Shown here: one piece after another, positions 1 to 64,000 of the stretch
Numbering within the stretch: position 1 is the stretch's first letter
Layout of the letters: each line of letters opens with the position of its first letter
Origin: Clostridia bacterium
GTDB lineage: Bacteria; Bacillota; Clostridia; UBA1381
Reading direction: 5' to 3'
NCBI GenBank assembly: GCA_017621875.1
Contig: JAGASE010000001.1
Span: forward strand, 372,001-436,000
Length of the DNA: 64,000 bases
Program-made: the position numbers and the translations under genes
Notes under the pieces: model-generated
Seen by the model: the letters and a program-made list of their open reading frames with translations, nothing else
Told to the model about the DNA's origin: nothing
The model's database searches: none

Positions 1-123
1 GGAGCGGCCGGCGGTGCAGGCTTTAATCCGAATGACGCACAGGCAGGAGGAGCAGCCGGCGGACCTACAGGCGACAATGTTTATGAGGCTGATTACAGAG
101 AAGTGGATAACGACAATAAATAA
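1..123 (+). CDS. dnaK: Hsp70 chaperone DnaK, C-terminal end (partial)
   Basis: Reading frame 1 is open from the window edge to a TAA at 121-123 and encodes about 40 residues: a Gly/Ala-rich disordered stretch followed by an acidic tail (YEADYREVDNDNK). This is the typical end of bacterial DnaK, where the flexible tail follows the substrate-binding lid. The next gene is dnaJ in the same direction, the usual dnaK-dnaJ order. The ATPase and substrate-binding domains lie outside the window, so the call rests on the tail and on context. Confidence 0.85.
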   Translation, partial: GAAGGAGFNPNDAQAGGAAGGPTGDNVYEADYREVDNDNK

Positions 124-138
124 TTGCAAGACAAGAAT

Positions 139-164
139 AGGGCGGCGGAAACGTTCGCCCTTTT
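139..164 (+). terminator. dnaK-dnaJ intergenic hairpin with T-run
   Basis: A GC-rich stem (AGGGCG at 139-144 with CGCCCT at 156-161, loop centred on GGAAAC) is followed by TTTT. It sits between the dnaK stop and the dnaJ ribosome binding site. It is probably a partial terminator that lowers dnaJ expression relative to dnaK, or an RNA processing or stability element. Confidence 0.55.
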
Positions 165-190
165 GTCAGTAAATTTATGAGGTGAAAATT

Positions 191-1333
191 GTGGCTGATA
201 AAAGAGATTATTATGAGGTATTAGGTGTACAAAAGGGTGCATCAGCCGATGAAATAAAAAAGGCCTACCGCAAGGAGGCAAAAAAATACCACCCCGACCT
301 TCACCCCGGTGATAAGGCTTGTGAGGCGAAGTTTAAAGAGGTAAACGAGGCATACGAGGTGCTTTCGGACAGCGATAAAAAAGCGAGATATGACCAGTTT
401 GGTCATGCAGGAGTTGACCCGAACTTCGGTGCAGGCGGTGCGGGAGCAGGCGGCTATGGCGGCTTTGGAGATTTTAGTGATATCTTCTCGGATATTTTCG
501 GGGGTTTTGGCGGTTTTGGCGGAGGCGGCAGCCGCAGAAACGGGCCGAGACGCGGTGCGGATATCCGCAAGGTTGTCGAGCTTACGTTTGAAGAAGCAGC
601 TTTTGGCTGCAAGAAAAAGCTCACCATTGATAAAATGGAGGACTGCAGCACCTGTCATGGCAGCGGTGCAAAACCGGGCACAAGCCCTGTGACCTGCGGA
701 CGCTGCGGCGGCAGCGGTCAGGTTACAACTCAGACCAGGACGCCTTTGGGATATATGAGAAACGTTTCGGTATGTCCTGAATGCCGCGGTGAGGGTAAGA
801 TTATAAAAGAGCCTTGTACGGAATGTCGAGGCAGCGGAAAGGTACGCGTTTCAAAAACGATTGAGGTGGATATTCCACAGGGTATTAACGATGGACAGAC
901 AATGCAGATTTCAGGAGCCGGTGAGCCGGGAACAAGAGGCGGTGCTCCGGGAGATTTGCTGATTACTATTCGTCTTAAAAAACATAACATATTTACGCGT
1001 GATGAGTTTGATGTATACATTACAATCCCGATAACCTTTGTTCAGGCGGCACTCGGAGCATGTATAAAGGTGCCTACTATAAGCGGCGTTGTGGAATATG
1101 ACATTCCGCCGGAAACACAGACAGGAAGTGTGTTCAGACTTCGCGGCAAGGGAATCCCATATATCCGCGGCAAGGGCAGGGGCGACCAGTATGTGACAGT
1201 TGAGGTGGAAACACCGAAAAACCTCACGCAAAGTCAAAAGGACCTGCTTCGTGAGTTTGACGGAAGTCTGGAGGAAAAGAACTACAAAAAGCGTAAGGGC
1301 TTTATAGATACGATGAAGGAAATTTTTAAGTGA
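191..1333 (+). CDS. dnaJ: Chaperone DnaJ (Hsp40 co-chaperone)
   Basis: DnaJ stimulates the ATPase of DnaK and delivers unfolded substrates. The N-terminal J domain carries the HPD tripeptide at about residues 34-36. A Gly/Phe-rich linker of about 60 residues follows, then the zinc-binding domain with four CxxCxGxG repeats ([32 protein letters not shown]), then the C-terminal substrate-binding beta domains. The length, 380 residues, is normal. I chose the GTG at 191 (protein starting [11 protein letters not shown]) over the in-frame GTG at 182, because AGGTG at 180-184 then has proper spacing and the start matches the family. Its TGA overlaps the start of the next gene, so the two are translationally coupled. 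Confidence 0.97.
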
Positions 1334-1890
1334 TGGAAGCTTTGAAAATAAGGGTTGAAGACTTAAATGATGAAAAAATAAAAAGCCTTGCGGCAGGGGA
1401 TTCCGTCCTGCTGTCGGGCGTGATTTACACTGCACGTGATGCGGCACATGAGCGTATGGTGAAAAATTACGAAAAGGGAATAGATTTTCCCTTTGATATA
1501 AAGGGACAGGCGATTTATTACGCAGGACCTTGTCCTGCAAAGCCCGGCGAGGTAATCGGCTCATGCGGACCGACAACTGCAGGAAGAATGGACGCCTACA
1601 CGCCACTGCTTTTAGATAAGGGCTTAAAGATAATGATAGGCAAGGGTGCGAGAAGCAGTGAGGTTGTGGATGCAATCCGCCGCAATAACTGCGTTTATTT
1701 GGGGGCAATCGGCGGAGCAGGTGCGTTAATTGCCGAATGTATAAAAAAGGTCCGCGTAATTGCATACGATGACCTTGGAACCGAGGCTATTCGTGAAATG
1801 TACGTGGAGGATTTTCCATGTACGGTGCTGATTGACAGCGACGGTAATAACATTTACGAAATCGGTCAGGAAAAGTACCGCGAAATCTAA
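1330..1890 (+). CDS. fumB: Class I fumarate hydratase beta subunit (hydro-lyase C-terminal domain)
   Basis: This is the beta subunit of a two-subunit, oxygen-sensitive 4Fe-4S fumarase (or the related L(+)-tartrate dehydratase), which interconverts fumarate and malate. The family signature GPTTAGRMD is present, followed by [10 protein letters not shown], and the length (about 186 residues) fits a stand-alone beta subunit. The start is GTG at 1330 or ATG at 1333, overlapping the dnaJ stop. The alpha subunit, which holds the iron-sulfur cysteines, is not in the window; it usually lies directly upstream, where dnaJ sits here. Fumarase is more likely than tartrate dehydratase, but sequence reading alone cannot separate them. 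It converges with the next gene, whose end overlaps by 4 bases. Confidence 0.88.
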
Positions 1891-2750
1891 AGCTTCAGCT
1901 TGGAAAAAAACTCACGTGTAGAAAGTCTGCCGTCTCGGTTATACCGCTTTAAAAGATAAAGGCAGTCGGAGTCGCGGGTTATTCGGTTGATGCCTTCGGT
2001 GCATGAAAACGTGATCAAAAAGCCCATTTTTTTAAGCACACGCGTGCTGTCACGGCTGTAACTGCCGAAAGGATATGTATAAATTATAGGACGAAAATTG
2101 CAGTTGGAGTAAAATACCGACTGCATTTTTTGTGTGTCTTGATGAAATGCAGTTATATAGTCAAGCGTGCTTTCGTTTTTGTTTTTCTGCGTACCGTAGC
2201 GTGCATTGCTGATTGTATGAAAGCCGTAGGAATGATTTCCGAATTCAATATACGGTGTTTCGGAAAGCTCCTTTACATCGCACCAACGCAGATAGCTGTA
2301 GGCAGGGTGCGTGATATTGCTCTCGGTATATTCGTCGGTATAGCTTCCGACAATCGAGAAGACAGCACAGGCATTGTGCTTTTGTAAAATAGGCAGTATG
2401 TATTCATAATTGTTATACATACCATCGTCAAAGGTGATGATTACGGGCTTTTCGGGAAGCTGACCATCTGCATAAACGTAGCGGACAAGCTGCTTTGCAG
2501 AAACAGTCTGGTAGCCCTTTTCTTCAAGATATATAAGGTCCTCTTCAAATTTCTGAGGAGTAATTGTGTACTTTCCGGTGCGGCTTGTGTCCTTTAAAAC
2601 ACAGTGATACATAAGCACAGGTAAATCTACATCTTCCTCCTCGTTGAAGGCAGGAAAAGAACCGCTGTTTTTTGCGACAAGGGCTGCGAGAAGGACAGCA
2701 ATAGCTATGACAGGAGCTAAAAATTTTTTGAAGACTGTTTTTGTATTCAT
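1887..2750 (-). CDS. Membrane-anchored or secreted polysaccharide deacetylase (NodB domain)
   Basis: This predicted carbohydrate esterase family 4 enzyme of 287 residues probably removes acetyl groups from peptidoglycan or an exopolysaccharide outside the cell. An N-terminal hydrophobic segment at about residues 10-26 acts as a signal anchor. The NodB domain follows, with the metal-binding motif TFDDG and a second motif HSYGFH that supplies metal-binding histidines. The region before the domain (LPVLMYHCV) is typical of this secreted deacetylase group. It stands alone, convergent with the fumarase subunit, and has about 250 bases of non-coding DNA upstream. The substrate cannot be told from sequence. 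Confidence 0.88.
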   Translation of the reverse strand: MNTKTVFKKFLAPVIAIAVLLAALVAKNSGSFPAFNEEEDVDLPVLMYHCVLKDTSRTGKYTITPQKFEEDLIYLEEKGYQTVSAKQLVRYVYADGQLPEKPVIITFDDGMYNNYEYILPILQKHNACAVFSIVGSYTDEYTESNITHPAYSYLRWCDVKELSETPYIEFGNHSYGFHTISNARYGTQKNKNESTLDYITAFHQDTQKMQSVFYSNCNFRPIIYTYPFGSYSRDSTRVLKKMGFLITFSCTEGINRITRDSDCLYLLKRYNRDGRLSTREFFSKLKL

Positions 2751-2949
2751 TTAATCACCCAATATTATCATATGTGTTTTTTCGGTGCAAAAGTACATTA
2801 CCGCGTGGACATTTGGGAAAATATGTAATGCAATATTTCTGCGACATAAACTTAATATAAGTAATACGAAATATATGTGTTTTTTCTTTTGGCAAAAATG
2901 TTATACTCTTTAAAAGCATATGTTTTGTATACGCTTCGATTTGTCGCTA

Positions 2950-2985
2950 AACAAAAAAATCCGCATATTTGCGGATTTTTTTGTT
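2950..2985 (-). terminator. Terminator of the ogg-fba operon
   Basis: Perfect 15-base arms (AACAAAAAAATCCGC at 2950-2964 and its complement at 2971-2985) flank a 6-base loop, with A and T runs on both sides. It lies just past the fba stop on the minus strand and could act in both directions. Confidence 0.85.
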
Positions 2986-2998
2986 TATAGCTATTTGC

Positions 2999-3862
2999 TT
3001 ATGCCTTATTGATTGAGCCGAACAGCTCCATTTTTTCCTTAACGATAACCTTGATAGCCTCAAAGCCCGGAGCCAGAAGCTTTCTCGGGTCAAAGCCCTT
3101 ACCTTCCAAATCCTTGCCTGCTTCGATATACTTTCTTGTAGCCTCCTGGAAGTAAAGCTGACATTCTGTGTTTACGTTGATTTTAGCAACGCCCAAAGAA
3201 ATCGCCTTCTGAATCATGTCGGCAGGGATTCCTGTACCGCCGTGGAGAACGAGCGGAAGGTCGCCGATTTTTTCCTTTGTTGCGGCAAGTGCGTCAAAGT
3301 CAAGACCCTTCCAGTTTTCAGGATATTTTCCATGAATATTACCGATACCTGCAGCTAAGAAATCAATTCCGAGGTCTGCAATCATCTTACATTCGTTAGG
3401 GTCAGCAACCTCGCCTGCACCTACAACGCCGTCTTCTTCACCGCCGATTGAGCCTACCTCAGCCTCAAGTGAAATACCCTTTGAGTGGCAGATTTCAACC
3501 AATTCCTTTGTTTTTGCGATGTTTTCCTCGATAGGATAGTGTGAACCGTCGAACATGATTGAAGAGAAGCCTGCTTCAATACACTTTTTAGCACCGTCGT
3601 ATGAGCCATGGTCCAAGTGAAGAGCAACCGGTACTGTAATGCCCATTTCCTCTATCATAGCGGAAACCATTGCCGACACAGTCTTAAAACCTGTCATATA
3701 CTTTCCTGCACCCTCTGAAACGCCCAGTATTACAGGTGAATTATTTTCCTGAGCTGTCTGCAGAATGGCTTTTGTCCATTCCAAATTGTTTATGTTAAAT
3801 TGACCAACGGCGTATTTGCCGCTAACTGCCTTATTTAACATTTCTGTTGCTGAAACCAACAT
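2999..3862 (-). CDS. fba: Class II fructose-1,6-bisphosphate aldolase
   Basis: This zinc-dependent glycolytic and gluconeogenic enzyme cleaves fructose-1,6-bisphosphate into glyceraldehyde-3-phosphate and dihydroxyacetone phosphate. Class II motifs are visible: LHLDHGS with the catalytic Asp and a zinc His, EAEVGS with a metal-linked Glu, VLHGGTGI with a zinc His and the phosphate-binding glycines, and KINVNTE. The length, 287 residues, is typical. A good Shine-Dalgarno (AAGGAGG on the minus strand) precedes ATG at 3862. It is the last gene of a three-gene leftward operon, 30 bases after the zinc-ribbon gene, and ends at a strong terminator. A tagatose-bisphosphate aldolase is a less likely alternative. 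Confidence 0.95.
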   Translation of the reverse strand: MLVSATEMLNKAVSGKYAVGQFNINNLEWTKAILQTAQENNSPVILGVSEGAGKYMTGFKTVSAMVSAMIEEMGITVPVALHLDHGSYDGAKKCIEAGFSSIMFDGSHYPIEENIAKTKELVEICHSKGISLEAEVGSIGGEEDGVVGAGEVADPNECKMIADLGIDFLAAGIGNIHGKYPENWKGLDFDALAATKEKIGDLPLVLHGGTGIPADMIQKAISLGVAKINVNTECQLYFQEATRKYIEAGKDLEGKGFDPRKLLAPGFEAIKVIVKEKMELFGSINKA

Positions 3863-3892
3863 TTTATTTTCCTCCTTGTGAAAAAATATTTA

Positions 3893-4489
3893 TTAATCAA
3901 GCACAATAGTGCTTGCATTTAACAGTAGATTGAGGCTTTCCTCGGTTGCCGGAATATCCTTTACTCTGGCACAATCGCGGCAGCGGAGTGTGATTTTTTC
4001 GCTGTCAATCTCGATTGAAATTGCACTGCTTCCGCAGGAGCAGGATACGCCGCCGCTTTTGGCAAGCTCGTTTATCCGCTCAACCGTATCGAAAATCATA
4101 TTAAGCTCGTCGCTTACGGCATATTCTTCGTTCATTTTTATGAACATTTCCTCCTGCTGCTCAATTTCTGCCTTGACAGTATCACGGTCGCCGATAAAAA
4201 GAATTCCTATGCCGGTGTCGGGACAGTGCAGGATAAGCAGCTTGTTCTGCCAAAAGGTTATTTTCTTTATATTAAAAACATGCGGGTCATCGCACATGGG
4301 ACAGTTTACCGAAATAGTATACTTGTCCTTTTTAGGAGTAACCGTAATGCACTGCTCGAAGCAATCTCCACCGCAGGTGAAGGCTGTAGGGGTATTTCCC
4401 GAAAAATCAAACAGATTTATGTCCCGTATAGCTATTGATGAGCAATATGGACAAATATATGCGATTGATTTTTTAAATTCCTTAATCAT
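3893..4489 (-). CDS. Zinc-ribbon protein of unknown function
   Basis: I do not recognise a named family. The 198-residue protein has several paired cysteines: CPYC near residue 13, CGGDCFEQC near 39, CPMC near 64, and a late CSCG with CRDC. This suggests two or three zinc ribbons, similar in layout to CpXC-type proteins. A Glu/Met-rich helical segment (about residues 105-150) separates the N- and C-terminal ribbons. It starts 2 bases after the ogg stop, and fba follows 30 bases later, so it is co-transcribed with a DNA-repair glycosylase and a glycolytic enzyme. No catalytic motif is visible; nucleic-acid or protein binding is a guess. Confidence 0.75.
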   Translation of the reverse strand: MIKEFKKSIAYICPYCSSIAIRDINLFDFSGNTPTAFTCGGDCFEQCITVTPKKDKYTISVNCPMCDDPHVFNIKKITFWQNKLLILHCPDTGIGILFIGDRDTVKAEIEQQEEMFIKMNEEYAVSDELNMIFDTVERINELAKSGGVSCSCGSSAISIEIDSEKITLRCRDCARVKDIPATEESLNLLLNASTIVLD

Positions 4490-4491
4490 AT

Positions 4492-5358
4492 CTAAATTCC
4501 TATCTTGTTTTCTCTTGCCCAGTAGAACAGATATTGTTGAGCAAAGCCGCCGAGCGTTCCGAATTTTTCTGCAGCAAAATCTGCAATGATATCCTTTGTC
4601 TGCTCGCCGTCAAAATAGCAATGCTCCATTATACGCTTTATCCAGACATCAATGGGAAAGCTTGAATATTTTTCGAGACTGAACAAAAGCACGCATTCCG
4701 CGACCTTGTTACCAACGCCGTTTAGCTTTAAAAGCTCGGTCTTAGCATATTCCAAAGATGCCCTTTTTAAACATTCAAGGTCAAGCTGACCGCACTTGAC
4801 GCATTTTGCGGCACCAAGTATGTATTTATCCCGAAATCCCGCCTTTATAACTCCCAGCTCCTCAAGTGAAAGGGCAGAAAGCCTTTCTGCGGTTGGAAAG
4901 CTGTAATAATCCTCGCCGAGATATGTTATTTTTTCTCCGAAATTAACGCAGAGAGAGTCAATAATTTTTTTTATTCTCGGAATATTGTTGCTTGCGGAGA
5001 TTATGAAAGAAATAAGACATTCAAACGGCTCTTGATTGAGTATACGTATGCCTCCGCCGAAGCTTATTGCCTCCTGCATGATTTTGTCACTGCTAAGTGT
5101 TTTTTTGATTTCGGAATAATCCCTGTCCATATCAAAATAATGACTCCAGATTCTGTTCCAATCGTCGAGTGATGTTTCGTGAAGAATTATATCCTCGCCC
5201 TCTTGGGTAATTTTGAGAACTCGTCCGAAAGCAACGCCGATATAGCCGCCGCTGCACTTATTCCAGCGAAAGCACTGACCGCATTCAAAGGTTTGTACAA
5301 GGTCAAAATCACAAGCGTTTTGCAGTATTAAATTGTTATCTTTTTCATAAATATTCAT
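4492..5358 (-). CDS. ogg: 8-oxoguanine DNA glycosylase/AP lyase (Ogg1 type)
   Basis: A bifunctional base-excision repair enzyme that removes 8-oxoguanine paired with cytosine and nicks the abasic site. The 288-residue protein has the N-terminal Ogg domain (FECGQCFRW near residue 25) and then the helix-hairpin-helix GPD domain. In that domain LNGVGNKVAECVLLFSL carries the catalytic Lys (in GNKVAEC), and FPIDVWIKR supplies the conserved Asp. This architecture matches the Ogg proteins found in clostridia and eukaryotes rather than Fpg/MutM. It heads the leftward operon with the zinc-ribbon gene and fba. Confidence 0.93.
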   Translation of the reverse strand: MNIYEKDNNLILQNACDFDLVQTFECGQCFRWNKCSGGYIGVAFGRVLKITQEGEDIILHETSLDDWNRIWSHYFDMDRDYSEIKKTLSSDKIMQEAISFGGGIRILNQEPFECLISFIISASNNIPRIKKIIDSLCVNFGEKITYLGEDYYSFPTAERLSALSLEELGVIKAGFRDKYILGAAKCVKCGQLDLECLKRASLEYAKTELLKLNGVGNKVAECVLLFSLEKYSSFPIDVWIKRIMEHCYFDGEQTKDIIADFAAEKFGTLGGFAQQYLFYWARENKIGI

Positions 5359-5424
5359 AACTATATTAGTATAACATAAAATTGTAATATTATCAATAAT
5401 TTTAGAAAAAATTGTATAAAATAA

Positions 5425-5452
5425 TAGACAACAGCGTATTTTGTGGTATAAT
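5425..5452 (+). promoter_or_regulatory. Sigma-A-like promoter for the M18 aminopeptidase
   Basis: TAGACA at 5425-5430 and TATAAT at 5447-5452 are separated by 16 bases, 34 bases before the gene start. Confidence 0.55.
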
Positions 5453-5485
5453 ATCAGTAGAAGTTGATGGATATGGAAAGGAACA

Positions 5486-6898
5486 ATGGAAATGAACGAA
5501 AAGGAATTTTATAAAAAGCTTGCATATAAGACAAAAAACGTATATGAGCAGCTTTCAGCGGACGAACGCAGAGAAATGATGGATATGTGCGATGAGTACA
5601 GGGTATTTCTTGACGCAGGCAAAACCGAGCGTGAATGTGTGAATGAGGCTGTAAAGATGGCGGAGGCAAACGGCTTTGTACCTTTTAAGAGCAAGGACAG
5701 CTTAAAGCCTGGCGACAGGATTTATTTTATCAATCGAAAGAAAAATATTCTGCTTGCAGTAATCGGTGAGCGTGATATAGAAGAAGGCGTTAATATCGTA
5801 GGTGCACATATAGATTCGCCAAGACTTGACTTAAAGCAAAATCCGCTTTATCAGTCAAAGGAAATGGCACTTTTGAAAACGCACTATTACGGCGGAATTA
5901 AAAAGTATCAGTGGACTGCAATGCCGCTTGCAATTCATGGTGTTGCATATACTAAGGACGGCGAGCAGGTGGAAATCTGTATCGGTGAAAGGGAAGAAGA
6001 CCCTGTTTTCTGCATAACAGACCTTCTGCCGCACTTGGCAAAGGATCAGATGGCGAAAAAGCTCGGTGACGCCATTGAGGGCGAATCGCTGAATATTCTG
6101 ATTGGCGGAATGGGCATAAACGGCAGCGATATTGACGACAGCGTAAAATATAATGTGCTGAACATTTTAAATATAACCTACGGAATCACAGAGGAATCCT
6201 TCCTGAGTGCTGAGCTTGAGCTTGTGCCGAGCCAGAAGGCGAAAAACGTCGGTATTGACAACAGCTTTGTGGGTGCATACGGTCAGGACGACAGAGTGTG
6301 TGCATTTACTGCTATGAAGAGTATTTTCGAGGTGGAAATCCCGCAAAGAACCGCAATGTGTCTGCTTGTTGACAAGGAGGAAATCGGCTCTACGGGAAAT
6401 ACCGGTATGCTGTCAAAATTCTTCGATATGGCAGTTGCAGAGCTTATAGAAAAGCTGACGGGAAAGTGCGATATGGTGACATATAATCGGGTTATACGAA
6501 ATTCTGCATGCATGTCCAGCGACGTAAGTGCGGCGGTTGACCCGAACTATGAAAGTGCTTTTGAAAGACAAAATTCCTCTTATGCCGGAAGGGGTATGGC
6601 ACTGATGAAATATACAGGCTCACGCGGAAAATCAGGTGCCTCCGATGCTTCTGCCGAGTTTGTACATGAAATTGTTTCGATTATGAACAAAAACAACGTT
6701 GTGTGGCAGACGTGCGAGCTTGGAAAGGTTGACCAGGGAGGCGGCGGAACTATTGCGATGTATGTTGCAAACTTAAATATGGACGTAATAGACTGTGGCG
6801 TTCCTGTACTTTCGATGCATTCGCCGTTTGAGGTTACGGCAAAGGGTGATATCTATATGGCGTACAAGGCGTATGCTGCATTCTATAAGGACAGATAG
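5486..6898 (+). CDS. M18 family zinc aminopeptidase
   Basis: A cytosolic dinuclear-zinc aminopeptidase that trims N-terminal residues from peptides. The 470-residue product has the M18 metal and catalytic motifs in order: GAHIDSPRLDL (first zinc His and catalytic Asp), DNSFVGAYGQDDRVCAF (bridging Asp), DKEEIGSTGNTG (catalytic and zinc Glu), and a late VLSMHSPFEV (zinc His). It belongs to the longer, clostridial type of M18 enzyme. ATG at 5486 or 5492 are both possible; GGAAAGGAAC lies just upstream. It is monocistronic with its own promoter and faces away from the ogg operon. Confidence 0.95.
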   Translation: MEMNEKEFYKKLAYKTKNVYEQLSADERREMMDMCDEYRVFLDAGKTERECVNEAVKMAEANGFVPFKSKDSLKPGDRIYFINRKKNILLAVIGERDIEEGVNIVGAHIDSPRLDLKQNPLYQSKEMALLKTHYYGGIKKYQWTAMPLAIHGVAYTKDGEQVEICIGEREEDPVFCITDLLPHLAKDQMAKKLGDAIEGESLNILIGGMGINGSDIDDSVKYNVLNILNITYGITEESFLSAELELVPSQKAKNVGIDNSFVGAYGQDDRVCAFTAMKSIFEVEIPQRTAMCLLVDKEEIGSTGNTGMLSKFFDMAVAELIEKLTGKCDMVTYNRVIRNSACMSSDVSAAVDPNYESAFERQNSSYAGRGMALMKYTGSRGKSGASDASAEFVHEIVSIMNKNNVVWQTCELGKVDQGGGGTIAMYVANLNMDVIDCGVPVLSMHSPFEVTAKGDIYMAYKAYAAFYKDR

Positions 6899-6943
6899 GC
6901 TATTATAAGGAGTCGGAGTAAGCTGCTTCGGCTCTTTCATTCG

Positions 6944-6972
6944 TTGACATAAAAACGAAAATGTGGTATACT
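6944..6972 (+). promoter_or_regulatory. Sigma-A promoter for the Mrp gene
   Basis: TTGACA at 6944-6949 and TATACT at 6967-6972 with a 17-base spacer, about 43 bases before the start codon. Confidence 0.75.
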
Positions 6973-7014
6973 TACAAAAAATAATCTAAGGCAGTACATA
7001 AAGGAGAAATTAAA

Positions 7015-7851
7015 ATGAGTGAAGGATGTAGTCATAATTGTGAAAGCTGCTCCGCAAACTGCGGAGAGAGAACTGCGGAATCTCTGTTGGAAAGACCGCA
7101 TGAGCTTTCAAATATAAAAAAGGTTATAGGAATTGTAAGCGGAAAGGGCGGCGTAGGAAAATCGTTGGTAACGGCTTTGCTTGCCGTTACTGCACAGAGA
7201 GCCGGATATAAAACCGCGGTGCTTGATGCCGATATTACAGGTCCGTCTGTTCCCAAAATGTTTGGAATAAAGGAAAAAGCACAGGGCACAGAGCTGGGGC
7301 TTTTGCCGGTAAGAAGTAAAATGGGAACTGATATCATGTCGGTCAATCTGCTTTTAGAGGACGAAAGCGATCCGGTAGTGTGGAGAGGCCCTGTGATAGG
7401 CGGAACGGTAAAGCAATTCTGGACCGACGTTATATGGGGCGATGTGGACTTCATGTTTATAGATATGCCGCCGGGAACAGGCGATGTTCCGCTCACGGTT
7501 TTCCAGTCCATTCCGGTTGACGGTATAATAATAGTGGCTTCGCCGCAGGAACTTGTTTCTATGATTGTTGAAAAGGCTGTAAAAATGGCGAAAATGATGA
7601 ATATACCGATTTTAGGCTTGGTTGAAAATATGAGCTATGTAAAATGTCCCGACTGCGGCAAGGAAATAAAACTGTTCGGGGACAGCCATATAGACGAAAC
7701 GGCAGAGAAGCACGAGCTGAAGGTTATAGGGAAAATTCCTGTTGACCCCAAACTGGCAGGTGCATGCGATGCGGGAATGATAGAGCTTTTTGACGGCGAC
7801 TGGCTGGAGGGAATAAATGAAATTCTGGAAAGCATGATAGACGAAAAATAA
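7015..7851 (+). CDS. Mrp/NBP35-family P-loop ATPase, iron-sulfur cluster carrier
   Basis: A MinD-like ATPase thought to bind and transfer iron-sulfur clusters to apoproteins. Of 278 residues, the N-terminus has a cysteine-rich stretch (C-x3-C-x2-C-x3-C at residues 5-15) typical of NBP35-like members. It is followed by a deviant Walker A motif GKGGVGKS, the DMPPGTGD motif, and a C-terminal CPDCGKEI with the CxxC that holds a bridging cluster between protomers. AAGGAG precedes ATG at 7015. It is monocistronic. The cluster targets cannot be deduced; the following importer has its own promoter and riboswitch. Confidence 0.93.
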   Translation: MSEGCSHNCESCSANCGERTAESLLERPHELSNIKKVIGIVSGKGGVGKSLVTALLAVTAQRAGYKTAVLDADITGPSVPKMFGIKEKAQGTELGLLPVRSKMGTDIMSVNLLLEDESDPVVWRGPVIGGTVKQFWTDVIWGDVDFMFIDMPPGTGDVPLTVFQSIPVDGIIIVASPQELVSMIVEKAVKMAKMMNIPILGLVENMSYVKCPDCGKEIKLFGDSHIDETAEKHELKVIGKIPVDPKLAGACDAGMIELFDGDWLEGINEILESMIDEK

Positions 7852-7905
7852 ATTTGCGGCTTGTGAAAAAAAACAGCAGAAGCTTGCCGAAAAATAAAAA
7901 ACATA

Positions 7906-7934
7906 TTGACTTTTAGTCGAAAATATGCCATAAT
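7906..7934 (+). promoter_or_regulatory. Promoter of the lysine riboswitch transcript
   Basis: TTGACT at 7906-7911 and CATAAT at 7929-7934 with a 17-base spacer place the RNA start near 7941, some 35 bases before the riboswitch core. Confidence 0.65.
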
Positions 7935-7977
7935 GATAGACATATAAGAATGTCTGTTCCGTATGAGGAACGGCTAA

Positions 7978-8135
7978 TGGTAGAGGTGCGGCGTTTATAA
8001 GTAATCCGGCTTAATTGACAGGCATCACGCTTGATGAAAGGAAATGCCGCCGAAATGTGCAGCTTCGCCTGAGAGGGTGCATGTTGGGACACAGCAGAAT
8101 ATGTTGTGTACTGCCACAAAAGTGGAGCGCTATCA
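7978..8135 (+). ncRNA. Lysine riboswitch (L-box) aptamer
   Basis: The core elements of the L-box are visible in order: TAGAGGTGCGGC at 7981-7992, AAGTAAT in the first internal loop, GCCGCCGAAA near 8045, a GTTGGGACACAGC...GTTGTG arm, CTGCCACAAAAGTGGAGCGC, and closure by CTATCA at 8130-8135 pairing with TGGTAG at 7978-7983 (helix P1). The five-helix layout matches the B. subtilis lysC leader as I recall it. It senses L-lysine and here sits in front of an amino-acid importer, so it should shut off uptake when lysine is plentiful. Confidence 0.93.
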
Positions 8136-8157
8136 CAGTGGGTATTTTGGCATTTAT

Positions 8158-8199
8158 AAAGCCGTGTACGTTTAACTGTAAGCGTTCGCGGCTTTTTAG
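8158..8199 (+). terminator. Expression-platform terminator of the lysine riboswitch
   Basis: AAAGCCGTGTACG at 8158-8170 pairs imperfectly with CGTTCGCGGCTTT at 8183-8195, followed by TTTTTA. It lies between the aptamer and the first transporter gene, as expected for lysine-induced termination. Confidence 0.75.
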
Positions 8200-8243
8200 C
8201 TGTCAAAAATGCGGAGGACAAAAAATTAAGAGGTGGTAATACT

Positions 8244-9065
8244 ATGAAAAAACTTATTTCAGCATTAATGGTATGTGCAATGATTCTTACACTGGGAGCC
8301 TGCGGCGGAGAAAAGCAGGAGACAAACAGCGACGTGTTAAAGGTTGGTATGGAATGTAACTATGCTCCGTACAACTGGTCACAGCCGGACGATTCAAACG
8401 GTGCTGTGCCGATTGCAAACGTAGAGAATATGTACACAAACGGCTATGACGTTCAGGTGGCATTAAAGATTGCCGAATCAATGGGCAAGGAAATCGAAAT
8501 CTATGCTTATGAGTGGGACAGCCTTGTTCCGGCAGTACAGTCAGGCAACCTTGATATGATTATCGCAGGTATGAGCCCGACCGACGAGAGAAAGGAAAAG
8601 ATTGATTTCTCTGAAAACTACTATACATCAAACCTTGTTGTAATCACAAAGGCAGGTGAGCTTACGGATGTTAAGACCATCGCTGACCTTGCCGGCAAGA
8701 AGATTGCTGCACAGTCCGGAACATCACATCTTGAGGCTCTTGAGTCACAGACCGAAGCCCAGGTTAATGAAATTGCTGACTTTACAACAATGTTTATGGC
8801 ACTTTCTGCAGGTACAATCGACGGCTATGTTTCGGAAGAGCCTACAGCAATGGCTGTTTGTGCAGATGAAGCATACAGTTATGTTCCGTTTGTAAATAAT
8901 GACACAGGATTTAAGGTTCCTATGGAGGACACAAGTATCGCTGTTGGTGTTAAGAAGGAATCCGAGCTTTTGGAGGGTATCAACAACTTTGTAAACGGCT
9001 TTGACCAGGACGTTCAGAAGGCTCTTATGGAGGAAATGGTTGCACTTTCTCCTTCAGAGGAATAA
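8244..9065 (+). CDS. Amino-acid ABC transporter substrate-binding lipoprotein (lysine predicted)
   Basis: This extracellular receptor captures an amino acid for the adjacent permease and ATPase. The 273-residue protein begins with a lipoprotein signal peptide ending in the lipobox LGAC (Cys near residue 20), followed by a family 3 solute-binding fold with KVGMECNYAPYNW near the start and GMSPTDERKEKIDFS in the ligand-binding region. Sequence alone says polar or basic amino acid; the lysine riboswitch upstream points to lysine. AAGAGGTGG precedes ATG at 8244. It is the first of three genes, with the permease 12 bases downstream. Confidence 0.93.
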   Translation: MKKLISALMVCAMILTLGACGGEKQETNSDVLKVGMECNYAPYNWSQPDDSNGAVPIANVENMYTNGYDVQVALKIAESMGKEIEIYAYEWDSLVPAVQSGNLDMIIAGMSPTDERKEKIDFSENYYTSNLVVITKAGELTDVKTIADLAGKKIAAQSGTSHLEALESQTEAQVNEIADFTTMFMALSAGTIDGYVSEEPTAMAVCADEAYSYVPFVNNDTGFKVPMEDTSIAVGVKKESELLEGINNFVNGFDQDVQKALMEEMVALSPSEE

Positions 9066-9077
9066 TAAGGTTTTGCT

Positions 9078-9827
9078 ATGGTTGAATTTATTAAAGAGGT
9101 CATAAATATCTTCACTGAATACAGGGGCTATTTCCTGCAGGGCATAGGCTACACAATGCTTATCGCCCTGTCGGGTACTGTTATAGGCCTTGTAATCGGT
9201 CTTATTACGGGCATTATCCGTACAATACCAACATCAAAGAACCCGATTATACGAATTTTACTCAAGATAGTGAATGCCGTTATAAGCATTTATGTGGAGG
9301 TTTTCCGCGGAACGCCTATGATGGTTCAGTCAATGGTTATTTTCTGGGGATATGCGTTCATGAATAACGGTGCAACGCTGCCGCTTATTCCTGCCGGTAT
9401 CTTCATTGTGTCCATTAACACAGGTGCATATATGGCGGAAATTGTAAGAGGCGGAATTATTTCTATTGATAAGGGCCAGTTTGAGGGTGCGTATTCGATA
9501 GGAATGAACCACTGGCAGACCATGCTGCATGTGATTATTCCGCAGACCATGCGTAATATTCTGCCGGCAATCAGCAACGAGTTCGTTATCAATATAAAGG
9601 ATACGTCGGTGCTGAACGTTATCGGTGTAACTGAGTTGTATTTCTTCACCGCAAAAATTTCAAAGATGACGTGGTCTATTTTTGAAACATATGTTGTTGC
9701 GTGTGTGATTTACTTTATTCTGACCTTCACTATTACGCGTCTTTTGAGATTTATTGAGCATAAAATTGACGGTCCTTCATCATACAGCATGAATATTGAT
9801 GAGGATGATGTAAAGGAGGACCGATAA
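9078..9827 (+). CDS. Amino-acid ABC transporter permease (HisM/ArtM type)
   Basis: The membrane channel subunit of the importer, 249 residues, with about five transmembrane segments. The coupling (EAA) loop is visible as GAYSIGMNHWQTMLHVIIPQ, contacting the ATPase. EVFRGTPMMVQ near residue 75 is typical of the polar amino-acid permease family, which works as a homodimer when a single permease gene is present, as here. It ends one base before the ATPase start, so the two are coupled. Substrate assignment to lysine rests on the upstream riboswitch. Confidence 0.94.
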   Translation: MVEFIKEVINIFTEYRGYFLQGIGYTMLIALSGTVIGLVIGLITGIIRTIPTSKNPIIRILLKIVNAVISIYVEVFRGTPMMVQSMVIFWGYAFMNNGATLPLIPAGIFIVSINTGAYMAEIVRGGIISIDKGQFEGAYSIGMNHWQTMLHVIIPQTMRNILPAISNEFVINIKDTSVLNVIGVTELYFFTAKISKMTWSIFETYVVACVIYFILTFTITRLLRFIEHKIDGPSSYSMNIDEDDVKEDR

Positions 9828-10562
9828 ATGAGTAAAATAATTTCAGTAAACGGACTTAAAAAGTCATTTGGTAAAAATGAGGTCTTAAAGGATATTAATT
9901 TCTCGGTAAATACCGGCGATGTAACCTGTATTATAGGTGCGTCGGGTTCGGGAAAATCCACAATGCTAAGATGCATAAACCTTCTTGAAGAGCCTACCGG
10001 CGGCGAGATTGTTTATAACGGTCAGAATATTCTTGAAACCAAGAATATCCCTGCATACAGAGCGAAGGTGGAAATGGTTTTCCAGAGCTTTAACCTGTTT
10101 GACAATATGACGGTTTTGAAAAACTGTATGATAGGTCTTAGAAAGGTTTTAAAGGTTGATAAGGAAACGGCGAAAAAGGAAGCAATGTTCTATCTTGAAA
10201 AGGTGGGAATGCTGCCGTTTATCAATGCAAAGCCAAGACAGCTTTCGGGAGGGCAGAAGCAGAGGGTTGCCATTGCAAGAGCACTTGCGATGAAGCCTGA
10301 TGTGATACTTTTTGACGAGCCGACCTCAGCACTTGACCCGCAGATGGTGGGTGAGGTTTTGGAGGTTATTAAAAAGCTCGCAGCCGAAGGACTTACCATG
10401 ATTATTGTAACGCACGAAATGGCGTTTGCAAGAGATGTTTCAAACCATGTTGTATTCATGCATAACGGCGTTATCTGCGAGGAAGGAACTCCTGAGGAGA
10501 TTTTCAAAAATCCTCAAAAGCAGGAAACAAAGGATTTCCTGTCAAGATTTATGAATAACTGA
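9828..10562 (+). CDS. Amino-acid ABC transporter ATP-binding protein
   Basis: The cytoplasmic motor of the importer, 244 residues. All ATPase motifs are intact: Walker [10 protein letters not shown] near residue 37, Q-loop in MVFQSFNLF, signature [12 protein letters not shown], Walker B with catalytic Glu in [12 protein letters not shown], and the switch His in VTHEMAF. It is the third and last gene of the riboswitch-controlled operon. The ribosome site (AGGAGG) lies inside the permease gene end. A terminator follows 12 bases after the stop. Confidence 0.95.
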
Positions 10563-10573
10563 TTTTATGCATC

Positions 10574-10600
10574 AAAAAAGCAGCCGAGAGGCTGCTTTTT
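10574..10600 (+). terminator. Terminator of the lysine importer operon
   Basis: GCAGCC at 10580-10585 pairs with GGCTGC at 10590-10595 around GAGA, flanked by A and T runs; it may also serve the convergent gene. Confidence 0.85.
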
Positions 10601-10613
10601 AAGTTTATTAAGT

Positions 10614-12320
10614 TTATCCTGTTATAACAACGGTATTTGTCGCACCGTCCCAGTTTACGAGGCAGTCTAAGGCTTCGGAAACTGCTCGTGCGGGAACGAA
10701 GATTCTGTCGCTAATAATTTGAGCGGGGACGTCGAGAGAGATTGGTGTGCCGTCCTTTATTAGCATATTTTCTCCGACAGTTATATTTATTTTGTGTCCT
10801 CGTCCTTCTGCAAAGGCTGTTTTTGAGTCAGCGTCCCATTCTACCGCAGCACCCAGAGCGTTAAAGATTGCTCTTACAGGAACAAGCGTTCTGCCGTCTA
10901 TAATTACAGGAGGTGCGTCAAAGTTTATGGCAGAGCCGTTCACCGTAACCTGTATCGGGCTTGCCTCCGGCTCTTGTCCAAAGCAGATTGAGTTTCCTTT
11001 TTTATAGAAGGTGTAGCTTTTGGAAAGTCCCTCTGACGAGATTTCCAGAGTGTGAGCTCCATTGGGAAGTGCGGAAATATCAAGTGCACAGGTATACGGA
11101 GCCGATTGTGCCGAGTGATACCATGTACCGTCAAGCGTATAATTTACCGTTATATACGGCTTTTTCGGAAGATATGCAAGAGTATACAGATTTACCACTC
11201 CGTTTTCGGCAGTAAGCGTGTGACCCGCGTCTGCACGTACAAACACAAATTCGGGTGATGCACCGTAATTTCGGATATATGCACCGCTGTTTGCTGCCTC
11301 GGACATGATATATTTTGCATAATCCTTGTCTGTTGTGCCTGTTGCATGAGTATCGCGAACATAAAACTTTTCTGCTTCATACCGGCGGTAGGTGTTGAAA
11401 TAGTTTATCAGCTTAACCTGCGGATATTTCATAATTACATTGTAGTACATATTTCTGAATCTCGGCGACGCCCATACCGAGCAGTCCTCGCCGTACTGAT
11501 TCTCGGTTGCGATGCCGCCCTCGCTTATCATAACGGGCTTTTGAATATTATTGTCCTGCATGAATTTTATAATCGGCTTTAAGGCGTTTGTTGACCATGC
11601 ATAATCGCCTGTCATAAAGTAAATCGCTTCCTTGTCCAGAGTATCCTTTCTGCCCTGAAAATACATTTTCATATATGAGCTTACGCCTATCCAGTCCACG
11701 TATTCATCGCCGGGGTAGAAGTACTCAAACGGACGGTCGAGTGCTCCCATGTCATTTGGCGACCATACTGTGGCAAAATTCGGATATTCATGCACCATGT
11801 TAGCAACGTTTCTGAATACTTCGATGTATCTTGCAGGGTCATCGCCCAGGGAGGAAACATTCATTTCATTTGCAAAACGGATAAACATCGGCTTGTTGTA
11901 GGATGCGAGTGTGTCGAGACTTTGTCTGATAACGTCGTAATTTACCGCGTCGAGTGAATTAACGGTGTAGCCGATGGTTACAACAGAATTATTTTCCGAA
12001 ATAATCTGATTTGCGGGATAATATATGTCGGGTTGCCTATCGTCCATAGAAAAATATGTGAGATACGAGCCTACCGGCTGAACAAAGTCTGAGTTTTCGG
12101 TTATTATACCGAAGTATGTACCGCCCTGCGGCTCAAGCTTTGCACCATAATACGGTGCGGAGGAGACAGGTCCTTCGGTATAAAGCTCAAAATCGGTTTC
12201 GTATACCATGTCGGTCTTTTCTTTTAAAAGAGCACCCCAGTCAGGCTCAGGGAAGGTAAAGGCGTAGGCTTGGCTTGTCAGCATAAGCATAGCCAAAAGC
12301 AGTGAAATGATTTTTTTCAT
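10614..12320 (-). CDS. Secreted GH26-like glycoside hydrolase with copper-amine-oxidase-like stalk domains
   Basis: A 568-residue exported protein. Residues 1-20 form a signal peptide (cleavage after AYA). Residues of about 30-340 resemble a family 26-type TIM barrel, with candidate acid/base Glu in FIRFANEMN and nucleophile Glu in MISEGGIAT. A beta-rich linker follows, then two copper-amine-oxidase N-terminal-like repeats at the C-terminus (GRTLVPVRAIFNALGAAVEWD and ISDRIFVPARAVSEALDCLVNWD), which in clostridia usually mediate cell-wall association. The predicted activity is on a beta-mannan or related glycan, but the barrel is divergent. It is monocistronic, convergent with the importer operon. 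Confidence 0.8.
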   Translation of the reverse strand: MKKIISLLLAMLMLTSQAYAFTFPEPDWGALLKEKTDMVYETDFELYTEGPVSSAPYYGAKLEPQGGTYFGIITENSDFVQPVGSYLTYFSMDDRQPDIYYPANQIISENNSVVTIGYTVNSLDAVNYDVIRQSLDTLASYNKPMFIRFANEMNVSSLGDDPARYIEVFRNVANMVHEYPNFATVWSPNDMGALDRPFEYFYPGDEYVDWIGVSSYMKMYFQGRKDTLDKEAIYFMTGDYAWSTNALKPIIKFMQDNNIQKPVMISEGGIATENQYGEDCSVWASPRFRNMYYNVIMKYPQVKLINYFNTYRRYEAEKFYVRDTHATGTTDKDYAKYIMSEAANSGAYIRNYGASPEFVFVRADAGHTLTAENGVVNLYTLAYLPKKPYITVNYTLDGTWYHSAQSAPYTCALDISALPNGAHTLEISSEGLSKSYTFYKKGNSICFGQEPEASPIQVTVNGSAINFDAPPVIIDGRTLVPVRAIFNALGAAVEWDADSKTAFAEGRGHKINITVGENMLIKDGTPISLDVPAQIISDRIFVPARAVSEALDCLVNWDGATNTVVITG

Positions 12321-12367
12321 AGTAAACGTCCTCTCTTTTATGGTGTAGAATTTTGTGACAATATTTT

Positions 12368-12409
12368 AAATGCCTGTGCAACTGCTGCATGCAGATTTCA
12401 CAGGCATTT
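12368..12409 (-). terminator. Hairpin after the phosphohexomutase gene
   Basis: Perfect 11-base arms AAATGCCTGTG (12368-12378) and CACAGGCATTT (12399-12409). The run of T on the minus strand is short, so termination may be partial. Confidence 0.65.
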
Positions 12410-12413
12410 AAGC

Positions 12414-14111
12414 TTATATATTCATTTGCTCCTTTACATCGCAGACGAGCTTGTCGATAAGGGCATTGCCCTCCTCCATGCTGCTTGCTGATGTGCCGAT
12501 ATATAGCTTGATTTTGGGCTCTGTACCTGAAGGTCTAATAATGAAATAGGTCTTGTTATCCGAAAGCTCATACTTTAAAACATCAGATTTCGGAAGCCCT
12601 GTTTCGTCCTGCTGATAATCGGTGGATTTAATAACGTCCATGCCTATAACGTGCTTTATCGGAGATTTTCTCAGGTTGATAAGAAGCTCTGCCATTTTCT
12701 CCATTCCGTCTTTACCCGGCATGGTGAAGGATATGGTTCTTTCGGCATAGTAGCCGTAGGTTTCGTAAATATTCTGCAGTGCTTCATAAAGCGTCATACC
12801 CCTTGTCCTGTAGTAAGCCGCCATCTCAGCAATCAGCATTGTTGCAACAACGCCGTCCTTGTCTCTGGCGTGATTTCCTACAAGATATCCGTAGCTTTCC
12901 TCAAAGCCTATCAAGTAAGTGTGATTTTTCTTTTCAGAAAATTCAGTCATTTTCTCACCGATATACTTAAAGCCGGTAAGAAGGCTCATAATTTCTATAT
13001 CATATGCCTTGCAGATAGCCGACGCAAGCTCTGTTGTAACGATTGTTTTTATAACAACACCGTCTTTTGGCAGCTTGCCCTGCTCTTTCCTTGCACGAAG
13101 GATATATTCTACCAATAGTGCACCCGTCTGGTTTCCTGTAAGGGTTCTGTAAATTCCCTCTGCATCGCGGACAACGATGCCTACGCGGTCACAGTCCGGG
13201 TCAGTACCGATGATAAGGTCAACATCATTTGCCTTTGCAAGCTCAATAGCGAGCGTAAAGCCCTCAGCATTTTCGGGGTTTGGTGATTTAACTGTTGAGA
13301 AGTTTCCGTCCTCGTTATCCTGTTCCTTTACAACAAGTACATTTTTAAAGCCGATTTTTTCAAGAATTGCCTTAATCGGACGTGCACCCGTACCATGGAA
13401 CGGAGTGTAAACCAGCTTCATTGTGTCTGCAACCTGCTTTACTGCGTCAGGATTAATCTGCTGCGTTTTTATTGTATAGAGGAATTTATCGTTAAGCTCA
13501 GGACCTACTATTTCTAAAAGTCCCTTTTCTTTGGCTTCGTCAAGCGAAATGAACTTTACGTCGTCAAAGACATCGTATGTTCCGATTGCATCAATAACAA
13601 TCTGTGCAGCCTCAGGAGGCAGCTGTCCGCCGTCAGGTCCATATACCTTAAAGCCGTTATATTCCTTTGGGTTGTGGCTGGCAGTAATCATAACGCCCGC
13701 ACCGCAGCCCAGCTCTCTTATTCCGAAGGAAACCTCGGGAACAGAGTGAACAGTGTCAAAAAGATAAGCCTTAACGCCGTTTGCAGCGAGAGTTTTTGCG
13801 GTTTCCTCGGCAAAGATTCTTGAGAAGTTTCTTGTATCATAGCCTATAAGAACACCCTTGTCCTCGGTTTTTGTATCATGCACGTATTTGGCAACGCCCT
13901 GTGCCGCACGGCGTACATTATATATGTTCATTCTGTTTTTGCCAATGCCTAAAATTCCACGCATTCCTGCCGTGCCGAATTCAAGCTCGCGATAAAAACG
14001 CTCTTCCGTTTCCTTTTCGTCATTTGAAATTGCTGAAAGCTCTTGCTTTTCTTCATCGGAAAGAAGACTGCAACCCAGCCATCTTTCGTAATCTTTTCTG
14101 TAATCTGACAT
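12414..14111 (-). CDS. Phospho-sugar mutase (phosphoglucomutase/phosphomannomutase)
   Basis: An alpha-D-phosphohexomutase that shifts phosphate between C1 and C6 of glucose or mannose, feeding cell-wall and storage polysaccharides. The 565-residue protein has the active-site phosphoserine loop TASHNPKEYNG near residue 140, the magnesium loop GTDPDCDRVG near 305, a sugar-recognition loop GFEESYGY, and the phosphate-binding loop RPSGTEPKIK near the C-terminus. The length matches the larger bacterial group resembling B. subtilis PgcA. It is monocistronic, with 63 bases to the upstream pseudouridine synthase gene. Sugar preference cannot be fixed from sequence. Confidence 0.94.
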   Translation of the reverse strand: MSDYRKDYERWLGCSLLSDEEKQELSAISNDEKETEERFYRELEFGTAGMRGILGIGKNRMNIYNVRRAAQGVAKYVHDTKTEDKGVLIGYDTRNFSRIFAEETAKTLAANGVKAYLFDTVHSVPEVSFGIRELGCGAGVMITASHNPKEYNGFKVYGPDGGQLPPEAAQIVIDAIGTYDVFDDVKFISLDEAKEKGLLEIVGPELNDKFLYTIKTQQINPDAVKQVADTMKLVYTPFHGTGARPIKAILEKIGFKNVLVVKEQDNEDGNFSTVKSPNPENAEGFTLAIELAKANDVDLIIGTDPDCDRVGIVVRDAEGIYRTLTGNQTGALLVEYILRARKEQGKLPKDGVVIKTIVTTELASAICKAYDIEIMSLLTGFKYIGEKMTEFSEKKNHTYLIGFEESYGYLVGNHARDKDGVVATMLIAEMAAYYRTRGMTLYEALQNIYETYGYYAERTISFTMPGKDGMEKMAELLINLRKSPIKHVIGMDVIKSTDYQQDETGLPKSDVLKYELSDNKTYFIIRPSGTEPKIKLYIGTSASSMEEGNALIDKLVCDVKEQMNI

Positions 14112-14174
14112 AATGAAAATTCCTTTCTGATAATTTGTTATGTAACTTTATTATACCTTATACAGCATAATATT

Positions 14175-15077
14175 TCAACTGTTTTTTTGCTCCCGAAAGA
14201 TAATATTTTCCAAATTCATATCATCGGGCAGCGGAGCGGTAATTTTAACCGGCCTGCCTGAGAACGGGTGACAAAATTCGACTTGTCCGCAGTGCAGGCG
14301 TATCCGCTCTCCGGGAATATCCTCTCCGTACAGGAAATCGGCATAAATCGGCGTACCGATGTGTGAGAGATGAAGACGAAGCTGATGTGTTCTGCCTGTG
14401 TGCGGAGTAAGCTTTATCAGCGAAAGCTTCCCAAGGGTGGAGATGACCTCGTAATTGGAAACCGCTCTTTTTCCGTCCTCATGTATGCAGCGGCGGATAA
14501 TGCCCTTTTTCTCACGCTTTATCGGTGCGTCAATCGTTCCCTTTGTGGCTTTTGGTATTCCCACGCACACAGCTGTGTATTCTTTTATAAAGTCGCCCGA
14601 TTGCAGCTGAGAAGAAAGCCTGTCTGCTGCGGCTGCGTTTTTTGCAATTACAACAACGCCTGAGGTGTCGCGGTCAAGCCGTGTTACGGCTCGGAAGGTG
14701 AACGGGATATCTCGAAAGTAGTGCATAACGGCATTGGCGAGAGTTCCCTCAAAATGACCTATCGATGGGTGGGTGGGCATGTCGGCAGGCTTGTTTACCG
14801 CTAAAATATCCTCGTCCTCGTAAAGAATATCAAGGGGTATATCGTTGGGAAGAATATTCAAAGACCTTTTTTCGGGAAGGGTGAGCTTTAAAAAATCGCC
14901 CTTTTTAACCTGCTTAATAACAAACTCTTTTTTGCCGTTAAGCAAAATCCCGTCATCGGATTTTAGGGCGGTTATCAGCTTGTCTGAGAACTGAAAATAA
15001 TTCTTCAATATGAATTTTATGTCCTTTCCGTCAAAATTATCCTCTATATTTAAAGTAAATTCTCGCATAATATTCAC
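14175..15077 (-). CDS. RluA-family RNA pseudouridine synthase
   Basis: This enzyme converts uridine to pseudouridine in rRNA or tRNA. The 300-residue protein has an N-terminal S4-like RNA-binding region (about residues 15-75, DGILLNGK) and the RluA catalytic domain, with the active-site Asp in VTRLDRDTSGVVVIAKN and the later GRTHQLRLHLSHIG motif. The architecture fits the RluD/YlyB/YhcT group; the modified position cannot be assigned. It is transcribed leftward, divergent from the aromatic operon. CAAGGAG precedes ATG at 15077 on the minus strand. Confidence 0.93.
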   Translation of the reverse strand: MNIMREFTLNIEDNFDGKDIKFILKNYFQFSDKLITALKSDDGILLNGKKEFVIKQVKKGDFLKLTLPEKRSLNILPNDIPLDILYEDEDILAVNKPADMPTHPSIGHFEGTLANAVMHYFRDIPFTFRAVTRLDRDTSGVVVIAKNAAAADRLSSQLQSGDFIKEYTAVCVGIPKATKGTIDAPIKREKKGIIRRCIHEDGKRAVSNYEVISTLGKLSLIKLTPHTGRTHQLRLHLSHIGTPIYADFLYGEDIPGERIRLHCGQVEFCHPFSGRPVKITAPLPDDMNLENIIFREQKNS

Positions 15078-15158
15078 TCCTTGCCACTTTTATTATACGA
15101 TATGACAGAAGAAATTTCAACAATTTCGTTCAAGTTAAAACAATTTCCCAAAAAACGG

Positions 15159-15187
15159 TTGACAAAGAGGAGGCGTGGTGCTATAAT
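15159..15187 (+). promoter_or_regulatory. Consensus sigma-A promoter of the aromatic operon
   Basis: TTGACA at 15159-15164 and TATAAT at 15182-15187 with the ideal 17-base spacer. The transcript should start near 15194, just before the leader peptide. Confidence 0.88.
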
Positions 15188-15217
15188 AAATAGAAAATAA
15201 GAAAAAGGAGTACGGAA

Positions 15218-15307
15218 ATGAGCCACCTTCGCAGCACATTTGAATACTTTTATGGCTTTACTTATTACTTTAGTAAGGCCTTGTTGTGTTGCTTGGTAGA
15301 CGGTTGA
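15218..15307 (+). CDS. Phe/Tyr-rich leader peptide of the aromatic operon
   Basis: A 29-codon reading frame starts at ATG 15218 behind AAGGAG at 15205-15210 and ends at TGA 15305-15307. Codons 8-18 read FEYFYGFTYYF, giving four Phe and four Tyr in eleven codons, an extreme excess for the products of the operon. The frame lies between a consensus promoter and an intrinsic terminator, upstream of DAHP synthase, tyrA and pheA. This is the classic arrangement of ribosome-mediated attenuation: scarcity of charged tRNA-Phe or tRNA-Tyr would stall the ribosome and prevent termination. The peptide itself probably has no other function. Too short for routine gene calling. Confidence 0.85.
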   Translation: MSHLRSTFEYFYGFTYYFSKALLCCLVDG

Positions 15308-15327
15308 AATTCATTTTTGTATTTTGG

Positions 15328-15361
15328 CGGGTATTACGAGTAACACGTAATACCCGTTTTT
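15328..15361 (+). terminator. Attenuator terminator before DAHP synthase
   Basis: Perfect 11-base arms CGGGTATTACG (15328-15338) and CGTAATACCCG (15346-15356), then TTTTT. An upstream segment in the leader, TGTGTTGCTTG (15285-15295), can pair over 11 positions (with three G-U) with CGAGTAACACG (15337-15347), the loop and stem top of this terminator, and is a candidate antiterminator. Confidence 0.88.
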
Positions 15362-15411
15362 GTTTTATTAAATGTATGTGAAACAATGCTAAAAAAGAAA
15401 GGGTGCTGAAA

Positions 15412-16416
15412 ATGATTCTTATTTTAAAAGAAAATTACGACAAAAAACAGCTGGACAATCTTTCTGATTGGCTGAAAGCTCAGGACATTGAAATTCATAT
15501 GTGTGAGGGCGTACATACCACTATTATGGGACTTATCGGCGATACGTCGTCGCTTGATATAGATATGCTCTTAACTCTTGATATTGTTGAAAGTGCAAAA
15601 CGTATTCAGGAACCGTATAAAAATGCTAACCGTAAATTCCATCCGCAGGATACCGTTGTCCAAATAGGAGATGTTAAAATCGGCGGAGGCAATTTTGCTA
15701 CAATAGCAGGTCCGTGTTCGGTAGAGTCCGAGGAGCAGCTTTGCACAATCGCAGAACAGGTTAAGGCGGCGGGAGCAAAGCTTTTAAGAGGTGGAGCGTT
15801 CAAGCCAAGGACATCTCCGTATGCCTTCCAGGGACTTCGCGAAACGGGAATTGAGCTTCTTTTGAAGGCAAAGGAAAAAACAGGTCTTCCTATCGTGACC
15901 GAAATTATGGATATTTCACATCTGCCGCTTTTTGAAGAGGTTGACGTAATTCAGGTAGGTGCAAGAAATATGCAGAACTTCGAGCTTTTAAAGGAGCTTG
16001 GAAAAACAAGAAAGCCTATTCTTTTAAAAAGAGGCTTATCCAGCACACTCCAGGAGCTTTTGATGAGTGCGGAATACATTATGGCAGGCGGAAACGAGAA
16101 TGTTATTCTTTGTGAAAGAGGTATCAGAACCTTTGAAACCGAAACAAGAAATACACTTGATTTGTCGGCAATTCCGATGCTTCATCAGATGTCACATCTT
16201 CCGGTAATTATAGACCCGAGCCACGCAACCGGAATTTCAAAGCTTGTTAAGCCTATGTCGACAGCAGCTGCTGCGGCAGGTGCCGATGGTCTTATCATTG
16301 AGGTACACAATGACCCGAAACACGCTTTGTGCGACGGAGCACAATCCCTGGCTCCGGAGCAGTTTGCAGATGTTCAAAAGGCGGTAGACGCAGTTCTGCC
16401 GTTCGCGTGCAGATAA
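15412..16416 (+). CDS. aroF: 3-deoxy-7-phosphoheptulonate (DAHP) synthase, type I-beta
   Basis: First committed step of the shikimate pathway, condensing phosphoenolpyruvate and erythrose-4-phosphate. Residues 1-70 form a ferredoxin-like regulatory domain (as in the T. maritima enzyme, where it gives Phe/Tyr feedback). The barrel follows, with AGPCSVESEEQ, GAFKPRTSPYAFQG, LLKRGLSST, CERGIRTFET and IDPSHATG. The ATG at 15412 is preferred to GTG at 15403, because AAAGGG at 15398-15403 needs the longer spacing. It is the first enzyme gene after the Phe/Tyr leader; tyrA begins 1 base after its stop. So feedback on the enzyme and attenuation of the operon probably sense the same end products. Confidence 0.96.
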   Translation: MILILKENYDKKQLDNLSDWLKAQDIEIHMCEGVHTTIMGLIGDTSSLDIDMLLTLDIVESAKRIQEPYKNANRKFHPQDTVVQIGDVKIGGGNFATIAGPCSVESEEQLCTIAEQVKAAGAKLLRGGAFKPRTSPYAFQGLRETGIELLLKAKEKTGLPIVTEIMDISHLPLFEEVDVIQVGARNMQNFELLKELGKTRKPILLKRGLSSTLQELLMSAEYIMAGGNENVILCERGIRTFETETRNTLDLSAIPMLHQMSHLPVIIDPSHATGISKLVKPMSTAAAAAGADGLIIEVHNDPKHALCDGAQSLAPEQFADVQKAVDAVLPFACR

Positions 16417-16417
16417 T

Positions 16418-17251
16418 ATGAAAATAGCGGTAATAGGTCTGGGCTTAATAGGCGGCTCAATAGTAAAGGGATTTAAAAAATATACCGATTATGATATACT
16501 CGGATATGATAAAAACGATAAGGTTCTGAAAAAAGCACTGTCGGAAGGCTCGATAGACGGTGTATTTGAAGGGGATTTTGACGAATGTGATATTGTTGTT
16601 TTGGGACTTTATCCGGAGGCGGCGGTGAATTATGTACGCGAATATGCTGATAAAATCGGCAAAAACGTGATAATAACCGACTGCGGCGGCGTTAAAGAAA
16701 AGGTTTGCGGCGGAATTTATCCTATCGCCATGGAGCATGGATTTACCTTTATAGGAATGCATCCCATGGCAGGCTTGGAAAAATTCGGGTACGATAATTC
16801 AATACCTGATTTGTTTGATGGTGCATCGCTGATTTTAACGCCGTATGAGGAAACTGCAAAGGAAAAAGTGCAGCTTTTGGCGGATACTATGTGTCGGATA
16901 GGCTTCGGCAGAGTTCAGATGTCAACGCCTTCGGAGCATGATAAAATCATTGCATACACCTCGCAGCTTGCACATGTGGTGTCGGGTGCTTACATTAAAA
17001 GCCCTACGGCAATGCGTCATGCAGGATTTTCTGCAGGAAGCTTTAGGGACATGACGCGTGTCGCACATCTTAACGAGACAATGTGGACCGAGCTGTTTAT
17101 GGACAATCCTAAGCATCTTGCCGATGAAATTGATACTCTGATTGAACGGCTTAAGGAATACTCCGACGCTTTAAAGAAGGGTGATAAGGCGGCAATGTTT
17201 GAAATTTTGAAGGACGGCAGAGAGAAAAAGGATTTGGCGGACAGACTTTAA
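16418..17251 (+). CDS. tyrA: Prephenate dehydrogenase
   Basis: Oxidatively decarboxylates prephenate to 4-hydroxyphenylpyruvate for tyrosine synthesis. The 277-residue protein starts with an NAD(P)-binding Rossmann motif GLGLIGGS (residues 7-14), has the HPMAG substrate motif near residue 113, and a helical dimerisation domain with TSQLAHVVS that holds a conserved substrate-binding His. There is no ACT domain at the C-terminus, so tyrosine feedback on this enzyme is less obvious. It lies directly after DAHP synthase. Arogenate dehydrogenase activity is a possible alternative. Confidence 0.95.
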   Translation: MKIAVIGLGLIGGSIVKGFKKYTDYDILGYDKNDKVLKKALSEGSIDGVFEGDFDECDIVVLGLYPEAAVNYVREYADKIGKNVIITDCGGVKEKVCGGIYPIAMEHGFTFIGMHPMAGLEKFGYDNSIPDLFDGASLILTPYEETAKEKVQLLADTMCRIGFGRVQMSTPSEHDKIIAYTSQLAHVVSGAYIKSPTAMRHAGFSAGSFRDMTRVAHLNETMWTELFMDNPKHLADEIDTLIERLKEYSDALKKGDKAAMFEILKDGREKKDLADRL

Positions 17252-17270
17252 CGGAAAGGAATAATATATA

Positions 17271-18326
17271 ATGAAGAAAATTCATATAGACGCATCGGTA
17301 AAATATGATGTTATTATATCGCATGGAATTTTAGAAAGCTGCGGAAATGAGATTTTAAAGGTGATTCCTAAAAGCCGTGCGGCACTTGTGAGTGATGACA
17401 AGGTATTTTCGCTGTATGGCGAAAAGGTAAAAAAATCTCTTGAAGCATCGGGCTTTGAGGTGGTATGCCATACCTTCCCAAACGGCGAAAAATCAAAAAA
17501 TGCCGCGACCTACATAGAAATTCTTGAATTTCTTGCCGAAAACAAGCTCACAAGGAGCGATATTGCGGTTGCTTTAGGCGGCGGCGTTACGGGAGATATG
17601 GTGGGCTTTGCAGCAGCGACATATCTTCGAGGAATCAAGTTTGTGCAGATTCCGACAACCTTTCTTGCGGCAGTGGATTCATCGGTCGGCGGAAAAACCG
17701 GAATAAACCTTGAAAGCGGAAAAAATCTTGCGGGAGCGTTTCATCAGCCGTCGCTGGTAATATGCGATACCGATACCTTTGATACACTTGCACCCGAAAC
17801 CTTTTCGGACGGCGTTTCTGAGGCAATAAAATGCGGAATGATAGCAGACGCGGCTCTTTTTGAGAAAATGAGCGGCGATTTTAAGGAGAATATTGAGGAG
17901 ATTATTGCCTCCTGCGTCAGCATAAAGCGTGATGTGGTATGCTGCGATGAATTTGATACGGGAGCACGTCAGCTTTTGAATTACGGGCATACAATCGGAC
18001 ATGCAATAGAAAAATGCAGCAGCTTTTCTGTAACGCATGGTCATGCGGTGGCAATCGGTATGGCGATTATCACGAATGCGGCAGAAAAAATCGGATTTTG
18101 CGAAAGCGGAACATATGAAAAGCTTATAGGCACGCTTGAAAAGTGCGGTCTGCCAACAGAATGTCCGTACGGTGCGGAGGAGCTTTACAGCGTAACGCTT
18201 TCCGATAAAAAGCGTTCGGGAAACAGCGTAACACTGGTGCTTCCGCAAAAAATCGGAAAATGTGTTCTTCATAAGGTGAGCACAGAGGAGCTTTTGGAAT
18301 ATATTAAAAAGGGATTGGAAAAATGA
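17271..18326 (+). CDS. aroB: 3-dehydroquinate synthase
   Basis: Second step of the shikimate pathway: cyclises DAHP to 3-dehydroquinate using NAD and a metal ion. The 351-residue protein shows the NAD-binding glycine region GGGVTGDMVGFAAATYLRG, the SSVGGKTGIN motif, and zinc ligands in the GHTIGHAIE region and in VTHGHAVAIGM. It begins 19 bases after tyrA behind a GGAAAGGAA site and overlaps the next gene (aroA) by 4 bases, which suggests translational coupling. aroD, aroE and aroK are not in this window. Confidence 0.96.
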   Translation: MKKIHIDASVKYDVIISHGILESCGNEILKVIPKSRAALVSDDKVFSLYGEKVKKSLEASGFEVVCHTFPNGEKSKNAATYIEILEFLAENKLTRSDIAVALGGGVTGDMVGFAAATYLRGIKFVQIPTTFLAAVDSSVGGKTGINLESGKNLAGAFHQPSLVICDTDTFDTLAPETFSDGVSEAIKCGMIADAALFEKMSGDFKENIEEIIASCVSIKRDVVCCDEFDTGARQLLNYGHTIGHAIEKCSSFSVTHGHAVAIGMAIITNAAEKIGFCESGTYEKLIGTLEKCGLPTECPYGAEELYSVTLSDKKRSGNSVTLVLPQKIGKCVLHKVSTEELLEYIKKGLEK

Positions 18327-19519
18327 AGGTAAGAATAGTACCAAAAAAGCTGTGCGGTACGGTTGAGGCAGTATCGTCCAAATCGGACGCACATCGTAAA
18401 ATAATTGCATCGGCACTGGCAGATAGGCCGACGAGGATAGGCATAAATAATTTTTCTGACGACATAGACGCCACGCTGGAATGTATAGAGGCATTGGGCG
18501 GCGGCTGGCAGAAAAACGGAAACAGCGTTCTGATAACGCCTATTAAGCCGAGAGAGGGAACTGCAAGCCTTGATTTTCGCGAAAGTGGCTCAACCGCACG
18601 CTTTTTGCTCCCGGTAACTGCGGCACTTTCCGAAAACGGCGAATACCGCGGCAGAGGAAGACTGCCCGAGAGGCCGTTTGAGGAGCTGACAACGCAGCTT
18701 AGACTGCATGATGTTGCGGTAGACAGCGACAAGCTGCCTATGCGTACAAGCGGAAAATTGAAAAGCGGCGAGTACCGAATTTCGGGCAGTATAAGCTCGC
18801 AGTATCTGACGGGACTTTTGTTTGCTCTTCCGTTGCTTGAGGGTGACAGCAGAATTGTGCTGACGTCTTCGCTCAATTCCTCTGCATATGTCGATATGAC
18901 GCTTGATACGCTTTCGCAGTTCGGCGTTAATATAGAGGTTCGCGGAAATGAATATGTGATAAAATCGCAGAAATATATTTCGCCCGGAGAGCTTACTGCA
19001 GAGGGTGACTGGTCGGGAGCGGCATTCTGGGTGGCTGCCGATAAAATCTGCGGCGGCGTGAATATAAACGGAATGAATTTTGCCTCGCGTCAAGGAGATA
19101 TGCAGATTATGAGCCTGCTTGATGCAACCGACATAGACGCATCGCAGATACCTGATTTGGTGCCGATACTCGCGGTTTTAGCAGCGTCAAGAAATGCAAG
19201 AACGGTTATTCGCGGAGCGGAGCGGCTGAGGCTTAAAGAAAGCGACCGTCTGCTTGCCATGACAGAGTGTATAAACAGCCTCGGCGGAAAAGCGGAGGAA
19301 ACCGATGACGGAATTATAATTTATGGAACGGGACGACTTAAAGGCGGAAGAGTTGACGGCTTCGGCGACCACAGAGTTGTTATGTCGGCGGCAATCGCCT
19401 CCTGTATTTGTGAAAATGAAGTGGAAATTGATGGGGCAGAGGCTGTTAAAAAGTCGTATCCTTCATTCTTTGAGGATTTTGCGGCATTAGGAGGTGTTTT
19501 CGATGTATCAGACAGGTGA
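18323..19519 (+). CDS. aroA: 3-phosphoshikimate 1-carboxyvinyltransferase (EPSP synthase)
   Basis: Transfers an enolpyruvyl group from PEP to shikimate-3-phosphate. The 398-residue protein has the expected sites: SSKSDAHRKII near the N-terminus (substrate Lys/Ser), FRESGSTARFLLP (PEP loop), RLKESDRL, and GDHRVVMSAAI near the C-terminus. The PEP-loop residue after SG is S-T-A-R rather than the NAGTAMRP loop of class I enzymes, so it appears to belong to the divergent class. It overlaps aroB by 4 bases and aroC by 17 bases. Confidence 0.95.
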   Translation: MKVRIVPKKLCGTVEAVSSKSDAHRKIIASALADRPTRIGINNFSDDIDATLECIEALGGGWQKNGNSVLITPIKPREGTASLDFRESGSTARFLLPVTAALSENGEYRGRGRLPERPFEELTTQLRLHDVAVDSDKLPMRTSGKLKSGEYRISGSISSQYLTGLLFALPLLEGDSRIVLTSSLNSSAYVDMTLDTLSQFGVNIEVRGNEYVIKSQKYISPGELTAEGDWSGAAFWVAADKICGGVNINGMNFASRQGDMQIMSLLDATDIDASQIPDLVPILAVLAASRNARTVIRGAERLRLKESDRLLAMTECINSLGGKAEETDDGIIIYGTGRLKGGRVDGFGDHRVVMSAAIASCICENEVEIDGAEAVKKSYPSFFEDFAALGGVFDVSDR

Positions 19520-20576
19520 AAAAATCAAGGTTACAGTTTTCGGTCAGTCGCACTCGGAGGCAATCGGTGCGGTGATTGAAGGGCTGCCTGCCGGAATAAA
19601 GCTTGATATGGAGAGAATTTATGCTTTTATGAGGCGGCGTGCTCCGGGAAGAGACAAGTTCTCAACTCCGAGAAAAGAGGCGGATTTGCCGGAAATTATT
19701 TCGGGACTTGCAGACGGAAAAACCTGCGGAGCACCGATTACGGCAGTCATTAAAAACGGCGATACAAAGAGCAAGGATTATGAAAATCTGCGTCTTGTGC
19801 CGCGTCCGGGTCATTCGGATTTTACAGCATTTGTGAAATACGGCGGCTGCAATGATATAAGAGGCGGAGGACAGTTTTCTGGAAGAATGACAGCTCCGCT
19901 GTGCTTTGCAGGTGCAATCTGTATGCAGCTTTTAGAAGAAAAGGGGATATATATAGGTGCACACATTGAGTCGGTGCATGGCATACATGATGAACGCTTT
20001 AATCCAATAAATGTGACCAAAGACGAGCTTGATGCGATTAAAGCTAAGGATTTCTGCGTAATCTCGGATAAGCAGGGAGAGGCGATGAAGGCGGAAATTG
20101 ACAGGGTGAGAGGAAACCTTGATTCTGTCGGCGGTACGATAGAATGTGCAGTAATCGGCATGCCGACAGGAGTCGGCGGACCGCTCTTCGGCGGCATTGA
20201 AGGCAGAATATCGTCCGCGATATTCGCAATTCCGGCGGTTAAGGGCATTGAATTTGGTTCGGGCTTTTCAGCAAGTGAAATGTACGGCTCGGAGAATAAC
20301 GACAGCTTTTATTTTGACGAGGACTGCGTAAAAACCAAAACAAACAACCATGGCGGAATTTTGGGCGGAATATCCAGCGGAATGCCGATTTTGTTCAGAA
20401 CTGCAATAAAACCGACGCCGTCAATTGCGAGGGAGCAGGACTCGGTTAATCTGAAGACAAAGACCTCGGAAAAGCTTGTGATATCGGGAAGACATGACCC
20501 GTGTATTGTTCAAAGAGCGGTGCCGGTTATCGAGGCGGCTGCGGCGATTACTATTTTAGATATGTTAGGAGAGTAA
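19503..20576 (+). CDS. aroC: Chorismate synthase
   Basis: Makes chorismate, the branch point to Phe, Tyr and Trp, using reduced FMN. The 357-residue protein carries the family signatures FGQSHSEAIG near the start, RPGHSDFTAF, GGGQFSGRMTAPLCFAGA and NNHGGILGGISSG. The start is ATG at 19503: AGGAGG at 19489-19494 lies 8 bases upstream, inside aroA, whereas GTG at 19494 would overlap its own ribosome site. The gene overlaps aroA by 17 bases and is followed 3 bases later by pheA. Confidence 0.96.
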   Translation: MYQTGEKIKVTVFGQSHSEAIGAVIEGLPAGIKLDMERIYAFMRRRAPGRDKFSTPRKEADLPEIISGLADGKTCGAPITAVIKNGDTKSKDYENLRLVPRPGHSDFTAFVKYGGCNDIRGGGQFSGRMTAPLCFAGAICMQLLEEKGIYIGAHIESVHGIHDERFNPINVTKDELDAIKAKDFCVISDKQGEAMKAEIDRVRGNLDSVGGTIECAVIGMPTGVGGPLFGGIEGRISSAIFAIPAVKGIEFGSGFSASEMYGSENNDSFYFDEDCVKTKTNNHGGILGGISSGMPILFRTAIKPTPSIAREQDSVNLKTKTSEKLVISGRHDPCIVQRAVPVIEAAAAITILDMLGE

Positions 20577-20579
20577 ATT

Positions 20580-21713
20580 ATGGATTTGGATAAAGCAAGA
20601 CAAACTATTGACAGGGTAGATGACCAGATTATTGAGTTGTTTGAAGAACGCATGAAGGCGGCATATGAGGTTGCAAAATATAAAAAGGAAAACAATTTGC
20701 CAATTTATAACGGTAAGCGTGAGCGTGAAATTGTGAACAGGCTTATAGGCAAGGCTTCGCCTGAGTTGGCACTTTATGTGAAGGTGCTTTACAACACACT
20801 GTTTTCGGTAAGTCGGGAATACCAGACTAAGCTTATAAACAGCAGCGGAAAAATTGTGGAGCAGATTAAGACTGCACTTGAATCTACCGACAATCTTTTC
20901 CCGACCTCTGCCGTTGTGGCGTGTCAGGGAACGGAGGGTGCGTATTCGCAAAAAGCGTGTGAAAAGCTGTTTTTCAATCCATCGGTTATGTATTTTGAAA
21001 GCTTCAAGGGCGTATTTGACGCGGTTTCAAGCGGAATGTGCCGCTACGGTATTCTGCCTCTTGAAAACAGCGTTCACGGCACTGTTACCGAGGTTTATGA
21101 CTTGACAAGCTCATATGATTTTTCTATAGTAAAGGCAGTAAGAATCCAGATTAATCATGTTCTTGCGGCAAGGTCAAAGGACGCAAAAATAAAGGAAATA
21201 TTCTCGCACAGACAGGCAATCGGTCAGTGTGACAAGTATTTAAAGAGCTTAAAGGACGTAACTGTTACACCGTTCGAGAATACGGCGATGGCAGCGGAAA
21301 TGGTTTCAAAATCCGAAAGAGACGATATCGCCGCAATCTGTTCTAAAGAGTGTGCCCAGCTTTACGGATTGCATATCATTGACGATAATATTATTGACAG
21401 CGATAATAATTATACAAGATTTATCTGTATTTCCAAAACTCCCGAAATTTATCCGGGTGCGGACAAAATAAGCTTTGTAATTACTTTGCCGCATACTGCA
21501 GGCTCGCTGTATTCGGTGATGTCAAAATTTGCGGCGGCAGGAATTAATCTCACAAAAATTGAGAGCCGTCCTATTGCCGGAAGGGATTTCGAGTTTGAAT
21601 TTTATTTTGAGATAGAGGCGTCGGTGTATTCCGAGGAGCTTTACGCATTGCTTTCCGAGCTTGAAAATTCCGATGAAAAGTTCAAATTCTTCGGTTGCTA
21701 CAGAGAAGTATAA
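20580..21713 (+). CDS. pheA: Bifunctional chorismate mutase/prephenate dehydratase with ACT domain
   Basis: Converts chorismate to prephenate and then to phenylpyruvate for phenylalanine. The 377-residue protein has an AroQ-type chorismate mutase helix bundle (residues 1-85, with IDRVDDQIIELFEERM), a prephenate dehydratase domain (about 110-285, with GTEGAYSQKA, LPLENSVHGTVTEVYD and NNYTRFICI), and a C-terminal ACT domain (PHTAGSLYSVMSKFAAAGIN and KIESRP) for Phe feedback inhibition. It closes the operon and completes the Tyr and Phe branches that the leader peptide appears to sense. RBS TAGGAGAG precedes ATG at 20580. Confidence 0.96.
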   Translation: MDLDKARQTIDRVDDQIIELFEERMKAAYEVAKYKKENNLPIYNGKREREIVNRLIGKASPELALYVKVLYNTLFSVSREYQTKLINSSGKIVEQIKTALESTDNLFPTSAVVACQGTEGAYSQKACEKLFFNPSVMYFESFKGVFDAVSSGMCRYGILPLENSVHGTVTEVYDLTSSYDFSIVKAVRIQINHVLAARSKDAKIKEIFSHRQAIGQCDKYLKSLKDVTVTPFENTAMAAEMVSKSERDDIAAICSKECAQLYGLHIIDDNIIDSDNNYTRFICISKTPEIYPGADKISFVITLPHTAGSLYSVMSKFAAAGINLTKIESRPIAGRDFEFEFYFEIEASVYSEELYALLSELENSDEKFKFFGCYREV

Positions 21714-21721
21714 TTTTTGTG

Positions 21722-21751
21722 TTGACAAATCTATGAAATCTGTGCTATAAT
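21722..21751 (+). promoter_or_regulatory. Promoter of the Mn2+-riboswitch transcript
   Basis: TTGACA at 21722-21727 and TATAAT at 21746-21751, 18-base spacer, directly after pheA. The RNA would start near 21758, just before the riboswitch. Confidence 0.85.
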
Positions 21752-21760
21752 GTTAAAGTT

Positions 21761-21847
21761 AATAAGAGGGAGTAGCTTACAGATATGTGACAATCGGCGT
21801 CAATACGGCTTTTGCCCGCCGTTGTATTAAAAAGCAAGACTTTTATT
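21761..21847 (+). ncRNA. yybP-ykoY (manganese) riboswitch
   Basis: The two conserved loops and closing region of this class are visible: GAGGGAGTAGC (21766-21776), then TCGGCGTCAATACGGC with the partner GCCCGCCGTTGTAT, and AAGCAAGAC (21832-21840). The outer helix forms between AATAAGAG (21761-21768) and CTTTTATT (21840-21847). The order matches the L. lactis yybP-ykoY element as I remember it. These aptamers bind Mn2+ and usually turn on Mn2+ efflux or metal-homeostasis genes. Confidence 0.9.
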
Positions 21848-21879
21848 ACAGTTATTTTGCTGTAATAAAGGTCTTTTTT
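21836..21879 (+). terminator. Expression-platform terminator of the Mn2+ riboswitch
   Basis: A 16-base stem (21836-21851 with 21860-21875) is followed by a T-run. Its 5' arm uses the same bases (AAGACTTTTATT) that close the aptamer, so metal binding and termination are mutually exclusive: Mn2+ should allow read-through. Confidence 0.88.
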
Positions 21880-21905
21880 ACTTCCAAAAAAGAAAGGGGA
21901 TATTT

Positions 21906-23015
21906 ATGGAACTTTTAGTGGAAAATTTACTGCTTATTGAATGGAAGCAGGTAATAATGTGGGCAATTGGTGGAATTTTAATTTATCTGGCAATCAAGAA
22001 AAATATGGAGCCGTCGCTGCTTTTGCCGATGGGCTTCGGTGCCATTTTGGTAAACCTACCGTTGTCGGGTGCGATTACGCAGGGCTCGGAGGTCGGCATT
22101 TTAGACGTCCTATTTAATGCATGTATCTCAAACGAGCTGTTTCCGCTTTTGTTGTTTGTAGGAATAGGTGCAATGATTGACTTCACACCGCTTTTGTCAA
22201 ATCCTAAGCTTATGCTGTTTGGAGCTGCGGCACAGTTCGGAATTTTCTTCACGCTCTGTGCGGCAACGCTGCTGGGCTTTGATATTAAAGACGCGGCTTC
22301 AATCGCCGTAATCGGTGCGGCAGACGGTCCTACATCAATATTTGTGGCGAATCACTTTGGCTCGCAGTACTTAGGTGCAATCATGGTGGCGGCGTACTCA
22401 TACATGGCACTTGTTCCAATAATTCAGCCGCCTGTAATAAGGCTCATAACCTCCAAAAAAGAACGTCTTATCCGCATGGAATACACCGAAAGAAAGGTGT
22501 CTAAAACTACAAAAATCCTGTTCCCGATATTACTTACGGTTGTTGCAGGACTGATTTCACCGCAGAGTGTATCTCTGGTAGGCTTTTTGATGTTTGGTAA
22601 CTTAATCCGTGAATGCGGCGTGCTTGACTCACTTTCCGAGACTGCACAAAAGGTACTTGCAAACCTTGTAACCCTGTTTTTGGGTATAACCGTTGCAGCA
22701 AGAATGCAGGCGGACGCTTTTCTGAGCGTGGAAACGCTGATGATTTTGGGACTGGGTTTGGTTGCGTTTGTGTTTGATACAGTGGGTGGTGTAATGGTTG
22801 CAAAGCTTTTAAACTGTTTCATGAAAAAGAAAATCAATCCTATGATTGGTGCGGCAGGAATTTCCGCATTCCCGATGTCGGCAAGAGTTATCAATAAAAT
22901 GGGACTTGCCGAGGATAATCAGAATTTCCTTCTTATGCACTCAATTTGTGTTAATGTTTCGGGACAGATTGCGTCTGTTATTGCGGGTGGCTTGATACTT
23001 AAAATGTTTGGTTAA
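21906..23015 (+). CDS. OadB-like sodium-translocating decarboxylase beta subunit homologue, orphan
   Basis: A 369-residue polytopic membrane protein of the OadB/MmdB/GcdB family, which in complete pumps couples decarboxylation of biotin-bound CO2 to Na+ export. Family motifs are visible: GIGAMIDFTPLL, the conserved GAADGPTSIF with its Asp in a membrane loop, and QADAFLSVETL in a late helix; roughly ten membrane segments. No carboxyltransferase (alpha) or biotin carrier gene is near. Expression is controlled by a Mn2+ riboswitch, which suggests a role in metal-ion transport or Mn-stress rather than ordinary decarboxylation. AAAGGGG precedes ATG at 21906. The family call is firm; the function is open. 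Confidence 0.9.
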   Translation: MELLVENLLLIEWKQVIMWAIGGILIYLAIKKNMEPSLLLPMGFGAILVNLPLSGAITQGSEVGILDVLFNACISNELFPLLLFVGIGAMIDFTPLLSNPKLMLFGAAAQFGIFFTLCAATLLGFDIKDAASIAVIGAADGPTSIFVANHFGSQYLGAIMVAAYSYMALVPIIQPPVIRLITSKKERLIRMEYTERKVSKTTKILFPILLTVVAGLISPQSVSLVGFLMFGNLIRECGVLDSLSETAQKVLANLVTLFLGITVAARMQADAFLSVETLMILGLGLVAFVFDTVGGVMVAKLLNCFMKKKINPMIGAAGISAFPMSARVINKMGLAEDNQNFLLMHSICVNVSGQIASVIAGGLILKMFG

Positions 23016-23027
23016 GGAGAATTAAAT

Positions 23028-23153
23028 ATGAACTTGAATATTAATGGATTTTTGGAAATTATCCCGGATGCTCTTACCGGATGGGTTAATGTTTTTGCGG
23101 TTACACTGGTAATTGTTGCAGTGATTGCAATTTTAAACAAGGCTTGTAAATAA
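23028..23153 (+). CDS. 41-residue single-span membrane protein after oadB
   Basis: ATG at 23028 follows AAGGAG (23014-23019), 12 bases after the oadB-like stop, and TAA is at 23151-23153. The peptide has an amphipathic N-terminus (NGFLEIIPDALTGW), one hydrophobic span (VFAVTLVIVAVIAIL) and a short NKACK tail. Small single-span subunits (OadG) stabilise the alpha-beta contact in sodium pumps, but OadG is usually longer, with a cytoplasmic metal-binding tail. This one may be a minimal accessory subunit of the OadB-like protein. Too short for routine gene calling; the strong ribosome site and tight spacing support it. Confidence 0.75.
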   Translation: MNLNINGFLEIIPDALTGWVNVFAVTLVIVAVIAILNKACK

Positions 23154-23243
23154 AAAGCTTTCAGGAAGATTGTGTCTATCGGATATGGAAATCGGTCGGC
23201 AGCTTTGATTTTTCGGGAGCTGTAAATGTTATGTTATGGTTTT

Positions 23244-23290
23244 AAAGCAGGACAGAGTGCATATAAAGGGACTTTGTCCTGCTTTTTTTT
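23244..23290 (+). terminator. Terminator of the oadB-like operon
   Basis: AAAGCAGGACAGAGT from 23244 pairs with ACTTTGTCCTGCTTT ending at 23285, followed by T8. Strong rho-independent terminator. Confidence 0.88.
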
Positions 23291-23365
23291 GTGTCATTGC
23301 TTACGAAAAAATACAATAATTTTAACTGTGGAAAATAAATATTAAAAAAATTTATACAAAGGGTA

Positions 23366-23394
23366 TTGACAAATGAAAATAATGGCTGTATAAT
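23366..23394 (+). promoter_or_regulatory. Consensus sigma-A promoter of the metY-cysK transcript
   Basis: TTGACA at 23366-23371 and TATAAT at 23389-23394 with a 17-base spacer. RNA start is expected near 23401, leaving a leader of about 365 bases before metY. Confidence 0.88.
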
Positions 23395-23446
23395 CATAAC
23401 ATACTAAACAGATAGGTTTTATAAACTATATGAGGAGGAAATACAT

Positions 23447-23557
23447 ATGACAACACATATTTTTGTTATTATAATGATGTGCATGTGTGTGATGTGTGCT
23501 TTGAGCTTTTACGGCATGCAGTGTTTGCTACGCATTTATCACTCCTTTAAAGAGTGA
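23447..23557 (+). CDS. Met/Cys-rich leader peptide of the metY-cysK operon
   Basis: A 36-codon frame begins at ATG 23447 behind a perfect GAGGAGG (23432-23438) and ends at TGA 23555-23557. Codons 10-17 read MMCMCVMC: four Met and three Cys in eight codons. In total the peptide has five internal Met and four Cys. It sits between a consensus promoter and a terminator-like hairpin, upstream of the genes that make homocysteine/methionine and cysteine. The sequence therefore looks like a sulfur-amino-acid attenuator in which stalling at Met or Cys codons keeps the operon on. A hairpin (23539-23557) covers the stop codon. Confidence 0.85.
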   Translation: MTTHIFVIIMMCMCVMCALSFYGMQCLLRIYHSFKE

Positions 23558-23582
23558 CTGTATATCAGCAAATATAAACCGT

Positions 23583-23613
23583 AAAATCTTGGGAGCAGGT
23601 GCTTCCGATTTTT
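23583..23613 (+). terminator. Attenuator terminator in the metY leader
   Basis: GGGAGC (23591-23596) pairs with GCTTCC (23601-23606), extended across a TT bulge by AAAATC with GATTTT, then TTTTT. Upstream bases TTTTACGG (23507-23514, inside the leader frame) are exactly complementary to CCGTAAAA (23579-23586), which overlaps the base of this stem: a candidate antiterminator. Confidence 0.7.
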
Positions 23614-23633
23614 ATTATATAGGGGTGTTGGAT

Positions 23634-23702
23634 TTGAGAAAAATATGCATCAAAAGATTTGTATATCTTCTCCGTCATAATTGGCGGTACGGACGAATGT
23701 AA
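23634..23702 (+). CDS. Possible second small reading frame in the metY leader
   Basis: Downstream of the attenuator hairpin, AGGGGTG (23621-23627) precedes TTG at 23634. That frame runs 22 codons to TAA at 23700-23702 and encodes a basic peptide starting LRKICIKRF. It lies within the metY transcript. A GTG at 23625 or TTG at 23628 could also start it. It may be a second leader peptide or chance; only the ribosome site supports it. Confidence 0.3.
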   Translation: MRKICIKRFVYLLRHNWRYGRM

Positions 23703-23767
23703 CGGATAATTTACAGAATATCAAAAACAGCAAATAATAAAAATAATTAAGAAATGAGGAATTAAAA

Positions 23768-25060
23768 ATGGCAAATATAAAGAACACGGAAAATTGGGGA
23801 TTTGAAACAAAGCAATTACATATCGGACAGGAAACTCCGGATTCTGCGACGGGGTCGAGAGCAGTACCTATTTATCAGACAACATCATATGTGTTTAACA
23901 ACTGCGAGCATGCTGCTGCACGTTTTGGGCTTTCTGATGCAGGAAACATTTACGGCAGACTTACAAATTCAACACAGGATGTTTTTGAAAAAAGAATTGC
24001 AGCATTGGAGGGCGGTATAGCTGCACTTGCCGTAGCGTCGGGTGCAGCGGCAATCAGCTATACCATACAAAATTTGGCAGCCGGCGGCGGTCATATCGTT
24101 GCACAAAAAACGGTTTACGGCGGAACCTATAACCTTCTTGCACATACTCTTCCCGAATACGGAATAAAAACGACATTTGTAGACATACATAATCTTGAGG
24201 AGATAAAGTCGGCAATACTTCCTGAAACAAAGGCAATCTTTATTGAAGCTCTCGGAAATCCGAACAGCGATGTACCTAACGTGGAAGAGGTTGCAAAAAT
24301 TGCACATGCAGTAAAAATTCCGTTAGTTATTGATTCTACCTTTGCCACACCGTATCTTTTCAGACCGATTGAACGCGGAGCGGATATAGTTGTTCATTCT
24401 GCAACAAAATTCATCGGCGGACACGGCACAACCTTGGGCGGCGTTATTGTTGACAGCGGAAATTTTGATTGGGAGGCAAGCGGAAAATTCCCATCGCTGA
24501 CCGAGCCGAATCCGAGCTATCACGGCATATCCTTTACAAAGGCTGTCGGAGCTGCCGCGTTTGTAACAAAAATAAGAGCAATATTGCTTCGCGATACAGG
24601 AGCGACTATTTCACCATTCAATGCATTTTTGCTTTTGCAGGGGCTGGAAACGCTTTCTTTGAGAGTTGAAAGGCACGCGGAAAATACGAAAAAGGTAATT
24701 GACTTTTTAAAGACGCATCCGAAGGTGGAAAAAATAAATCATCCGTCGCTGCCGGAGCATCCAAACCACGATTTGTATGAAAAATATTATCCAAACGGCG
24801 GAGGCTCAATTTTTACCTTTGAAATAAAGGGCGGCGAGAATGAAGCAAAGGGTTTTATTGATAAATTGAAGATTTTTTCATTGCTTGCAAATGTTGCCGA
24901 TGTAAAATCTCTTGTTATTCACCCCGCAAGCACGACTCATTCGCAGCTATCGGAGGCTGAGCTTTCTGATCAGGGAATAAAGCCAAACACAGTCAGACTT
25001 TCTGTCGGCACAGAAAGCATCAAGGATATTTTAGCCGACTTAGAACAGGCATTTAATTAA
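23768..25060 (+). CDS. metY: O-acetylhomoserine sulfhydrylase (PLP-dependent, MetY type)
   Basis: Joins O-acetylhomoserine and sulfide to give homocysteine, the precursor of methionine. The 430-residue protein belongs to the Cys/Met-metabolism PLP family. The pyridoxal phosphate Lys lies in VHSATKFIGGHGTTLGG near residue 215, the cofactor region in VASGAAAISYTIQ, and the C-terminal substrate loop in VIHPASTTHSQL. The length near 430, rather than 380-400, favours MetY over cystathionine gamma-synthase or lyase. It follows the Met/Cys leader and is 19 bases from cysK. RBS TGAGG precedes ATG at 23768. Confidence 0.94.
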   Translation: MANIKNTENWGFETKQLHIGQETPDSATGSRAVPIYQTTSYVFNNCEHAAARFGLSDAGNIYGRLTNSTQDVFEKRIAALEGGIAALAVASGAAAISYTIQNLAAGGGHIVAQKTVYGGTYNLLAHTLPEYGIKTTFVDIHNLEEIKSAILPETKAIFIEALGNPNSDVPNVEEVAKIAHAVKIPLVIDSTFATPYLFRPIERGADIVVHSATKFIGGHGTTLGGVIVDSGNFDWEASGKFPSLTEPNPSYHGISFTKAVGAAAFVTKIRAILLRDTGATISPFNAFLLLQGLETLSLRVERHAENTKKVIDFLKTHPKVEKINHPSLPEHPNHDLYEKYYPNGGGSIFTFEIKGGENEAKGFIDKLKIFSLLANVADVKSLVIHPASTTHSQLSEAELSDQGIKPNTVRLSVGTESIKDILADLEQAFN

Positions 25061-25079
25061 AAAAGGAGAGTGATAGATT

Positions 25080-26006
25080 ATGAAAATCCATAAAAAAATA
25101 ACAGACCTGATTGGTTCAACGCCTCTTTTGGAGCTTACAAGCTATGAGCAAAATAATGAGCTTTCGGCTACAATCTTAGCAAAGCTTGAATATTTTAATC
25201 CGGCAGGCTCGGTAAAGGACAGAATTGCAAATGCAATGATAACCGCTGCAGAGCAAAGCGGAAAATTAAAAAAAGGGTCGGTAATAATTGAACCGACAAG
25301 CGGAAATACAGGAATAGGACTTGCTGCAGTTGCGGCATCGAAGGGCTACAGGGTTATTCTCACCATGCCCGAAACGATGAGCATAGAAAGAAGAAATCTC
25401 TTAAAAGCATACGGTGCGGAGCTTGTTCTTACCGAAGGTGAAAAAGGAATGAAGGGAGCTATTGCAAAAGCAGAAGAATTGGCAAAGAACACCCCCGGCA
25501 GCTTTGTTCCGAGCCAGTTTACAAATCCTGAAAATCCCCTCGTGCATAAAAACACAACAGGTCCTGAAATATGGAAGGATACAGACGGAAAGGTTGATAT
25601 TTTTGTGGCAGGTGTAGGAACCGGCGGAACAGTTACAGGAGTTGGCGAATATTTAAAATCGCAAAATCCCGATATTAAAATTGTTGCGGTTGAGCCAAGC
25701 GGTTCTCCTGTGCTTTCAAAAGGAACGCCGGGAGCACATAAAATCCAGGGAATCGGAGCAGGCTTTGTGCCGGATACACTTAACACAGGTATTTATGATG
25801 AAATAATTACCGTAGAGAATGAGCAGGCTTTCCAAACGGGCAGAGACCTTGCAAGAAACGAGGGCTTGTTGGTGGGAATATCTTCCGGAGCTGCGATTTA
25901 TGCCGCAACAGTTCTCGCAAAGCGACCTGAAAACAAAGGTAAAATAATTGTTGCACTTCTTCCCGATACAGGAGACAGATATTTGTCAACGCCGATGTTC
26001 TCATAA
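25080..26006 (+). CDS. cysK: Cysteine synthase A (O-acetylserine sulfhydrylase)
   Basis: Makes cysteine from O-acetylserine and sulfide with PLP. The 308-residue protein has the cofactor Lys in [11 protein letters not shown] near residue 45, the substrate loop [10 protein letters not shown], the phosphate-binding loop [10 protein letters not shown] and the C-terminal GISSGAA motif. RBS AAAGGAG precedes ATG at 25080. It forms a two-gene sulfur operon with metY behind the Met/Cys leader, so both sulfide-fixing routes appear to be controlled together. The operon ends at a terminator shared with the convergent Rrf2 regulator gene. Confidence 0.96.
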
Positions 26007-26035
26007 AATGAACTTCGTGTGAAGCGGAGTATTCA

Positions 26036-26075
26036 CAAAAAAACACAGATGGTATTTCTACTGTCTGTGTTTTTC
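26036..26075. terminator. Bidirectional terminator between cysK and the Rrf2 gene
   Basis: AAAAACACAGA ending at 26049 pairs with TCTGTGTTTTT starting at 26064; A and T runs on both sides suit both convergent genes. Confidence 0.85.
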
Positions 26076-26076
26076 G

Positions 26077-26514
26077 TTAAATTTCATAATTATGAGCATC
26101 AAGCTCTTTTTGATTTTCCAGAATATCCTGCAGCGTAATACCGTCAAGGTATTCATTTATTACCTTATGCAGTCCCTTCCATATCGGAAGAGTAACACAG
26201 GAATTACTTCTGTCGCATTGATTGGGAGTTTGCTCAAGACAGGAAACCGGTGCAAGACCGCCTTCGGTAAGTCTTAATATTTCGCCGACAGTATATTCTT
26301 TAGGTGCTTTTGCTAATTTATATCCGCCCTGATATCCTCTGCCGGTAATAAGAATACCGCTGCCGCTCAAAAGCGGAACTATCTGTTCTAAATATTTTTT
26401 GGATACACCCTGTCTTTCGGCTATATCCTTAAGTGCTACAAAACCGTTATCTGCGTTTTGGGCAAGGTCAATTAACATTCTGAGGGCATATCTGCCCTTT
26501 GTTGAAATTTTCAT
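26077..26514 (-). CDS. Rrf2-family transcriptional regulator (CymR/IscR-like)
   Basis: A winged-helix regulator of 145 residues. MKISTKGRYALRMLIDLA and the helix-turn-helix GVSKKYLEQIVPLLSGSGI with the wing GRGYQGGYKLA are typical of Rrf2. The second half carries three cysteines (C-x7-C-x5-C), near the IscR arrangement (C-x5-C-x5-C), so an iron-sulfur cluster is possible. It faces metY-cysK, and in Bacillus the Rrf2 member CymR represses cysteine synthesis genes together with CysK. A role in sulfur or iron-sulfur control is therefore inferred. ATG at 26514 is preferred to GTG 26523 or ATG 26520, because GAGG sits 8 bases upstream. Confidence 0.92.
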   Translation of the reverse strand: MKISTKGRYALRMLIDLAQNADNGFVALKDIAERQGVSKKYLEQIVPLLSGSGILITGRGYQGGYKLAKAPKEYTVGEILRLTEGGLAPVSCLEQTPNQCDRSNSCVTLPIWKGLHKVINEYLDGITLQDILENQKELDAHNYEI

Positions 26515-26651
26515 TTGCATCACCTCTTTGTACTATAATACCATAAATTAAATACGTTTTCAAGGAAAACACGTAAATGGAGCGGCAACAAGAAAGGCAC
26601 AGCCGTATTTTTGACATAAAAATACGGCAAACCAAAAGGTTTGCCGTGATG

Positions 26652-26725
26652 TGGCAGCGGGAACAGGATTCGAACCCGTACAGAGTGAGTCAGAGTCACT
26701 AGTGCTACCATTACACCATCCCGCT
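26652..26725 (-). tRNA. tRNA-Gln (anticodon CTG)
   Basis: On the minus strand the acceptor arms AGCGGGA and TCCCGCT pair, followed by G and an encoded CCA. The anticodon stem AGTGA/TCACT encloses CTCTGAC with anticodon CTG, and the T arm has TTCGAAT. Reads the CAG codon. Confidence 0.93.
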
Positions 26726-26731
26726 TAATTG

Positions 26732-26815
26732 TGGTGCGAGTGATGGGACTTGAACCCATACGTCGAAGACACACGCCCCTCAAACGTGCCTGTCTGCCTA
26801 TTCCAGCACACTCGC
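26732..26815 (-). tRNA. tRNA-Leu (anticodon GAG)
   Basis: Minus-strand acceptor arms GCGAGTG and CACTCGC pair, with A and encoded CCA at the 3' end. The anticodon loop TTGAGGG gives GAG, the long variable arm (TGTCTTCGACG region) marks a class II tRNA, and the T loop is TTCAAGT. Reads CUC/CUU. It lies 6 bases upstream of tRNA-Gln on the same transcript. Confidence 0.93.
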
Positions 26816-26967
26816 AAATTCACAACTTCATCATTATACCAAACTAATTGCGATTTGTCAACTATTATTTGAAAATTTTTTGAAAAAATTTTTTACCAAA
26901 TTATTCCATAATTATTGACGTTGCCCGAAGATTTTGATAAAATATGAAAAAAAGGGGAGGACAACCA

Positions 26968-27384
26968 ATGAAAAGTATCGACGAAACTTTATACCGAAAT
27001 ATGCAGCATCTTTTGGAGAAGTACGGAATAAGCGAACGCAACTGCACGCTCTCCTGCTGTCTTAATCCTAATTTCTTTTTGAATTACCGAAAGGGTGTAA
27101 CCAAACATTTCAGAGTATGTGATATTATAGAGGTTGCACGATTTTTTGAGGTTTCAATAGACTATCTTTGCAGATACGAAAATACCAGCGAAAGCTTTTT
27201 CATGCCCAAATATAAGCTCAAGCCACGCGACGAAAAGATTTTAATGAACGCTATCCGCAGACTGGACCCTGTAGGGAAAATAAATCTTGCGAATATGCTC
27301 CACGAGGAGCTTGGAAAAACCAAAGAAAGAGTATTAAAGGAGAGAGTGGAAAAGAGGAAACAGACGTCCGAGACACTTACTTGA
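26968..27384 (+). CDS. Small helix-turn-helix (XRE-like) protein
   Basis: A 138-residue protein, likely a DNA-binding regulator. Residues of about 10-65 resemble a degenerate Cro/CI helix-turn-helix: LLEKYGISERNCTLSCCLNP, then VCDIIEVARFFEVSIDYLC, the usual end of such domains. The C-terminal half (KLKPRDEKILMNAIRRLDPV) is helical and very basic at the end. The start at ATG 26968 is set by GGGGAGG at 26954-26960; the in-frame ATG at 26944 has no site. Neighbours are tRNA genes and the eutS-like gene, and no obvious operator is visible. Target unknown. Confidence 0.75.
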   Translation: MKSIDETLYRNMQHLLEKYGISERNCTLSCCLNPNFFLNYRKGVTKHFRVCDIIEVARFFEVSIDYLCRYENTSESFFMPKYKLKPRDEKILMNAIRRLDPVGKINLANMLHEELGKTKERVLKERVEKRKQTSETLT

Positions 27385-27421
27385 CCATTCCTCGGTAAGA
27401 CCGATATATTCATCTGAATTT

Positions 27422-27456
27422 AAAGCAACAAAAGAGTGATTTTTTTGTTGCTTTTT
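27422..27456 (+). terminator. Terminator after the HTH gene
   Basis: AAAGCAACAAAA (27422-27433) pairs with TTTTGTTGCTTT (27443-27454), followed by TT. Confidence 0.8.
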
Positions 27457-27508
27457 ATTATTTTTTATGATATAATTAAATGTAATCGGATTGTGAGGAG
27501 GATTTATA

Positions 27509-27892
27509 ATGGATATTACCGACGCTATTTTAAAGAGCGGCAAGGATAAATTAAGAATTATACAGGAGCTTGTACCGGGAAAACAGATAACCTTGGCACA
27601 TATAATTGCCAGTCCTGATGACATTTTATATAAAAAGCTCGGACTTAATCCCGAAATTGATTATAACCGCGATTCTATCGGTATTATTACAATGTCACCT
27701 GCGGAAACAGCTGTTATTGCCGCAGATATTGCAATGAAGTCGTCTAATATTGAATTGGGCTTTGTGGACCGTTTCAGCGGCACATTAATAATAACAGGAA
27801 CGGTATCAAATACCGAAACGGCTGTTCATGCAATTTGCGATTATGCGAAGGATAAGCTTGGCTTCGCTGTTTGCGACATTACAAAAACCTGA
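27509..27892 (+). CDS. eutS: EutS/PduU-like circularly permuted microcompartment shell protein, orphan
   Basis: A 127-residue protein with the EutS signature sequence through its length: RIIQELVPGKQITLAHII, IGIITMSPAETAVIAADIA, IELGFVDRFSGTLIITG and LGFAVCDITKT. EutS and PduU are BMC-domain hexamers that form facets or caps of bacterial microcompartments. Compared with EutS it has about eleven extra N-terminal residues (MDITDAILKSGK), supported by a GAGGAGG site before ATG 27509. No other shell or ethanolamine/propanediol enzyme gene is in the window; only the eutP-like gene follows, overlapping by one base. Confidence 0.92.
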   Translation: MDITDAILKSGKDKLRIIQELVPGKQITLAHIIASPDDILYKKLGLNPEIDYNRDSIGIITMSPAETAVIAADIAMKSSNIELGFVDRFSGTLIITGTVSNTETAVHAICDYAKDKLGFAVCDITKT

Positions 27893-28356
27893 TGAAAAAG
27901 ATTATACTTGTCGGCAGAAGCGAAAGCGGAAAAACTACGCTTATACAAGCCTTAAAGGGCGAAAAAATCCACTATCACAAAACTCAGTATGTAAATCATT
28001 TTGATGTTATAATAGATACTCCGGGAGAGTATTGCGAAACAAGAAATTTGGGTGCGGCACTTGCTATGTATACTTTTGAAGCACATGTCGTGGGTCTGCT
28101 GCTTTCTGCAACCGAGCCGTATTCTTTGTTTTCGCCATGCTGTGCCGTCATGGCAAACCGTCCCGTAATCGGGATTGTTACCAAAACGGATCACCCCGAC
28201 GCAAATCCAAAAAGAGCCGAAGCATGGCTTAAGCTTGCGGGCTGCGAGAAAGTGTTTTTTACCTCCTCGTATAACCATGACGGGATTGGTGAAATTTTGG
28301 AATATCTGAAGGAGGACGGCGACGTTCTGCCATGGGAAATTGACGGAAAGGAATGA
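27892..28356 (+). CDS. eutP: EutP/PduV-family small GTPase
   Basis: A 154-residue Ras-like P-loop protein. Walker [11 protein letters not shown], the G3 motif DTPGEY, and the G4 motif TKTDHPD are visible. The pattern [16 protein letters not shown] is characteristic of EutP/PduV, which are linked to microcompartments and in some cases reported as acetate kinases. The start ATG 27892 overlaps the eutS stop (TGATG), so the pair is translationally coupled; an upstream in-frame ATG at 27871 would overlap more. Its role without a full microcompartment locus is unclear. IreB follows 4 bases later. Confidence 0.9.
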
Positions 28357-28360
28357 AATT

Positions 28361-28615
28361 ATGGATTTTAATAATGATACAATGAAAATCAACTTCGATT
28401 TGGATAAGGAAACCGAAGTACATGAAATCATTGCATCGGTCTATGATGCACTGAAAATCAAGGGCTACGACCCTATCAGTCAGATTGTCGGATACATACT
28501 TTCAGACGATCCGACCTACATCACAAGCTATAACGGAGCACGCAGCATGATTGTAAAGGTTGAGCGTGACGAGCTTTTGGAAGAATTGGTTAAAAGCTAT
28601 ATAAAGAATATGTAA
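28361..28615 (+). CDS. ireB: IreB family protein (UPF0297)
   Basis: An 84-residue protein matching the IreB/YrzL family through its length ([39 protein letters not shown]). In Enterococcus IreB is a phosphoprotein substrate of the Ser/Thr kinase IreK and affects cephalosporin tolerance. The start ATG at 28361 has GGAAAGGAATG upstream. In many Firmicutes the gene precedes ruvX (yrrK) and alaS; here it instead follows eutP and precedes a CpsB-type phosphatase, so the usual context is broken. Confidence 0.93.
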
Positions 28616-28630
28616 CAGGAGAAGCTGTAT

Positions 28631-29383
28631 ATGATTGATTTTCATTCTCATATATTGCCGGAGCTTGACGACGGTGCCAATAATGTGCAGACGAGTCTTG
28701 AAATGCTGCGGATATCAAAGGCTTCGGGCGTAAATACGGTTATTGCAACCTCGCACTGCTACCCAACAGATCAGGCGGCAGTGCTTAAATTTATTGAGGA
28801 CCGAAGATATGCATATAATCTGCTGCAGGCGGAGGGCTGCTCGCAGCAGGACAGTCTTCCGCACATAATAAAGGCTTCGGAGGTACATCTTTGTCACGGC
28901 GTCAGCAAGCTTAAAAATCTCGATGAATTGTGTATCGAAGATACAGAATATATACTTATAGAAATGCCGTACGATAAATGGCAAGATGAAAATTTTGAGG
29001 AAATATATCAGCTTACAAGGCTTGGCTTAAAGCCGATATTGGCACATCTTGACCGTTATATGAGTCAGGAAAAGCTCTTTTCGGAGCTTTTGTCGCTTAA
29101 CGTTTTGTGCCAGATAAACGCGAGTGCGTTTTTAGACCACAGCATGCGGAAAAAGCTTTTGCGGCTGTTTATGAAGGACGCAGTTCATGTTATCGGAAGT
29201 GATATGCATAATCTCACCTTTCGTCCGCCTAATCTTGCTCCTGCGTATGAAATTATTGACCGTAAATTCGGTTGGGAATATGTGGATTTTCTGCAGCATA
29301 ACTCCGAGCGGATTCTGAAAAATAAAGACGTACTGCCAACACGTCTGCCGAAATTGGGCTTTGTAAAAAAAATAATGCTGTAA
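28631..29383 (+). CDS. CpsB/YwqE-type manganese-dependent tyrosine phosphatase (PHP domain)
   Basis: A 250-residue PHP-fold protein that begins with the metal site MIDFHSHILPELDDGA. It continues with ATSHCYP, the KASEVHL and DTEYILIEMP segments and ends with the metal motif SDMHN. This is the family of CpsB, Wzb-like phosphatases that dephosphorylate tyrosine kinases controlling capsule or exopolysaccharide export. No capsule locus or BY-kinase is visible nearby. RBS AGGAGAAG precedes ATG at 28631. Confidence 0.9.
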   Translation: MIDFHSHILPELDDGANNVQTSLEMLRISKASGVNTVIATSHCYPTDQAAVLKFIEDRRYAYNLLQAEGCSQQDSLPHIIKASEVHLCHGVSKLKNLDELCIEDTEYILIEMPYDKWQDENFEEIYQLTRLGLKPILAHLDRYMSQEKLFSELLSLNVLCQINASAFLDHSMRKKLLRLFMKDAVHVIGSDMHNLTFRPPNLAPAYEIIDRKFGWEYVDFLQHNSERILKNKDVLPTRLPKLGFVKKIML

Positions 29384-29411
29384 TGTGACTATATAAAAAG
29401 GAGAGAAAAAA

Positions 29412-30209
29412 ATGGAAATCGGAATAAGTTTATTCAGTAGAATGCCGTATAAGGAGCAGATTAAGTGCATGAAGGCTGTGGGAGTGAGCAGAACCTTTAT
29501 AGATTCACACACTTTAGAGTCTGATGAATTTGACGATGTAATGGCTTGCCTTGCAAAAAATGATATTATCTGTGAAACAATGCATTCTCCGTTTGACAAA
29601 ATAAACGATATGTGGAAAGAGGACGAGACCGGTGATGCTATGCTCCAAAGGTTGCTGGATAGCGTTGACAAATGTGTAAAATATAATGTGCCTGTGCTTG
29701 TTGTTCACGTATCTTCGGGACGTCCTATGCCGGAGATAAACGAAATCGGCAACGCAAGGTACAAAAAGCTGATTGACCATGCAAGAGAAAAGGGTGTTAA
29801 GATTGCACTTGAAAATTTGCGGTATTTGGAAAATCTTGAGCATCTGATGAAGCTATTTCCCGACGCCGGCTTTTGCTGGGACTGCGGACATGAATATTGT
29901 GCCACACCGGGAGTTAGATATATGCCTCTGTTCGGAGACAGGCTTGCAGCGTTACATATACATGATAATTCCTGTGTGCTTGACAGTGATGACCATGTTC
30001 TGCCTTTTGATGGCAAAATTGATATGGAAACAGTCGCAAGTGATATTGCGGCAAATGGATATAAAGGAACTTTGATGCTTGAAATCAGCAAGTTTGTAAA
30101 ATACGGCGGAGAGCAGATATATGAGGCTTTGACGAATGAGCAGTTCTTTGCAAAAGCAGCAGAGGCGGCAAGGCGGCTTGCAGCTATGGTTGAGGAATAT
30201 TCAAAATAA
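29412..30209 (+). CDS. Sugar phosphate isomerase/epimerase-like TIM-barrel protein
   Basis: A 265-residue protein of the xylose-isomerase-like (AP endonuclease 2) barrel superfamily. Features include metal-ligand-type motifs: MHSPFDKIND, VVHVSSGRPMP, ALENLRY with the typical Glu, CWDCGHEYC, and ALHIHDNSCVLDSDDHVLPFDGKID, then MLEISK. These supply the Glu/His/Asp residues for a divalent metal. The substrate cannot be assigned; candidates are sugar or inositol-type isomerisation. AAAGGAGAG precedes ATG at 29412. It is the last gene before a terminator. Confidence 0.85.
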   Translation: MEIGISLFSRMPYKEQIKCMKAVGVSRTFIDSHTLESDEFDDVMACLAKNDIICETMHSPFDKINDMWKEDETGDAMLQRLLDSVDKCVKYNVPVLVVHVSSGRPMPEINEIGNARYKKLIDHAREKGVKIALENLRYLENLEHLMKLFPDAGFCWDCGHEYCATPGVRYMPLFGDRLAALHIHDNSCVLDSDDHVLPFDGKIDMETVASDIAANGYKGTLMLEISKFVKYGGEQIYEALTNEQFFAKAAEAARRLAAMVEEYSK

Positions 30210-30220
30210 AGCGTATTAGT

Positions 30221-30253
30221 ATTGCGGCAGGTCAAAAGAACTGCCGCATTTTT
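30221..30253 (+). terminator. Terminator after the TIM-barrel gene
   Basis: TGCGGCAG (30223-30230) pairs with CTGCCGCA (30241-30248), then TTTTT. Confidence 0.85.
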
Positions 30254-30294
30254 GTGCAAAGTGTGTTTTTGCTTAAGACATTGTATAATAAAAA

Positions 30295-30324
30295 TTGACA
30301 TATAAGTATACGCTGTGGTATAAT
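30295..30324 (+). promoter_or_regulatory. Sigma-A promoter of the leucine-rich-repeat genes
   Basis: TTGACA at 30295-30300 and TATAAT at 30319-30324, 18-base spacer. Confidence 0.75.
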
Positions 30325-30364
30325 ATACGCAAATATTAATATGTAGTAAGAGAGGAAAAATATT

Positions 30365-31030
30365 ATGGCACTATTTAATTGTCCTGAGTGCGGCGGGAAG
30401 GTAAGCAGTACAGCGGTAAGCTGTCCGCACTGCGGTTGGGTTAATGATGCAGCAGAGGTGGATTCAAAGGGCTTGCGTATCGAGCCGGAGCAATGCAAAG
30501 ATGACCTTGGCATGACCTTTGTTGATATACAGCCGGGCGTAACCGAAATCGGTGAGCGAGCTTTCAAAGGCTGTGCTAATCTGGAAACCGTTACAATCCC
30601 CGATAGCGTAACAAAAATCGGTGAGTGTGCATTTGCGGAATGTGAGAAATTGAGAAGCGTCACAATTCCGGGAGGCGTAACCGAAATTGCAGACGGAGCA
30701 TTCCAATATTGTCTTGGTATGTGCGAACTGAATATTTCCGATGGAGTTAAAATTATAGGAAAAAGTGCATTTTCATTCGCTTTGCGTATTAGTGAACTCA
30801 TTATTCCTGACAGTGTTACCAAAATCGGAGAGCTTGCTTTTTCCTGCTGCGGAAGCAATAACTATAAATTTACAAGTGTTGTTATTCCAAAAAGCGTAAC
30901 TGAAATTGCAGACGGAGCATTTAATTACTGTAAAACTTTGACCAAAATTACTATACCGAGAGCATTTTTGGGTAGAGTGGAAAAGATATTCTCTAACTGT
31001 CAGATAAAGGAAATCGAAATTGTTGATTAA
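30365..31030 (+). CDS. Zinc-ribbon protein with BspA-type leucine-rich repeats
   Basis: A 221-residue protein without a signal peptide. Residues 4-25 form a zinc ribbon (CPEC...CPHCGW). The rest is about six BspA-type (LRR_5) repeats of roughly 23 residues with the pattern VTIPDSVTKIGECAFxxCxxL. This repeat family usually builds a curved binding surface in cell-surface proteins, but with a zinc ribbon and no export signal this one is probably cytoplasmic. AGAGAGGAAAA precedes ATG at 30365. A second repeat protein follows 26 bases later in the same transcript. Partner unknown. Confidence 0.85.
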   Translation: MALFNCPECGGKVSSTAVSCPHCGWVNDAAEVDSKGLRIEPEQCKDDLGMTFVDIQPGVTEIGERAFKGCANLETVTIPDSVTKIGECAFAECEKLRSVTIPGGVTEIADGAFQYCLGMCELNISDGVKIIGKSAFSFALRISELIIPDSVTKIGELAFSCCGSNNYKFTSVVIPKSVTEIADGAFNYCKTLTKITIPRAFLGRVEKIFSNCQIKEIEIVD

Positions 31031-31055
31031 AATATTGTGAAAAGGTAGAACTGAA

Positions 31056-31664
31056 ATGTTTGAGAGCAAAGGAAAAATAGTTTTAAAAAAGGGTGTGCTT
31101 CGTCGCAAGGTGTATATCCCTTATGGAACGGAGAGCCTGGACAGAGATAAATTAGAGAAAATCATAGACGGATATTCTCATAAGGATATCATAAGCATTG
31201 AGATTCCGGACAGCGTGAGGGTTATTGAAGATAAGACTTTTCAGGATTGCGGGCTTTTAGAAGAGGTCAGACTGAATAAAAAACAATCTATGCTTGTATT
31301 TATCGGAAAATACGCATTTGAGTATTGCTATAAGCTAAAGAGATTTGATTTTCCGAACAGTCTTGCACACATCGGAGAGAGTGCTTTGAGAAGATCCGGC
31401 ATCATCACAGCGGACTTGGGAGAAACAAGGGTTTCATATCTGGGAGACTGTGCATTTGACGGATGTACATCATTGGAAAAATTTGTAATTTCAAAGGAGC
31501 TCTACGTGATTTGCGGCAGTGTTTTCAGCGGCTGCAAAAAGCTGAATGTTGTCGATGTTAAGGGACGGAACGAATTTGTAGAGTATGACGCCTATGACAA
31601 TGTTCTTGCGGTTCAGGACGGAAACGGTTATTTTAAAAAATTGGCTAACAAGACAAAAGAATAA
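31056..31664 (+). CDS. BspA-type leucine-rich-repeat protein
   Basis: A 202-residue protein with four to five LRR_5 repeats (for example ISIEIPDSVRVIEDKTFQDC and FDFPNSLAHIGESALRRSG), lacking a signal peptide or zinc ribbon. The N-terminal 45 residues (KIVLKKGVLRRKVYIPYGTE) are basic and unassigned. The ribosome site AAAGGTAG lies before ATG 31056. It probably arose with the preceding gene by duplication and divergence of repeat units; the two are co-transcribed and end at one terminator. Confidence 0.82.
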   Translation: MFESKGKIVLKKGVLRRKVYIPYGTESLDRDKLEKIIDGYSHKDIISIEIPDSVRVIEDKTFQDCGLLEEVRLNKKQSMLVFIGKYAFEYCYKLKRFDFPNSLAHIGESALRRSGIITADLGETRVSYLGDCAFDGCTSLEKFVISKELYVICGSVFSGCKKLNVVDVKGRNEFVEYDAYDNVLAVQDGNGYFKKLANKTKE

Positions 31665-31670
31665 TAAAAG

Positions 31671-31712
31671 CCCGTTTGTCGGATTTTTGCGTCCGATAAA
31701 CGGGAATTTTTT
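31671..31712 (+). terminator. Terminator after the leucine-rich-repeat genes
   Basis: CCCGTTTGTCGGA (31671-31683) pairs with TCCGATAAACGGG (31692-31704) with one G-U, followed by a T-run. Confidence 0.88.
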
Positions 31713-31813
31713 TGTATGTACATTACCATAAATTAAAGATTGATTTTAGTATAAAAGTTTGTTATAATAATATGCGGCAAAATCTGAAAAGATTATATAT
31801 TGGAGGAAGAACA

Positions 31814-33259
31814 ATGACAGAAAGACTTGCCGGCATAAAGCCGGAGCGTGTATTTAAATATTTTGAAGAAATCTGTGCTGTTCCGCACGGCTCAGGGAAT
31901 ATGGACGCAATCGCAGAATACTGCATGAGCTTTGCAGCGGAGCATTCGCTTGAGGCTGTGCGTGATGAGGCGAATAATGTTGTTATATTTAAGCCTGCCG
32001 CGAGCGGATATGAAAATTCCGAGCCGATAATCCTTCAGGGACATCTTGATATGGTGTGCCAAAAGGAGAAGGGATTGGATTTTGATTTTGAAAGTGACGG
32101 GATAAGACCGTATATAGACGGGGACCTTATAAGAGCCGAGGGGACAACGCTCGGAGCGGACAACGGTATTGCTGTGGCGATGATTTTTGCTATACTGGAG
32201 GATATGAACGCTTGTCATCCGCCGATTGAAGCCGTTCTTACGACCGATGAGGAAATCGGTATGATAGGAGCGGAAAAGCTTTGCACCGATATCATTAAGG
32301 GAAAAAGAATGATAAATATTGACGCGGAGGATTTTGGAACACTTACCGTTTCATGTGCAGGCGGCAGCGATTTCAGAATGATTATTCCGCTAAAGCGTAA
32401 AAAGATACGTGCAAGGCGTGTTGAGATATCCTTAAAGGGACTTCGCGGCGGGCATTCGGGAATTGAAATTAACAGCGGCAGAGTGAATGCAAATATTCTT
32501 GCAGGAAGAGTTTTGAATTATGCAAAAGCCGCAGCAAATTTTGATATAATAAGCATTGACGGTGGAGATAAGGGCAATGCAATTCCCTGCTCCTGCACAA
32601 TGCAGCTTGCCTTGCATGAAGTCGGGGATTTTGCCGAAAACATTGAGGGATATCTTGATGTTATAAGAAAGGAAATTGCCGAGCGTGAGCCGGAGTTTGC
32701 GGCGTCGGTAACTCTTTTTGAGGAGAGCGAGCTTGAGGTTATAGAGTCGCCGTTAAAGGATAAGCTTATATTTATGCTGCTTTGTGCCCCGAACGGTGTT
32801 GCTGAAATGAGTGCGGAGATTGAAAATCTTGTGGAAACGTCGCTGAATTTAGGAATTTTAAAAACCGAGCAGGACAAAATGACAGCACTTTTCACACTGA
32901 GGAGCAATAAGAAATCAGCCCTTAAATTTCTTGAGGACAAGCTTTTCACCTACGCAGAATGTGTTGACTGCAGCATTGAAACATCAGGACATTATCAGCC
33001 ATGGGAGTTCAAGGAAAATTCCGAGCTGCAGAATTTATATAAGCAGACCTTTAAGGAATTTGTCGGACATGAGCCGGAGGTTGTTGCGATTCATGCAGGA
33101 CTGGAATGTGCCACATTTTCAAAAAAGATAAAGGATTTGGACTGTATCGCAATCGGTCCTGACATAAGGGACGCACACACTGTAAAGGAAAGCCTCAGCA
33201 TAGCTTCAACCGAGGCGGTTTATGAGCTGATTTTAAGGCTTTTGAAGCAGTGCAGATGA
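31814..33259 (+). CDS. pepD: Aminoacyl-histidine dipeptidase (PepD/peptidase M20)
   Basis: A cytosolic dinuclear-zinc dipeptidase that cleaves Xaa-His dipeptides such as carnosine. The 481-residue product has M20 motifs: LQGHLDMVCQ (zinc His and catalytic Asp), GADNGIAVAM (bridging Asp), TDEEIGMIGA (catalytic and zinc Glu), NIDAEDFG, and a late zinc His in IGPDIRDAHTVKES. I place the start at ATG 31814 behind TTGGAGGAAG; earlier in-frame ATGs (31712, 31772) lack a site and family similarity begins at MTERLAGI. It is monocistronic. Confidence 0.94.
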   Translation: MTERLAGIKPERVFKYFEEICAVPHGSGNMDAIAEYCMSFAAEHSLEAVRDEANNVVIFKPAASGYENSEPIILQGHLDMVCQKEKGLDFDFESDGIRPYIDGDLIRAEGTTLGADNGIAVAMIFAILEDMNACHPPIEAVLTTDEEIGMIGAEKLCTDIIKGKRMINIDAEDFGTLTVSCAGGSDFRMIIPLKRKKIRARRVEISLKGLRGGHSGIEINSGRVNANILAGRVLNYAKAAANFDIISIDGGDKGNAIPCSCTMQLALHEVGDFAENIEGYLDVIRKEIAEREPEFAASVTLFEESELEVIESPLKDKLIFMLLCAPNGVAEMSAEIENLVETSLNLGILKTEQDKMTALFTLRSNKKSALKFLEDKLFTYAECVDCSIETSGHYQPWEFKENSELQNLYKQTFKEFVGHEPEVVAIHAGLECATFSKKIKDLDCIAIGPDIRDAHTVKESLSIASTEAVYELILRLLKQCR

Positions 33260-33349
33260 TAAAAATACCGGTATTGATTTTTTTGTAAAAATATGGTATA
33301 ATCATAAAGTATTTTAAAAGCCGCAATTTGCGGCGGAACGGAGAAGACT

Positions 33350-35254
33350 ATGAATAATCAAAATGAATTCAAGCCTTATATTCCGGCGGAAAAGGTGACT
33401 GCCGAAATCACAGTTACCTCCATAATAATGGGTATAATTCTTGCCGTAGTATTTGGTGCAGCAAACGCTTATCTGGGGTTGAGAGTCGGTATGACGGTTT
33501 CCGCATCGATTCCTGCCGCAGTTATAGCAATGGGAGTTATCCGCGTGCTTATGCGTAAAAACTCCATTCTTGAAAGCAATATTGTCCAGACTGTAGGCTC
33601 TGCGGGAGAATCTCTTGCCGCAGGTGCGATTTTTACCCTGCCTGCACTGTTTTTATGGGCGGCAGAGGGAAAGATGGACAAGCCCGGAATTGTTGAAATC
33701 ACACTTATCGCACTTATCGGTGGTCTTTTGGGTGTGTTCTTCATGGTTCCTTTGCGTAATGCACTTATCGTAAAAGAACACGGCGTGCTGCCGTATCCTG
33801 AGGGTACAGCATGTGCAGAGGTTCTTTTGGCAGGTGAAAAGGGCGGTGCAAATGCGTCTACGGTATTTGCAGGTATGGGCTTTGCAGCTCTGTTTAAGTT
33901 TATAATAGACGGCTTAAAGCTTGTTGCAGGCGAAATTTCGCTTAGCATTAAGGGCTATGCCGGTGAAATCGGAACACAGATTTATCCTGCTGTAATGAGC
34001 GTGGGTTATATCTGCGGAGCAAGAATTTCATCGTATATGTTCGCCGGCGGCGTGCTTAGCTGGATGGTTCTTATTCCTTTAATTGTACTTTTCGGTGCTG
34101 ATATTATCCTTTATCCGGGAGATGCACCGATAAGCGAAATGTATGCATTAGGCGGTGCCAGTGCCATCTGGAGCTCCTACATAAGATATATAGGAGCAGG
34201 TGCATTGGCGGCAGGCGGTATTATAAGCCTTATAAAATCTCTGCCTTTAATCGTTAAAACCTTTGCAGGTGCAATGAAGAGCATGAGCGGCACGAAGGGT
34301 GCAACAGGCGAGCGTACTGCAAGGGATATAAGCATGAAGGTTGTGCTTGGTTCAATCGCTGTTCTGACACTTCTTGTATGGCTTGTTCCTGCAATCCCTG
34401 TTACACTTTTGGGTGCTGTGATTGTAGTTGTGTTCGGCTTCTTCTTTGCAACGGTTTCATCACGTATGGTGGGACTTGTGGGAAGCAGCAATAACCCGGT
34501 TTCGGGTATGGCTATTGCAACGCTTTTGGTTTCGACACTGATTTTGAAGCTTACAGGAAGCGTCGGAGTTGTTGGTATGAGCAGTGCTATTGCTATCGGC
34601 TCAATTATATGTATCGTTTCGGCAATCGCCGGAGATACCTCGCAGGATTTGAAAACGGGATACTTGCTTGGTGCAACGCCTAAAAAGCAACAGATTGGCG
34701 AGGTTGTGGGCGTAATCGCGGCAGCCTTTGCTATCGGCGGAACGCTTTATCTTTTAGACAGTGCGTGGGGCTTTGGCTTAGAGCAGCTGGGAGCACCGCA
34801 GGCAACCCTGATGAAGCTTATTGTAGAAGGTGTTATGGAGGGAAATCTTCCGTGGGCACTTGTTTTCACAGGCGTATTTATTGCGGTTATGGCAGAGATT
34901 GTCGGCATACCTGTTCTGCCTTTTGCGATAGGTATTTATCTGCCGGTACAGCTTAACGCTTGTATTATGGTGGGCGGACTTATTCGTTTGGCTGTTGAGA
35001 AGACGAAGAAAAAGGAAGAGGAGAAAACAGCTATTGTAAATGACGGTATTCTTTTCTGCTCGGGAATGATTGCAGGAGAAGGTCTTATAGGTATCGTCCT
35101 TGCACTTTTGGCGGTATTCGGTATAGATTCGGTTATTGACCTTTCGGCAAGATTGGGAATACCTGCAGCTGTTTCAAACATCGGCGGTCTGGTGCTGTTC
35201 GGCATAATTATACTGACAGTACTGAAGTTCTCGGTTTGGAAAAAGCGTAAATAA
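33350..35254 (+). CDS. OPT family oligopeptide transporter
   Basis: A 634-residue membrane protein with about fifteen transmembrane segments, proton-coupled uptake of peptides or metal-chelate compounds in the OPT (oligopeptide transporter) superfamily. The opening AEITVTSIIMGIILAVVFGA with AYLGLRVGMTVSASIP, and the NIVQTVGSAGES motif in the next helices, are typical of the bacterial branch. RBS GGAGAAG precedes ATG at 33350, with a small GCCGC hairpin in the leader. A PqqD-like gene begins 4 bases after the stop, so the two are coupled. The substrate is unknown; nearby PepD would fit peptide use. Confidence 0.93.
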   Translation: MNNQNEFKPYIPAEKVTAEITVTSIIMGIILAVVFGAANAYLGLRVGMTVSASIPAAVIAMGVIRVLMRKNSILESNIVQTVGSAGESLAAGAIFTLPALFLWAAEGKMDKPGIVEITLIALIGGLLGVFFMVPLRNALIVKEHGVLPYPEGTACAEVLLAGEKGGANASTVFAGMGFAALFKFIIDGLKLVAGEISLSIKGYAGEIGTQIYPAVMSVGYICGARISSYMFAGGVLSWMVLIPLIVLFGADIILYPGDAPISEMYALGGASAIWSSYIRYIGAGALAAGGIISLIKSLPLIVKTFAGAMKSMSGTKGATGERTARDISMKVVLGSIAVLTLLVWLVPAIPVTLLGAVIVVVFGFFFATVSSRMVGLVGSSNNPVSGMAIATLLVSTLILKLTGSVGVVGMSSAIAIGSIICIVSAIAGDTSQDLKTGYLLGATPKKQQIGEVVGVIAAAFAIGGTLYLLDSAWGFGLEQLGAPQATLMKLIVEGVMEGNLPWALVFTGVFIAVMAEIVGIPVLPFAIGIYLPVQLNACIMVGGLIRLAVEKTKKKEEEKTAIVNDGILFCSGMIAGEGLIGIVLALLAVFGIDSVIDLSARLGIPAAVSNIGGLVLFGIIILTVLKFSVWKKRK

Positions 35255-35257
35255 GCT

Positions 35258-35608
35258 ATGAAGAATAAAAATGCAAAATCGGAAAATTATCTTGAGCGTA
35301 TTCCTGTGCGGCGGGGTGATATCAAATGGTCTTGCGGTGCGGAAGGTATAGTAACGCTTGAGATAGAAAATAAGGGTGTTTTTAACCGCATTGCCCAAAA
35401 GCTTTTAAAAAAGCCGAAAATAAGCTATGTTCATCTTGATGAAATGGGAAGCTTTGTATGGCCGATAATAGATGGAGAAAAAACGATTATCGACCTGGGA
35501 AAGGCTGTCGAAGGACAGTTTGGCGAAAAAGCAAATCCGCTTTATGAAAGATTAGCAAAGTATTTCAGGATTTTGGAAAGCTACGGATTTATAGAGTGGA
35601 AAAAATAA
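35258..35608 (+). CDS. PqqD-like (RiPP recognition element) small protein
   Basis: A 116-residue protein similar to PqqD and other RRE folds: an N-terminal beta region with RRGDIKWSCGAEGIVTLEIENKG, the conserved LDEMGSFVWPIIDGEKTIIDLG segment in the middle, and helices ending in FRILESYGFIEW. PqqD-like proteins bind leader peptides of ribosomally made peptides, normally beside a radical SAM enzyme. Here there is none; the only partner is the OPT transporter 4 bases upstream. A role in presenting a peptide or regulating the transporter is inference. Ends at a terminator. Confidence 0.8.
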   Translation: MKNKNAKSENYLERIPVRRGDIKWSCGAEGIVTLEIENKGVFNRIAQKLLKKPKISYVHLDEMGSFVWPIIDGEKTIIDLGKAVEGQFGEKANPLYERLAKYFRILESYGFIEWKK

Positions 35609-35640
35609 CAAAAGCCGCATTGTATGCGGCTTTTGTTTTG
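35607..35640 (+). terminator. Terminator of the OPT operon
   Basis: AACAAAAGCCGCAT (35607-35620) and ATGCGGCTTTTGTT (35624-35637) form a perfect stem followed by TT. Confidence 0.88.
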
Positions 35641-35766
35641 CAGTTTTTGCCGAATGGAAAATAATATTACCGCATAATAATTTTGTTCTTAAAAAATTTA
35701 CAATTTTTAGCGAAAAAAACTTGCAAAATAGGAATATGTATGCTATAATAAAAAAGATGTGAAAAT

Positions 35767-35854
35767 GGAGAGGTGGCCGAGTGGCCGAAGGCGCAACATT
35801 GGAAATGTTGTGAGGGTAACACCTCCGTGAGTTCGAATCTCATCCTCTCCTCCA
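35767..35854 (+). tRNA. tRNA-Ser (anticodon GGA)
   Basis: Acceptor arms GGAGAGG and CCTCTCC pair, with T and encoded CCA at the end. The anticodon stem CAACA/TGTTG encloses TTGGAAA giving anticodon GGA; a long variable arm (GAGGGTAACACCTC) marks a class II tRNA, and the T loop is TTCGAAT. Reads UCC/UCU. A TATAAT lies about 20 bases upstream. Confidence 0.95.
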
Positions 35855-36029
35855 AATTGCATTGCAGGCTGCAGGGTTTGGGTATTGCCCGGCGGCTTGC
35901 AGATAAAGTGCAAAAATATATCTTGTGCATATAATCAAGGGTTTTTCCCATTGGTATATGCTCTTTTTTTCTATATAAAGCCGCTCTTGCGGCAAAAACA
36001 AAAGTTTTATAAAGAAAGGGGCGAGCGTT

Positions 36030-37781
36030 ATGATAAAGCGTCTTGCAAAATGCGTCAGAGAATATAAGGCTGCTTCGATTCTCACGCTGATTTTTATTGT
36101 CGGTGAGGCAATATTGGAAACATTTATACCGTTTATTACAGCAGATTTGGTAAACCGAATAAAAAACGGAACCGACATGACGGAAATTTTAAAAACAGGT
36201 CTTCTTCTTGCCGTAATGGCGTGCATTTCCTTAGCCTGCGGCGGTATTGCGGGCTTCACCTGTGCAAAGGCGTCTACCGGATTTGCAAAAAATCTCAGAA
36301 AGGATATGCTGTATAAAATACAGAGCTTCACCTTTCACAATATTGATAAATTTTCGTCATCATCACTGGTTACGCGTATGACGACCGACGTAACCAACGT
36401 TCAGATGTCGTTTATGATGATTATTCGTACCGCAATCCGAAGCCCTCTGATGCTGATTTTTTCTATTGTTATGGCATATGTGATGGGCGGAGCTCTTGCA
36501 ACAGCGTTTGTTGTGGTTATCCCGGTTCTTGCGTTCGGACTTTATATGGTGAGCCGTAAGGCGATGCCGGCATTCAGACGAGTTTTCAAAAAGTATGACC
36601 GCTTAAATGAATCCATTGAGGAAAATGTCCGTGCAATGCGTGTTGTAAAGGGCTTTTCGCGAGAGGAATATGAAAAGAAAAAGTTTGGTGATGCTGCCGA
36701 GGATATTTGCGGTGACTTTACTCGTGCCGAAAGAATTGTTGCACTCAACACTCCGCTTATGCAGCTGTGTATGAACTTCAACATGGTATTTGTTCTTTTT
36801 ATCGGCTCGAAGATGACCATTGAAAGCATGGGAACGACTGTTGACGTAGGACAGATTTCTGCCATGCTTACATACGGCATGCAGATACTTATGTCACTTA
36901 TGATGCTGTCTATGATTTACGTCATGATAACAATGTCAGCAGAATCGGCAAAGCGTATATGCGAGGTTTTAGATGAAGTTCCGTCACTTTCTGAGGCAGA
37001 AAATCCCGTAAGAGAAATCAAGGACGGCTCGATAGATTTTAACGATGTAAGCTTCAAATATTCAAAGACTGCAAAGAAAAATGCACTGTCCGATATAAAT
37101 ATTCATATAAAATCGGGAATGACAGTGGGCATAATCGGCGGAACAGGCTCGGGAAAATCCTCGCTTGTGCAGCTTATTCCGCGTCTTTATGACGTAACCG
37201 AGGGAAATGTGCAGGTTGGCGGAATTGATGTAAAGGAATACGATGTAAAGCTGCTTCGCGACTCGGTTGCGATGGTTTTGCAGAAAAATCTGCTTTTCTC
37301 GGGAACGATAAAGGAAAACCTGCGTTGGGGTAATGAAAATGCAACCGACCAAGAGCTGATTGAGGCATGCCGTCTGGCACAGGCAGATGAATTTGTAAGT
37401 ATCTTCCCTGACGGTTATGATACTAAGATAGAACAGGGTGGAACAAATGTTTCGGGCGGACAGAAGCAGCGTCTTTGTATCGCACGTGCACTTTTAAAAA
37501 AGCCCAAAATACTTATTCTGGACGACTCTACAAGTGCGGTCGATACAAAAACCGATTCGCTTATCCGCAAGGGCTTTAAGGAATATATTCCCGAAACGAC
37601 AAAAATTATAATTGCACAGCGAGTATCCTCTGTAGAGGACGCAGATATGATTATAGTGATGGAAAACGGCAGGATTGCCGATTGCGGAACGCACGGTGAG
37701 CTTTTGGAACGCTGTGATATTTACTGCGAAATTTACAAGCAGCAGACGAACGGAGGTGACAGCGATGAAGCAAATGAATAA
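36030..37781 (+). CDS. Heterodimeric ABC exporter, half with non-canonical ATPase site
   Basis: A 583-residue half-transporter: six transmembrane helices (residues 1-310) fused to an ATPase domain. Walker A is GGTGSGKSS and the signature VSGGQKQR, but Walker B ends ILILDDSTSAVD, with Asp in place of the catalytic Glu. This is the pattern of the degenerate partner in heterodimeric exporters such as TM287/288. It is translationally coupled to the second half, which starts 17 bases before this stop. AAAGGGGCG precedes ATG at 36030. Likely substrate is a drug, lipid or peptide; not determinable. Confidence 0.92.
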   Translation: MIKRLAKCVREYKAASILTLIFIVGEAILETFIPFITADLVNRIKNGTDMTEILKTGLLLAVMACISLACGGIAGFTCAKASTGFAKNLRKDMLYKIQSFTFHNIDKFSSSSLVTRMTTDVTNVQMSFMMIIRTAIRSPLMLIFSIVMAYVMGGALATAFVVVIPVLAFGLYMVSRKAMPAFRRVFKKYDRLNESIEENVRAMRVVKGFSREEYEKKKFGDAAEDICGDFTRAERIVALNTPLMQLCMNFNMVFVLFIGSKMTIESMGTTVDVGQISAMLTYGMQILMSLMMLSMIYVMITMSAESAKRICEVLDEVPSLSEAENPVREIKDGSIDFNDVSFKYSKTAKKNALSDINIHIKSGMTVGIIGGTGSGKSSLVQLIPRLYDVTEGNVQVGGIDVKEYDVKLLRDSVAMVLQKNLLFSGTIKENLRWGNENATDQELIEACRLAQADEFVSIFPDGYDTKIEQGGTNVSGGQKQRLCIARALLKKPKILILDDSTSAVDTKTDSLIRKGFKEYIPETTKIIIAQRVSSVEDADMIIVMENGRIADCGTHGELLERCDIYCEIYKQQTNGGDSDEANE

Positions 37782-39675
37782 CATGCCTCGCAAAAAGGCA
37801 AATCCGAAAACCTTCGGAAGAGTAATTAAGCTGCTTTACAGCTATTATCCGAAGCTTCTTCCGCTGACAGCCTTTTGTATTCTTTTTTCATCGGCGTCGG
37901 CGGCTGTTCCGGATTTGCTTATTCAGCAGATAATTGCGGTAATAGAAAAATGGTATAAAACAGGTGACTGGGCATCGGCATATCCCGAAATACTGCCTAA
38001 AATCCTGTTCCTTATAGGACTTTATGTTGTGTCGCTTGCGGCGGTGATTGTCTATACTCAGTTTATGGCGTATATTACCCAAGGCTTTTTAAACAAGCTT
38101 CGCTGTACCATGTTTGACGGAATGCAAAATTTGCCTATACGCTTTTTTGACACACACAAGCATGGCGATATAATGAGCTATTACACAAATGATATCGACA
38201 CGCTTCGTCAGCTTGTTTCACAGTCTCTGCCTGCACTTATCAGAGCAGGAGCGGTTGTAATATGCGTGCTTGGCATAATGCTGTACTTCAGCGTGTGGAT
38301 GACGCTTATAGTACTTGCCGGCGTTGCGGTAATAATGCTGGTTTCCAAAAAAGTTGGAGGCGGCTCGGCAAAGTATTTTATACGTCAGCAAAAGTCTTTG
38401 GGACGTGCCGAGGGCTTTATACAGGAAATGATGAACGGACAGAAGGTAATCAAGGTTTTCTGCCACGAAGAAGAATGTAAGGCAGACTTTGATAAGATAA
38501 ACGATGCACTTTGCGAGGATAGCTGCAAGGCTCATGCTTATGCGAATATTTTGGGACCGATAATACAGAATATCGGAAATATCCTGTACGTGCTTGTAGC
38601 AGTGGCAGGCGGACTGTTTTTGATATCCGACGTACCGAACGTGGGATTTTCCGGAATGGCGTTTTCAATAAGTATTGTTGTCCCGTTCCTTAATATGACA
38701 AAGCAGTTTACGGGAAATGTAAATCAGCTTACACAGCAGATAAACTCTATAGTAATGGGTATGGCAGGTGCTGAGAGAATTTTTGCACTTATGGACGAGG
38801 CTGCAGAGGCTGATGACGGATATGTAACACTTGTTAATGCAGAGATTGACGAAAACGGAAATGTGAAGGAGACTCCGAAGCATACCGGAAAGTGGGCATG
38901 GAAGCATCCGCATGGTGACGGAACAATTACCTATACACCGCTTTGCGGCGACGTTCGACTTTTTGACGTTGACTTCGGATATGTTGAAGGAAAAACCGTA
39001 CTGCATAATGTTTCGGTATACGCAGAGCCGGGACAGAAGGTGGCATTTGTCGGTGCGACAGGTGCAGGAAAGACTACCATCACGAATCTTATCAACAGAT
39101 TTTACGATATTGCCGACGGAAAAATCCGCTATGACGGCATAAATATAAATAAGATTAAAAAATCCGATTTGCGTAGGTCTTTGGGAATTGTTCTTCAGGA
39201 AACAAATCTGTTTACGGGAACTGTAATGGAGAATATCCGCTACGGAAATCTTGAAGCAACCGATGAGGAATGTATAAATGCTGCTATTTTAGCAGGTGCG
39301 GACGATTTTATAACGCGTCTTCCGAACGGATATGATACCGAGCTTACCAATAACGGAGCAAATCTGTCACAGGGACAGCGTCAGCTTATTGCTATTGCGA
39401 GAGCTGCGGTTGCCGACCCGCCTGTTATGATAATGGACGAGGCAACATCAAGCATTGATACCAGAACGGAGTCGATTGTTCAACGCGGTATGGATCAGCT
39501 TATGAAGGGCAGAACGGTGTTTGTAATTGCACACAGACTGTCTACCGTTAAAAATTCCGATGTTATTATGGTGCTGGAAAACGGAAGCATTATCGAACGC
39601 GGAACGCATGATGAGCTTATCGCCCAAAAGGGTAAATATTATCAGCTCTACACTGGTGCATTTGAGCTTGAATAA
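37765..39675 (+). CDS. Heterodimeric ABC exporter, canonical half
   Basis: A 636-residue half-transporter with an N-terminal membrane domain and an ATPase domain whose motifs are complete: Walker A GATGAGKTT, signature LSQGQRQL, Walker B VMIMDEATSSID with the catalytic Glu, and switch His in IAHRLST. It has about 50 extra residues between the two domains (around 380-430, KETPKHTGKWAWKHPHGDG), an insertion seen in some clostridial exporters. ATG 37765 follows GGAGG at 37752-37756; longer in-frame starts overlap deep into the first gene and lack a site. It pairs with the preceding gene. Confidence 0.92.
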   Translation: MKQMNNMPRKKANPKTFGRVIKLLYSYYPKLLPLTAFCILFSSASAAVPDLLIQQIIAVIEKWYKTGDWASAYPEILPKILFLIGLYVVSLAAVIVYTQFMAYITQGFLNKLRCTMFDGMQNLPIRFFDTHKHGDIMSYYTNDIDTLRQLVSQSLPALIRAGAVVICVLGIMLYFSVWMTLIVLAGVAVIMLVSKKVGGGSAKYFIRQQKSLGRAEGFIQEMMNGQKVIKVFCHEEECKADFDKINDALCEDSCKAHAYANILGPIIQNIGNILYVLVAVAGGLFLISDVPNVGFSGMAFSISIVVPFLNMTKQFTGNVNQLTQQINSIVMGMAGAERIFALMDEAAEADDGYVTLVNAEIDENGNVKETPKHTGKWAWKHPHGDGTITYTPLCGDVRLFDVDFGYVEGKTVLHNVSVYAEPGQKVAFVGATGAGKTTITNLINRFYDIADGKIRYDGININKIKKSDLRRSLGIVLQETNLFTGTVMENIRYGNLEATDEECINAAILAGADDFITRLPNGYDTELTNNGANLSQGQRQLIAIARAAVADPPVMIMDEATSSIDTRTESIVQRGMDQLMKGRTVFVIAHRLSTVKNSDVIMVLENGSIIERGTHDELIAQKGKYYQLYTGAFELE

Positions 39676-39680
39676 AGTTA

Positions 39681-39713
39681 AGGGACTGCTGCTTAACGCG
39701 ACAGTCCCTTTTT
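39681..39713 (+). terminator. Terminator of the ABC exporter operon
   Basis: AGGGACTG (39681-39688) pairs with CAGTCCCT (39702-39709), followed by TTTTT. Confidence 0.85.
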
Positions 39714-39726
39714 GCGTGCGAAAAAA

Positions 39727-39891
39727 TTAATCCTCGTCACAGCAGCGGTCTTCGCGGCGGTTCTCGCGACGGTCTTCACGACGCTCCTCGCGGCATTCTT
39801 CGCGACGATTTTCGCGACGCTCCTCACAGCGGTTTTCGTAGCATCTACGGCAGCAACAGCAACAGCAGCAACGCCTTCTGAAAAAGAACAT
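39727..39891 (-). CDS. 54-residue poly-cysteine, Arg/Glu-repeat microprotein
   Basis: On the minus strand ATG at 39889-39891 follows a near-perfect GGAGGTGA 6 bases away and the frame ends with TAA at 39727-39729. The product opens MFFFRRR, then seven consecutive Cys, then RRCYENRCEE and a run of RREN/RREE/RRED-type four-residue units, ending RCCDED. It has twelve cysteines and about 35% Arg+Glu. I recognise no family. The cysteine block could bind metal or cross-link; the charged tail should be helical. It converges on the exporter terminator and is divergent from the M14 peptidase. Too short for routine gene calling, and a longer antisense frame masks it. Confidence 0.75.
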   Translation of the reverse strand: MFFFRRRCCCCCCCRRCYENRCEERRENRREECREERREDRRENRREDRCCDED

Positions 39892-40057
39892 ATATCTCAC
39901 CTCCCGTTATGTAACGAAAGTCCGCTGTATTGTTATATTATTCCGAAGTGCGGATATATGTGAGAGACATAATTGCTGTTTTAGCCTTAAAAGCTGTCCT
40001 TTCTGTGCTTTTTCTTTTTTTGTGGGCATATAAATTATATAGAAAGGAGGGCGACAA

Positions 40058-40936
40058 ATGGGCTACGATTATAAGCAGCTGAGAGAGGATATGGACAGAT
40101 TTTTGGGAAGATTTCCGTTTGCACAAAACAGTATCATAGGCTACAGCGTGATGAAAAATCCGATACATTGTATTAAAATAGGTGATGGAGATACAAAAAT
40201 TTTTATAAATTGTGCACATCATGGGCTTGAGTACCTGACATCGGCATTTATCATGAGATTTTTAAGGGAATATGCCGCGGCGATAAAGTGCGGCGGTGAT
40301 TTTTTCGGATATAACGCGGCAGACCTCAGAAGACAAATAACGCTTTATGTAGTGCCAATGGTAAATCCTGATGGCGTAGATATCGCTGTGAACGGACTGG
40401 ATATAACCAACCCGTATCATCAAAGGCTGATAAGCCTTGTAGGGATTCACAGCTTTAACAGGGTGTGGCAGGCAAATGCGAGAGGTGTTGATATAAATCA
40501 TAACTATAATGCGGGCTGGCGTGTTGTAAAAACAAAGCCGTCGCCTACGCAGTATTCGGGACCGTATTCGGAAAGCGAGCCTGAAACTAAGGCAATAGTG
40601 GATTTTATACGCAAAGAAAAATTTGACCTTTTGATAGCGTTTCATTCGCAGGGAGGCGAAATCTATTACGATTTTGACGGAATGGTTGCGGAAAATTCAC
40701 GAGTGCTTGCGGAAAAAATGGCACAGGCAAGCGGATATGCAGTATGCACGCCTGTGGGGAGTGCAGCCTTTGGAGGCTGTAAGGACTGGTTTATAAAGGA
40801 ATTCGGAAAAGCGGGATTTACCGTAGAAATCGGTCATGGCAAAAACCCGCTGCCGATGGAGCAGCTTGATGAAATTTATGAAGAAAATGCACGGTTGATA
40901 CTTTCGTCCGTGGAGGAGCTACATGAACAGGCATAA
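40058..40936 (+). CDS. M14 family zinc carboxypeptidase (gamma-D-glutamyl-diamino acid peptidase-like)
   Basis: A 292-residue metallopeptidase. The zinc ligands lie in CAHHGLEY (H-x2-E) near residue 52 and in the later IAFHSQGGE; NPDGVD and RGVDINHNYNAGW give the substrate Arg/Asn, and FTVEIGHG the catalytic Glu. This matches bacterial M14 enzymes that cleave gamma-D-Glu-diaminopimelate bonds in cell-wall peptides, often linked with sporulation. There is no signal peptide or LysM domain, so it may act in the cytoplasm on recycled muropeptides. AAAGGAGGG precedes ATG at 40058. Confidence 0.92.
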   Translation: MGYDYKQLREDMDRFLGRFPFAQNSIIGYSVMKNPIHCIKIGDGDTKIFINCAHHGLEYLTSAFIMRFLREYAAAIKCGGDFFGYNAADLRRQITLYVVPMVNPDGVDIAVNGLDITNPYHQRLISLVGIHSFNRVWQANARGVDINHNYNAGWRVVKTKPSPTQYSGPYSESEPETKAIVDFIRKEKFDLLIAFHSQGGEIYYDFDGMVAENSRVLAEKMAQASGYAVCTPVGSAAFGGCKDWFIKEFGKAGFTVEIGHGKNPLPMEQLDEIYEENARLILSSVEELHEQA

Positions 40937-41608
40937 TATAACGGGCAGAAAAATTGCCGGAACGTAATTCATGATTTTGAGTTTGGTAAGTCCCAACATA
41001 TTAAATCCAAGACCGATAATTATAAGTGAACCGACACAGGTCATTTCAGCAATAACGCTGTCTGTTAAAAAAGGTGCCAGATAGTGTGCCAAAAGAACGA
41101 TTGAGCCTTGGTATACCAAAATCGGTGCTGATGCAAAAAGCACGCCGATACCGAGCGTTGACGCAAAAATTATCGATGAGGTGAAGTCTAAGAGCGATTT
41201 TGTGTAAATCATCTGATTATCACCTGTAAGCCCCGATTGGAGCGAGCCTATAATTGACATTGCACCTACGCAAAACAGAAGACTGGCATTTATAAAGCCC
41301 TCGGCAACCGAAACCCTGCTGCCGTCCTTTTTGAATTTATTTTGAAGGAAAAGCCCGAGGGTGTTAAGCTTGCCGTCGAGGTCCAAAAGCTCGCCGATTA
41401 CAGTTCCCACGGCCATTGATATGATTGTGATAAGTTGATTTTCTCCCTTTAAAATTCCGGTAATTCCGATTAAAAGGGTGCAGAGACCAAGTGCCTTCAT
41501 AAGCGAATCGGACAGATGCTTAGGGAAGCGTGAATTTAAAATAAGCCCAAGCGAGCCGCCGGCAACAACAGCCGCCATATTGACAAATGTACCTAATAAA
41601 CCAATCAT
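40919..41608 (-). CDS. DUF554 family membrane protein
   Basis: A 229-residue protein with six or seven membrane helices belonging to the DUF554 (YdfK/YqgA-like) family: it starts LLGTFVNMAAVVAGGSLGLIL and contains VGTVIGELLDLDGKLNTLG and LFCVGAMSIIGSLQSGL. The function is not known; a transport role is usually assumed. It converges with the M14 peptidase, overlapping its end by 18 bases. A GGAGAGG ribosome site precedes ATG 41608 on the minus strand. Confidence 0.9.
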   Translation of the reverse strand: MIGLLGTFVNMAAVVAGGSLGLILNSRFPKHLSDSLMKALGLCTLLIGITGILKGENQLITIISMAVGTVIGELLDLDGKLNTLGLFLQNKFKKDGSRVSVAEGFINASLLFCVGAMSIIGSLQSGLTGDNQMIYTKSLLDFTSSIIFASTLGIGVLFASAPILVYQGSIVLLAHYLAPFLTDSVIAEMTCVGSLIIIGLGFNMLGLTKLKIMNYVPAIFLPVILCLFM

Positions 41609-41743
41609 AGTAATCCTCTCCGTTTTCTTTCGATTTTAACATATTTAAGATAAAATGTAAATATATTCAAATATCTTATTGAGTATTTTTTAATAATGTG
41701 TTATACTAATTATTAATACTGAAAGGAAACGGAGGGGAGAGCC

Positions 41744-43084
41744 TTGGAGATAAAGATAAGCCGCGGAGTGCAGCAGATATTGACAACGATTGAAAAGGCA
41801 GGCTTTGAGGCATATATTGTCGGCGGAGCTGTGCGGGACAGTATTATGGGAAAGACTCCCTCCGATTACGATATCGCGACAAACGCAAAGCCTCGTGAGG
41901 TGAAGGCGTTATTTTCGCATACCATAGATACGGGACTTAAGCACGGAACGGTTACGGTTATAGAAAATAAAATCGGATATGAGATAACCACTTATCGTGA
42001 AGAAGCAGGCTACCGCGATATGCGTCATCCCGACGCAGTGAAATATGTGGATAAGCTTTCCGAGGACCTCAAGCGGCGGGATTTCACGATAAATGCAATG
42101 GCGTATAATCCCAAATCGGGACTTGTAGACGAATTTGGCGGTATGGAGGATATAGACCGCCGTATTATACGGTGCGTAGGTGTGCCGGAGGAGCGGTTTA
42201 AGGAGGATGCACTGCGTATGCTTCGGGCTGTCCGCTTTGCTGCGTGCCTTGGATTTACGCTGGACGAGAAGGTAATAAAGGCAATAAAAAAGTGTTCGGT
42301 GCTGATAAAAAATGTCAGTGCGGAGCGTATTTTGGGCGAGGTAAATAAAATTCTTATCAGCGATTATCCTGCTAAAATTAAGCTTTTGTATGAAACCGGG
42401 CTTATGCGTTATATTATCCCGGAGCTTTGCAGCTGCTTCGGCACTGTGCAGAATAATAAATATCACATTTATGATGTGGGCGAGCATATTATGAAGGCAG
42501 TGGAAAACACGCCGAATGATTTGATTCTACGCTGGGCAGCTCTTTTGCATGATGTGGGCAAGCCTGCGTGTCTGAGCTGCGATTCAAACGGGATAAATCA
42601 TTTTTACGGGCATCACAGGGAAAGCGTGCGGATTGCCGATGATGTGCTGCACAAGCTGAGAATGGACAAGGAGTCCATACATGATATACTTGTTTTGATA
42701 GAAAACCATGATGTGCGGATTGACATGCATCCGGCTCCGGTTAAGCGAATGCTTGCACGCACCGGAGAGGGCTTGTTTTTGAAGCTGCTGCTTTTGCAGG
42801 AGGCCGATAATCGTGCAAAAAATCCTAAATATCTTGACGAAAAGCTGGCGAAACTGCATGCTGTATATGACCAGTGTCAGCGTATTATTGCGGAGGGACA
42901 GCCGTATCAGACCTCACATCTTTTGATTAACGGCAGAGACCTTATAAAGCTTGGCTTTAAAACCGGCAGAGAAATAGGCGATACCTTAAAGCTGCTGCTT
43001 GACGAGGTTGTTATCGACCCGTCGCTCAATACAAGGGATTATCTGGTTAAAAGAGCGATTACGTTAAGGAAAAAAAGAGATTAG
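41744..43084 (+). CDS. cca: CCA tRNA nucleotidyltransferase with HD domain
   Basis: Adds or repairs the 3' CCA end of tRNAs. The 446-residue class II protein has the nucleotidyltransferase motif GGAVRDSIMGKTPSDYDIATNA with the catalytic Asp pair, the RRDFTINAMAY motif, the primer-binding EERFKEDALRMLRAVRFAACLGF region, and a C-terminal HD domain (RWAALLHDVGKP) with phosphatase-type ligands. The start is TTG at 41744, with GGAGGGGAG 9 bases upstream. Since the tRNA genes here encode CCA, the enzyme is probably mainly for repair. It is followed by a terminator at 43111. Confidence 0.94.
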   Translation: MEIKISRGVQQILTTIEKAGFEAYIVGGAVRDSIMGKTPSDYDIATNAKPREVKALFSHTIDTGLKHGTVTVIENKIGYEITTYREEAGYRDMRHPDAVKYVDKLSEDLKRRDFTINAMAYNPKSGLVDEFGGMEDIDRRIIRCVGVPEERFKEDALRMLRAVRFAACLGFTLDEKVIKAIKKCSVLIKNVSAERILGEVNKILISDYPAKIKLLYETGLMRYIIPELCSCFGTVQNNKYHIYDVGEHIMKAVENTPNDLILRWAALLHDVGKPACLSCDSNGINHFYGHHRESVRIADDVLHKLRMDKESIHDILVLIENHDVRIDMHPAPVKRMLARTGEGLFLKLLLLQEADNRAKNPKYLDEKLAKLHAVYDQCQRIIAEGQPYQTSHLLINGRDLIKLGFKTGREIGDTLKLLLDEVVIDPSLNTRDYLVKRAITLRKKRD

Positions 43085-43110
43085 TGTGTTAAAAAGTACA
43101 AACAATCAAG

Positions 43111-43152
43111 AAGTATTATCTGAATACAAAGACTAGGATAATACTTTTGTTT
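43111..43152. terminator. Terminator between cca and the flippase gene
   Basis: AAGTATTATC (43111-43120) pairs with GATAATACTT (43137-43146), then TTGTTTTT. The two flanking genes converge here. Confidence 0.8.
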
Positions 43153-43172
43153 TTCAGGTGACTTGGAAGAGA

Positions 43173-44786
43173 TTAGCGGTGAAGCCGCATAATCTCTTCT
43201 TTTGTTACTACGTTTACAAGGAAAAGCATGGCGATATAGACGCATACGGAGACTGTCATACACGCGAAAAAGCCTACCGCGGTATTTTTCAGAATAACGC
43301 AAAGCGGATTGTATAAAAGAATTGCTATCCCGCTCATAACGGCAGTGCAGAGGGCAATTTTCATGACGTCTGAGCAGCGAAGAAACGGCATTGAGAAGCT
43401 TTTACGAAGCAGCCATATATTCAATACCATCTGCACCAAATCCGCTGCAAAGCTGCTTATGATTACGCCGAGAATATTCAGCTCAGGGATATTTACCAGT
43501 ATGTAGGACAAGGCAATTTTTATTCCTATGCAGATAAGACTGTATAAAAACGGTGTAAAAATTTTACCTGCGGCGTGATGCACTGCACAAAGAAATTGAG
43601 TCAGCGTAACTATAATCAAAAGCGGTGCTAAACATGAAAGCATCAGCGATGACGCCGTATTTTTAAACAGTATGTCGAGAATGGGTGCCGAGAAAAATCC
43701 AAGCACCGCACTGCAAGGCATGGCGAGCATCAGGATAATTTTGGCGGTGGAACTGACTGATTGGCGAAGACGCCCAAAATCATTAAGTGCGAGCGAACGT
43801 GTAACAACGGGAAGAATAGATATCCCAAACGCTGCAAGAATACCTGCAGGCAGGTTAAAAACCGTTGCCGCATATCCCGAATATGCACCGAAAAGCCATC
43901 GAGCACCGTCGAAGGATAATTTTTTCGAGGTAAGAAGATTGTCAAAAATGTTAGTGTAGCATGAATACCTCGAAAGGAACATACGTGCGGATTCTTCGGT
44001 AAAAACCAGCGTTGTAAGGCGGTTTCGTATTATCGAGGTGTCAAGCAGGGAAAGGCTTCCCGAAATTACCGAGACCGCCGTCATGGGTACTGCCACTGCG
44101 GTTAGAGCGGAAACTATCTCTTTTCGAGGCGTTTCGGGCGAAAATGCATGAGTTTCGCGTCGATAGGGAATATATAAAAGAAAGAGCAGAAGTGTTGCAA
44201 AAAGCTCTCCTATGGTAACGCCGCAGATGGCAGCAGCAGAGGTGTATTTTACCGAGAAGGACGCAAACCACGCCGCCAGTGAGTATCCGGCGAGCAGCTT
44301 GATAAATGCCTCAATCACCTGCGAGATTGCAGGCGGAGTTTGATGTGCATAGCCCTGATAGCAGCTTTTATATGGTGCTCCGAGTGCGACAAAGAATATT
44401 GAGGGGGCAATTACCTTGATGGCAAGCGGAGATTTCGGGTCCTTCATGGCATAGGCAAAAAAGTCTGCACCGAAAAACATAATGCAGCTTGCGGCAAAGC
44501 CTAAGACGCACATTACCAGAACCGAAAACCGCATCGAAAAACGAACATTTCCGGGATGCTTTAGAGCAAGCTCCTCGGCTATGTACTTTGATACCGCAAA
44601 CGGAAGACCCGATGTGATAAGTGATAAAAGCATTATGTAAACCGAAAATGCAGTTTGATAAATAGCCATTCCCTGTTCTCCCAAAATATAGGTGAGCGGA
44701 ATTTTTAATATGGCTCCTAAAATTTTGGACACAGCATTTGCTATTATAAGAATTATTGTACCTTTGATAAAGGATTCACTTTTCAT
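43173..44786 (-). CDS. SpoVB/MurJ-like lipid-linked oligosaccharide flippase
   Basis: A 537-residue MATE-like (MOP superfamily) membrane protein with about 14 helices. It begins FIKGTIILIIANAVSKILGAILKI, the typical opening of the SpoVB group, which in Bacillus is needed for spore cortex peptidoglycan; related members are alternative lipid II flippases. The gene lies between cca and the hup-yab cluster, and the nearby yabP/yabQ sporulation genes fit such a role. AAGGAAG precedes ATG at 44786 on the minus strand. Confidence 0.9.
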   Translation of the reverse strand: MKSESFIKGTIILIIANAVSKILGAILKIPLTYILGEQGMAIYQTAFSVYIMLLSLITSGLPFAVSKYIAEELALKHPGNVRFSMRFSVLVMCVLGFAASCIMFFGADFFAYAMKDPKSPLAIKVIAPSIFFVALGAPYKSCYQGYAHQTPPAISQVIEAFIKLLAGYSLAAWFASFSVKYTSAAAICGVTIGELFATLLLFLLYIPYRRETHAFSPETPRKEIVSALTAVAVPMTAVSVISGSLSLLDTSIIRNRLTTLVFTEESARMFLSRYSCYTNIFDNLLTSKKLSFDGARWLFGAYSGYAATVFNLPAGILAAFGISILPVVTRSLALNDFGRLRQSVSSTAKIILMLAMPCSAVLGFFSAPILDILFKNTASSLMLSCLAPLLIIVTLTQFLCAVHHAAGKIFTPFLYSLICIGIKIALSYILVNIPELNILGVIISSFAADLVQMVLNIWLLRKSFSMPFLRCSDVMKIALCTAVMSGIAILLYNPLCVILKNTAVGFFACMTVSVCVYIAMLFLVNVVTKEEIMRLHR

Positions 44787-45039
44787 AAAAAACTTCCTTT
44801 CGATTAAAAATTATATAAAAAACTGCACTTTTCATATTGTGAAAAGATATAGAAAAAACGGGAAAATAACGCGGTTTTTTGGTTATTCTTGTCAAAATCT
44901 ACAATTTTGTATGTAGAAATTCAAGAAAAATGCTAAAAATTCACAGTAAAGTATTGACAAGCAGTAGTATTTATAATAAAATGTGTATTCGTAAGGGAAG
45001 TACTTAATTCCCCAATATTATTTTTAGGAGGATGTTATT

Positions 45040-45315
45040 ATGAACAAGACAGAATTAGTAGCAGCTGTTGCAGAAAACGCTGCATTATCTAAGAAAGATG
45101 CAGAAAAGGCAATCAATGCAGTGATCGATACTATCACAGGTGCATTAGCTGATGGTGATAAGGTTCAGCTGGTTGGCTTCGGTACTTTCGAGGTTAGAGC
45201 AAGAGGAGCAAGAACAGGTAAGAACCCTCGTACAGGCGAAGCTATCAAGATTGCTGCTTCAAAGGTTCCTGCATTCAAGGCAGGCAAGGCGTTCAAGGAC
45301 GTTGTAAACAAATAA
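45040..45315 (+). CDS. hup: HU-family DNA-binding protein
   Basis: A 91-residue histone-like protein that bends and compacts DNA. It shows [25 protein letters not shown] and the conserved arm [22 protein letters not shown] with the intercalating Pro. TTGACA at 44954-44959 with a TAAAAT element at 44977-44982 forms a likely promoter, and AGGAGG lies before ATG 45040. Codon use is biased toward a few preferred codons, consistent with high expression. It heads the cluster with the S4 gene, yabP, yabQ, divIC and yabR. Confidence 0.97.
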
Positions 45316-45319
45316 TTGC

Positions 45320-45357
45320 GTAAAATCCGAAGCTCCTTTTGCGGGAGCTTCTTTTAC
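45320..45357 (+). terminator. Terminator after hup
   Basis: GAAGCTCC (45329-45336) pairs with GGAGCTTC (45344-45351), then TTTT; probably partial, since the next gene starts at once. Confidence 0.75.
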
Positions 45358-45372
45358 GTTGACGGAGGAAAT

Positions 45373-45612
45373 ATGCGGCTTGATAAATATTTAAAGGTGT
45401 CCCGCCTTATAAAACGCAGGACGATTGCAAACGAGGCATGCGATGCACAGAGAATACAGGTGAACGGACGTATCGTAAAGGCGTCATATGATGTTAAGGT
45501 GGGCGACATTATCGAAATCAGAATGGGCGAAAAGCTTGTGAAGGTTGAGGTACTGCAGGTTTTGGAGCATGTACTGAAAAACGACGCCGCCCTGATGTAC
45601 AAAATTCTGTAA
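45373..45612 (+). CDS. rqcP: S4-domain RNA-binding protein RqcP (YabO/Hsp15 homologue)
   Basis: A 79-residue protein that is almost entirely an S4 domain: MRLDKYLKVSRLIKRRTIANEACD and VNGRIVKASYDVKVGD. In Bacillus this protein (YabO) acts in ribosome quality control with RqcH, binding 50S subunits with peptidyl-tRNA. The start ATG 45373 has CGGAGGAA upstream; a longer frame from 45316 would run through the terminator hairpin. The position between hup and yabP is the conserved clostridial/bacillar arrangement. Confidence 0.93.
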   Translation: MRLDKYLKVSRLIKRRTIANEACDAQRIQVNGRIVKASYDVKVGDIIEIRMGEKLVKVEVLQVLEHVLKNDAALMYKIL

Positions 45613-45619
45613 TATATAA

Positions 45620-45660
45620 AAATGCACTCTCATATTCTGTAAAAAGGAGAGTGTATTTTT
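45620..45660 (+). terminator. Hairpin that encloses the yabP ribosome binding site
   Basis: AAATGCACTCTC (45620-45631) pairs over 12 positions with GAGAGTGTATTT (45647-45658), followed directly by TTATG. The 3' arm includes the AAGGAGAG ribosome site of yabP, so it looks like both a terminator and a translation block. Confidence 0.7.
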
Positions 45661-45933
45661 ATGGAATTGGAAAAGCTTGAAAAAAATCAGATGCTTACTC
45701 TGGAGAACAGGTCACGCTTTACTGTGGGCTTGGTGGAAAATGTGGAGAATTTTTCTGAGGAGGAAATAACGCTTAAAACGGCACTCGGAGGGCTTAATAT
45801 CTGCGGCAACGGACTGAAGATGGAGGACTTGTCAATAGAGAACGGGAATATTATTTTGACGGGAAGAGTTAATAAGATAGAATTTGTTGACATAAAGGAA
45901 AAGCACAGCTTTTTCCGGGATTTGTTCAGGTAG
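45661..45933 (+). CDS. yabP: Sporulation protein YabP
   Basis: A 90-residue protein of the YabP/YqfC family (LENRSRFTVGLVENVENFSEEEITLKT, then the GGLNICGNGLKMEDLSIENGNIILTGRVNKIEF core), required for spore cortex assembly together with YabQ. Made in the mother cell under sigma-E in Bacillus. It follows the S4 gene and precedes yabQ with a 12-base gap. The start ATG 45661 lies right after the hairpin. Presence of yabP and yabQ supports a sporulating organism. Confidence 0.94.
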   Translation: MELEKLEKNQMLTLENRSRFTVGLVENVENFSEEEITLKTALGGLNICGNGLKMEDLSIENGNIILTGRVNKIEFVDIKEKHSFFRDLFR

Positions 45934-45945
45934 GTACTGCGTAGA

Positions 45946-46392
45946 ATGGTTGTTTCGGCTGCATACGAGCTGCAGAGCTTTGCTGCCGCAATACTGCTTG
46001 GCATTGCAGTTGGCATTATTTATGACCTTGTAAAAAGCTTCAGGCTCGTTTTTGAGAAAAATTTTATTCCCGATGTCCTTATGTGGATTATCTCCGGCAG
46101 CGGTGCGGCGATAATCTGGTATACCACAGCCGGCGGCGAAATACGCTGGTATATGATTTTAGGTGCGTTTTTTAGCCTTGTTCTCTATTTTTTGCTGCTT
46201 AGCAGGTACGTTTTTTTGCTGTTTTTCTTCATTGTAAAAAAAATTTATTGTTTTTTTAATATAATTTTAAAATTACTCTTGACACCGGTTAAATTTTTAG
46301 TTAAAATAGTAAGTGTATATATTAGAGCGGTAAATATTAAATTTTTCAAGAAAGTTGAAGATGATAATGAAGAAGAAAAGGCCTGTATTTAA
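45946..46392 (+). CDS. yabQ: Spore cortex biosynthesis protein YabQ
   Basis: A 148-residue membrane protein with four or five hydrophobic segments, opening MVVSAAYELQSFAAAILLGIAVGIIYDL, the YabQ family signature. YabQ is a sigma-E-dependent membrane protein needed for cortex formation in Bacillus. The C-terminal 40 residues are basic and hydrophilic. It lies directly after yabP and overlaps the start of divIC by about 30 bases. Confidence 0.93.
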   Translation: MVVSAAYELQSFAAAILLGIAVGIIYDLVKSFRLVFEKNFIPDVLMWIISGSGAAIIWYTTAGGEIRWYMILGAFFSLVLYFLLLSRYVFLLFFFIVKKIYCFFNIILKLLLTPVKFLVKIVSVYIRAVNIKFFKKVEDDNEEEKACI

Positions 46393-46666
46393 GATAAATA
46401 TTATGACCTGCCTTGTACTTGTAACCGTGGTAGCTTCTTTTACAATGGTTGTCAAGGGAATTATGTATCAGCCGGCAGTTGCCGCCAATGAGGAAAAGGC
46501 TGCACTGATAAGAGAAAGCATCGAGTATGAAAACCGACGTATAGAAGAAATTGATTCAATGATGCAAAAGGTCGGAACGGACGAGTACATAGAAAAGGTT
46601 GCACGAGAAAAGCTTGGAATGATTAAATCTGACGAAATTGTTTTTGTGGATATATCAGGACAATAA
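46361..46666 (+). CDS. divIC: Septum formation initiator DivIC/FtsB-like
   Basis: A short bitopic division protein (about 101 residues): basic N-terminus (MKKKRPVFK), one membrane span (TCLVLVTVVASFTMVV), then a coiled coil (EEKAALIRESIEYENRRIEEIDSM) and the C-terminal EYIEKVAREKLGMIKSDEIVF motif that binds FtsL/DivIB. The ATG at 46361 is used here; 46367 and TTG 46355 are also possible. It overlaps yabQ and belongs to the classic yabPQ-divIC-yabR order. Confidence 0.9.
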   Translation: MIMKKKRPVFKINIMTCLVLVTVVASFTMVVKGIMYQPAVAANEEKAALIRESIEYENRRIEEIDSMMQKVGTDEYIEKVAREKLGMIKSDEIVFVDISGQ

Positions 46667-46690
46667 TATTACGGAGGGAAATACTTATAT

Positions 46691-47131
46691 ATGTCAGTAG
46701 AGGTAGGTAGTATAGTTGAAGGAAAGGTAACAAGCGTAATGCCTTTCGGAGCTTTTGTTTCTCTTCCGGATAATAAGTCGGGACTTGTGCATATTTCCGA
46801 GATTACGAAGGAATATATTAATGATATTAATGATTATGTAAAGCAGGGCGATGTGGTAAAGGTAAAGGTTGTAGGGATTGATAAATCCGGAAAAATCAGC
46901 CTTTCAATAAAAAAAGCACATGCTGAGGAGCGGAATACGCGTGCAGCTGCCCCAAGCGGTCCTGTGCGTCCGGCAGACATTGATTGGAGCACACGAAGCG
47001 ACGAGGATTTATCCTTTGAGGATAAGCTGTCCCGCTTTAAAAAAGACGCTGATGAAAAAATGCTTGCACTGAAGCGTTCAAATGAATCAAAGCGTTCAGG
47101 CGGCTATCACAGAGGCGGAAGTACATATTGA
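46691..47131 (+). CDS. yabR: S1-domain RNA-binding protein YabR
   Basis: A 146-residue protein with one S1 (OB-fold) domain at residues 1-70 (VGSIVEGKVTSVMPFGAFVSL, KSGLVHISEIT, GKISLSIKKA). A polar, charged tail rich in Arg and Ser follows, with FEDKLSRFKKDADEKML. It resembles Bacillus YabR and clostridial general-stress-type S1 proteins. It likely binds RNA; the target is unknown. ACGGAGGGAAA precedes ATG 46691, and a terminator follows. Confidence 0.92.
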   Translation: MSVEVGSIVEGKVTSVMPFGAFVSLPDNKSGLVHISEITKEYINDINDYVKQGDVVKVKVVGIDKSGKISLSIKKAHAEERNTRAAAPSGPVRPADIDWSTRSDEDLSFEDKLSRFKKDADEKMLALKRSNESKRSGGYHRGGSTY

Positions 47132-47133
47132 TT

Positions 47134-47162
47134 AAAAAAGGGGGATTTAAGCCCCTTTTTTA
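47134..47162 (+). terminator. Terminator of the hup-yabR cluster
   Basis: AAAAAGGGG (47135-47143) pairs with CCCCTTTTT (47152-47160). Confidence 0.85.
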
Positions 47163-47214
47163 TGTATGATAGGAAATCTGCGGAATTTCCTGCATTGCGA
47201 AAGGAAGATAAAAA

Positions 47215-48657
47215 ATGAAGGACAAGCTTAACTTAACACTGTTGACGGATTTTTATGAATTTACAATGTCGCACGGCTTTTTTGAGGAGGGCGTAGGAGA
47301 CAGAATCGCTTATTTTGATATGTTCTTCCGCACCATTCCAGAGGGCGGCGGCTTTGCAATTATGGCAGGAATTGAACAGCTGATTGACTATCTTAAAAAT
47401 CTGGAATTTACAGACGATGATATAGAATATTTACGCAGCAAAAAGCTTTTTTCTGAGCAGTATCTTGAGTATCTTGCAAATTTTAAGTTTGTGTGCGATG
47501 TTTGGGCAATTCCTGAGGGAACGCCGATTTTTCCGCATGAGCCGATTGTGGTTGTAAGAGGCCCTGTTGCACAGGCACAGTTTATCGAAACCATGATACT
47601 TTTAACGATAAATCATCAGAGTCTGATTGCTACAAAGGCAAACAGAATTGTTCGTGCGGCAGAGGGAATCCCTGTTATGGAGTTCGGCTCGCGTCGTGCT
47701 CAGGGACCTGACGCTGCCGTTTTGGGTGCAAGAGCCGCATATATCGGCGGCTGCGTAGGAACGGCATGTGCGATTGCGGATAGAGAATACGGAGTGCCTG
47801 CTATGGGTACTATGGCACACAGCTGGGTGCAGATGTTTGATACGGAATATGAGGCTTTTAAGGTTTATGCAAGGCAGTATCCCGATAGCTGTACCCTGCT
47901 TATAGATACCTATAATGTTTTAAAATCAGGACTTCCCAACGCAATAAAGGTGTTTGACGAGGTATTAAAGCCGCTGGGAAAAAGACCTAAGGGCGTAAGA
48001 ATTGATTCGGGAGATATAACTTACCTGTCAAAGAAATGCCGCAAAATACTTGATGATGCAGGCTATCCCGACTGCGGAATATGTGCGTCAAATTCTTTGG
48101 ACGAATACATTATCCGCGATACCTTAAGACAGGGTGCAGAGATTACCTCGTTTGGTGTAGGTGAGCGGCTTATTACCTCAAAAGCGGCACCTATTTTCGG
48201 AGGAGTGTATAAGCTTGCGGCAGTTGAGGATTCGGAAGGAAACGTTATTCCGAGAATAAAGGTTTCGGAGAATGTAGCAAAAATCACCACACCGGGCTTT
48301 AAGCAGGTTTATCGCCTGTATTCAAAGGAATCGGGAGCGGCGATTGCCGATGTTGTAACACTTTTCGGCGAGGTGATTGATAACGAAAAGCCGTACGAGC
48401 TTTTCAATCCGGAGCATACATGGAAGAAAAAGACGGTTACGGATTATTATGTGCGTCCGCTTTTGAAGCAGATATTTAAGGGCGGAGAGTGCGTTTATGA
48501 AAATCCTGATATTCATGTGCTTCGGGAATACTGCCGTCTTGAGGTGGAGAAGCTTTGGGATGAGGTTAAGCGTTTTGAAAATCCGCATGAATACTATGTC
48601 GATTTATCACGCAGCCTGTGGCAGATGAAATATGAGCTTTTGGAGAAATTTCAGTAA
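47215..48657 (+). CDS. pncB: Nicotinate phosphoribosyltransferase
   Basis: Converts nicotinate and PRPP to nicotinate mononucleotide in NAD salvage. The 480-residue protein opens LTLLTDFYEFTMSHGFFEE, the family N-terminus; it has the catalytic His in the GTMAHSWVQMF region, the EFGSRRAQGPDAA motif and the PRPP-binding stretch IDSGDITYLSKK. GGAAGATAAAA lies before ATG 47215. Its TAA overlaps the start of tsaC by one base, so it is transcribed with the t6A genes. Confidence 0.95.
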   Translation: MKDKLNLTLLTDFYEFTMSHGFFEEGVGDRIAYFDMFFRTIPEGGGFAIMAGIEQLIDYLKNLEFTDDDIEYLRSKKLFSEQYLEYLANFKFVCDVWAIPEGTPIFPHEPIVVVRGPVAQAQFIETMILLTINHQSLIATKANRIVRAAEGIPVMEFGSRRAQGPDAAVLGARAAYIGGCVGTACAIADREYGVPAMGTMAHSWVQMFDTEYEAFKVYARQYPDSCTLLIDTYNVLKSGLPNAIKVFDEVLKPLGKRPKGVRIDSGDITYLSKKCRKILDDAGYPDCGICASNSLDEYIIRDTLRQGAEITSFGVGERLITSKAAPIFGGVYKLAAVEDSEGNVIPRIKVSENVAKITTPGFKQVYRLYSKESGAAIADVVTLFGEVIDNEKPYELFNPEHTWKKKTVTDYYVRPLLKQIFKGGECVYENPDIHVLREYCRLEVEKLWDEVKRFENPHEYYVDLSRSLWQMKYELLEKFQ

Positions 48658-49685
48658 TGGACACGCTTATAATAAAGGATATAAATAATAAAACCATGCA
48701 GACGGCGGGCGAAATAATACGCGGCGGAGGTGTTGTTGCGTTTCCTACCGAAACAGTGTACGGCTTGGGTGCGTCGGCGTATGATGACGCGGCGGTGAAA
48801 AAAATATATGAGGCAAAGGGCAGACCGTCCGACAATCCGCTGATTGTGCATGTTGCCGATGTGTGCGATGTTGAAACGGTGGCAAGAGAGATTCCTTGGA
48901 ATGCAAAAAAAATTCTTGAAAGCTTTGCACCCGGTCCGTTTACGATTATTTTGAAGAAAAAGGACGGAATAAGCGATACCGTAACAGCAGGGCTTGATAC
49001 GGTAGGAATCAGAATCCCGTCTCACCCTGTAGCAAGAGAGTTTATCCGTGCCTGCGGCGTTCCGATAGCTGCTCCGAGTGCGAATTTATCGGGAAAGCCG
49101 AGTCCAACCCGTGCAGAGCATGTAATTCACGATATGTTAGGGCGTATTGATGCGATAATCTGCGGCGGAGATGCGAGCGTCGGCGTGGAATCTACGATAA
49201 TCGATTTAACGGCTGATGTTCCGACAATTCTTCGTCCTGGCGGCATTACTCTTGAGGATTTAAAAAAGGTTTGCACAAATGTTGAGGTTGACCGTCATGT
49301 GCTTGAAGCGGTGGCAGCAGCGGAGCAGCCGAAATGTCCGGGAATGAAGTATAAGCATTATGCACCCGATGCCGATGTGACTGTGGTTGAGGGCGAGCTG
49401 AGTGCTTGCGAAAAAAAGATTAAAGAGCTGGTAAAAAGGGAAAAGGAAGGCGGAAAAACCGTCGGCGTACTGGCTGCGGCAGATGCAGACTTTGGAGCGG
49501 ATTTATTTATTTCTTCGGGAAAGGATAACCGCGAATTTGCAAGAGTGCTGTTTGACGCATTGCGTAGCTTTGACAAAAATGGAATACAAACCGTTTTGGT
49601 GCAGCTTTCCTCAAACGATGAATACAGCCTTGCGGTTAAAAACCGGCTTTATAAATCGGCGGGAAATAAGATAATTTTTGTATAA
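48657..49685 (+). CDS. tsaC: L-threonylcarbamoyladenylate synthase (TsaC/Sua5 type)
   Basis: First step of the t6A tRNA modification: makes threonylcarbamoyl-AMP from Thr, bicarbonate and ATP. The 342-residue protein is of the longer Sua5/YwlC type: a YrdC domain (GVVAFPTETVYGLGA, KGRPSDNPLIVHV, SPTRAEHV) followed by a C-terminal Sua5 domain (about residues 225-342, GMKYKHYAPDA). It starts ATG 48657, overlapping the pncB stop. tsaD lies three genes downstream; tsaB and tsaE are not in the window. Confidence 0.94.
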   Translation: MDTLIIKDINNKTMQTAGEIIRGGGVVAFPTETVYGLGASAYDDAAVKKIYEAKGRPSDNPLIVHVADVCDVETVAREIPWNAKKILESFAPGPFTIILKKKDGISDTVTAGLDTVGIRIPSHPVAREFIRACGVPIAAPSANLSGKPSPTRAEHVIHDMLGRIDAIICGGDASVGVESTIIDLTADVPTILRPGGITLEDLKKVCTNVEVDRHVLEAVAAAEQPKCPGMKYKHYAPDADVTVVEGELSACEKKIKELVKREKEGGKTVGVLAAADADFGADLFISSGKDNREFARVLFDALRSFDKNGIQTVLVQLSSNDEYSLAVKNRLYKSAGNKIIFV

Positions 49686-49729
49686 GGACAGCAGGAGAGC
49701 TTATTCCTGCGAGCTTGAAAGGATAAAAC

Positions 49730-50167
49730 ATGAATATACTTTTTGTATGCACAGGAAATACCTGCCGCTCTGCCATGGCGGCGGCTTTGTTTAATAAAAT
49801 TACAGTAGAACGAGGAATTGATGTGCGTATTGAGTCGGCAGGACTTTTTGCAACGGACGGAGAGCCTGCATCGGGCGAGGCGATAATTGCTATGAAAAAG
49901 TACGATATCGACCTTTTGGGACATCATGCACAGAGCATCAACACCGAGCTTTTGGAGAAAAGCGACCTGATACTCACCATGACGGCGGCACATAAAATGG
50001 TTTTGGAGCAGTCGGCACCGGGAAAGACATATACGCTTTGTGAATATGCCGGAGCGGAATATGATATTGACGACCCGTATGGCGGAGACGTTACAGAATA
50101 TGAAGAATGTGCAGAGGAGATTTATCATGCACTTTTAAAGGTGGCGGACAGGATTGAGAATAATTAA
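49730..50167 (+). CDS. ywlE: Low-molecular-weight protein phosphatase, YwlE (arginine phosphatase) type
   Basis: A 145-residue phosphatase with the P-loop CTGNTCRSAMA at residues 7-17 and the general-acid Asp in the late DDPYGGD motif. The residue after Asn is Thr (CTGNTCRS) rather than Ile (CxxNICRS), the change known to favour phosphoarginine in B. subtilis YwlE. The assignment is by analogy. It lies between tsaC and rimI, the same neighbourhood as in other Firmicutes. AAAGGAT precedes ATG 49730. Confidence 0.9.
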   Translation: MNILFVCTGNTCRSAMAAALFNKITVERGIDVRIESAGLFATDGEPASGEAIIAMKKYDIDLLGHHAQSINTELLEKSDLILTMTAAHKMVLEQSAPGKTYTLCEYAGAEYDIDDPYGGDVTEYEECAEEIYHALLKVADRIENN

Positions 50168-50585
50168 AATGGAGGCGTGCCACGCAGGAGAGCTTGCGGA
50201 GCTTGATAAGGTGTGCTTTGCCGTTCCATGGTCGGAAAATCTGTTTTTAGAGGAGGCACAAAGCCGTATTGCCAGATATTTTCTGGCGGTGGAGGGCGAT
50301 AAAATCATCGGCTACAGTGGAGTTTGGCTGGTTGCGGATGAGGGGCAGATTACAAATATTGCGGTTTTGCCCGAATTTCGCAAAAAGGGTGTTGCATCAA
50401 GGCTTTTGGAAAGGCTTATAGAGGAGGCTGCCGATGCCAAGCGTATTGTGCTTGAGGTAAGGGAGTCAAACTGTGCAGCGATAGCACTTTATGAAAAATT
50501 CGGATTTAAAAATGCAGGCATGCGTAAAAATTTTTACCGTGAGCCTACCGAAAACGCAATTATTATGATACGGGGAGAAACGTAA
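50154..50585 (+). CDS. rimI: Ribosomal protein S18-alanine N-acetyltransferase (RimI, GNAT)
   Basis: A 143-residue GNAT acetyltransferase: acetyl-CoA binding motif [18 protein letters not shown], then [20 protein letters not shown], typical of RimI, which acetylates the N-terminal Ala of S18. The start is TTG 50154 (LRIIKMEA), overlapping ywlE by 14 bases and matching RimI N-termini; ATG 50169 is an alternative. It overlaps the tsaD start by one base. Adjacent tsaD is the usual arrangement in Firmicutes. Confidence 0.91.
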
Positions 50586-51592
50586 TGGACACATATATTT
50601 TGGGAATTGAAAGCTCCTGCGACGAAACTGCGGCAAGCGTGGTTAAAAACGGCAGAGAGATTTTGTCGAACGTTATAAATACGCAGATTGATTTTCATAA
50701 AAAATACGGCGGTGTTGTGCCTGAAATTGCATCGAGAAAGCACATAGAAAATATCGACGCAGTGATTGACGAGGCACTTTCGGCGGCGAACATGAGCCTT
50801 TGCGATATAGACGCGATTGCCGTAACCAACGGACCGGGGCTTGTGGGAGCACTTTTGGTTGGCGTTTCTGCTGCGAAGGCTATCGCATATGCTGCGAATA
50901 AGCCGCTTGTGCCGGTGCATCATATAAGAGGGCACATTACGGCGAATTTTTTGGCACATAAGGAGCTTGAGCCGCCGTTTGTGTGTCTTGTTGCGTCGGG
51001 CGGTCACAGCCATATAGTGAACGTGAAGGACTATACAGATTTTGAGATTTTGGGACGCACGCGTGACGACGCGGCTGGCGAGGCTTTTGATAAAATCGCG
51101 AGAGTTTTGGGACTGGGCTACCCCGGCGGACCGCTTGTGGACAAATTAGCACAGGAGGGAAACCCTCATGCGATTGAGTTTCCGAGAGTGAAAATGGATA
51201 AGGATTCGCTGGATTTCAGCTTTTCGGGAGTGAAAACCGCGGTTATAAATTATATACATAAGGCGGAGCAGAAGGGCGAGGAAATTAACTGTGCCGATGT
51301 TGCGGCGAGCTTTCAAAATGCTGTTACCGATGCACTTTGTGAGCATACAATAGAGGGTGCGGTTGCTGCCTGTGCAAAAACTGTTGCCTTAGCCGGCGGA
51401 GTTGCCGCAAATTCGCAGCTTCGCGAAAAGATGACGGCTATGTGCAAAAAGCATGGAATAAGCGTTGTTTATCCGCCGCCGGTGCTTTGTACCGATAATG
51501 CCGCAATGATTGCCGCTGCCGGATATTACAGCTATCTTGACGGCGAGCGTGCAGGACTTGATTTGAACGCAGTGCCGAATTTACCGCTGTAA
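50585..51592 (+). CDS. tsaD: tRNA N6-threonylcarbamoyladenosine transferase TsaD
   Basis: Transfers the threonylcarbamoyl group to A37 of tRNAs that read ANN codons. The 335-residue ASKHA-fold protein starts with [13 protein letters not shown], has the metal motif [29 protein letters not shown] and [13 protein letters not shown]. Works with TsaB and TsaE, which lie elsewhere. It ends the operon pncB-tsaC-ywlE-rimI-tsaD. Confidence 0.96.
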
Positions 51593-51600
51593 AGAAATGC

Positions 51601-51628
51601 TTGATATATGACGGAAAAATGGTATAAT
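51601..51628 (+). promoter_or_regulatory. Promoter of the pre-lepA leader RNA
   Basis: TTGATA at 51601-51606 and TATAAT at 51623-51628, 16-base spacer; RNA start near 51635. Confidence 0.7.
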
Positions 51629-51634
51629 GAAAAC

Positions 51635-51719
51635 AGATAAGAGGTTACCGTATTAAACGGTCAGCCTAAAAGTGGGTTTAGTAAACCGCAACCCGGGCAG
51701 AGGGCGGTTTACTTTTTTT
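51635..51719 (+). ncRNA. Unidentified structured leader or small RNA before lepA
   Basis: About 85 bases bounded by a promoter and a T-run. It contains hairpin ACCGT/ACGGT (51646-51650 with 51656-51660), a short GGTTT/AAACC hairpin (51675-51687), and a terminator formed by AGTAAACCGC (51680-51689) with GCGGTTTACT (51704-51713) plus T7. The GGTTT hairpin and the terminator share bases, so they are mutually exclusive, as in a riboswitch or attenuator. I match it to no known class. A separate promoter follows for lepA, so it may act as a free small RNA. Confidence 0.6.
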
Positions 51720-51729
51720 GTTCAAACAA

Positions 51730-51758
51730 TTTACTTTTTAATGAATTTGTGGTATACT
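51730..51758 (+). promoter_or_regulatory. Probable lepA promoter
   Basis: TTTACT at 51730-51735 and TATACT at 51753-51758, 17-base spacer, after the leader terminator and 31 bases before lepA. Confidence 0.6.
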
Positions 51759-51788
51759 TAAAAAAATACCTTTTGACGGAGAGGAAAT

Positions 51789-53585
51789 ATGCAGGATAAG
51801 ATAAGAAATTTTTGTATAATAGCACATATAGACCATGGAAAATCCACGCTTGCCGATAGGCTTTTGGAGCTTACGGGCGAGGTGTGTGAGCGTGACATGG
51901 AGGAGCAGCTTTTGGACGACATGGATTTGGAGCGTGAGAGAGGAATCACGATAAAAGCACATGCCGTAAAGCTGAAATATAAAGCACATGACGGGGAGGA
52001 GTATATATTAAACCTGATTGACACTCCCGGACATGTGGACTTTAACTATGAGGTATCGCGTAGCCTTGCTGCGTGCGAGGGTGCGATTCTGATTGTGGAC
52101 GCATCGCAGGGAATTGAGGCACAGACCTTAGCAAACACATATCTTGCCGTTGAGCATAATCTTGAGATTGTGCCTGTTATCAACAAGATTGACCTGCCGA
52201 GTGCAAACCCGGAAAATGCCATAAAGGAAATTGAGGACATAATCGGTATTCCTGCCGAGGACGCACCGAGGGTATCGGCAAAAACGGGCCTTAATGTGGA
52301 ATCGGTTTTAGAGGCGATTGTGGAGAAAATCCCAACTCCTTCGGGCGATGAAAACGCACCTCTTAAGTGCCTGATTTTCGACTCGTATTATGACAGCTAC
52401 AAGGGTGTTATAGTATACGTGCGTGTAAAGGACGGAAAGCTCAAAGCCGGTGACAGAATCAGAATGATGGCGACGGGTGCGGAGTTTGATGTGGTTGAGG
52501 TAGGCTCGATGCATCCGAGCGGCTTGAAACCGACAGGGGAGCTTTCTGCAGGCGACGTTGGCTATATCGCGGCGAGCATAAAATCTATTCAGGACACACG
52601 CGTGGGCGATACGGTAACAAAGTGTGACAATCCCGCAAGCGAGCCGTTGCCGGGCTATAAAAAGGTAAATCCGATGGTATACTGCGGTATCTATCCGGCG
52701 GACGGAGCACAGTATGAGGATTTAAAGGAGGCACTTGCCAAGCTGCAGCTTAATGACGCGTCGCTCATGTTTGAGCCTGAGACGTCAATCGCGTTGGGCT
52801 TCGGATTCCGATGCGGATTTTTGGGGCTTTTGCATATGGAGATTATCCAGGAGCGGCTGGAGCGTGAATACAATCTTGACCTTGTAACGACCGCACCGAG
52901 TGTTATTTACAAGGTTCACAAGACCGACGGAACGATTGAGATGGTTTCAAATCCTGCAAACCTGCCGCCGGCTGTGGAAACGGAGTATATGGAAGAACCG
53001 ATGGTTAAGGCAGATATAATGGTGCCTGTGGATTTTGTGGGAAATGTTATGGAGCTGTGTCAGGAGCGGCGAGGAATTTTCAAGAACATGACATATATTG
53101 AAACGACGCGTGCTCAGATTCATTATGAGCTGCCGCTTAACGAGATAATTTACGACTTCTTTGACGCGTTAAAGTCGAGAACAAAGGGTTATGCGTCCTT
53201 TGACTATGAGCTAAAGGAATACATGCGTTCCGACCTTGTCAAGCTGGATATGCTGTTAAACGGTGAGCAGGTTGACGCCCTTTCGTTTATTGTGCATAAG
53301 GACAGTGCGTATTCGCGTGGTAGAAAGATGGCGGAAAAGCTCAAGGAAGCAATTCCGCGTCAGTTGTTTGAAGTGCCGATTCAGGCGGCAATCGGGTCGA
53401 AGATAATCGCACGTGAGACGGTAAAAGCGATGCGTAAGGACGTGCTTGCCAAGTGCTACGGCGGAGACATTACGCGTAAGAAAAAGCTTCTGGAAAAGCA
53501 GAAGGAGGGCAAAAAGCGTATGCGTCAGGTGGGTAGTGTGGAAATCCCGCAGGAGGCGTTTATGTCGGTGCTGAAATTGGATTGA
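51789..53585 (+). CDS. lepA: Elongation factor 4 (LepA)
   Basis: A translation GTPase that acts on stalled or mistranslocated ribosomes. The 598-residue protein has the G1 motif [16 protein letters not shown] near the start, G3 [12 protein letters not shown]4 NKIDLPSA, and the LepA-specific C-terminal domain ([18 protein letters not shown] at the end). GGAGAGGAAA precedes ATG 51789. It is monocistronic behind its own promoter and the leader RNA. Confidence 0.97.
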
Positions 53586-53599
53586 GATTAGATTGTGTG

Positions 53600-53700
53600 G
53601 GGGTGGCTCAGGGCTCTGCCCTGAAACCCGCAAGCCTTTTGAAAAAGGCTTGACCGAAAACTTTTATGGCTGTCTGCTTTAAGCAGACAGCGGGGATATG
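53600..53700. repeat. Cluster of short palindromes after lepA
   Basis: Three hairpins follow in quick succession: CAGGGC..GCCCTG (near 53609-53622), AAGCCTTTT..AAAAGGCTT (53632-53651) and GCTGTCTGC..GCAGACAGC (53669-53691). Compact hairpin clusters like this often are dispersed intergenic repeats in clostridial genomes; they may also terminate lepA. Confidence 0.6.
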
Positions 53701-53860
53701 TTTATTAATTGATATTGTTATTTTTAAATTTGTATCTTGTTGCACCGATGGATTTTTTTCGATACATTAAAAAGAAGCGACATATCTTTTTTCTCATTTT
53801 TTTATATAGTGTGCTGTTCGAAAAAAATCCCACACCAAACATAACTTATCCTGCACATTC
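53701..53860. other. AT-rich non-coding stretch
   Basis: Low-complexity AT-rich DNA with T-runs. I see no convincing reading frame with a ribosome site, no tRNA and no known RNA class. Confidence 0.4.
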
Positions 53861-54080
53861 AAGGCGAGTTGTCGAAGTTTTGCGGCTTTTTTAAAAGCCG
53901 ACGAAACTTGCGACTTGTCCGAAGCCGCAACACCACGGGTTCGGGTGTCCCGACGACTTTTCGTACTTTTGGTCGGTCAAAAGTACAGATAATTCACCAA
54001 AAACGAAACGTGCAAGCCCATTCCCTACACCCTTGTTCATCGGCGAAACCTCTATTAAGCCACGCGACTATCGCGTGGTT
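53861..54080. repeat. Palindrome-rich intergenic block
   Basis: Contains CGGCTTTT..AAAAGCCG (about 53884-53900), GTACTTTT..AAAAGTAC (53964-53985) and CCACGCGA..TCGCGTGG (54060-54078). None is placed like a gene terminator. The frames crossing it lack ribosome sites and shift between palindromes. Likely a composite of dispersed repeats, possibly non-autonomous mobile remnants. Confidence 0.55.
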
Positions 54081-54090
54081 TTCTTTATAC

Positions 54091-54244
54091 AAAACAACGG
54101 AGTGCTGCTGTTTGTGGAAATACGCAACACTCCGTTTTATGCTGTACGCTCAAATAAATTCCTATTGCGGAGGAATATTTGGATTAACAAATTATTGACA
54201 ATATATATTAAAGCCATTAAAAAAGCGTACAGCAAGGCTGTACG
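54091..54244. repeat. Nested inverted repeats with three copies of GCTGTACGC
   Basis: An outer hairpin arm pair (ACGGAGTG near 54097 and CACTCCGT near 54128) is followed by GCTGTACGC at 54141, its inverse GCGTACAGC at 54224, and GCTGTACGC again at 54236. The middle copy can pair with either neighbour, giving two alternative folds, one spanning about 90 bases and one local. Confidence 0.6.
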
Positions 54245-54319
54245 CCGAAAAACGCCAGCCGTTGTATTGCAAAACGACTTTCAAATCACAGCATCTAAAA
54301 AACTTAAATACCAATACCC

Positions 54320-54544
54320 TTGAAGTCTACGAGAGCCAGCATTTTTACCATACTATTCTCGTAGAGTGCAACGGTCCGCTTTTTGCAATCGGTACTGCAG
54401 TGTTTTGCCATACTATCGCTGTGGACGGGATCTGCTCGATTTTACGAGCGGCATCGGGGTATTTTTGCGTTGTACCACCGTAGATTACAGCAGCTCACTT
54501 TTTGTAAGCAGCACCGCGGTGTTTTCGCAAATTTTAAAGCAGCC
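54320..54544. repeat. Degenerate tandem repeat, four units of about 51-59 bases
   Basis: Units start near 54320, 54379, 54435 and 54494 and share a T-rich stretch (CTTTTT, GATTTT, CACTTTTTG) and a TGTTTTGCC / TATTTTTGCG / TGTTTTCGC core, with a GTAGA/GTGGA segment between. Spacing is 56, 59 and 51 bases, not multiples of three, so a coding origin is unlikely. Unit 1 also holds the inverted repeat CTACGAGA..TCTCGTAG (54327-54363). Confidence 0.6.
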
Positions 54545-54970
54545 AAAAAAAGACTGCCGGTATTTAGTTTTATATATTTTGCCTTTGCTGATGCATTGAC
54601 CTTGATGTCTGTGATTTTTGAATCCGCAAATTATTGCGAAGTCGTTTTGCATCTTCTATTATATACTAAAAAATGGGTTTTGTCTATACACATTTGAAAT
54701 TTATTTATCGCAGGATTTGACAGATTGCGACACTTGTATCAAATAGCGTCTGTTTTTTGCTGTGTCCTTTTGAGATTTGAAAAATTACCAAAACTTACAG
54801 GTTGAAATTCGGTATAGAATAGTGTAATATATGACTTGTGGTTAACGGAAAATTATTTGAAACCGACAAAAACGGCTAAATAAGCTGATTTTGTCAAAAA
54901 TTTCAAACAATATTATGTAAACCGCAGGTAGTATAGGAAGAATGTATGAAATACATTCAAAGTTAAAAGG
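54545..54970 (+). other. Upstream region of the first SLH gene
   Basis: AT-rich DNA of about 430 bases before AAAGGAGG. It holds several A/T runs but no clear reading frame. A long untranslated leader is likely for a strongly expressed surface protein; I cannot place a promoter with confidence. Confidence 0.4.
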
Positions 54971-54980
54971 AGGACAAATA

Positions 54981-57563
54981 ATGAAAGGTTCAAAAAAAGT
55001 TCTTGCCGGAATTTTGACAACAGTAATGTCATTATCTTCACTCGGCATAAGCTCTTTTGCGGCATCAGGTATTCCTGTTGACGTAGAGGGTACGAGATTT
55101 GAAGAGCCGATACAGATTTTGCAGGCTCTTGACATTATGTCCGGTGACGGCGACGGAAACTTCAGACCAAACGACACAATCAAGCGTTCAGAGGTAACAA
55201 AGATGGCAGTTCTTGCAATGGGACTGGGCGATGCTGCTGAATCAGCAAAGGGAACATCAAATTTCCCGGACGTATCGGTTGACCACTGGGCTAACGGCTA
55301 CATCAATGTAGCAACATCACAGGGTCTGGTAGTCGGCTACGACACAGGCGACTTTTTGCCGGATAAGGAAATCACTTATTCCGAAGCAATGACAATCTTT
55401 GTACGTGCAATGGGCTATGAAGTATTTGCACAGTCTAAGGGCGGATATCCGCAGGGATATATCGTAGCAGGCTCAAACAACGGACTTACAAAGAACGTAC
55501 AGGGTTCAAACACTGAGCCTATATCAAGAGGTAATGTTGCTTTCATGACAGTTAACGCACTTAATGCAAACATGATGGAGCAGACAGGCTTCGGTGCAGA
55601 CGCAAAGTGGGAAGTAACAGACAAAACTCTTCTTACAGATGTGCTTGAGGTAACAAAGGCAGACGGTCAGGTTACAGCAATCGAAGATACAGCTTTGGCA
55701 GGCGATTCAAGCCTCAAGAGCGGTCAGATTAAGATTGGCACAGAAATATACGAAACAGCTTATAATATGAACAATCTCTTGGGTTACAATGTAACTTACT
55801 ACACAAGAGAAAATGACGACGGAGACATGGAGGTTATTCTTGCACTTCCGATAGCAAACAAGAATAAAACCTTTACTATCGAGTCCGACCTGATGGCAGG
55901 TATTGCCGACAGAGGCTCTTACAAGACAATCAATTACTACAAGAACGAGGACGCAACAAGCGTATCTTATGTAACGCTCGATAACGAAGCAACCATGATA
56001 TACAACGGTAAGTTTGAGACTCTTGATTATGATTTGGTTGATCTTACAGGTGCATCAGGAAAGGTTGACCTGCTTGATACCGACTCAAACGGCAGATATG
56101 ACATTATATTTGTTACAGAGTATGAAACAATGGTAGTTGAGGAAGTAACTTCAACAAACAAGATTATCGACAAGTACGGAAGACCGACCTTGAAGCTTGA
56201 TGACGAGAACGAGGATCTTTCTTACAGAATTATGCTGGGTGCAGACAAGCTTGAGCTTTCTGACCTTGAAGAATACGACGTTCTTTCAGTAGCAGCAAGT
56301 AAGGACCAGCTGTTATACGACATTCAGGTAAGCCGTACCACAGTTGAGGGTAAAATCACAGGTATCGACGATGAGGGCTACACCATCAGCGGCGAACACT
56401 ACAAGGTTTCACCGAGCTTTACAGAGGACTTAAACCTGGGAACAGAGGCAGTATTCTACCTCGATATCTTAGACAAGATTTCAGGTGTGGATACAACTGT
56501 TGCAGCATCCTCTAATTATGCATACCTGATAAAGGCACACACATCAGATGCAACTGAGGAGTCAACCTTTAAGGTATTCACAAAGAACGGTAAGGAAACA
56601 ACTCTTACAGCAAATGAGAAAATCAGATATAACGGTAAGAGCAGCACACTCGCATCAAGCGTAGTTGACGAGCTTAAGACCGGAACTGCAACCAACAAGC
56701 AGCTTATCACTTATTCTGTAAACTCAGACGGAAAGCTGGTTTCTTTGAACACTGCTCAGGACAACACTGCAACAAACGCAGTTGACAAGAACAAGTTCAC
56801 AATGAACTTCAACTACACCGGTGAGGAGTTTAACGGAAACACAAACACAATCGGTAAGGTAAGACTTAACTCATCAACAATTATCTTTGATATCAACGAA
56901 GACAACAAGGACTACAAGCTCGGAAAGCTCTCAATGTTCGAGGACGGCTCATCATACAATGTAGCTGTATTCGATATGGGCGAGGACTTTGTGGCAAAAG
57001 CAATCGTTGTAACAGATTCTAACCTCCAGACAAATGCGGAATCTTCAATCGCAGTTGTTTCAAAGGTTATCAGTGCAACAAACGATGACGATGAAATCAC
57101 CGACCTTCTGACAGCATATCAGGACGAAAAGGAAATCAAGATCTATGCAGAAGAGGCAGGTATCCTCGTTAAGGGCGACGAAAACGTAAGCCTTGAAACA
57201 GGAGATATTATTCAGTACGTGACAAACGCTGAGGGTGAAATTACAAACATCAGAGTATTGTTTGACATCACAGCTAAGGATACAGAGGCAGAGGTTGACG
57301 TTGTTGAAAACCTCAAGACAGTTTACGGTAAGGTAACAAAGAAATTTGCAGGCTCTATGAACGTTACCGTTAACGACGGAAGCGTAATGAACTTCCAGCT
57401 CGGCGACGACGTTGTGGTTTACAGTGTAGATACAACTCTTTCAAAGAATAAGGTTTCGGTTGTAACAACAGGCGACATCCAGGCTTATGATGAGGACGAA
57501 GGCAACAGAGTATTCGTTAAGATTTATAAGGACGTTGTTCAAGAGGTTGTAATTATAAAATAA
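54981..57563 (+). CDS. SLH-domain cell-surface protein (S-layer-like)
   Basis: An 860-residue exported protein with a signal peptide (residues 1-28, cleaved near SFAA). Three SLH repeats occupy about residues 30-200: LDIMSGDGDGNFRPNDTIKRSEVTKM, VSVDHWANGYINVATSQGLV with FLPDKEITYSEAMTIFVRA, and a third ending NVAFMTVNALN. SLH domains bind pyruvylated secondary wall polymers. The remaining 650 residues are beta-rich, Thr/Lys/Asp-rich, with no recognised catalytic motif. ATG 54981 follows AAAGGAGG. Codons are strongly biased to AAC, TAC, GAC, ACA, unlike its neighbours, which suggests very high expression. Confidence 0.9.
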   Translation: MKGSKKVLAGILTTVMSLSSLGISSFAASGIPVDVEGTRFEEPIQILQALDIMSGDGDGNFRPNDTIKRSEVTKMAVLAMGLGDAAESAKGTSNFPDVSVDHWANGYINVATSQGLVVGYDTGDFLPDKEITYSEAMTIFVRAMGYEVFAQSKGGYPQGYIVAGSNNGLTKNVQGSNTEPISRGNVAFMTVNALNANMMEQTGFGADAKWEVTDKTLLTDVLEVTKADGQVTAIEDTALAGDSSLKSGQIKIGTEIYETAYNMNNLLGYNVTYYTRENDDGDMEVILALPIANKNKTFTIESDLMAGIADRGSYKTINYYKNEDATSVSYVTLDNEATMIYNGKFETLDYDLVDLTGASGKVDLLDTDSNGRYDIIFVTEYETMVVEEVTSTNKIIDKYGRPTLKLDDENEDLSYRIMLGADKLELSDLEEYDVLSVAASKDQLLYDIQVSRTTVEGKITGIDDEGYTISGEHYKVSPSFTEDLNLGTEAVFYLDILDKISGVDTTVAASSNYAYLIKAHTSDATEESTFKVFTKNGKETTLTANEKIRYNGKSSTLASSVVDELKTGTATNKQLITYSVNSDGKLVSLNTAQDNTATNAVDKNKFTMNFNYTGEEFNGNTNTIGKVRLNSSTIIFDINEDNKDYKLGKLSMFEDGSSYNVAVFDMGEDFVAKAIVVTDSNLQTNAESSIAVVSKVISATNDDDEITDLLTAYQDEKEIKIYAEEAGILVKGDENVSLETGDIIQYVTNAEGEITNIRVLFDITAKDTEAEVDVVENLKTVYGKVTKKFAGSMNVTVNDGSVMNFQLGDDVVVYSVDTTLSKNKVSVVTTGDIQAYDEDEGNRVFVKIYKDVVQEVVIIK

Positions 57564-57603
57564 TTAATCCCTGATGCTCTTAATATCTTCTCTATACAAT
57601 TTG

Positions 57604-57630
57604 AAAAGGACGGCTTCGGCTGTCCTTTTT
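57604..57630 (+). terminator. Terminator of the first SLH gene
   Basis: AAAAGGACGGC from 57605 pairs with GCTGTCCTTTTT around a TTCG loop, followed by further T. Confidence 0.85.
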
Positions 57631-57822
57631 AAATTTTCAAAATTTGAGAGGCAGAGTGAAATCCGACTTTTTGATATCGGCATATATCGACAGAAAACAC
57701 AATATGTTGTGCAATAATTATAGTAATATTACAAATATTATACAAATTCAAAAGAAATATTGATAAAATTTGCTGCATGTGTTAATATAACACTATAAAA
57801 TACTATTACAGGAGGAAATTTT

Positions 57823-59658
57823 ATGAAAAAAACAATTTCTATGCTGCTCGCATCAGCACTGTCAATTTCGGCGGCGATGCCTGTTTTTGCGGCAGATACC
57901 TTTAAAGATGTTAATGAAAACAGCTATGAATGGGCTTATGAATATGTAGAAGATATGGCTGAAAAAGGTCTTATCAGCGGTTATGAAGACGGAACCTTCA
58001 GACCGGGAAACTCTGTTTCCAGAATGGAGGCGTTTGCACTTTTTGCAAGACTGATGGGCTCTAATAACGAAACAAATGCGGAAACTCTGCAGCTTGCGAA
58101 GGAAAAATACGCAGATGTTTTGGAGGATTACGGACTTTCATACGCAGAGGGCGATGTTGCGTTTATGCTTTACCGCGGCGTGATTTCTGAGGACGAGCTT
58201 GATACATATTTTAAAGGCTCCAAAAAGTCTGAGGCAATGCCCAGATACGAGGCTGCAATTCTTATAACAAAGGCGATGCTCGCAGAAGAGGCTGCAACCT
58301 CGGAGGTTTTGATTGATATGGAATACACCGATGTTGCGGATATTCCGAAAAGTGCAAGACAGTATGTTTATTATGTGTCACAAAAGGGAATAATGACCGG
58401 TATGGGCGATGGTGAATTTTCACCTGCAACCTCGGTTTTGAGAGGTCAGATTGCCGTAATGCTGTCCAAAACCGCAAACAGTGCAAACTACTTTTTTGAA
58501 ACTGCAAAGCTTGAGAGCGTAGATACCGATGCAAAAAATATTAAAATTAAAGATTACGACAGTGAAATCGGTTATTCAGACAATACCAAAATCTATAAAA
58601 ATGGAAACCTTTCCGACGATTCTGCTCTTGCGGCAGGTCAGAATGTTGTTCTTACCTACAGTGAGGACGACAGCGGCGTGACCTTAGCCTTTGCGGATAT
58701 CATGGAGGTAGAGATTGACGAAACCGTCAATGCAGTGTTTACCGGCTATGCAAGCTCCGGCGGAAAGCTCACCGTTACAGTTAAGGATCCGGCAACCGGC
58801 AGAAGCACTACATATAACTGCAGCGCCGATGCAACAATAACACTAAACGGTGCTGTAAGCGATATTAATAAGCTCAGAGATGGCGATTATGTAGTTCTCG
58901 GTCTTTCGGGAGATGCCGTTGCCGAAATTGCAACAATAGAAAAATCCGAATCAATCAAGAATGCGACTCTTGAAAAAATCGACCCTACAGGCAGGATTAC
59001 AATAAGCCATGAGGACAGTGAATATGACGGTCAGGAATATGTCCTCGGAACAGATGCGAAGATTTATAAGAACGGAAATACTTCAGAATTTTCCGCACTT
59101 TACAGAGGTGACGCACTCACAATAAAGCTGGAATACGGCGTTGTGGCAAGTATTAATGCAACCTCAAGCGTAAAGAAGGTTACCGGCGTGCTTAAGTCAT
59201 ATACCATTTCCACTAATCCGACCATAACAATCAAGTCGGACGGAAATGAATATACATATGATATTCTGTCAGGTGTTGCTATTACAATCAACGGCGAGGC
59301 TGCGAAGCTTGCTGATTTTGAAATCGGCAGCAGCGTAACCCTTACGATTGAAAGTGATGCAGTAAAGTCTGTAACGGCGTCTTCTGCTGCCGGAACAACT
59401 GCAAGCTCATCGCTTACAGGCGTTGTAACATCTGTGAGCACTACGGCAAAGGTAATTCTTATTTCATATAACGAGGCAGGCTCGGAAACAACGGCATATA
59501 TAAGCTGTACCGACAATACGAAATATTATGTTATTCCGACTCTTAGCGAATATTCACTCAAGCAGATTAAAGAGGGAGATACCGTAGTTGCCTACGGAGC
59601 GTACCAAAATGGTATATTTGTAAGCACAGGCGTAACAATTACACCGTCTGTCAAGTAA
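57823..59658 (+). CDS. SLH-domain cell-surface protein
   Basis: A 611-residue exported protein: signal peptide about residues 1-24 (ending VFAAD), then three SLH repeats (TFKDVNENSYEWAYEYVEDMAEKGLISGYEDGTFRPGNS region, a second in the middle, and VPATSVLRGQIAVMLSKT-type third ending near 215). The remainder is a beta-rich region with repeated IYKNGN and VTLTIE strands, no enzyme motif. RBS AGGAGG precedes ATG 57823. It is a paralogue of the preceding SLH gene in layout, in its own transcript, with less extreme codon bias. Confidence 0.9.
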   Translation: MKKTISMLLASALSISAAMPVFAADTFKDVNENSYEWAYEYVEDMAEKGLISGYEDGTFRPGNSVSRMEAFALFARLMGSNNETNAETLQLAKEKYADVLEDYGLSYAEGDVAFMLYRGVISEDELDTYFKGSKKSEAMPRYEAAILITKAMLAEEAATSEVLIDMEYTDVADIPKSARQYVYYVSQKGIMTGMGDGEFSPATSVLRGQIAVMLSKTANSANYFFETAKLESVDTDAKNIKIKDYDSEIGYSDNTKIYKNGNLSDDSALAAGQNVVLTYSEDDSGVTLAFADIMEVEIDETVNAVFTGYASSGGKLTVTVKDPATGRSTTYNCSADATITLNGAVSDINKLRDGDYVVLGLSGDAVAEIATIEKSESIKNATLEKIDPTGRITISHEDSEYDGQEYVLGTDAKIYKNGNTSEFSALYRGDALTIKLEYGVVASINATSSVKKVTGVLKSYTISTNPTITIKSDGNEYTYDILSGVAITINGEAAKLADFEIGSSVTLTIESDAVKSVTASSAAGTTASSSLTGVVTSVSTTAKVILISYNEAGSETTAYISCTDNTKYYVIPTLSEYSLKQIKEGDTVVAYGAYQNGIFVSTGVTITPSVK

Positions 59659-59671
59659 TTTTATAAGAAAA

Positions 59672-59725
59672 TAGGTTGCTCCGCAGGATGTAAGTTCTAC
59701 ATTTTCGGGGCAACCTTAAAATTTT
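59672..59725 (+). terminator. Terminator of the second SLH gene
   Basis: TAGGTTGCTCCG (59672-59683) pairs with CGGGGCAACCTTA (59706-59718) around a GATGTA..TACATT sub-hairpin, followed by T-rich sequence. Confidence 0.8.
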
Positions 59726-59740
59726 TTATGAGGTAACAGC

Positions 59741-60868
59741 ATGAAGAAATTAGAGAAATACAGTAATTGGATTATGGCACTGGTGTTTATTGTGGTCGTA
59801 ATTGTGGTTTATAAAACCTTTGACAATTTTTATAAAATTGCCGAGTGGCTGGGCTTAATTTTAAAAAGTCTTACCCCGTTTTTGATAGGCTTTATAATCG
59901 CATATATACTTAATATGCCGTGCAAGAAGATTGACGCACTTTGCCGCAAAAGTAAATATCGTTTTATTAATAACAAAAGTAAAACGATAAGCATTATCAG
60001 TGTGTATTTAATAATGATTCTCGCAATGTTTATCGTGATACGTGCCATTGCTCCTGCACTTTACCGAAACGCTGTGGATTTATATAACAATATTCCCGGA
60101 TATATAGATGATATTCTGGCAGCAGTGGAAACATGGCAAAGCGAGCATAATATCAGCTTGTTTGAGATAAACGAGGCAAATATTACTAAGGCGTTTAACA
60201 GCATTTTGGGTAAAATTGATGTGACGGAATTTTCAAAATACGCAAAGGGCGTAGTCAATATTACATCAGGCGTTATAAATGTATTTATCGGAATTATCGT
60301 TTCTGTATATATGCTCATTGATAAGGAAAAAATCAAGGCATCTGTAAGACGTATTCTAAGAATTTTCCTTAAAGAAGAAAGAAGCAGCAGATTTATTGAA
60401 AACGTTAAAAAGGTAAATAATATCTTTTCAAAATACGTGTTCTGTCTGCTATTAGATGCGATTGTAATGGCGGTGCTGGCAACTGTGATTTTGTCGATAC
60501 TAAATATTAAATATGCCATGATTTTAGGCGGAATAATAGGACTGTTCAATCTCATTCCATATTTCGGTGCAATATTTGCGTCGGTGCTGTCAGTTGTAAT
60601 AACGCTTGTTACAGGCGGAATTTTCAAGGCTGTATCGGCAGCAATCGCACTTATCGTGCTGCAGCAGCTTGACGGCAACTTTATCGGTCCGAAAATTATG
60701 GGACAGATGCTGGACGCATCTCCCTTGTGGATAATTTTTGCGGTAACGCTCGGCGGAGGACTTTTCGGAATCGGCGGAATGATTGTGTCGGTTCCGGTGT
60801 TGGTAACGCTTAAAATGGTTATTACCGATTTTATAAACGAGAAGGAAACAGAAAAAAGTGAAAACTGA
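59741..60868 (+). CDS. AI-2E family permease
   Basis: A 375-residue membrane protein of the AI-2E transporter family (formerly UPF0118), with about eight helices. It shows an N-terminal span, the LKSLTPFLIGFIIAYILNMPCKKID loop and the family region GGIIGLFNLIPYFGAIFASV with GLFGIGGMIVSVPV. Members export varied substrates (AI-2, Na+, others); the substrate here is unknown. ATGAGGTAACAGC precedes ATG 59741. The stop overlaps the next gene by 11 bases, so it is coupled to the flavoprotein genes. Confidence 0.9.
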   Translation: MKKLEKYSNWIMALVFIVVVIVVYKTFDNFYKIAEWLGLILKSLTPFLIGFIIAYILNMPCKKIDALCRKSKYRFINNKSKTISIISVYLIMILAMFIVIRAIAPALYRNAVDLYNNIPGYIDDILAAVETWQSEHNISLFEINEANITKAFNSILGKIDVTEFSKYAKGVVNITSGVINVFIGIIVSVYMLIDKEKIKASVRRILRIFLKEERSSRFIENVKKVNNIFSKYVFCLLLDAIVMAVLATVILSILNIKYAMILGGIIGLFNLIPYFGAIFASVLSVVITLVTGGIFKAVSAAIALIVLQQLDGNFIGPKIMGQMLDASPLWIIFAVTLGGGLFGIGGMIVSVPVLVTLKMVITDFINEKETEKSEN

Positions 60869-62027
60869 TATTGCTATAATAGGCGGCGGTGCTTCGGGGA
60901 TTTTTGCGGCTATTATCGCGGCAAGAAGCGGCGGAAAGGTCACAATTTTTGAAAAAAATCCGCGTGTGGGCAAAAAAATACTGTCAACAGGCAACGGACG
61001 CTGTAATTTTACAAATATAAACGCAGGGACGCATAATTATAATTCGGATTTTGCGTCCTTTGCTCTTAATAAATTTCCGCCCAAGAAGGCTATTGCTTTT
61101 TTTGAAGAACTGGGACTTTTGTCAAAAGTGGAATCGGAGGGAAGAGTTTATCCCATGAGCGGACAGGCTTCTGCGGTTTTGGACGTCTTGAGATTGGAGC
61201 TTGACAGGCTGGGTGTGAATATTCTTACCGAAACCTGCGTGTCGCAAATCCAGAAAAACGGTGACGGATTTATTGTCGTAACCGACAGCGGTGAAAAGCA
61301 TTTTGCAAAAAAGGTCATTGCCGCATCAGGCGGCATGGCAGCTCCTAAGTCCGGCTCGGACGGCAGCGGATACGCCATTTTGAAAATGCTCGGTCATACC
61401 GTAACGCCGCTTGTGCCGTCTCTGGTGCAGATTAAAACCTCAAAAGGTATTCAGGGCGTGCGTGCATACGGCAGAGTAACGCTTGAGGACGGAAAAACCG
61501 ATATCGGTGAAATTCAGTTTAATAATTACGGTCTTTCGGGAATACCTGTTTTCTCTTTGGCAAAGCATGCAAAAAAGGGAAGGAGTATTTTTGTGGATTT
61601 ACTTCCCGATTACAGCGAACAAGACGTTTTAGCATTTTTGAAAAAGCGTCCGACTCAGACGATGGAAACCTATCTTGTGGGGGTTTTGAACAAGTCTTTG
61701 GGGCAGATGCTTTTAAAGGAATGTGGAATTTTGCCGCTCTCGCGAATGAGCGATACTCTGACTGAAAATGAAATTAAAAAAATAGCGTCAAAAATAAAGC
61801 ATTGGCGGTTTGAAATTACCGGCGTGATGCCATGGGAGAACGCACAGGTGACATCGGGAGGAGTATCGCTTGATGAGGTAAGCTGCGAAACGATGGAATC
61901 GAAAATTGTTAAGGGCTTATATATAATCGGTGAGCTTTTGGATATCGACGGAGACTGCGGCGGATTTAATCTGCAGTGGGCGTGGTCAAGCGGCTTTGCC
62001 GCAGGAAGCGAGGCAGTGAATGTATAG
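60858..62027 (+). CDS. FAD-dependent oxidoreductase of the BaiN/HI0933 family
   Basis: A 389-residue flavoprotein. The FAD site GGGASGIFAAIIAARSGGKVTIFEKN is at the N-terminus, followed by GKKILSTGNGRCNFTN, a central beta insert and GDCGGFNLQWAWSSGF near the C-terminus. The family covers flavin-dependent reductases of uncertain substrate (BaiN acts on bile acids). The start is GTG 60858, overlapping the AI-2E gene. The next gene overlaps by 8 bases. Confidence 0.92.
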   Translation: MKTDIAIIGGGASGIFAAIIAARSGGKVTIFEKNPRVGKKILSTGNGRCNFTNINAGTHNYNSDFASFALNKFPPKKAIAFFEELGLLSKVESEGRVYPMSGQASAVLDVLRLELDRLGVNILTETCVSQIQKNGDGFIVVTDSGEKHFAKKVIAASGGMAAPKSGSDGSGYAILKMLGHTVTPLVPSLVQIKTSKGIQGVRAYGRVTLEDGKTDIGEIQFNNYGLSGIPVFSLAKHAKKGRSIFVDLLPDYSEQDVLAFLKKRPTQTMETYLVGVLNKSLGQMLLKECGILPLSRMSDTLTENEIKKIASKIKHWRFEITGVMPWENAQVTSGGVSLDEVSCETMESKIVKGLYIIGELLDIDGDCGGFNLQWAWSSGFAAGSEAVNV

Positions 62028-63576
62028 GATAGACAACATTAAGGTGAAGCTGACCGATGCTCTCTCGCGTGAGCATATTGCAAGGCGTGCAAAAACAACA
62101 TCCGATAATATTTTATCCTTCAAAGTGCTTAGAAAAGCAGTTGATGCACGTAAAAAAACTGATGTGCATTATGTTTATACTGTTTTAGCTGAAACAAAAA
62201 AGAGACTAAAGGATTTTAAGGAATATAAAATAGAAAATTATGAATTTCCGAAGGGTGTGCCGCTTGAAAAGCGACCACTTATAGTCGGAACAGGACCGGC
62301 GGGACTTTTTGCCGGCTTGATGCTTGCAAGAGCAGGATATAAGCCTGTTTTGATAGAACGCGGTGCGTGCGTGGAGGAAAGATGCAGGGCTGTACGCAAG
62401 TTTTGGGAAACCGGCAGGCTTGATGAACGCACAAACGTGCAGTTCGGCGAGGGCGGTGCAGGAACCTTTTCCGATGGAAAGCTGAACAGCGGCATAAATG
62501 ATAAAAGATGTCGGTTTGTTCTTGAAACCTTTGCCGAATTTGGTGCACCCGACGAAATAACCTATGCCGCAAAGCCGCATATCGGAACGGATATTTTATC
62601 AAAAGTGGTGAAGAATATCCGTCTTGAAATTGAAAAGCATGGTGGTGAGGTCAGGTTTTTAAATAAGCTTATCGGAATAAAGACTGAAAACGGGAGCGTA
62701 TGCGGTGCTGAGATTGAGAATGAAAGAGGCGTGTATACGCTTGACACCGATAATATTATCCTTGCGATAGGACATTCCGCTCGTGATACTTATACTATGC
62801 TTAAAAATCTCGGTATCAAAATTGAGCAGAAAAGCTTTTCGGTGGGAGTTCGCATTGAGCATAAGCAGGAAATGATAAATAAGAGTCAATACGGCAATTT
62901 TGCAGAGCTTTTGGGTGCGGCAGACTATAAGCTTTCCGCACATTTTGAAAACGGCAGAAGTGCGTACACATTTTGCATGTGTCCGGGCGGCGAGGTGGTT
63001 GCGTCGGCGTCCTTTTCGGAAGGCGTTGTTACAAATGGAATGAGTAACTCGCTTCGCAGCGGCGAAAATGCGAACAGTGCACTTTTGGTAAATGTTACGC
63101 CGGACGACTTTTTGTCCGATGACCCGCTTGCAGGCGTGTGGTTTCAGGAGAAAATCGAGAAAAAGGCATATACTGTGGCAGGAGAAAATTATCACGCACC
63201 AATGCAGTATGTGGGCGATTTTATGGGGTATGCCGTAAAAGATAAGGTGACGCCCACCTATAAGCCGGGACTGAAGAATTGCGATATCTCGCAGATTTTT
63301 CCTGAATTTGTGAATGAAACCTTAAGGCTTGCTATAAAGGAATTTGATAAAAAGCTGAAGGGCTTTGCGGACGGCGGAGCTGTTATGACAGCCCCTGAAA
63401 CACGCAGCTCGGCACCCTTGAGGCTTGTCCGCGACAAAGAGACGTTTATGGCGGATATTACAGGACTATACCCATGCGGAGAGGGTGCAGGGTATGCCGG
63501 CGGAATTATGAGTGCCGCGGTTGACGGAATAAAGGTAAGTGAAGCACTTGCGATGAAAGGAATGGATAGAGTTTGA
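62020..63576 (+). CDS. FAD-dependent protein of the COG2509 type
   Basis: A 518-residue flavoprotein of the uncharacterised FAD-dependent dehydrogenase family. An N-terminal ~85-residue domain precedes VGTGPAGLFAGLMLARAGYKPVLIERG, then FGEGGAGTFSDGKLNSGIND, and VAGENYHAPMQYVGDFM in the C-terminal part; ends with ACGEGAGYAGGIMSAAVDGIK. Likely an NAD(P)-linked oxidoreductase. It overlaps the previous gene by 8 bases and the next by 4, so all form one operon. Confidence 0.91.
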   Translation: MYRIDNIKVKLTDALSREHIARRAKTTSDNILSFKVLRKAVDARKKTDVHYVYTVLAETKKRLKDFKEYKIENYEFPKGVPLEKRPLIVGTGPAGLFAGLMLARAGYKPVLIERGACVEERCRAVRKFWETGRLDERTNVQFGEGGAGTFSDGKLNSGINDKRCRFVLETFAEFGAPDEITYAAKPHIGTDILSKVVKNIRLEIEKHGGEVRFLNKLIGIKTENGSVCGAEIENERGVYTLDTDNIILAIGHSARDTYTMLKNLGIKIEQKSFSVGVRIEHKQEMINKSQYGNFAELLGAADYKLSAHFENGRSAYTFCMCPGGEVVASASFSEGVVTNGMSNSLRSGENANSALLVNVTPDDFLSDDPLAGVWFQEKIEKKAYTVAGENYHAPMQYVGDFMGYAVKDKVTPTYKPGLKNCDISQIFPEFVNETLRLAIKEFDKKLKGFADGGAVMTAPETRSSAPLRLVRDKETFMADITGLYPCGEGAGYAGGIMSAAVDGIKVSEALAMKGMDRV

Positions 63577-64000
63577 GAAAAATTTTTGCATTTTCAGGCG
63601 ACGACAGCGATATTTCCGCTCTTTTGGGTAAAGGCTTTTGCGGAGCTTTGATGAGTATGCAGGATATTTCGGACGAGAATGTCAGAAAAGTGAAGGCGTG
63701 CGGTCTTGAGGTGTGGATATATGCAGATGCACAAGAGGTCGGAGCTGAATACCTTTGCTGTGAGGCAGGACGGGTTTCGTCATATGACGGAATGGGAAAA
63801 GTGGCAAATGTGGAAACTCTTGAGAGACTTGAGTCTGAAATTGGTGATATCTTATTTGACGAAGTGGTAGGCTTTGTTGTGCCGCTGCCATACTTTGACG
63901 CACCGATTTGGAATGACGAATTAAACGAAATGTGCGGATTTTCCTATGAGGCGTATGAGCTGCTGTTCGCGTTGTTTGATTCCGACACAGAAATAAGCCC
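63573..64000 (+). CDS. Unidentified protein, cut by the window end
   Basis: A frame opens at TTG 63573, overlapping the previous stop, and stays open to the window edge, 142 codons. The product starts LRKIFAFSGDDSDISALLG and has an acidic composition with VWIYADAQEVGAEYL and VVGFVVPLPYFDAPIWN. I recognise no family. The start is weakly supported, but a tight overlap with the operon favours a real gene. Confidence 0.7.
   Translation, partial: MRKIFAFSGDDSDISALLGKGFCGALMSMQDISDENVRKVKACGLEVWIYADAQEVGAEYLCCEAGRVSSYDGMGKVANVETLERLESEIGDILFDEVVGFVVPLPYFDAPIWNDELNEMCGFSYEAYELLFALFDSDTEIS

Follow-up and report, generated by a model that had tools for sequence, protein, structure and literature searches.

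The region between the promoter and metY in the window (the whole 64,000-nt stretch of DNA that was analysed) is very probably a ribosome-mediated transcription attenuator of metY-cysK that responds to both Met and Cys. The preliminary description had already proposed a Met/Cys-responsive attenuator, and conservation of the Met/Cys run, covariation and modelled stall geometry speak for that reading; it was incomplete, as it mentioned neither the operator-like box that lies at the promoter nor the second leader. As judged by sequence comparison, the case rests on conservation rather than on the window's own sequence. The window comes from a draft genome (G000) of 24 contigs that is 93% complete. 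The promoter, the leader and the controlled genes are as follows:

23366-23371 and 23389-23394, + strand: sigma-70-type promoter, TTGACA and TATAAT separated by 17 nt (direct reading)
23432-23438, + strand: Shine-Dalgarno (SD) sequence GAGGAGG of the Met/Cys leader, 8 nt before the ATG
23447-23557, + strand: Met/Cys leader peptide ORF of 36 aa, MTTHIFVIIMMCMCVMCALSFYGMQCLLRIYHSFKE (direct reading; homologues in relatives)
23474-23497, + strand: sensor run MMCMCVMC, codons 10-17, of which codons 10-14 are the modelled stall positions for read-through
23768-25060, + strand: metY, O-acetylhomoserine sulfhydrylase (TIGR01326, 626 bits against a cut-off of 495)
25080-26006, + strand: cysK, cysteine synthase (TIGR01139, 465 bits against a cut-off of 351)

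The two genes are separated by 19 nt, and cysK is likely co-transcribed with metY. Both the consensus promoter (23366-23394) and the GAGGAGG-supported 36-codon frame with MMCMCVMC at codons 10-17 are present as first described, and the layout TTGACA-17-TATAAT was also found upstream of most orthologous metY genes when upstream regions were compared. Met and Cys make up seven of the eight residues of the run, a density that was reached in none of 3000 dinucleotide shuffles of 23366-23767. Among the 271 SD-preceded short ORFs of the window it occurs only in the leader and in an antisense poly-Cys frame; the latter, at ~39727 on the minus strand, carries seven consecutive Cys residues and Arg/Glu repeats and is probably the complement of a repetitive gene. 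A search of NCBIfam with the Met/Cys leader and the second (RM) leader returned no family at E<=1. A translatable short ORF with clustered pathway codons, as is expected of a leader-peptide attenuator, is present in the window, and it is conserved in relatives. The RNA elements that would act together with this leader are:

23498-23514, + strand: antiterminator 5' strand GCTTTGAGCTTTTACGG, with its core TTTTACGG at 23507-23514 (duplex tests, covariation)
23579-23596, + strand: antiterminator 3' strand CCGTAAAATCTTGGGAGC, which shares bases with the terminator 5' arm (duplex tests, covariation)
about 23583-23616, + strand: intrinsic terminator AAAATCTTGGGAGC AGGT GCTTCCGATTTTT (folding; counterparts in loci L002, L149, L229, L234 and L238)
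23492-23519, + strand: possible protector hairpin ATGTGTGC...GCATGC, masking the antiterminator strand (minimum-energy folds)
23522-23575, + strand: helix GTGTTTGCT:AGCAAATAT, nested within the antiterminator (folds; counterpart helices in L002, L149 and L229)

An intrinsic terminator thus lies between the leader and the structural gene, in the window as well as in the homologous loci. Folding confirmed the terminator-like hairpin previously placed at 23583-23613, which is of medium strength (core about -10.3 kcal/mol), and the exact 8-base complement between TTTTACGG (23507-23514) and CCGTAAAA (23579-23586) is indeed there. As single-sequence evidence this complement is modest: the leader:terminator duplex of the window was equalled or bettered by 13 of 500 shuffled leaders in one test and by 34 of 1000 in another, and the window helix is the weakest of its group, comprising 8 bp, a C-U mismatch and then a G-U-rich extension. 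The fold of the whole region was set aside as evidence because its stability is not unusual (z = -1.56). The protector hairpin, which had been overlooked, is able to occupy the antiterminator segment in folds of a leader that carries no ribosome. The register of the nested helix differs between the window and its relatives.

The elements missing from the preliminary description, together with a neighbouring regulator gene, are:

23400-23423, + strand: operator-like box CATACTAAACAGATAGGTTTTATA, directly downstream of the -10 element, its position conserved across the family
23634-23702, + strand: second leader ORF (RM leader) of 22 aa with a TTG start, (M)RKICIKRFVYLLRHNWRYGRM (SD-preceded, profile match E 9e-9)
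23694-23699, + strand: codon pair CGA-ATG, conserved among RM leaders (codon count in leaders)
26077-26523, - strand: Rrf2-family regulator gene downstream of cysK (Rrf2 superfamily TIGR00738, above cut-off)

Counterparts of the box, e.g. CATAGTAATTCTATAGGAAAT, are found at an equal placement upstream of other metY genes of the family, and it is likely an Rrf2/CymR-type operator. The protein encoded at 26077-26523 is a candidate for reading it; this gene fails the CymR equivalog (NF047409, 111.7 bits against a cut-off of 195). The RM leader follows the terminator, ends in LLRHNWRYGRM and is the sole match of its profile in G000. With homologues in >60 metY upstream regions, in variants such as LVRxNFRFGRM, LLRxNWRxGRM, SGRMCRC and ERM, it is the most widespread feature upstream of metY. 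No terminator was found downstream of it, and our guess is that it acts via mRNA protection by a stalled ribosome or via a translation-linked effect.

For the comparison with relatives, we took the upstream regions of metY orthologues from the genus, family, order and class and from named genomes. Most of the named relatives are Clostridia-type bacteria and MAGs, and on this ground G000 is treated as belonging to Clostridia. The preliminary description had made its reading depend on similar Met/Cys-rich short frames with terminators upstream of metY, and these exist across different families. A Met/Cys-run leader with a terminator was found in L002 (MRTIVFINSIMCMCMMCMPGNC...) and L149 (MYAKNLSGNNMCMMCSQG...), in L029, L072, L076, L167 and L175 (...MMWMCMWICQMC... 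or a near variant), and in L103 (...EMCMWICRMRKFC...), L205 (...SMCCMCNGECFSC...) and L208 (...SMCCMQDMMCFSC...). In all of these a segment within the ORF complements the terminator 5' arm with differing letters, so that both the Met/Cys codons and the complementary segments are conserved, the pairing being kept despite changed letters. The leaders of L002, L149, L229, L234 and L238 are homologous to that of the window, and those of the L029 group, L103, L205 and L208 are analogous. Between groups the Met/Cys content is kept without the exact order (MMCMCVMC, MCMCMMCM, MCMMC, CGMMC, MCCMC), which is the expectation for a sensor. Family-level searches around genomes G270 and G171 yielded no additional leader type.

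One helix is built from different letters in the window (TTTTACGG:CCGTAAAA), L002 (GTAATTGCAT:ATGCAGTTAC) and L149 (GCAGTTACAT:ATGTAATTGC), and also in L229. Across these four loci 93.8% of the antiterminator pairs are standard and five are two-sided compensatory pairs, the window's outer two pairs having been excluded because a MAFFT gap shifted their register. The covariation score is 0.397, compared with <=0.127 for registers slid by 1-3 columns, in which pairing drops to <=54%. Once L234, L238 and the relic L065 are included (seven loci), standard pairs amount to 91.4%, in an alignment that was fitted to the model and is hence biased toward it. Measured against 1000 shuffled leaders each, with duplex targets hand-set after inspection, the pairing was matched by 1 shuffle for L002, 4 for L208, 5 for L072, 9 for L149, 22 for L029, 25 for L205, 34 for the window and 220 for L103; in the last, the arrangement is present and the duplex is no better than shuffles.

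A covariance model built from four loci recovers the known loci as well as new copies, L234 and L238, and finds a single copy in G000. In L229 (1295-1438) and L238 (about 1459-1584, MNTALLVNGMMCICMMCISGNC...) the window-type Met/Cys leader precedes an ABC transporter; that of L238 resembles the one behind L229, and both appear to be of the NitT/TauT type, a substrate assignment that is tentative as NCBIfam scores fall below cut-offs. In L234 (G047:C6:2568-2713, minus strand), leader and terminator are nearly those of L002, the second leader is broken, and the gene that follows reads as DUF523-like by its sequence, NCBIfam giving no match; L234 looks like a recently transposed or duplicated leader. 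A further candidate, L239 (E 0.0054), was dropped because it has no Met/Cys leader.

This distribution bears on the possibility that the operator and the RM leader alone regulate metY, the Met/Cys ORF being an insertion that is neutral or decaying and whose terminator is weak. The Met/Cys leader occurs at far fewer loci than either the operator-like box or the RM leader: upstream of many metY orthologues there is the second leader alone or no leader, and in L147, L148, L026, L027 and L062 the Met/Cys leader is absent upstream of metY genes that are 84-87% identical. Moreover, L065/L236 (G021:C65), where metY lies at a contig end, is a relic that has kept the terminator and lost the Met/Cys run, the operator-like box and the second leader; the device is therefore dispensable, and we do not count this locus as support. 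Neutral sequence, however, would lose the run, the pairing and the copies before other genes, whereas run and pairing persist, with compensatory changes, while the sequence turns over, and the element also precedes other genes. We consider this alternative improbable and retain the attenuator reading.

A related attenuator points in the same direction. Many metY leaders of Lachnospiraceae- and Oscillospiraceae-type genomes read ...MCCRMxxSRAxxMAG... in their peptide. The loci with this type of attenuator, before metY or before other genes, are L087, L094, L099, L100, L106, L108, L109, L112, L121, L125, L139, L144, L145, L173, L200 and L210-L219. Here CTCCCGGGCA lies within the ORF and TGCCCGGGAG is the terminator arm, the antiterminator pairing being CTCCCGGGCA:TGCCCGGGAG. 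Among 391 genomes of the class, 8 contain the pattern CGAATGN5CTCCCGGGYA, with 10 occurrences in total (reversed control, 0): four are upstream of MetQ/NlpA-type lipoproteins, two of metY, two of amino-acid ABC permeases, and one each of a cystathionine-lyase/synthase-type gene and a cysK fragment. In those MCCRM metY loci that were scanned, no Rfam family reached the gathering threshold. The MCCRM-type attenuator, which sits before metY, metQ-type, cystathionine-lyase-type and amino-acid transporter genes, supports the general reading that leaders of sulfur genes attenuate by means of Met and Cys codons. In MCCRM leaders such as L094, L109 and L112 the leader SD GGAGGCGC also complements GCGCCTC in the same ORF, which suggests feedback on leader translation.

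Pairing with the arm itself also matters for a second alternative, in which the long-range helix adjoins and stabilizes the terminator, promoting termination instead of competing with it. The minimum-energy folds computed for L002 and L149 do contain both structures, the inner helix abutting the terminator. Yet in L205, L208, L029/L072 and the MCCRM attenuators the leader segment complements and pairs with the terminator arm outright, and in the window, L002 and L149 the extended helix covers the 5' arm as well. A competing antiterminator with compensatory changes is thus present, its competition for the arm partial in the core helix and full when extended, and a pro-termination role appears quite unlikely. 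Least plausible is that the Met/Cys ORF makes a functional small peptide, e.g. a metal- or thiol-binding one: Cys/Met clusters look like metal ligands and positions after the run are alike between homologues (GNCI.R.LYAL), but composition is kept and not order or spacing, the ORF always lies between the promoter and the terminator of a sulfur gene, and the like positions after the run encode the antiterminator strand.

The attenuator reading further agrees with a geometry model in which the RNA 3' of a modelled ribosome was folded, the transcript ended before the terminator 3' arm and the ribosome footprint was assumed. For the window, the modelled uptake of the terminator 5' arm by the leader is 0.82 with the A-site at M10-C14, 0.33 at V15, 0.06 at M16 and 0 at C17; footprints from +12 to +17 move this predicted switch point by about one codon. 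In most other loci the modelled pairing is lost close to where the Met/Cys run of the locus ends, L149 being an exception in which the loss starts inside the run and some pairing is back downstream. As modelled, a stall at the sensor codons would free the antiterminator and onward movement would block it, as expected of a leader-peptide attenuator.

We infer stalling, antitermination in vivo and the response to Met and Cys as follows. Transcription would begin at the promoter, probably under Rrf2/CymR-type repression, and a ribosome would initiate on the 36-codon leader. Scarcity of Met-tRNA or Cys-tRNA would stall it with its A-site at codons 10-14, leaving GCTTTGAGCTTTTACGG free ahead of the ribosome to pair with CCGTAAAATCTTGGGAGC; with the terminator 5' arm thus captured, RNA polymerase would continue into metY-cysK. 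When Met and Cys are both plentiful, the ribosome would cover GCTTTGAGCTTTTACGG, the terminator would form and transcription would end. Beyond the terminator, the RM leader may add a further translation-linked step. The mechanism presupposes close coupling of ribosome and polymerase in this lineage, and since such attenuation requires it, coupling would become testable in these bacteria.

The RM and MCCRM leaders share a peculiarity of codon use. Of 88 Arg codons before Met, 85 are CGA, and CGA accounts for 24 of 34 Arg codons before Cys and 17 of 175 before other residues; these counts are not independent, many leaders being related, and the other Arg positions in the same peptides serve as internal control. 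For comparison, the long genes at these loci use CGA for 8.5% of Arg codons before Met, 10.6% before Cys and 5.9% before others. Wobble positions nearby vary freely (Gly: GGA 41, GGG 9, GGT 2, GGC 2; near-equal use of the two codons for Phe and for Asn), which disfavours an RNA motif behind the CGA invariance and makes a codon-level cause likelier. Arg tRNA anticodons found in the G000 draft are UCU, ACG, CCG and CCU; as no UCG was seen among the tRNA genes of this possibly incomplete assembly, CGA would be decoded by an inosine tRNA. Read through an I:A wobble pair, CGA is a slow codon, and in enterobacteria sulfur modification of tRNA-Arg(ICG) affects CGA decoding. It is possible, if rather doubtful, that sulfur genes of Clostridia possess a leader family whose slow CGA, placed immediately ahead of Met or Cys, itself contributes to sulfur sensing; CGA-ATG-stop of the window would be a codon-specific sensor that lacks a terminator. 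This could work in two ways: the I34:A pair in the P-site would make the following Met/Cys codon hypersensitive to charging, or tRNA-Arg(ICG) would need sulfur modification to decode CGA. The near-invariant CGA-AUG pair offers a concrete handle on the question whether codon identity, beyond amino-acid identity, can serve as a regulatory signal.

The mechanism class, ribosome-mediated attenuation, is already known. Like the trp, his and pheA leaders of enterobacteria and the hisS/hisZ leader of bacilli (PMC2965389), the window has an SD-led ORF of pathway codons, alternative pairing and a matching stall geometry; unlike these classical attenuators, with which it shares no sequence homology, it combines Met and Cys in one run, occurs in Clostridia and has a second conserved leader ORF. 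The polycysteine sORF attenuators of mycobacteria (Canestrari 2020, cited in PMC9094748), judging by the title of that study, likewise place Cys codons in a short upstream ORF for Cys-responsive operon control; they use Cys alone and a leaderless start, whereas the window leader is SD-led, mixes Met and Cys and has an intrinsic terminator with a covarying antiterminator. Comparable, too, is uORFC-8-2 upstream of cysS in Rhodobacterales, with tandem Cys codons 14-15 and a terminator stem (PMC8632094), which differs in being alphaproteobacterial, in its target gene and in sensing Cys only.

Closer in phylogeny, the Cys T-box of C. perfringens and the S-box (SAM) riboswitch also terminate transcription prematurely at clostridial Cys/Met genes (PMC2940859), but there the RNA senses tRNA or SAM directly, without translation. 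Neither was found at our locus: the window contains no T-box at the Rfam gathering threshold and no SAM (S-box) match upstream of metY, its only Rfam matches being three tRNAs and a lysine riboswitch (7973-8140, + strand, RF00168, 100 bits). CymR/CysK repression in B. subtilis and S. aureus (PMC2940859) has its likeness in the Rrf2-type gene beside metY-cysK and the operator-like box; it acts on transcription initiation and not by attenuation, and in the window would form a separate layer. A literature search, with most subscription papers outside its reach, returned no description of these leaders, so that the dual Met/Cys specificity in Clostridia, the leader family and the CGA signature appear undescribed in searchable sources. 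Clostridial sulfur control has been described via T-boxes, SAM riboswitches and CymR, and a study of 2010 noted that other mechanisms may exist (PMC2940859); if true, the dual Met/Cys attenuator and its MCCRM relative would partly fill this gap.

Follow-up and report, generated by a model that had tools for sequence, protein, structure and literature searches.

The minus-strand open reading frame at positions 39727-39891 of the window (the whole stretch of 64,000 nucleotides that was analysed) is a protein-coding gene and not a chance frame. Its 54-residue product, MFFFRRRCCCCCCCRRCYENRCEERRENRREECREERREDRRENRREDRCCDED, is probably a tiny structural peptide which would be expressed late in the mother cell under sigma-K and become a disulfide cross-linked component of the spore coat or exosporium; judged from the sequence, this reading was given a probability of roughly 60%. 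The frame and its immediate surroundings comprise the following features:

39727-39891, minus strand: 54-residue Cys/Arg-rich small protein with MFFFRRR, C7, an RRE(N/E/D) tail and a terminal RCCDED, recognised from the sequence, from orthologs in three congeners (G006, G008 and G003) and from codon use.
39752-39825, minus strand: tandem repeat of 12/24/36 bases coding the RREx tail, species-specific.
39897-39904, minus strand: ribosome-binding site GGAGGTGA, of which GGAGGTG and the next A are invariant in all four orthologs.
40058-40936, plus strand: divergent M14 zinc carboxypeptidase (PF00246, E=7.5e-35), a constant neighbour in all four species.

The frame begins with an ATG at 39891, 5 bases 3′ of GGAGGTGA. 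An alternative GTG start at 39900 would lengthen the ORF; the ribosome site fits the ATG. The preliminary description of a 54-residue minus-strand frame with MFFFRRR, C7, units of RREN, RREE and RRED and a near-perfect ribosome site was confirmed in all of these points. The gap that holds the ORF measures 382 bases and extends from a convergent ABC transporter gene pair, ending at 39675, to the M14 carboxypeptidase, starting at 40058. Within the 1.99-Mb genome, runs of at least five consecutive TGY triplets in any frame could be observed only inside this ORF (three overlapping matches). A tandem repeat of 12 bases (24/36), whose units differ at third codon positions, encodes the RREx tail, which is a species-specific repeat expansion. 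The protein contains 22% Cys and 16 acidic residues, with a net charge of about +2.

The M14 carboxypeptidase, which is present in five genomes of the genus, was taken as the anchor for finding orthologs. The contig of G005 begins 90 bases upstream of the carboxypeptidase and was left out of the ortholog count as uninformative. Orthologs were found through DNA and gene-neighbour searches; a protein search of 61 relatives yielded weak matches only, owing to the low complexity of the sequence. A small ORF with GGAGGTGA, divergent from the carboxypeptidase, was present in all three congeners whose DNA spans the locus, the carboxypeptidase orthologs being 68-72% identical:

G006: 43 residues, 19 Cys, 15 Arg, net charge +12, MCCRIRRCCERRCCCCCRCCRRRCCRCRQDRCCCENRCCRNGR.
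G008: 30 residues, 14 Cys, 9 Arg, net charge +8, MCCFFRRHCCCRRRCCRRCCCRCCCCGDRF.
G003: 38 residues, 10 Cys, 7 Arg, net charge +6, MCCFFNRFFNRQNNSNSSCCNCECRCRRRCRWYICCNS.

The three congener proteins contain 26-47% Cys and 18-35% Arg, and all four, including that of the window, 22-47% Cys; all congeners are draft MAGs, and four orthologs are few. Kept in all four were the position, the ribosome site, the TACATA leader, a start of M-C/F-C/F followed soon by Arg, the Cys/Arg composition and the absence of Lys, while length, the C7 run, the RREx tail and net charge (about +2 to +12) varied. The in-frame TGN codons of the four orthologs were TGC (36), TGT (19), TGG (1) and TGA (0), so that 55 of 56 encode Cys, and both families of Arg codons were used (CGN 26, AGR 23). 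This codon use indicates constraint at the level of the protein. On the opposite strand a comparable ribosome site is lacking, and the codon composition accounts for the open stretches there. Since position, ribosome site, Cys/Arg composition and the mixing of synonymous codons recur in three congeners, the frame is more than a chance occurrence, as had been argued earlier from the C7 run and the strong ribosome site. The preliminary description had named two observations that would speak against the gene, a lack of homologous frames in close relatives and conservation restricted to the opposite strand; instead, homologous frames were found in G006, G008 and G003, and the conserved frame was the minus-strand ORF. 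It is proposed that selection acts on composition, i.e. Cys and Arg, and not on order, and that length and repeat pattern therefore drift quickly. The low-complexity, TGC/CGN-rich DNA with its tandem repeats might also represent a non-coding RNA or simple-repeat DNA with an incidental ORF. Both readings were rejected as extremely improbable, given the predominance of TGY among the TGN codons, the interchange of the two Arg codon families, the recurrence of ribosome site and frame in four species, and a sole Rfam match far under threshold (21.7 bits versus 114).

The genes on the downstream side varied between species. The end of the ABC transporter adjoins the small ORF in two of the four species (window and G003), whereas the next gene is presumably a heavy-metal P-type ATPase in G008 and what we take to be a class-V aminotransferase-like gene in G006, both by reading of the sequence. 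The constant partners of the small gene are thus the promoter region and the carboxypeptidase. Poly-Cys short ORFs of mycobacteria are known cysteine-responsive attenuators, and this precedent would allow for a leader peptide controlling a downstream gene by attenuation. Such a role is most improbable and was largely refuted by the gene layout: no co-oriented gene follows in the window, the next gene being the convergent ABC transporter, the downstream genes differ between species, and hairpins could be read from the sequence right after the ORF in G003 and G008. A small Cys-rich ORF adjoining an ABC exporter pair in the window, the end of which is conserved in G003, might likewise encode a RiPP precursor or a bacteriocin in which the Cys residues are modified. 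The ABC genes are, however, convergent and, in G006 and G008, absent from the locus, a maturation enzyme is lacking alongside, and the orthologs show no constant division into leader and core, which makes a precursor peptide very improbable.

The region between the ribosome site and the carboxypeptidase contains two further features:

39905-39915, minus strand: conserved leader stretch around TACATA, which shortly precedes the ribosome site and does not vary among the four orthologs.
39934-39961, minus strand: predicted sigma-K-type promoter AC-N17-AATAATATA, with the -35 AC at 39961-39960 and the -10 element at 39942-39934; a counterpart is present in all four orthologs.

The form AC-N16/17-[A/C]ATANNNTA was located 67-70 bases 5′ of the start in all four orthologs, within an aligned block. 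The strict -10 form CATANNNTA was seen only in G003, the first -10 base being A instead of C in three of the four. By Markov shuffles, the chance of the motif was 0.5-7% per ortholog, a value to be read with the motif having been relaxed (A for C) after inspection and the four orthologs being non-independent tests. The control consisted of 133 regions lying upstream of longer genes, drawn from the window and from related loci; the relaxed motif occurred in three of them and the strict motif in one. A pattern search revealed no sigma-A -35 box in any of the four leaders, and a weak sigma-70-like match (9/12) from a generic promoter scan overlaps the sigma-K-type element in the window. The sigma-K promoters of C. 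difficile have a -35 AC and a CATA-type -10 resembling that of sigma-E, sigK's own being CATATAAT (PMC3789822). The leader element is thus conserved and has the form of a sigma-K promoter, and its use by sigma-K is considered probable as part of the spore-shell reading as a whole. The TACATA stretch could be a leader element or the site of a regulator.

Other poly-Cys small ORFs of the family, picked solely by their Cys runs and ribosome site, offered a less biased test of the promoter. The strict motif AC-N17-CATANNNTA was found at -59 in L014, L020 and L089, i.e. in three of five such ORFs, and the strict -10 form CATANNNTA at -41 in L100 and L101, so that the -10 element was present in all five; as L014 and L089 are orthologous, and L100 and L101 likewise, these represent about three independent cases. 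Like the window gene, all five are short, with Cys runs of 4-5 or more, a strong ribosome site and a sigma-K-type promoter or -10 element. Unlike the window protein, they are of a membrane type with a hydrophobic segment (WIWIIIIVVLLF, ILWVLIIIVIV), contain few Arg residues and lie at different loci, and the likeness in sequence is limited to the Cys runs.

The ORFs in L014 (reverse strand), L089:788-1030 and L020:1450-1632 (minus strand) form a second kind, MGLFGNNN..WIWIIIIVVLLFC..CCCCCD, which includes a hydrophobic segment; they gave no Pfam or NCBIfam match above the cut-off. A third kind, MNECCEKMEQECCCCKKK...ILWVLIIIVIVSCMCN, of 50-51 residues, was seen in L100:1515-1667 and L101:1515-1670. 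In L021 a long frame from about position 324 (plus strand) encodes a PEPPCCE/W repeat with about ten copies of PEPPCC and ends in CCDCCCCCD. A longer protein, similar in three other genera (L012, L015 and L018), is interrupted by CCCCCD/CCCCCE, inserted after ...ALGAKLVDIKD and before FDLASVPESV.

The genome of the window encodes a SigK (G000:C14) at 293.9 bits, just below the cut-off of 298.65, a second, weaker sigma homolog at 255 bits, which is probably sigE, and SpoIVA at 753.6 bits; SpoIVA matches were obtained in all nine members of the genus. YabG, a protease that is a usual signature of sporulation and would serve as a promoter control, gave no match in any of the nine genus genomes, SigK and SpoIVA notwithstanding. 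A gene for a SigK-like sigma factor (G008:C47:35811-36443, 275 bits) was seen in G008 on the strand of the small gene, some 3 kb downstream of it. A spore-coat role had been suggested at first because of sporulation genes nearby. That basis was weak, as yabP/yabQ are about 5.8 kb from the small ORF, with unrelated genes in between, and the downstream neighbours differ by species; the idea itself gained from the sigma-K-type promoter in all four orthologs, from promoters of this type on other small poly-Cys genes of the family and from SigK and SpoIVA.

In the proposed role, sigma-K in the mother cell would transcribe the small gene late in sporulation, as suggested by the form of the promoter. 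The peptide would be added to the surface of the forming spore; there, its numerous Cys residues may form disulfides with one another and with further proteins of the coat or exosporium and so cross-link the shell, and the Arg and acidic residues could make charge-charge contacts with neighbouring proteins. The ORF, its orthologs, the codon constraint and the conserved promoter element of sigma-K form are the observations that support this role. The exosporium proteins CdeC and CdeM of C. difficile are Cys-rich, monocistronic and controlled by sigma-K, CdeM being unique to C. difficile, with 161 residues and 8.7% Cys (PMC6101409). The window gene resembles them in being Cys-rich, monocistronic, lineage-restricted and of predicted sigma-K type, and in having repeats with CC and basic residues. 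CdeC and CdeM are thought to cross-link the exosporium, whereas the spore location of the window protein is a prediction; they are also much longer, which speaks against the proposed role, and have no recognisable sequence relation to it, judged through Pfam and NCBIfam models. CotY, CotZ and ExsY of the Bacillus crust and exosporium are Cys-rich and self-assemble with strong disulfide cross-linking (summarised in PMC6101409). The window protein shares their Cys richness and lacks a Pfam match. CotY, CotZ and ExsY are larger folded proteins with a Pfam family of their own. Net charge, from about +2 in the window to +12 in G006, also counts against the role and varies so widely that no single charge-based function fits all orthologs. 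Since the predicted type of expression, the monocistronic layout, the Cys richness and the narrow distribution are shared with CdeM, a small disulfide cross-linker is the most likely role.

Protamines are small, dominated by Arg and Cys, and poorly conserved in residue order, and the proteins of G006 and G008, with their net charges of +12 and +8 and 44-47% Cys, would suit a peptide that condenses nucleic acid. In contrast to protamines, the window protein with its 16 acidic residues is nearly neutral, and its promoter is of the mother-cell type and not of the forespore (sigma-G) type, so that the product would not meet the spore chromosome; a protamine-like function is therefore quite improbable. 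A metallothionein-like peptide binding Zn, Cu or Cd, or a thiol buffer scavenging oxidants, in the mother cell or spore would be in line with the Cys contents and with the P-type ATPase gene in G008. This gene is not adjacent in the other species, the Cys residues form contiguous runs whose spacing changes completely between orthologs without a CxC/CxxC pattern being kept, no Pfam or NCBIfam match was obtained, and the promoter indicates late sporulation. Metal binding, which the preliminary description had put forward, is thus possible without having found support in the analysis, and such a peptide is considered unlikely.

No relatives of the window protein were found in Pfam, NCBIfam, PHROGs or PDB, the orthologs likewise gave no Pfam or NCBIfam match, and no NCBIfam model, SCIFF and other curated small Cys peptides included, was matched at E-values of up to 10. 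Scans for the ribosome site with C4 in 95 genomes of the order, and with MCC or RRCC in 391 genomes of the class (matches checked), yielded no true relative beyond the genus, and of 48 loci of the M14 carboxypeptidase in named genomes only those of congeners had the small gene. Most matches of a C-run scan of 70 family genomes were other frames or short accidental ORFs. As these scans require particular motifs, a relative as loose as that of G003 could be missed. A search for C5-C8 blocks with RREx tails, as proposed earlier, would miss the family, since neither is conserved. The named congeners, RGIG4552 (roe deer rectum), SUG1531, SUG1222 and SIG456, are uncultured gut MAGs. Candidatus Avimonoglobus, which NCBI assigns to Eubacteriales incertae sedis, and Ornithomonoglobus belong to the family.

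Tentatively, the spore-forming gut Clostridia of this family may rely on sets of tiny poly-Cys peptides, made under sigma-K, as a disulfide glue of the spore shell, each peptide being confined to a single genus or a few genera and retaining only its composition and promoter, with the window gene as the Cys/Arg member. The gene is a clean case in which place, promoter and composition are kept while the sequence is almost free, and which similarity searches miss. If the peptide is a spore-shell cross-linker, the idea of a Cys-rich exosporium, known from CdeC/CdeM and CotY, would extend to peptides of 30-54 residues and to uncultured gut anaerobes. If true, a sigma-K promoter together with a Cys run would provide a simple rule for finding further genes.
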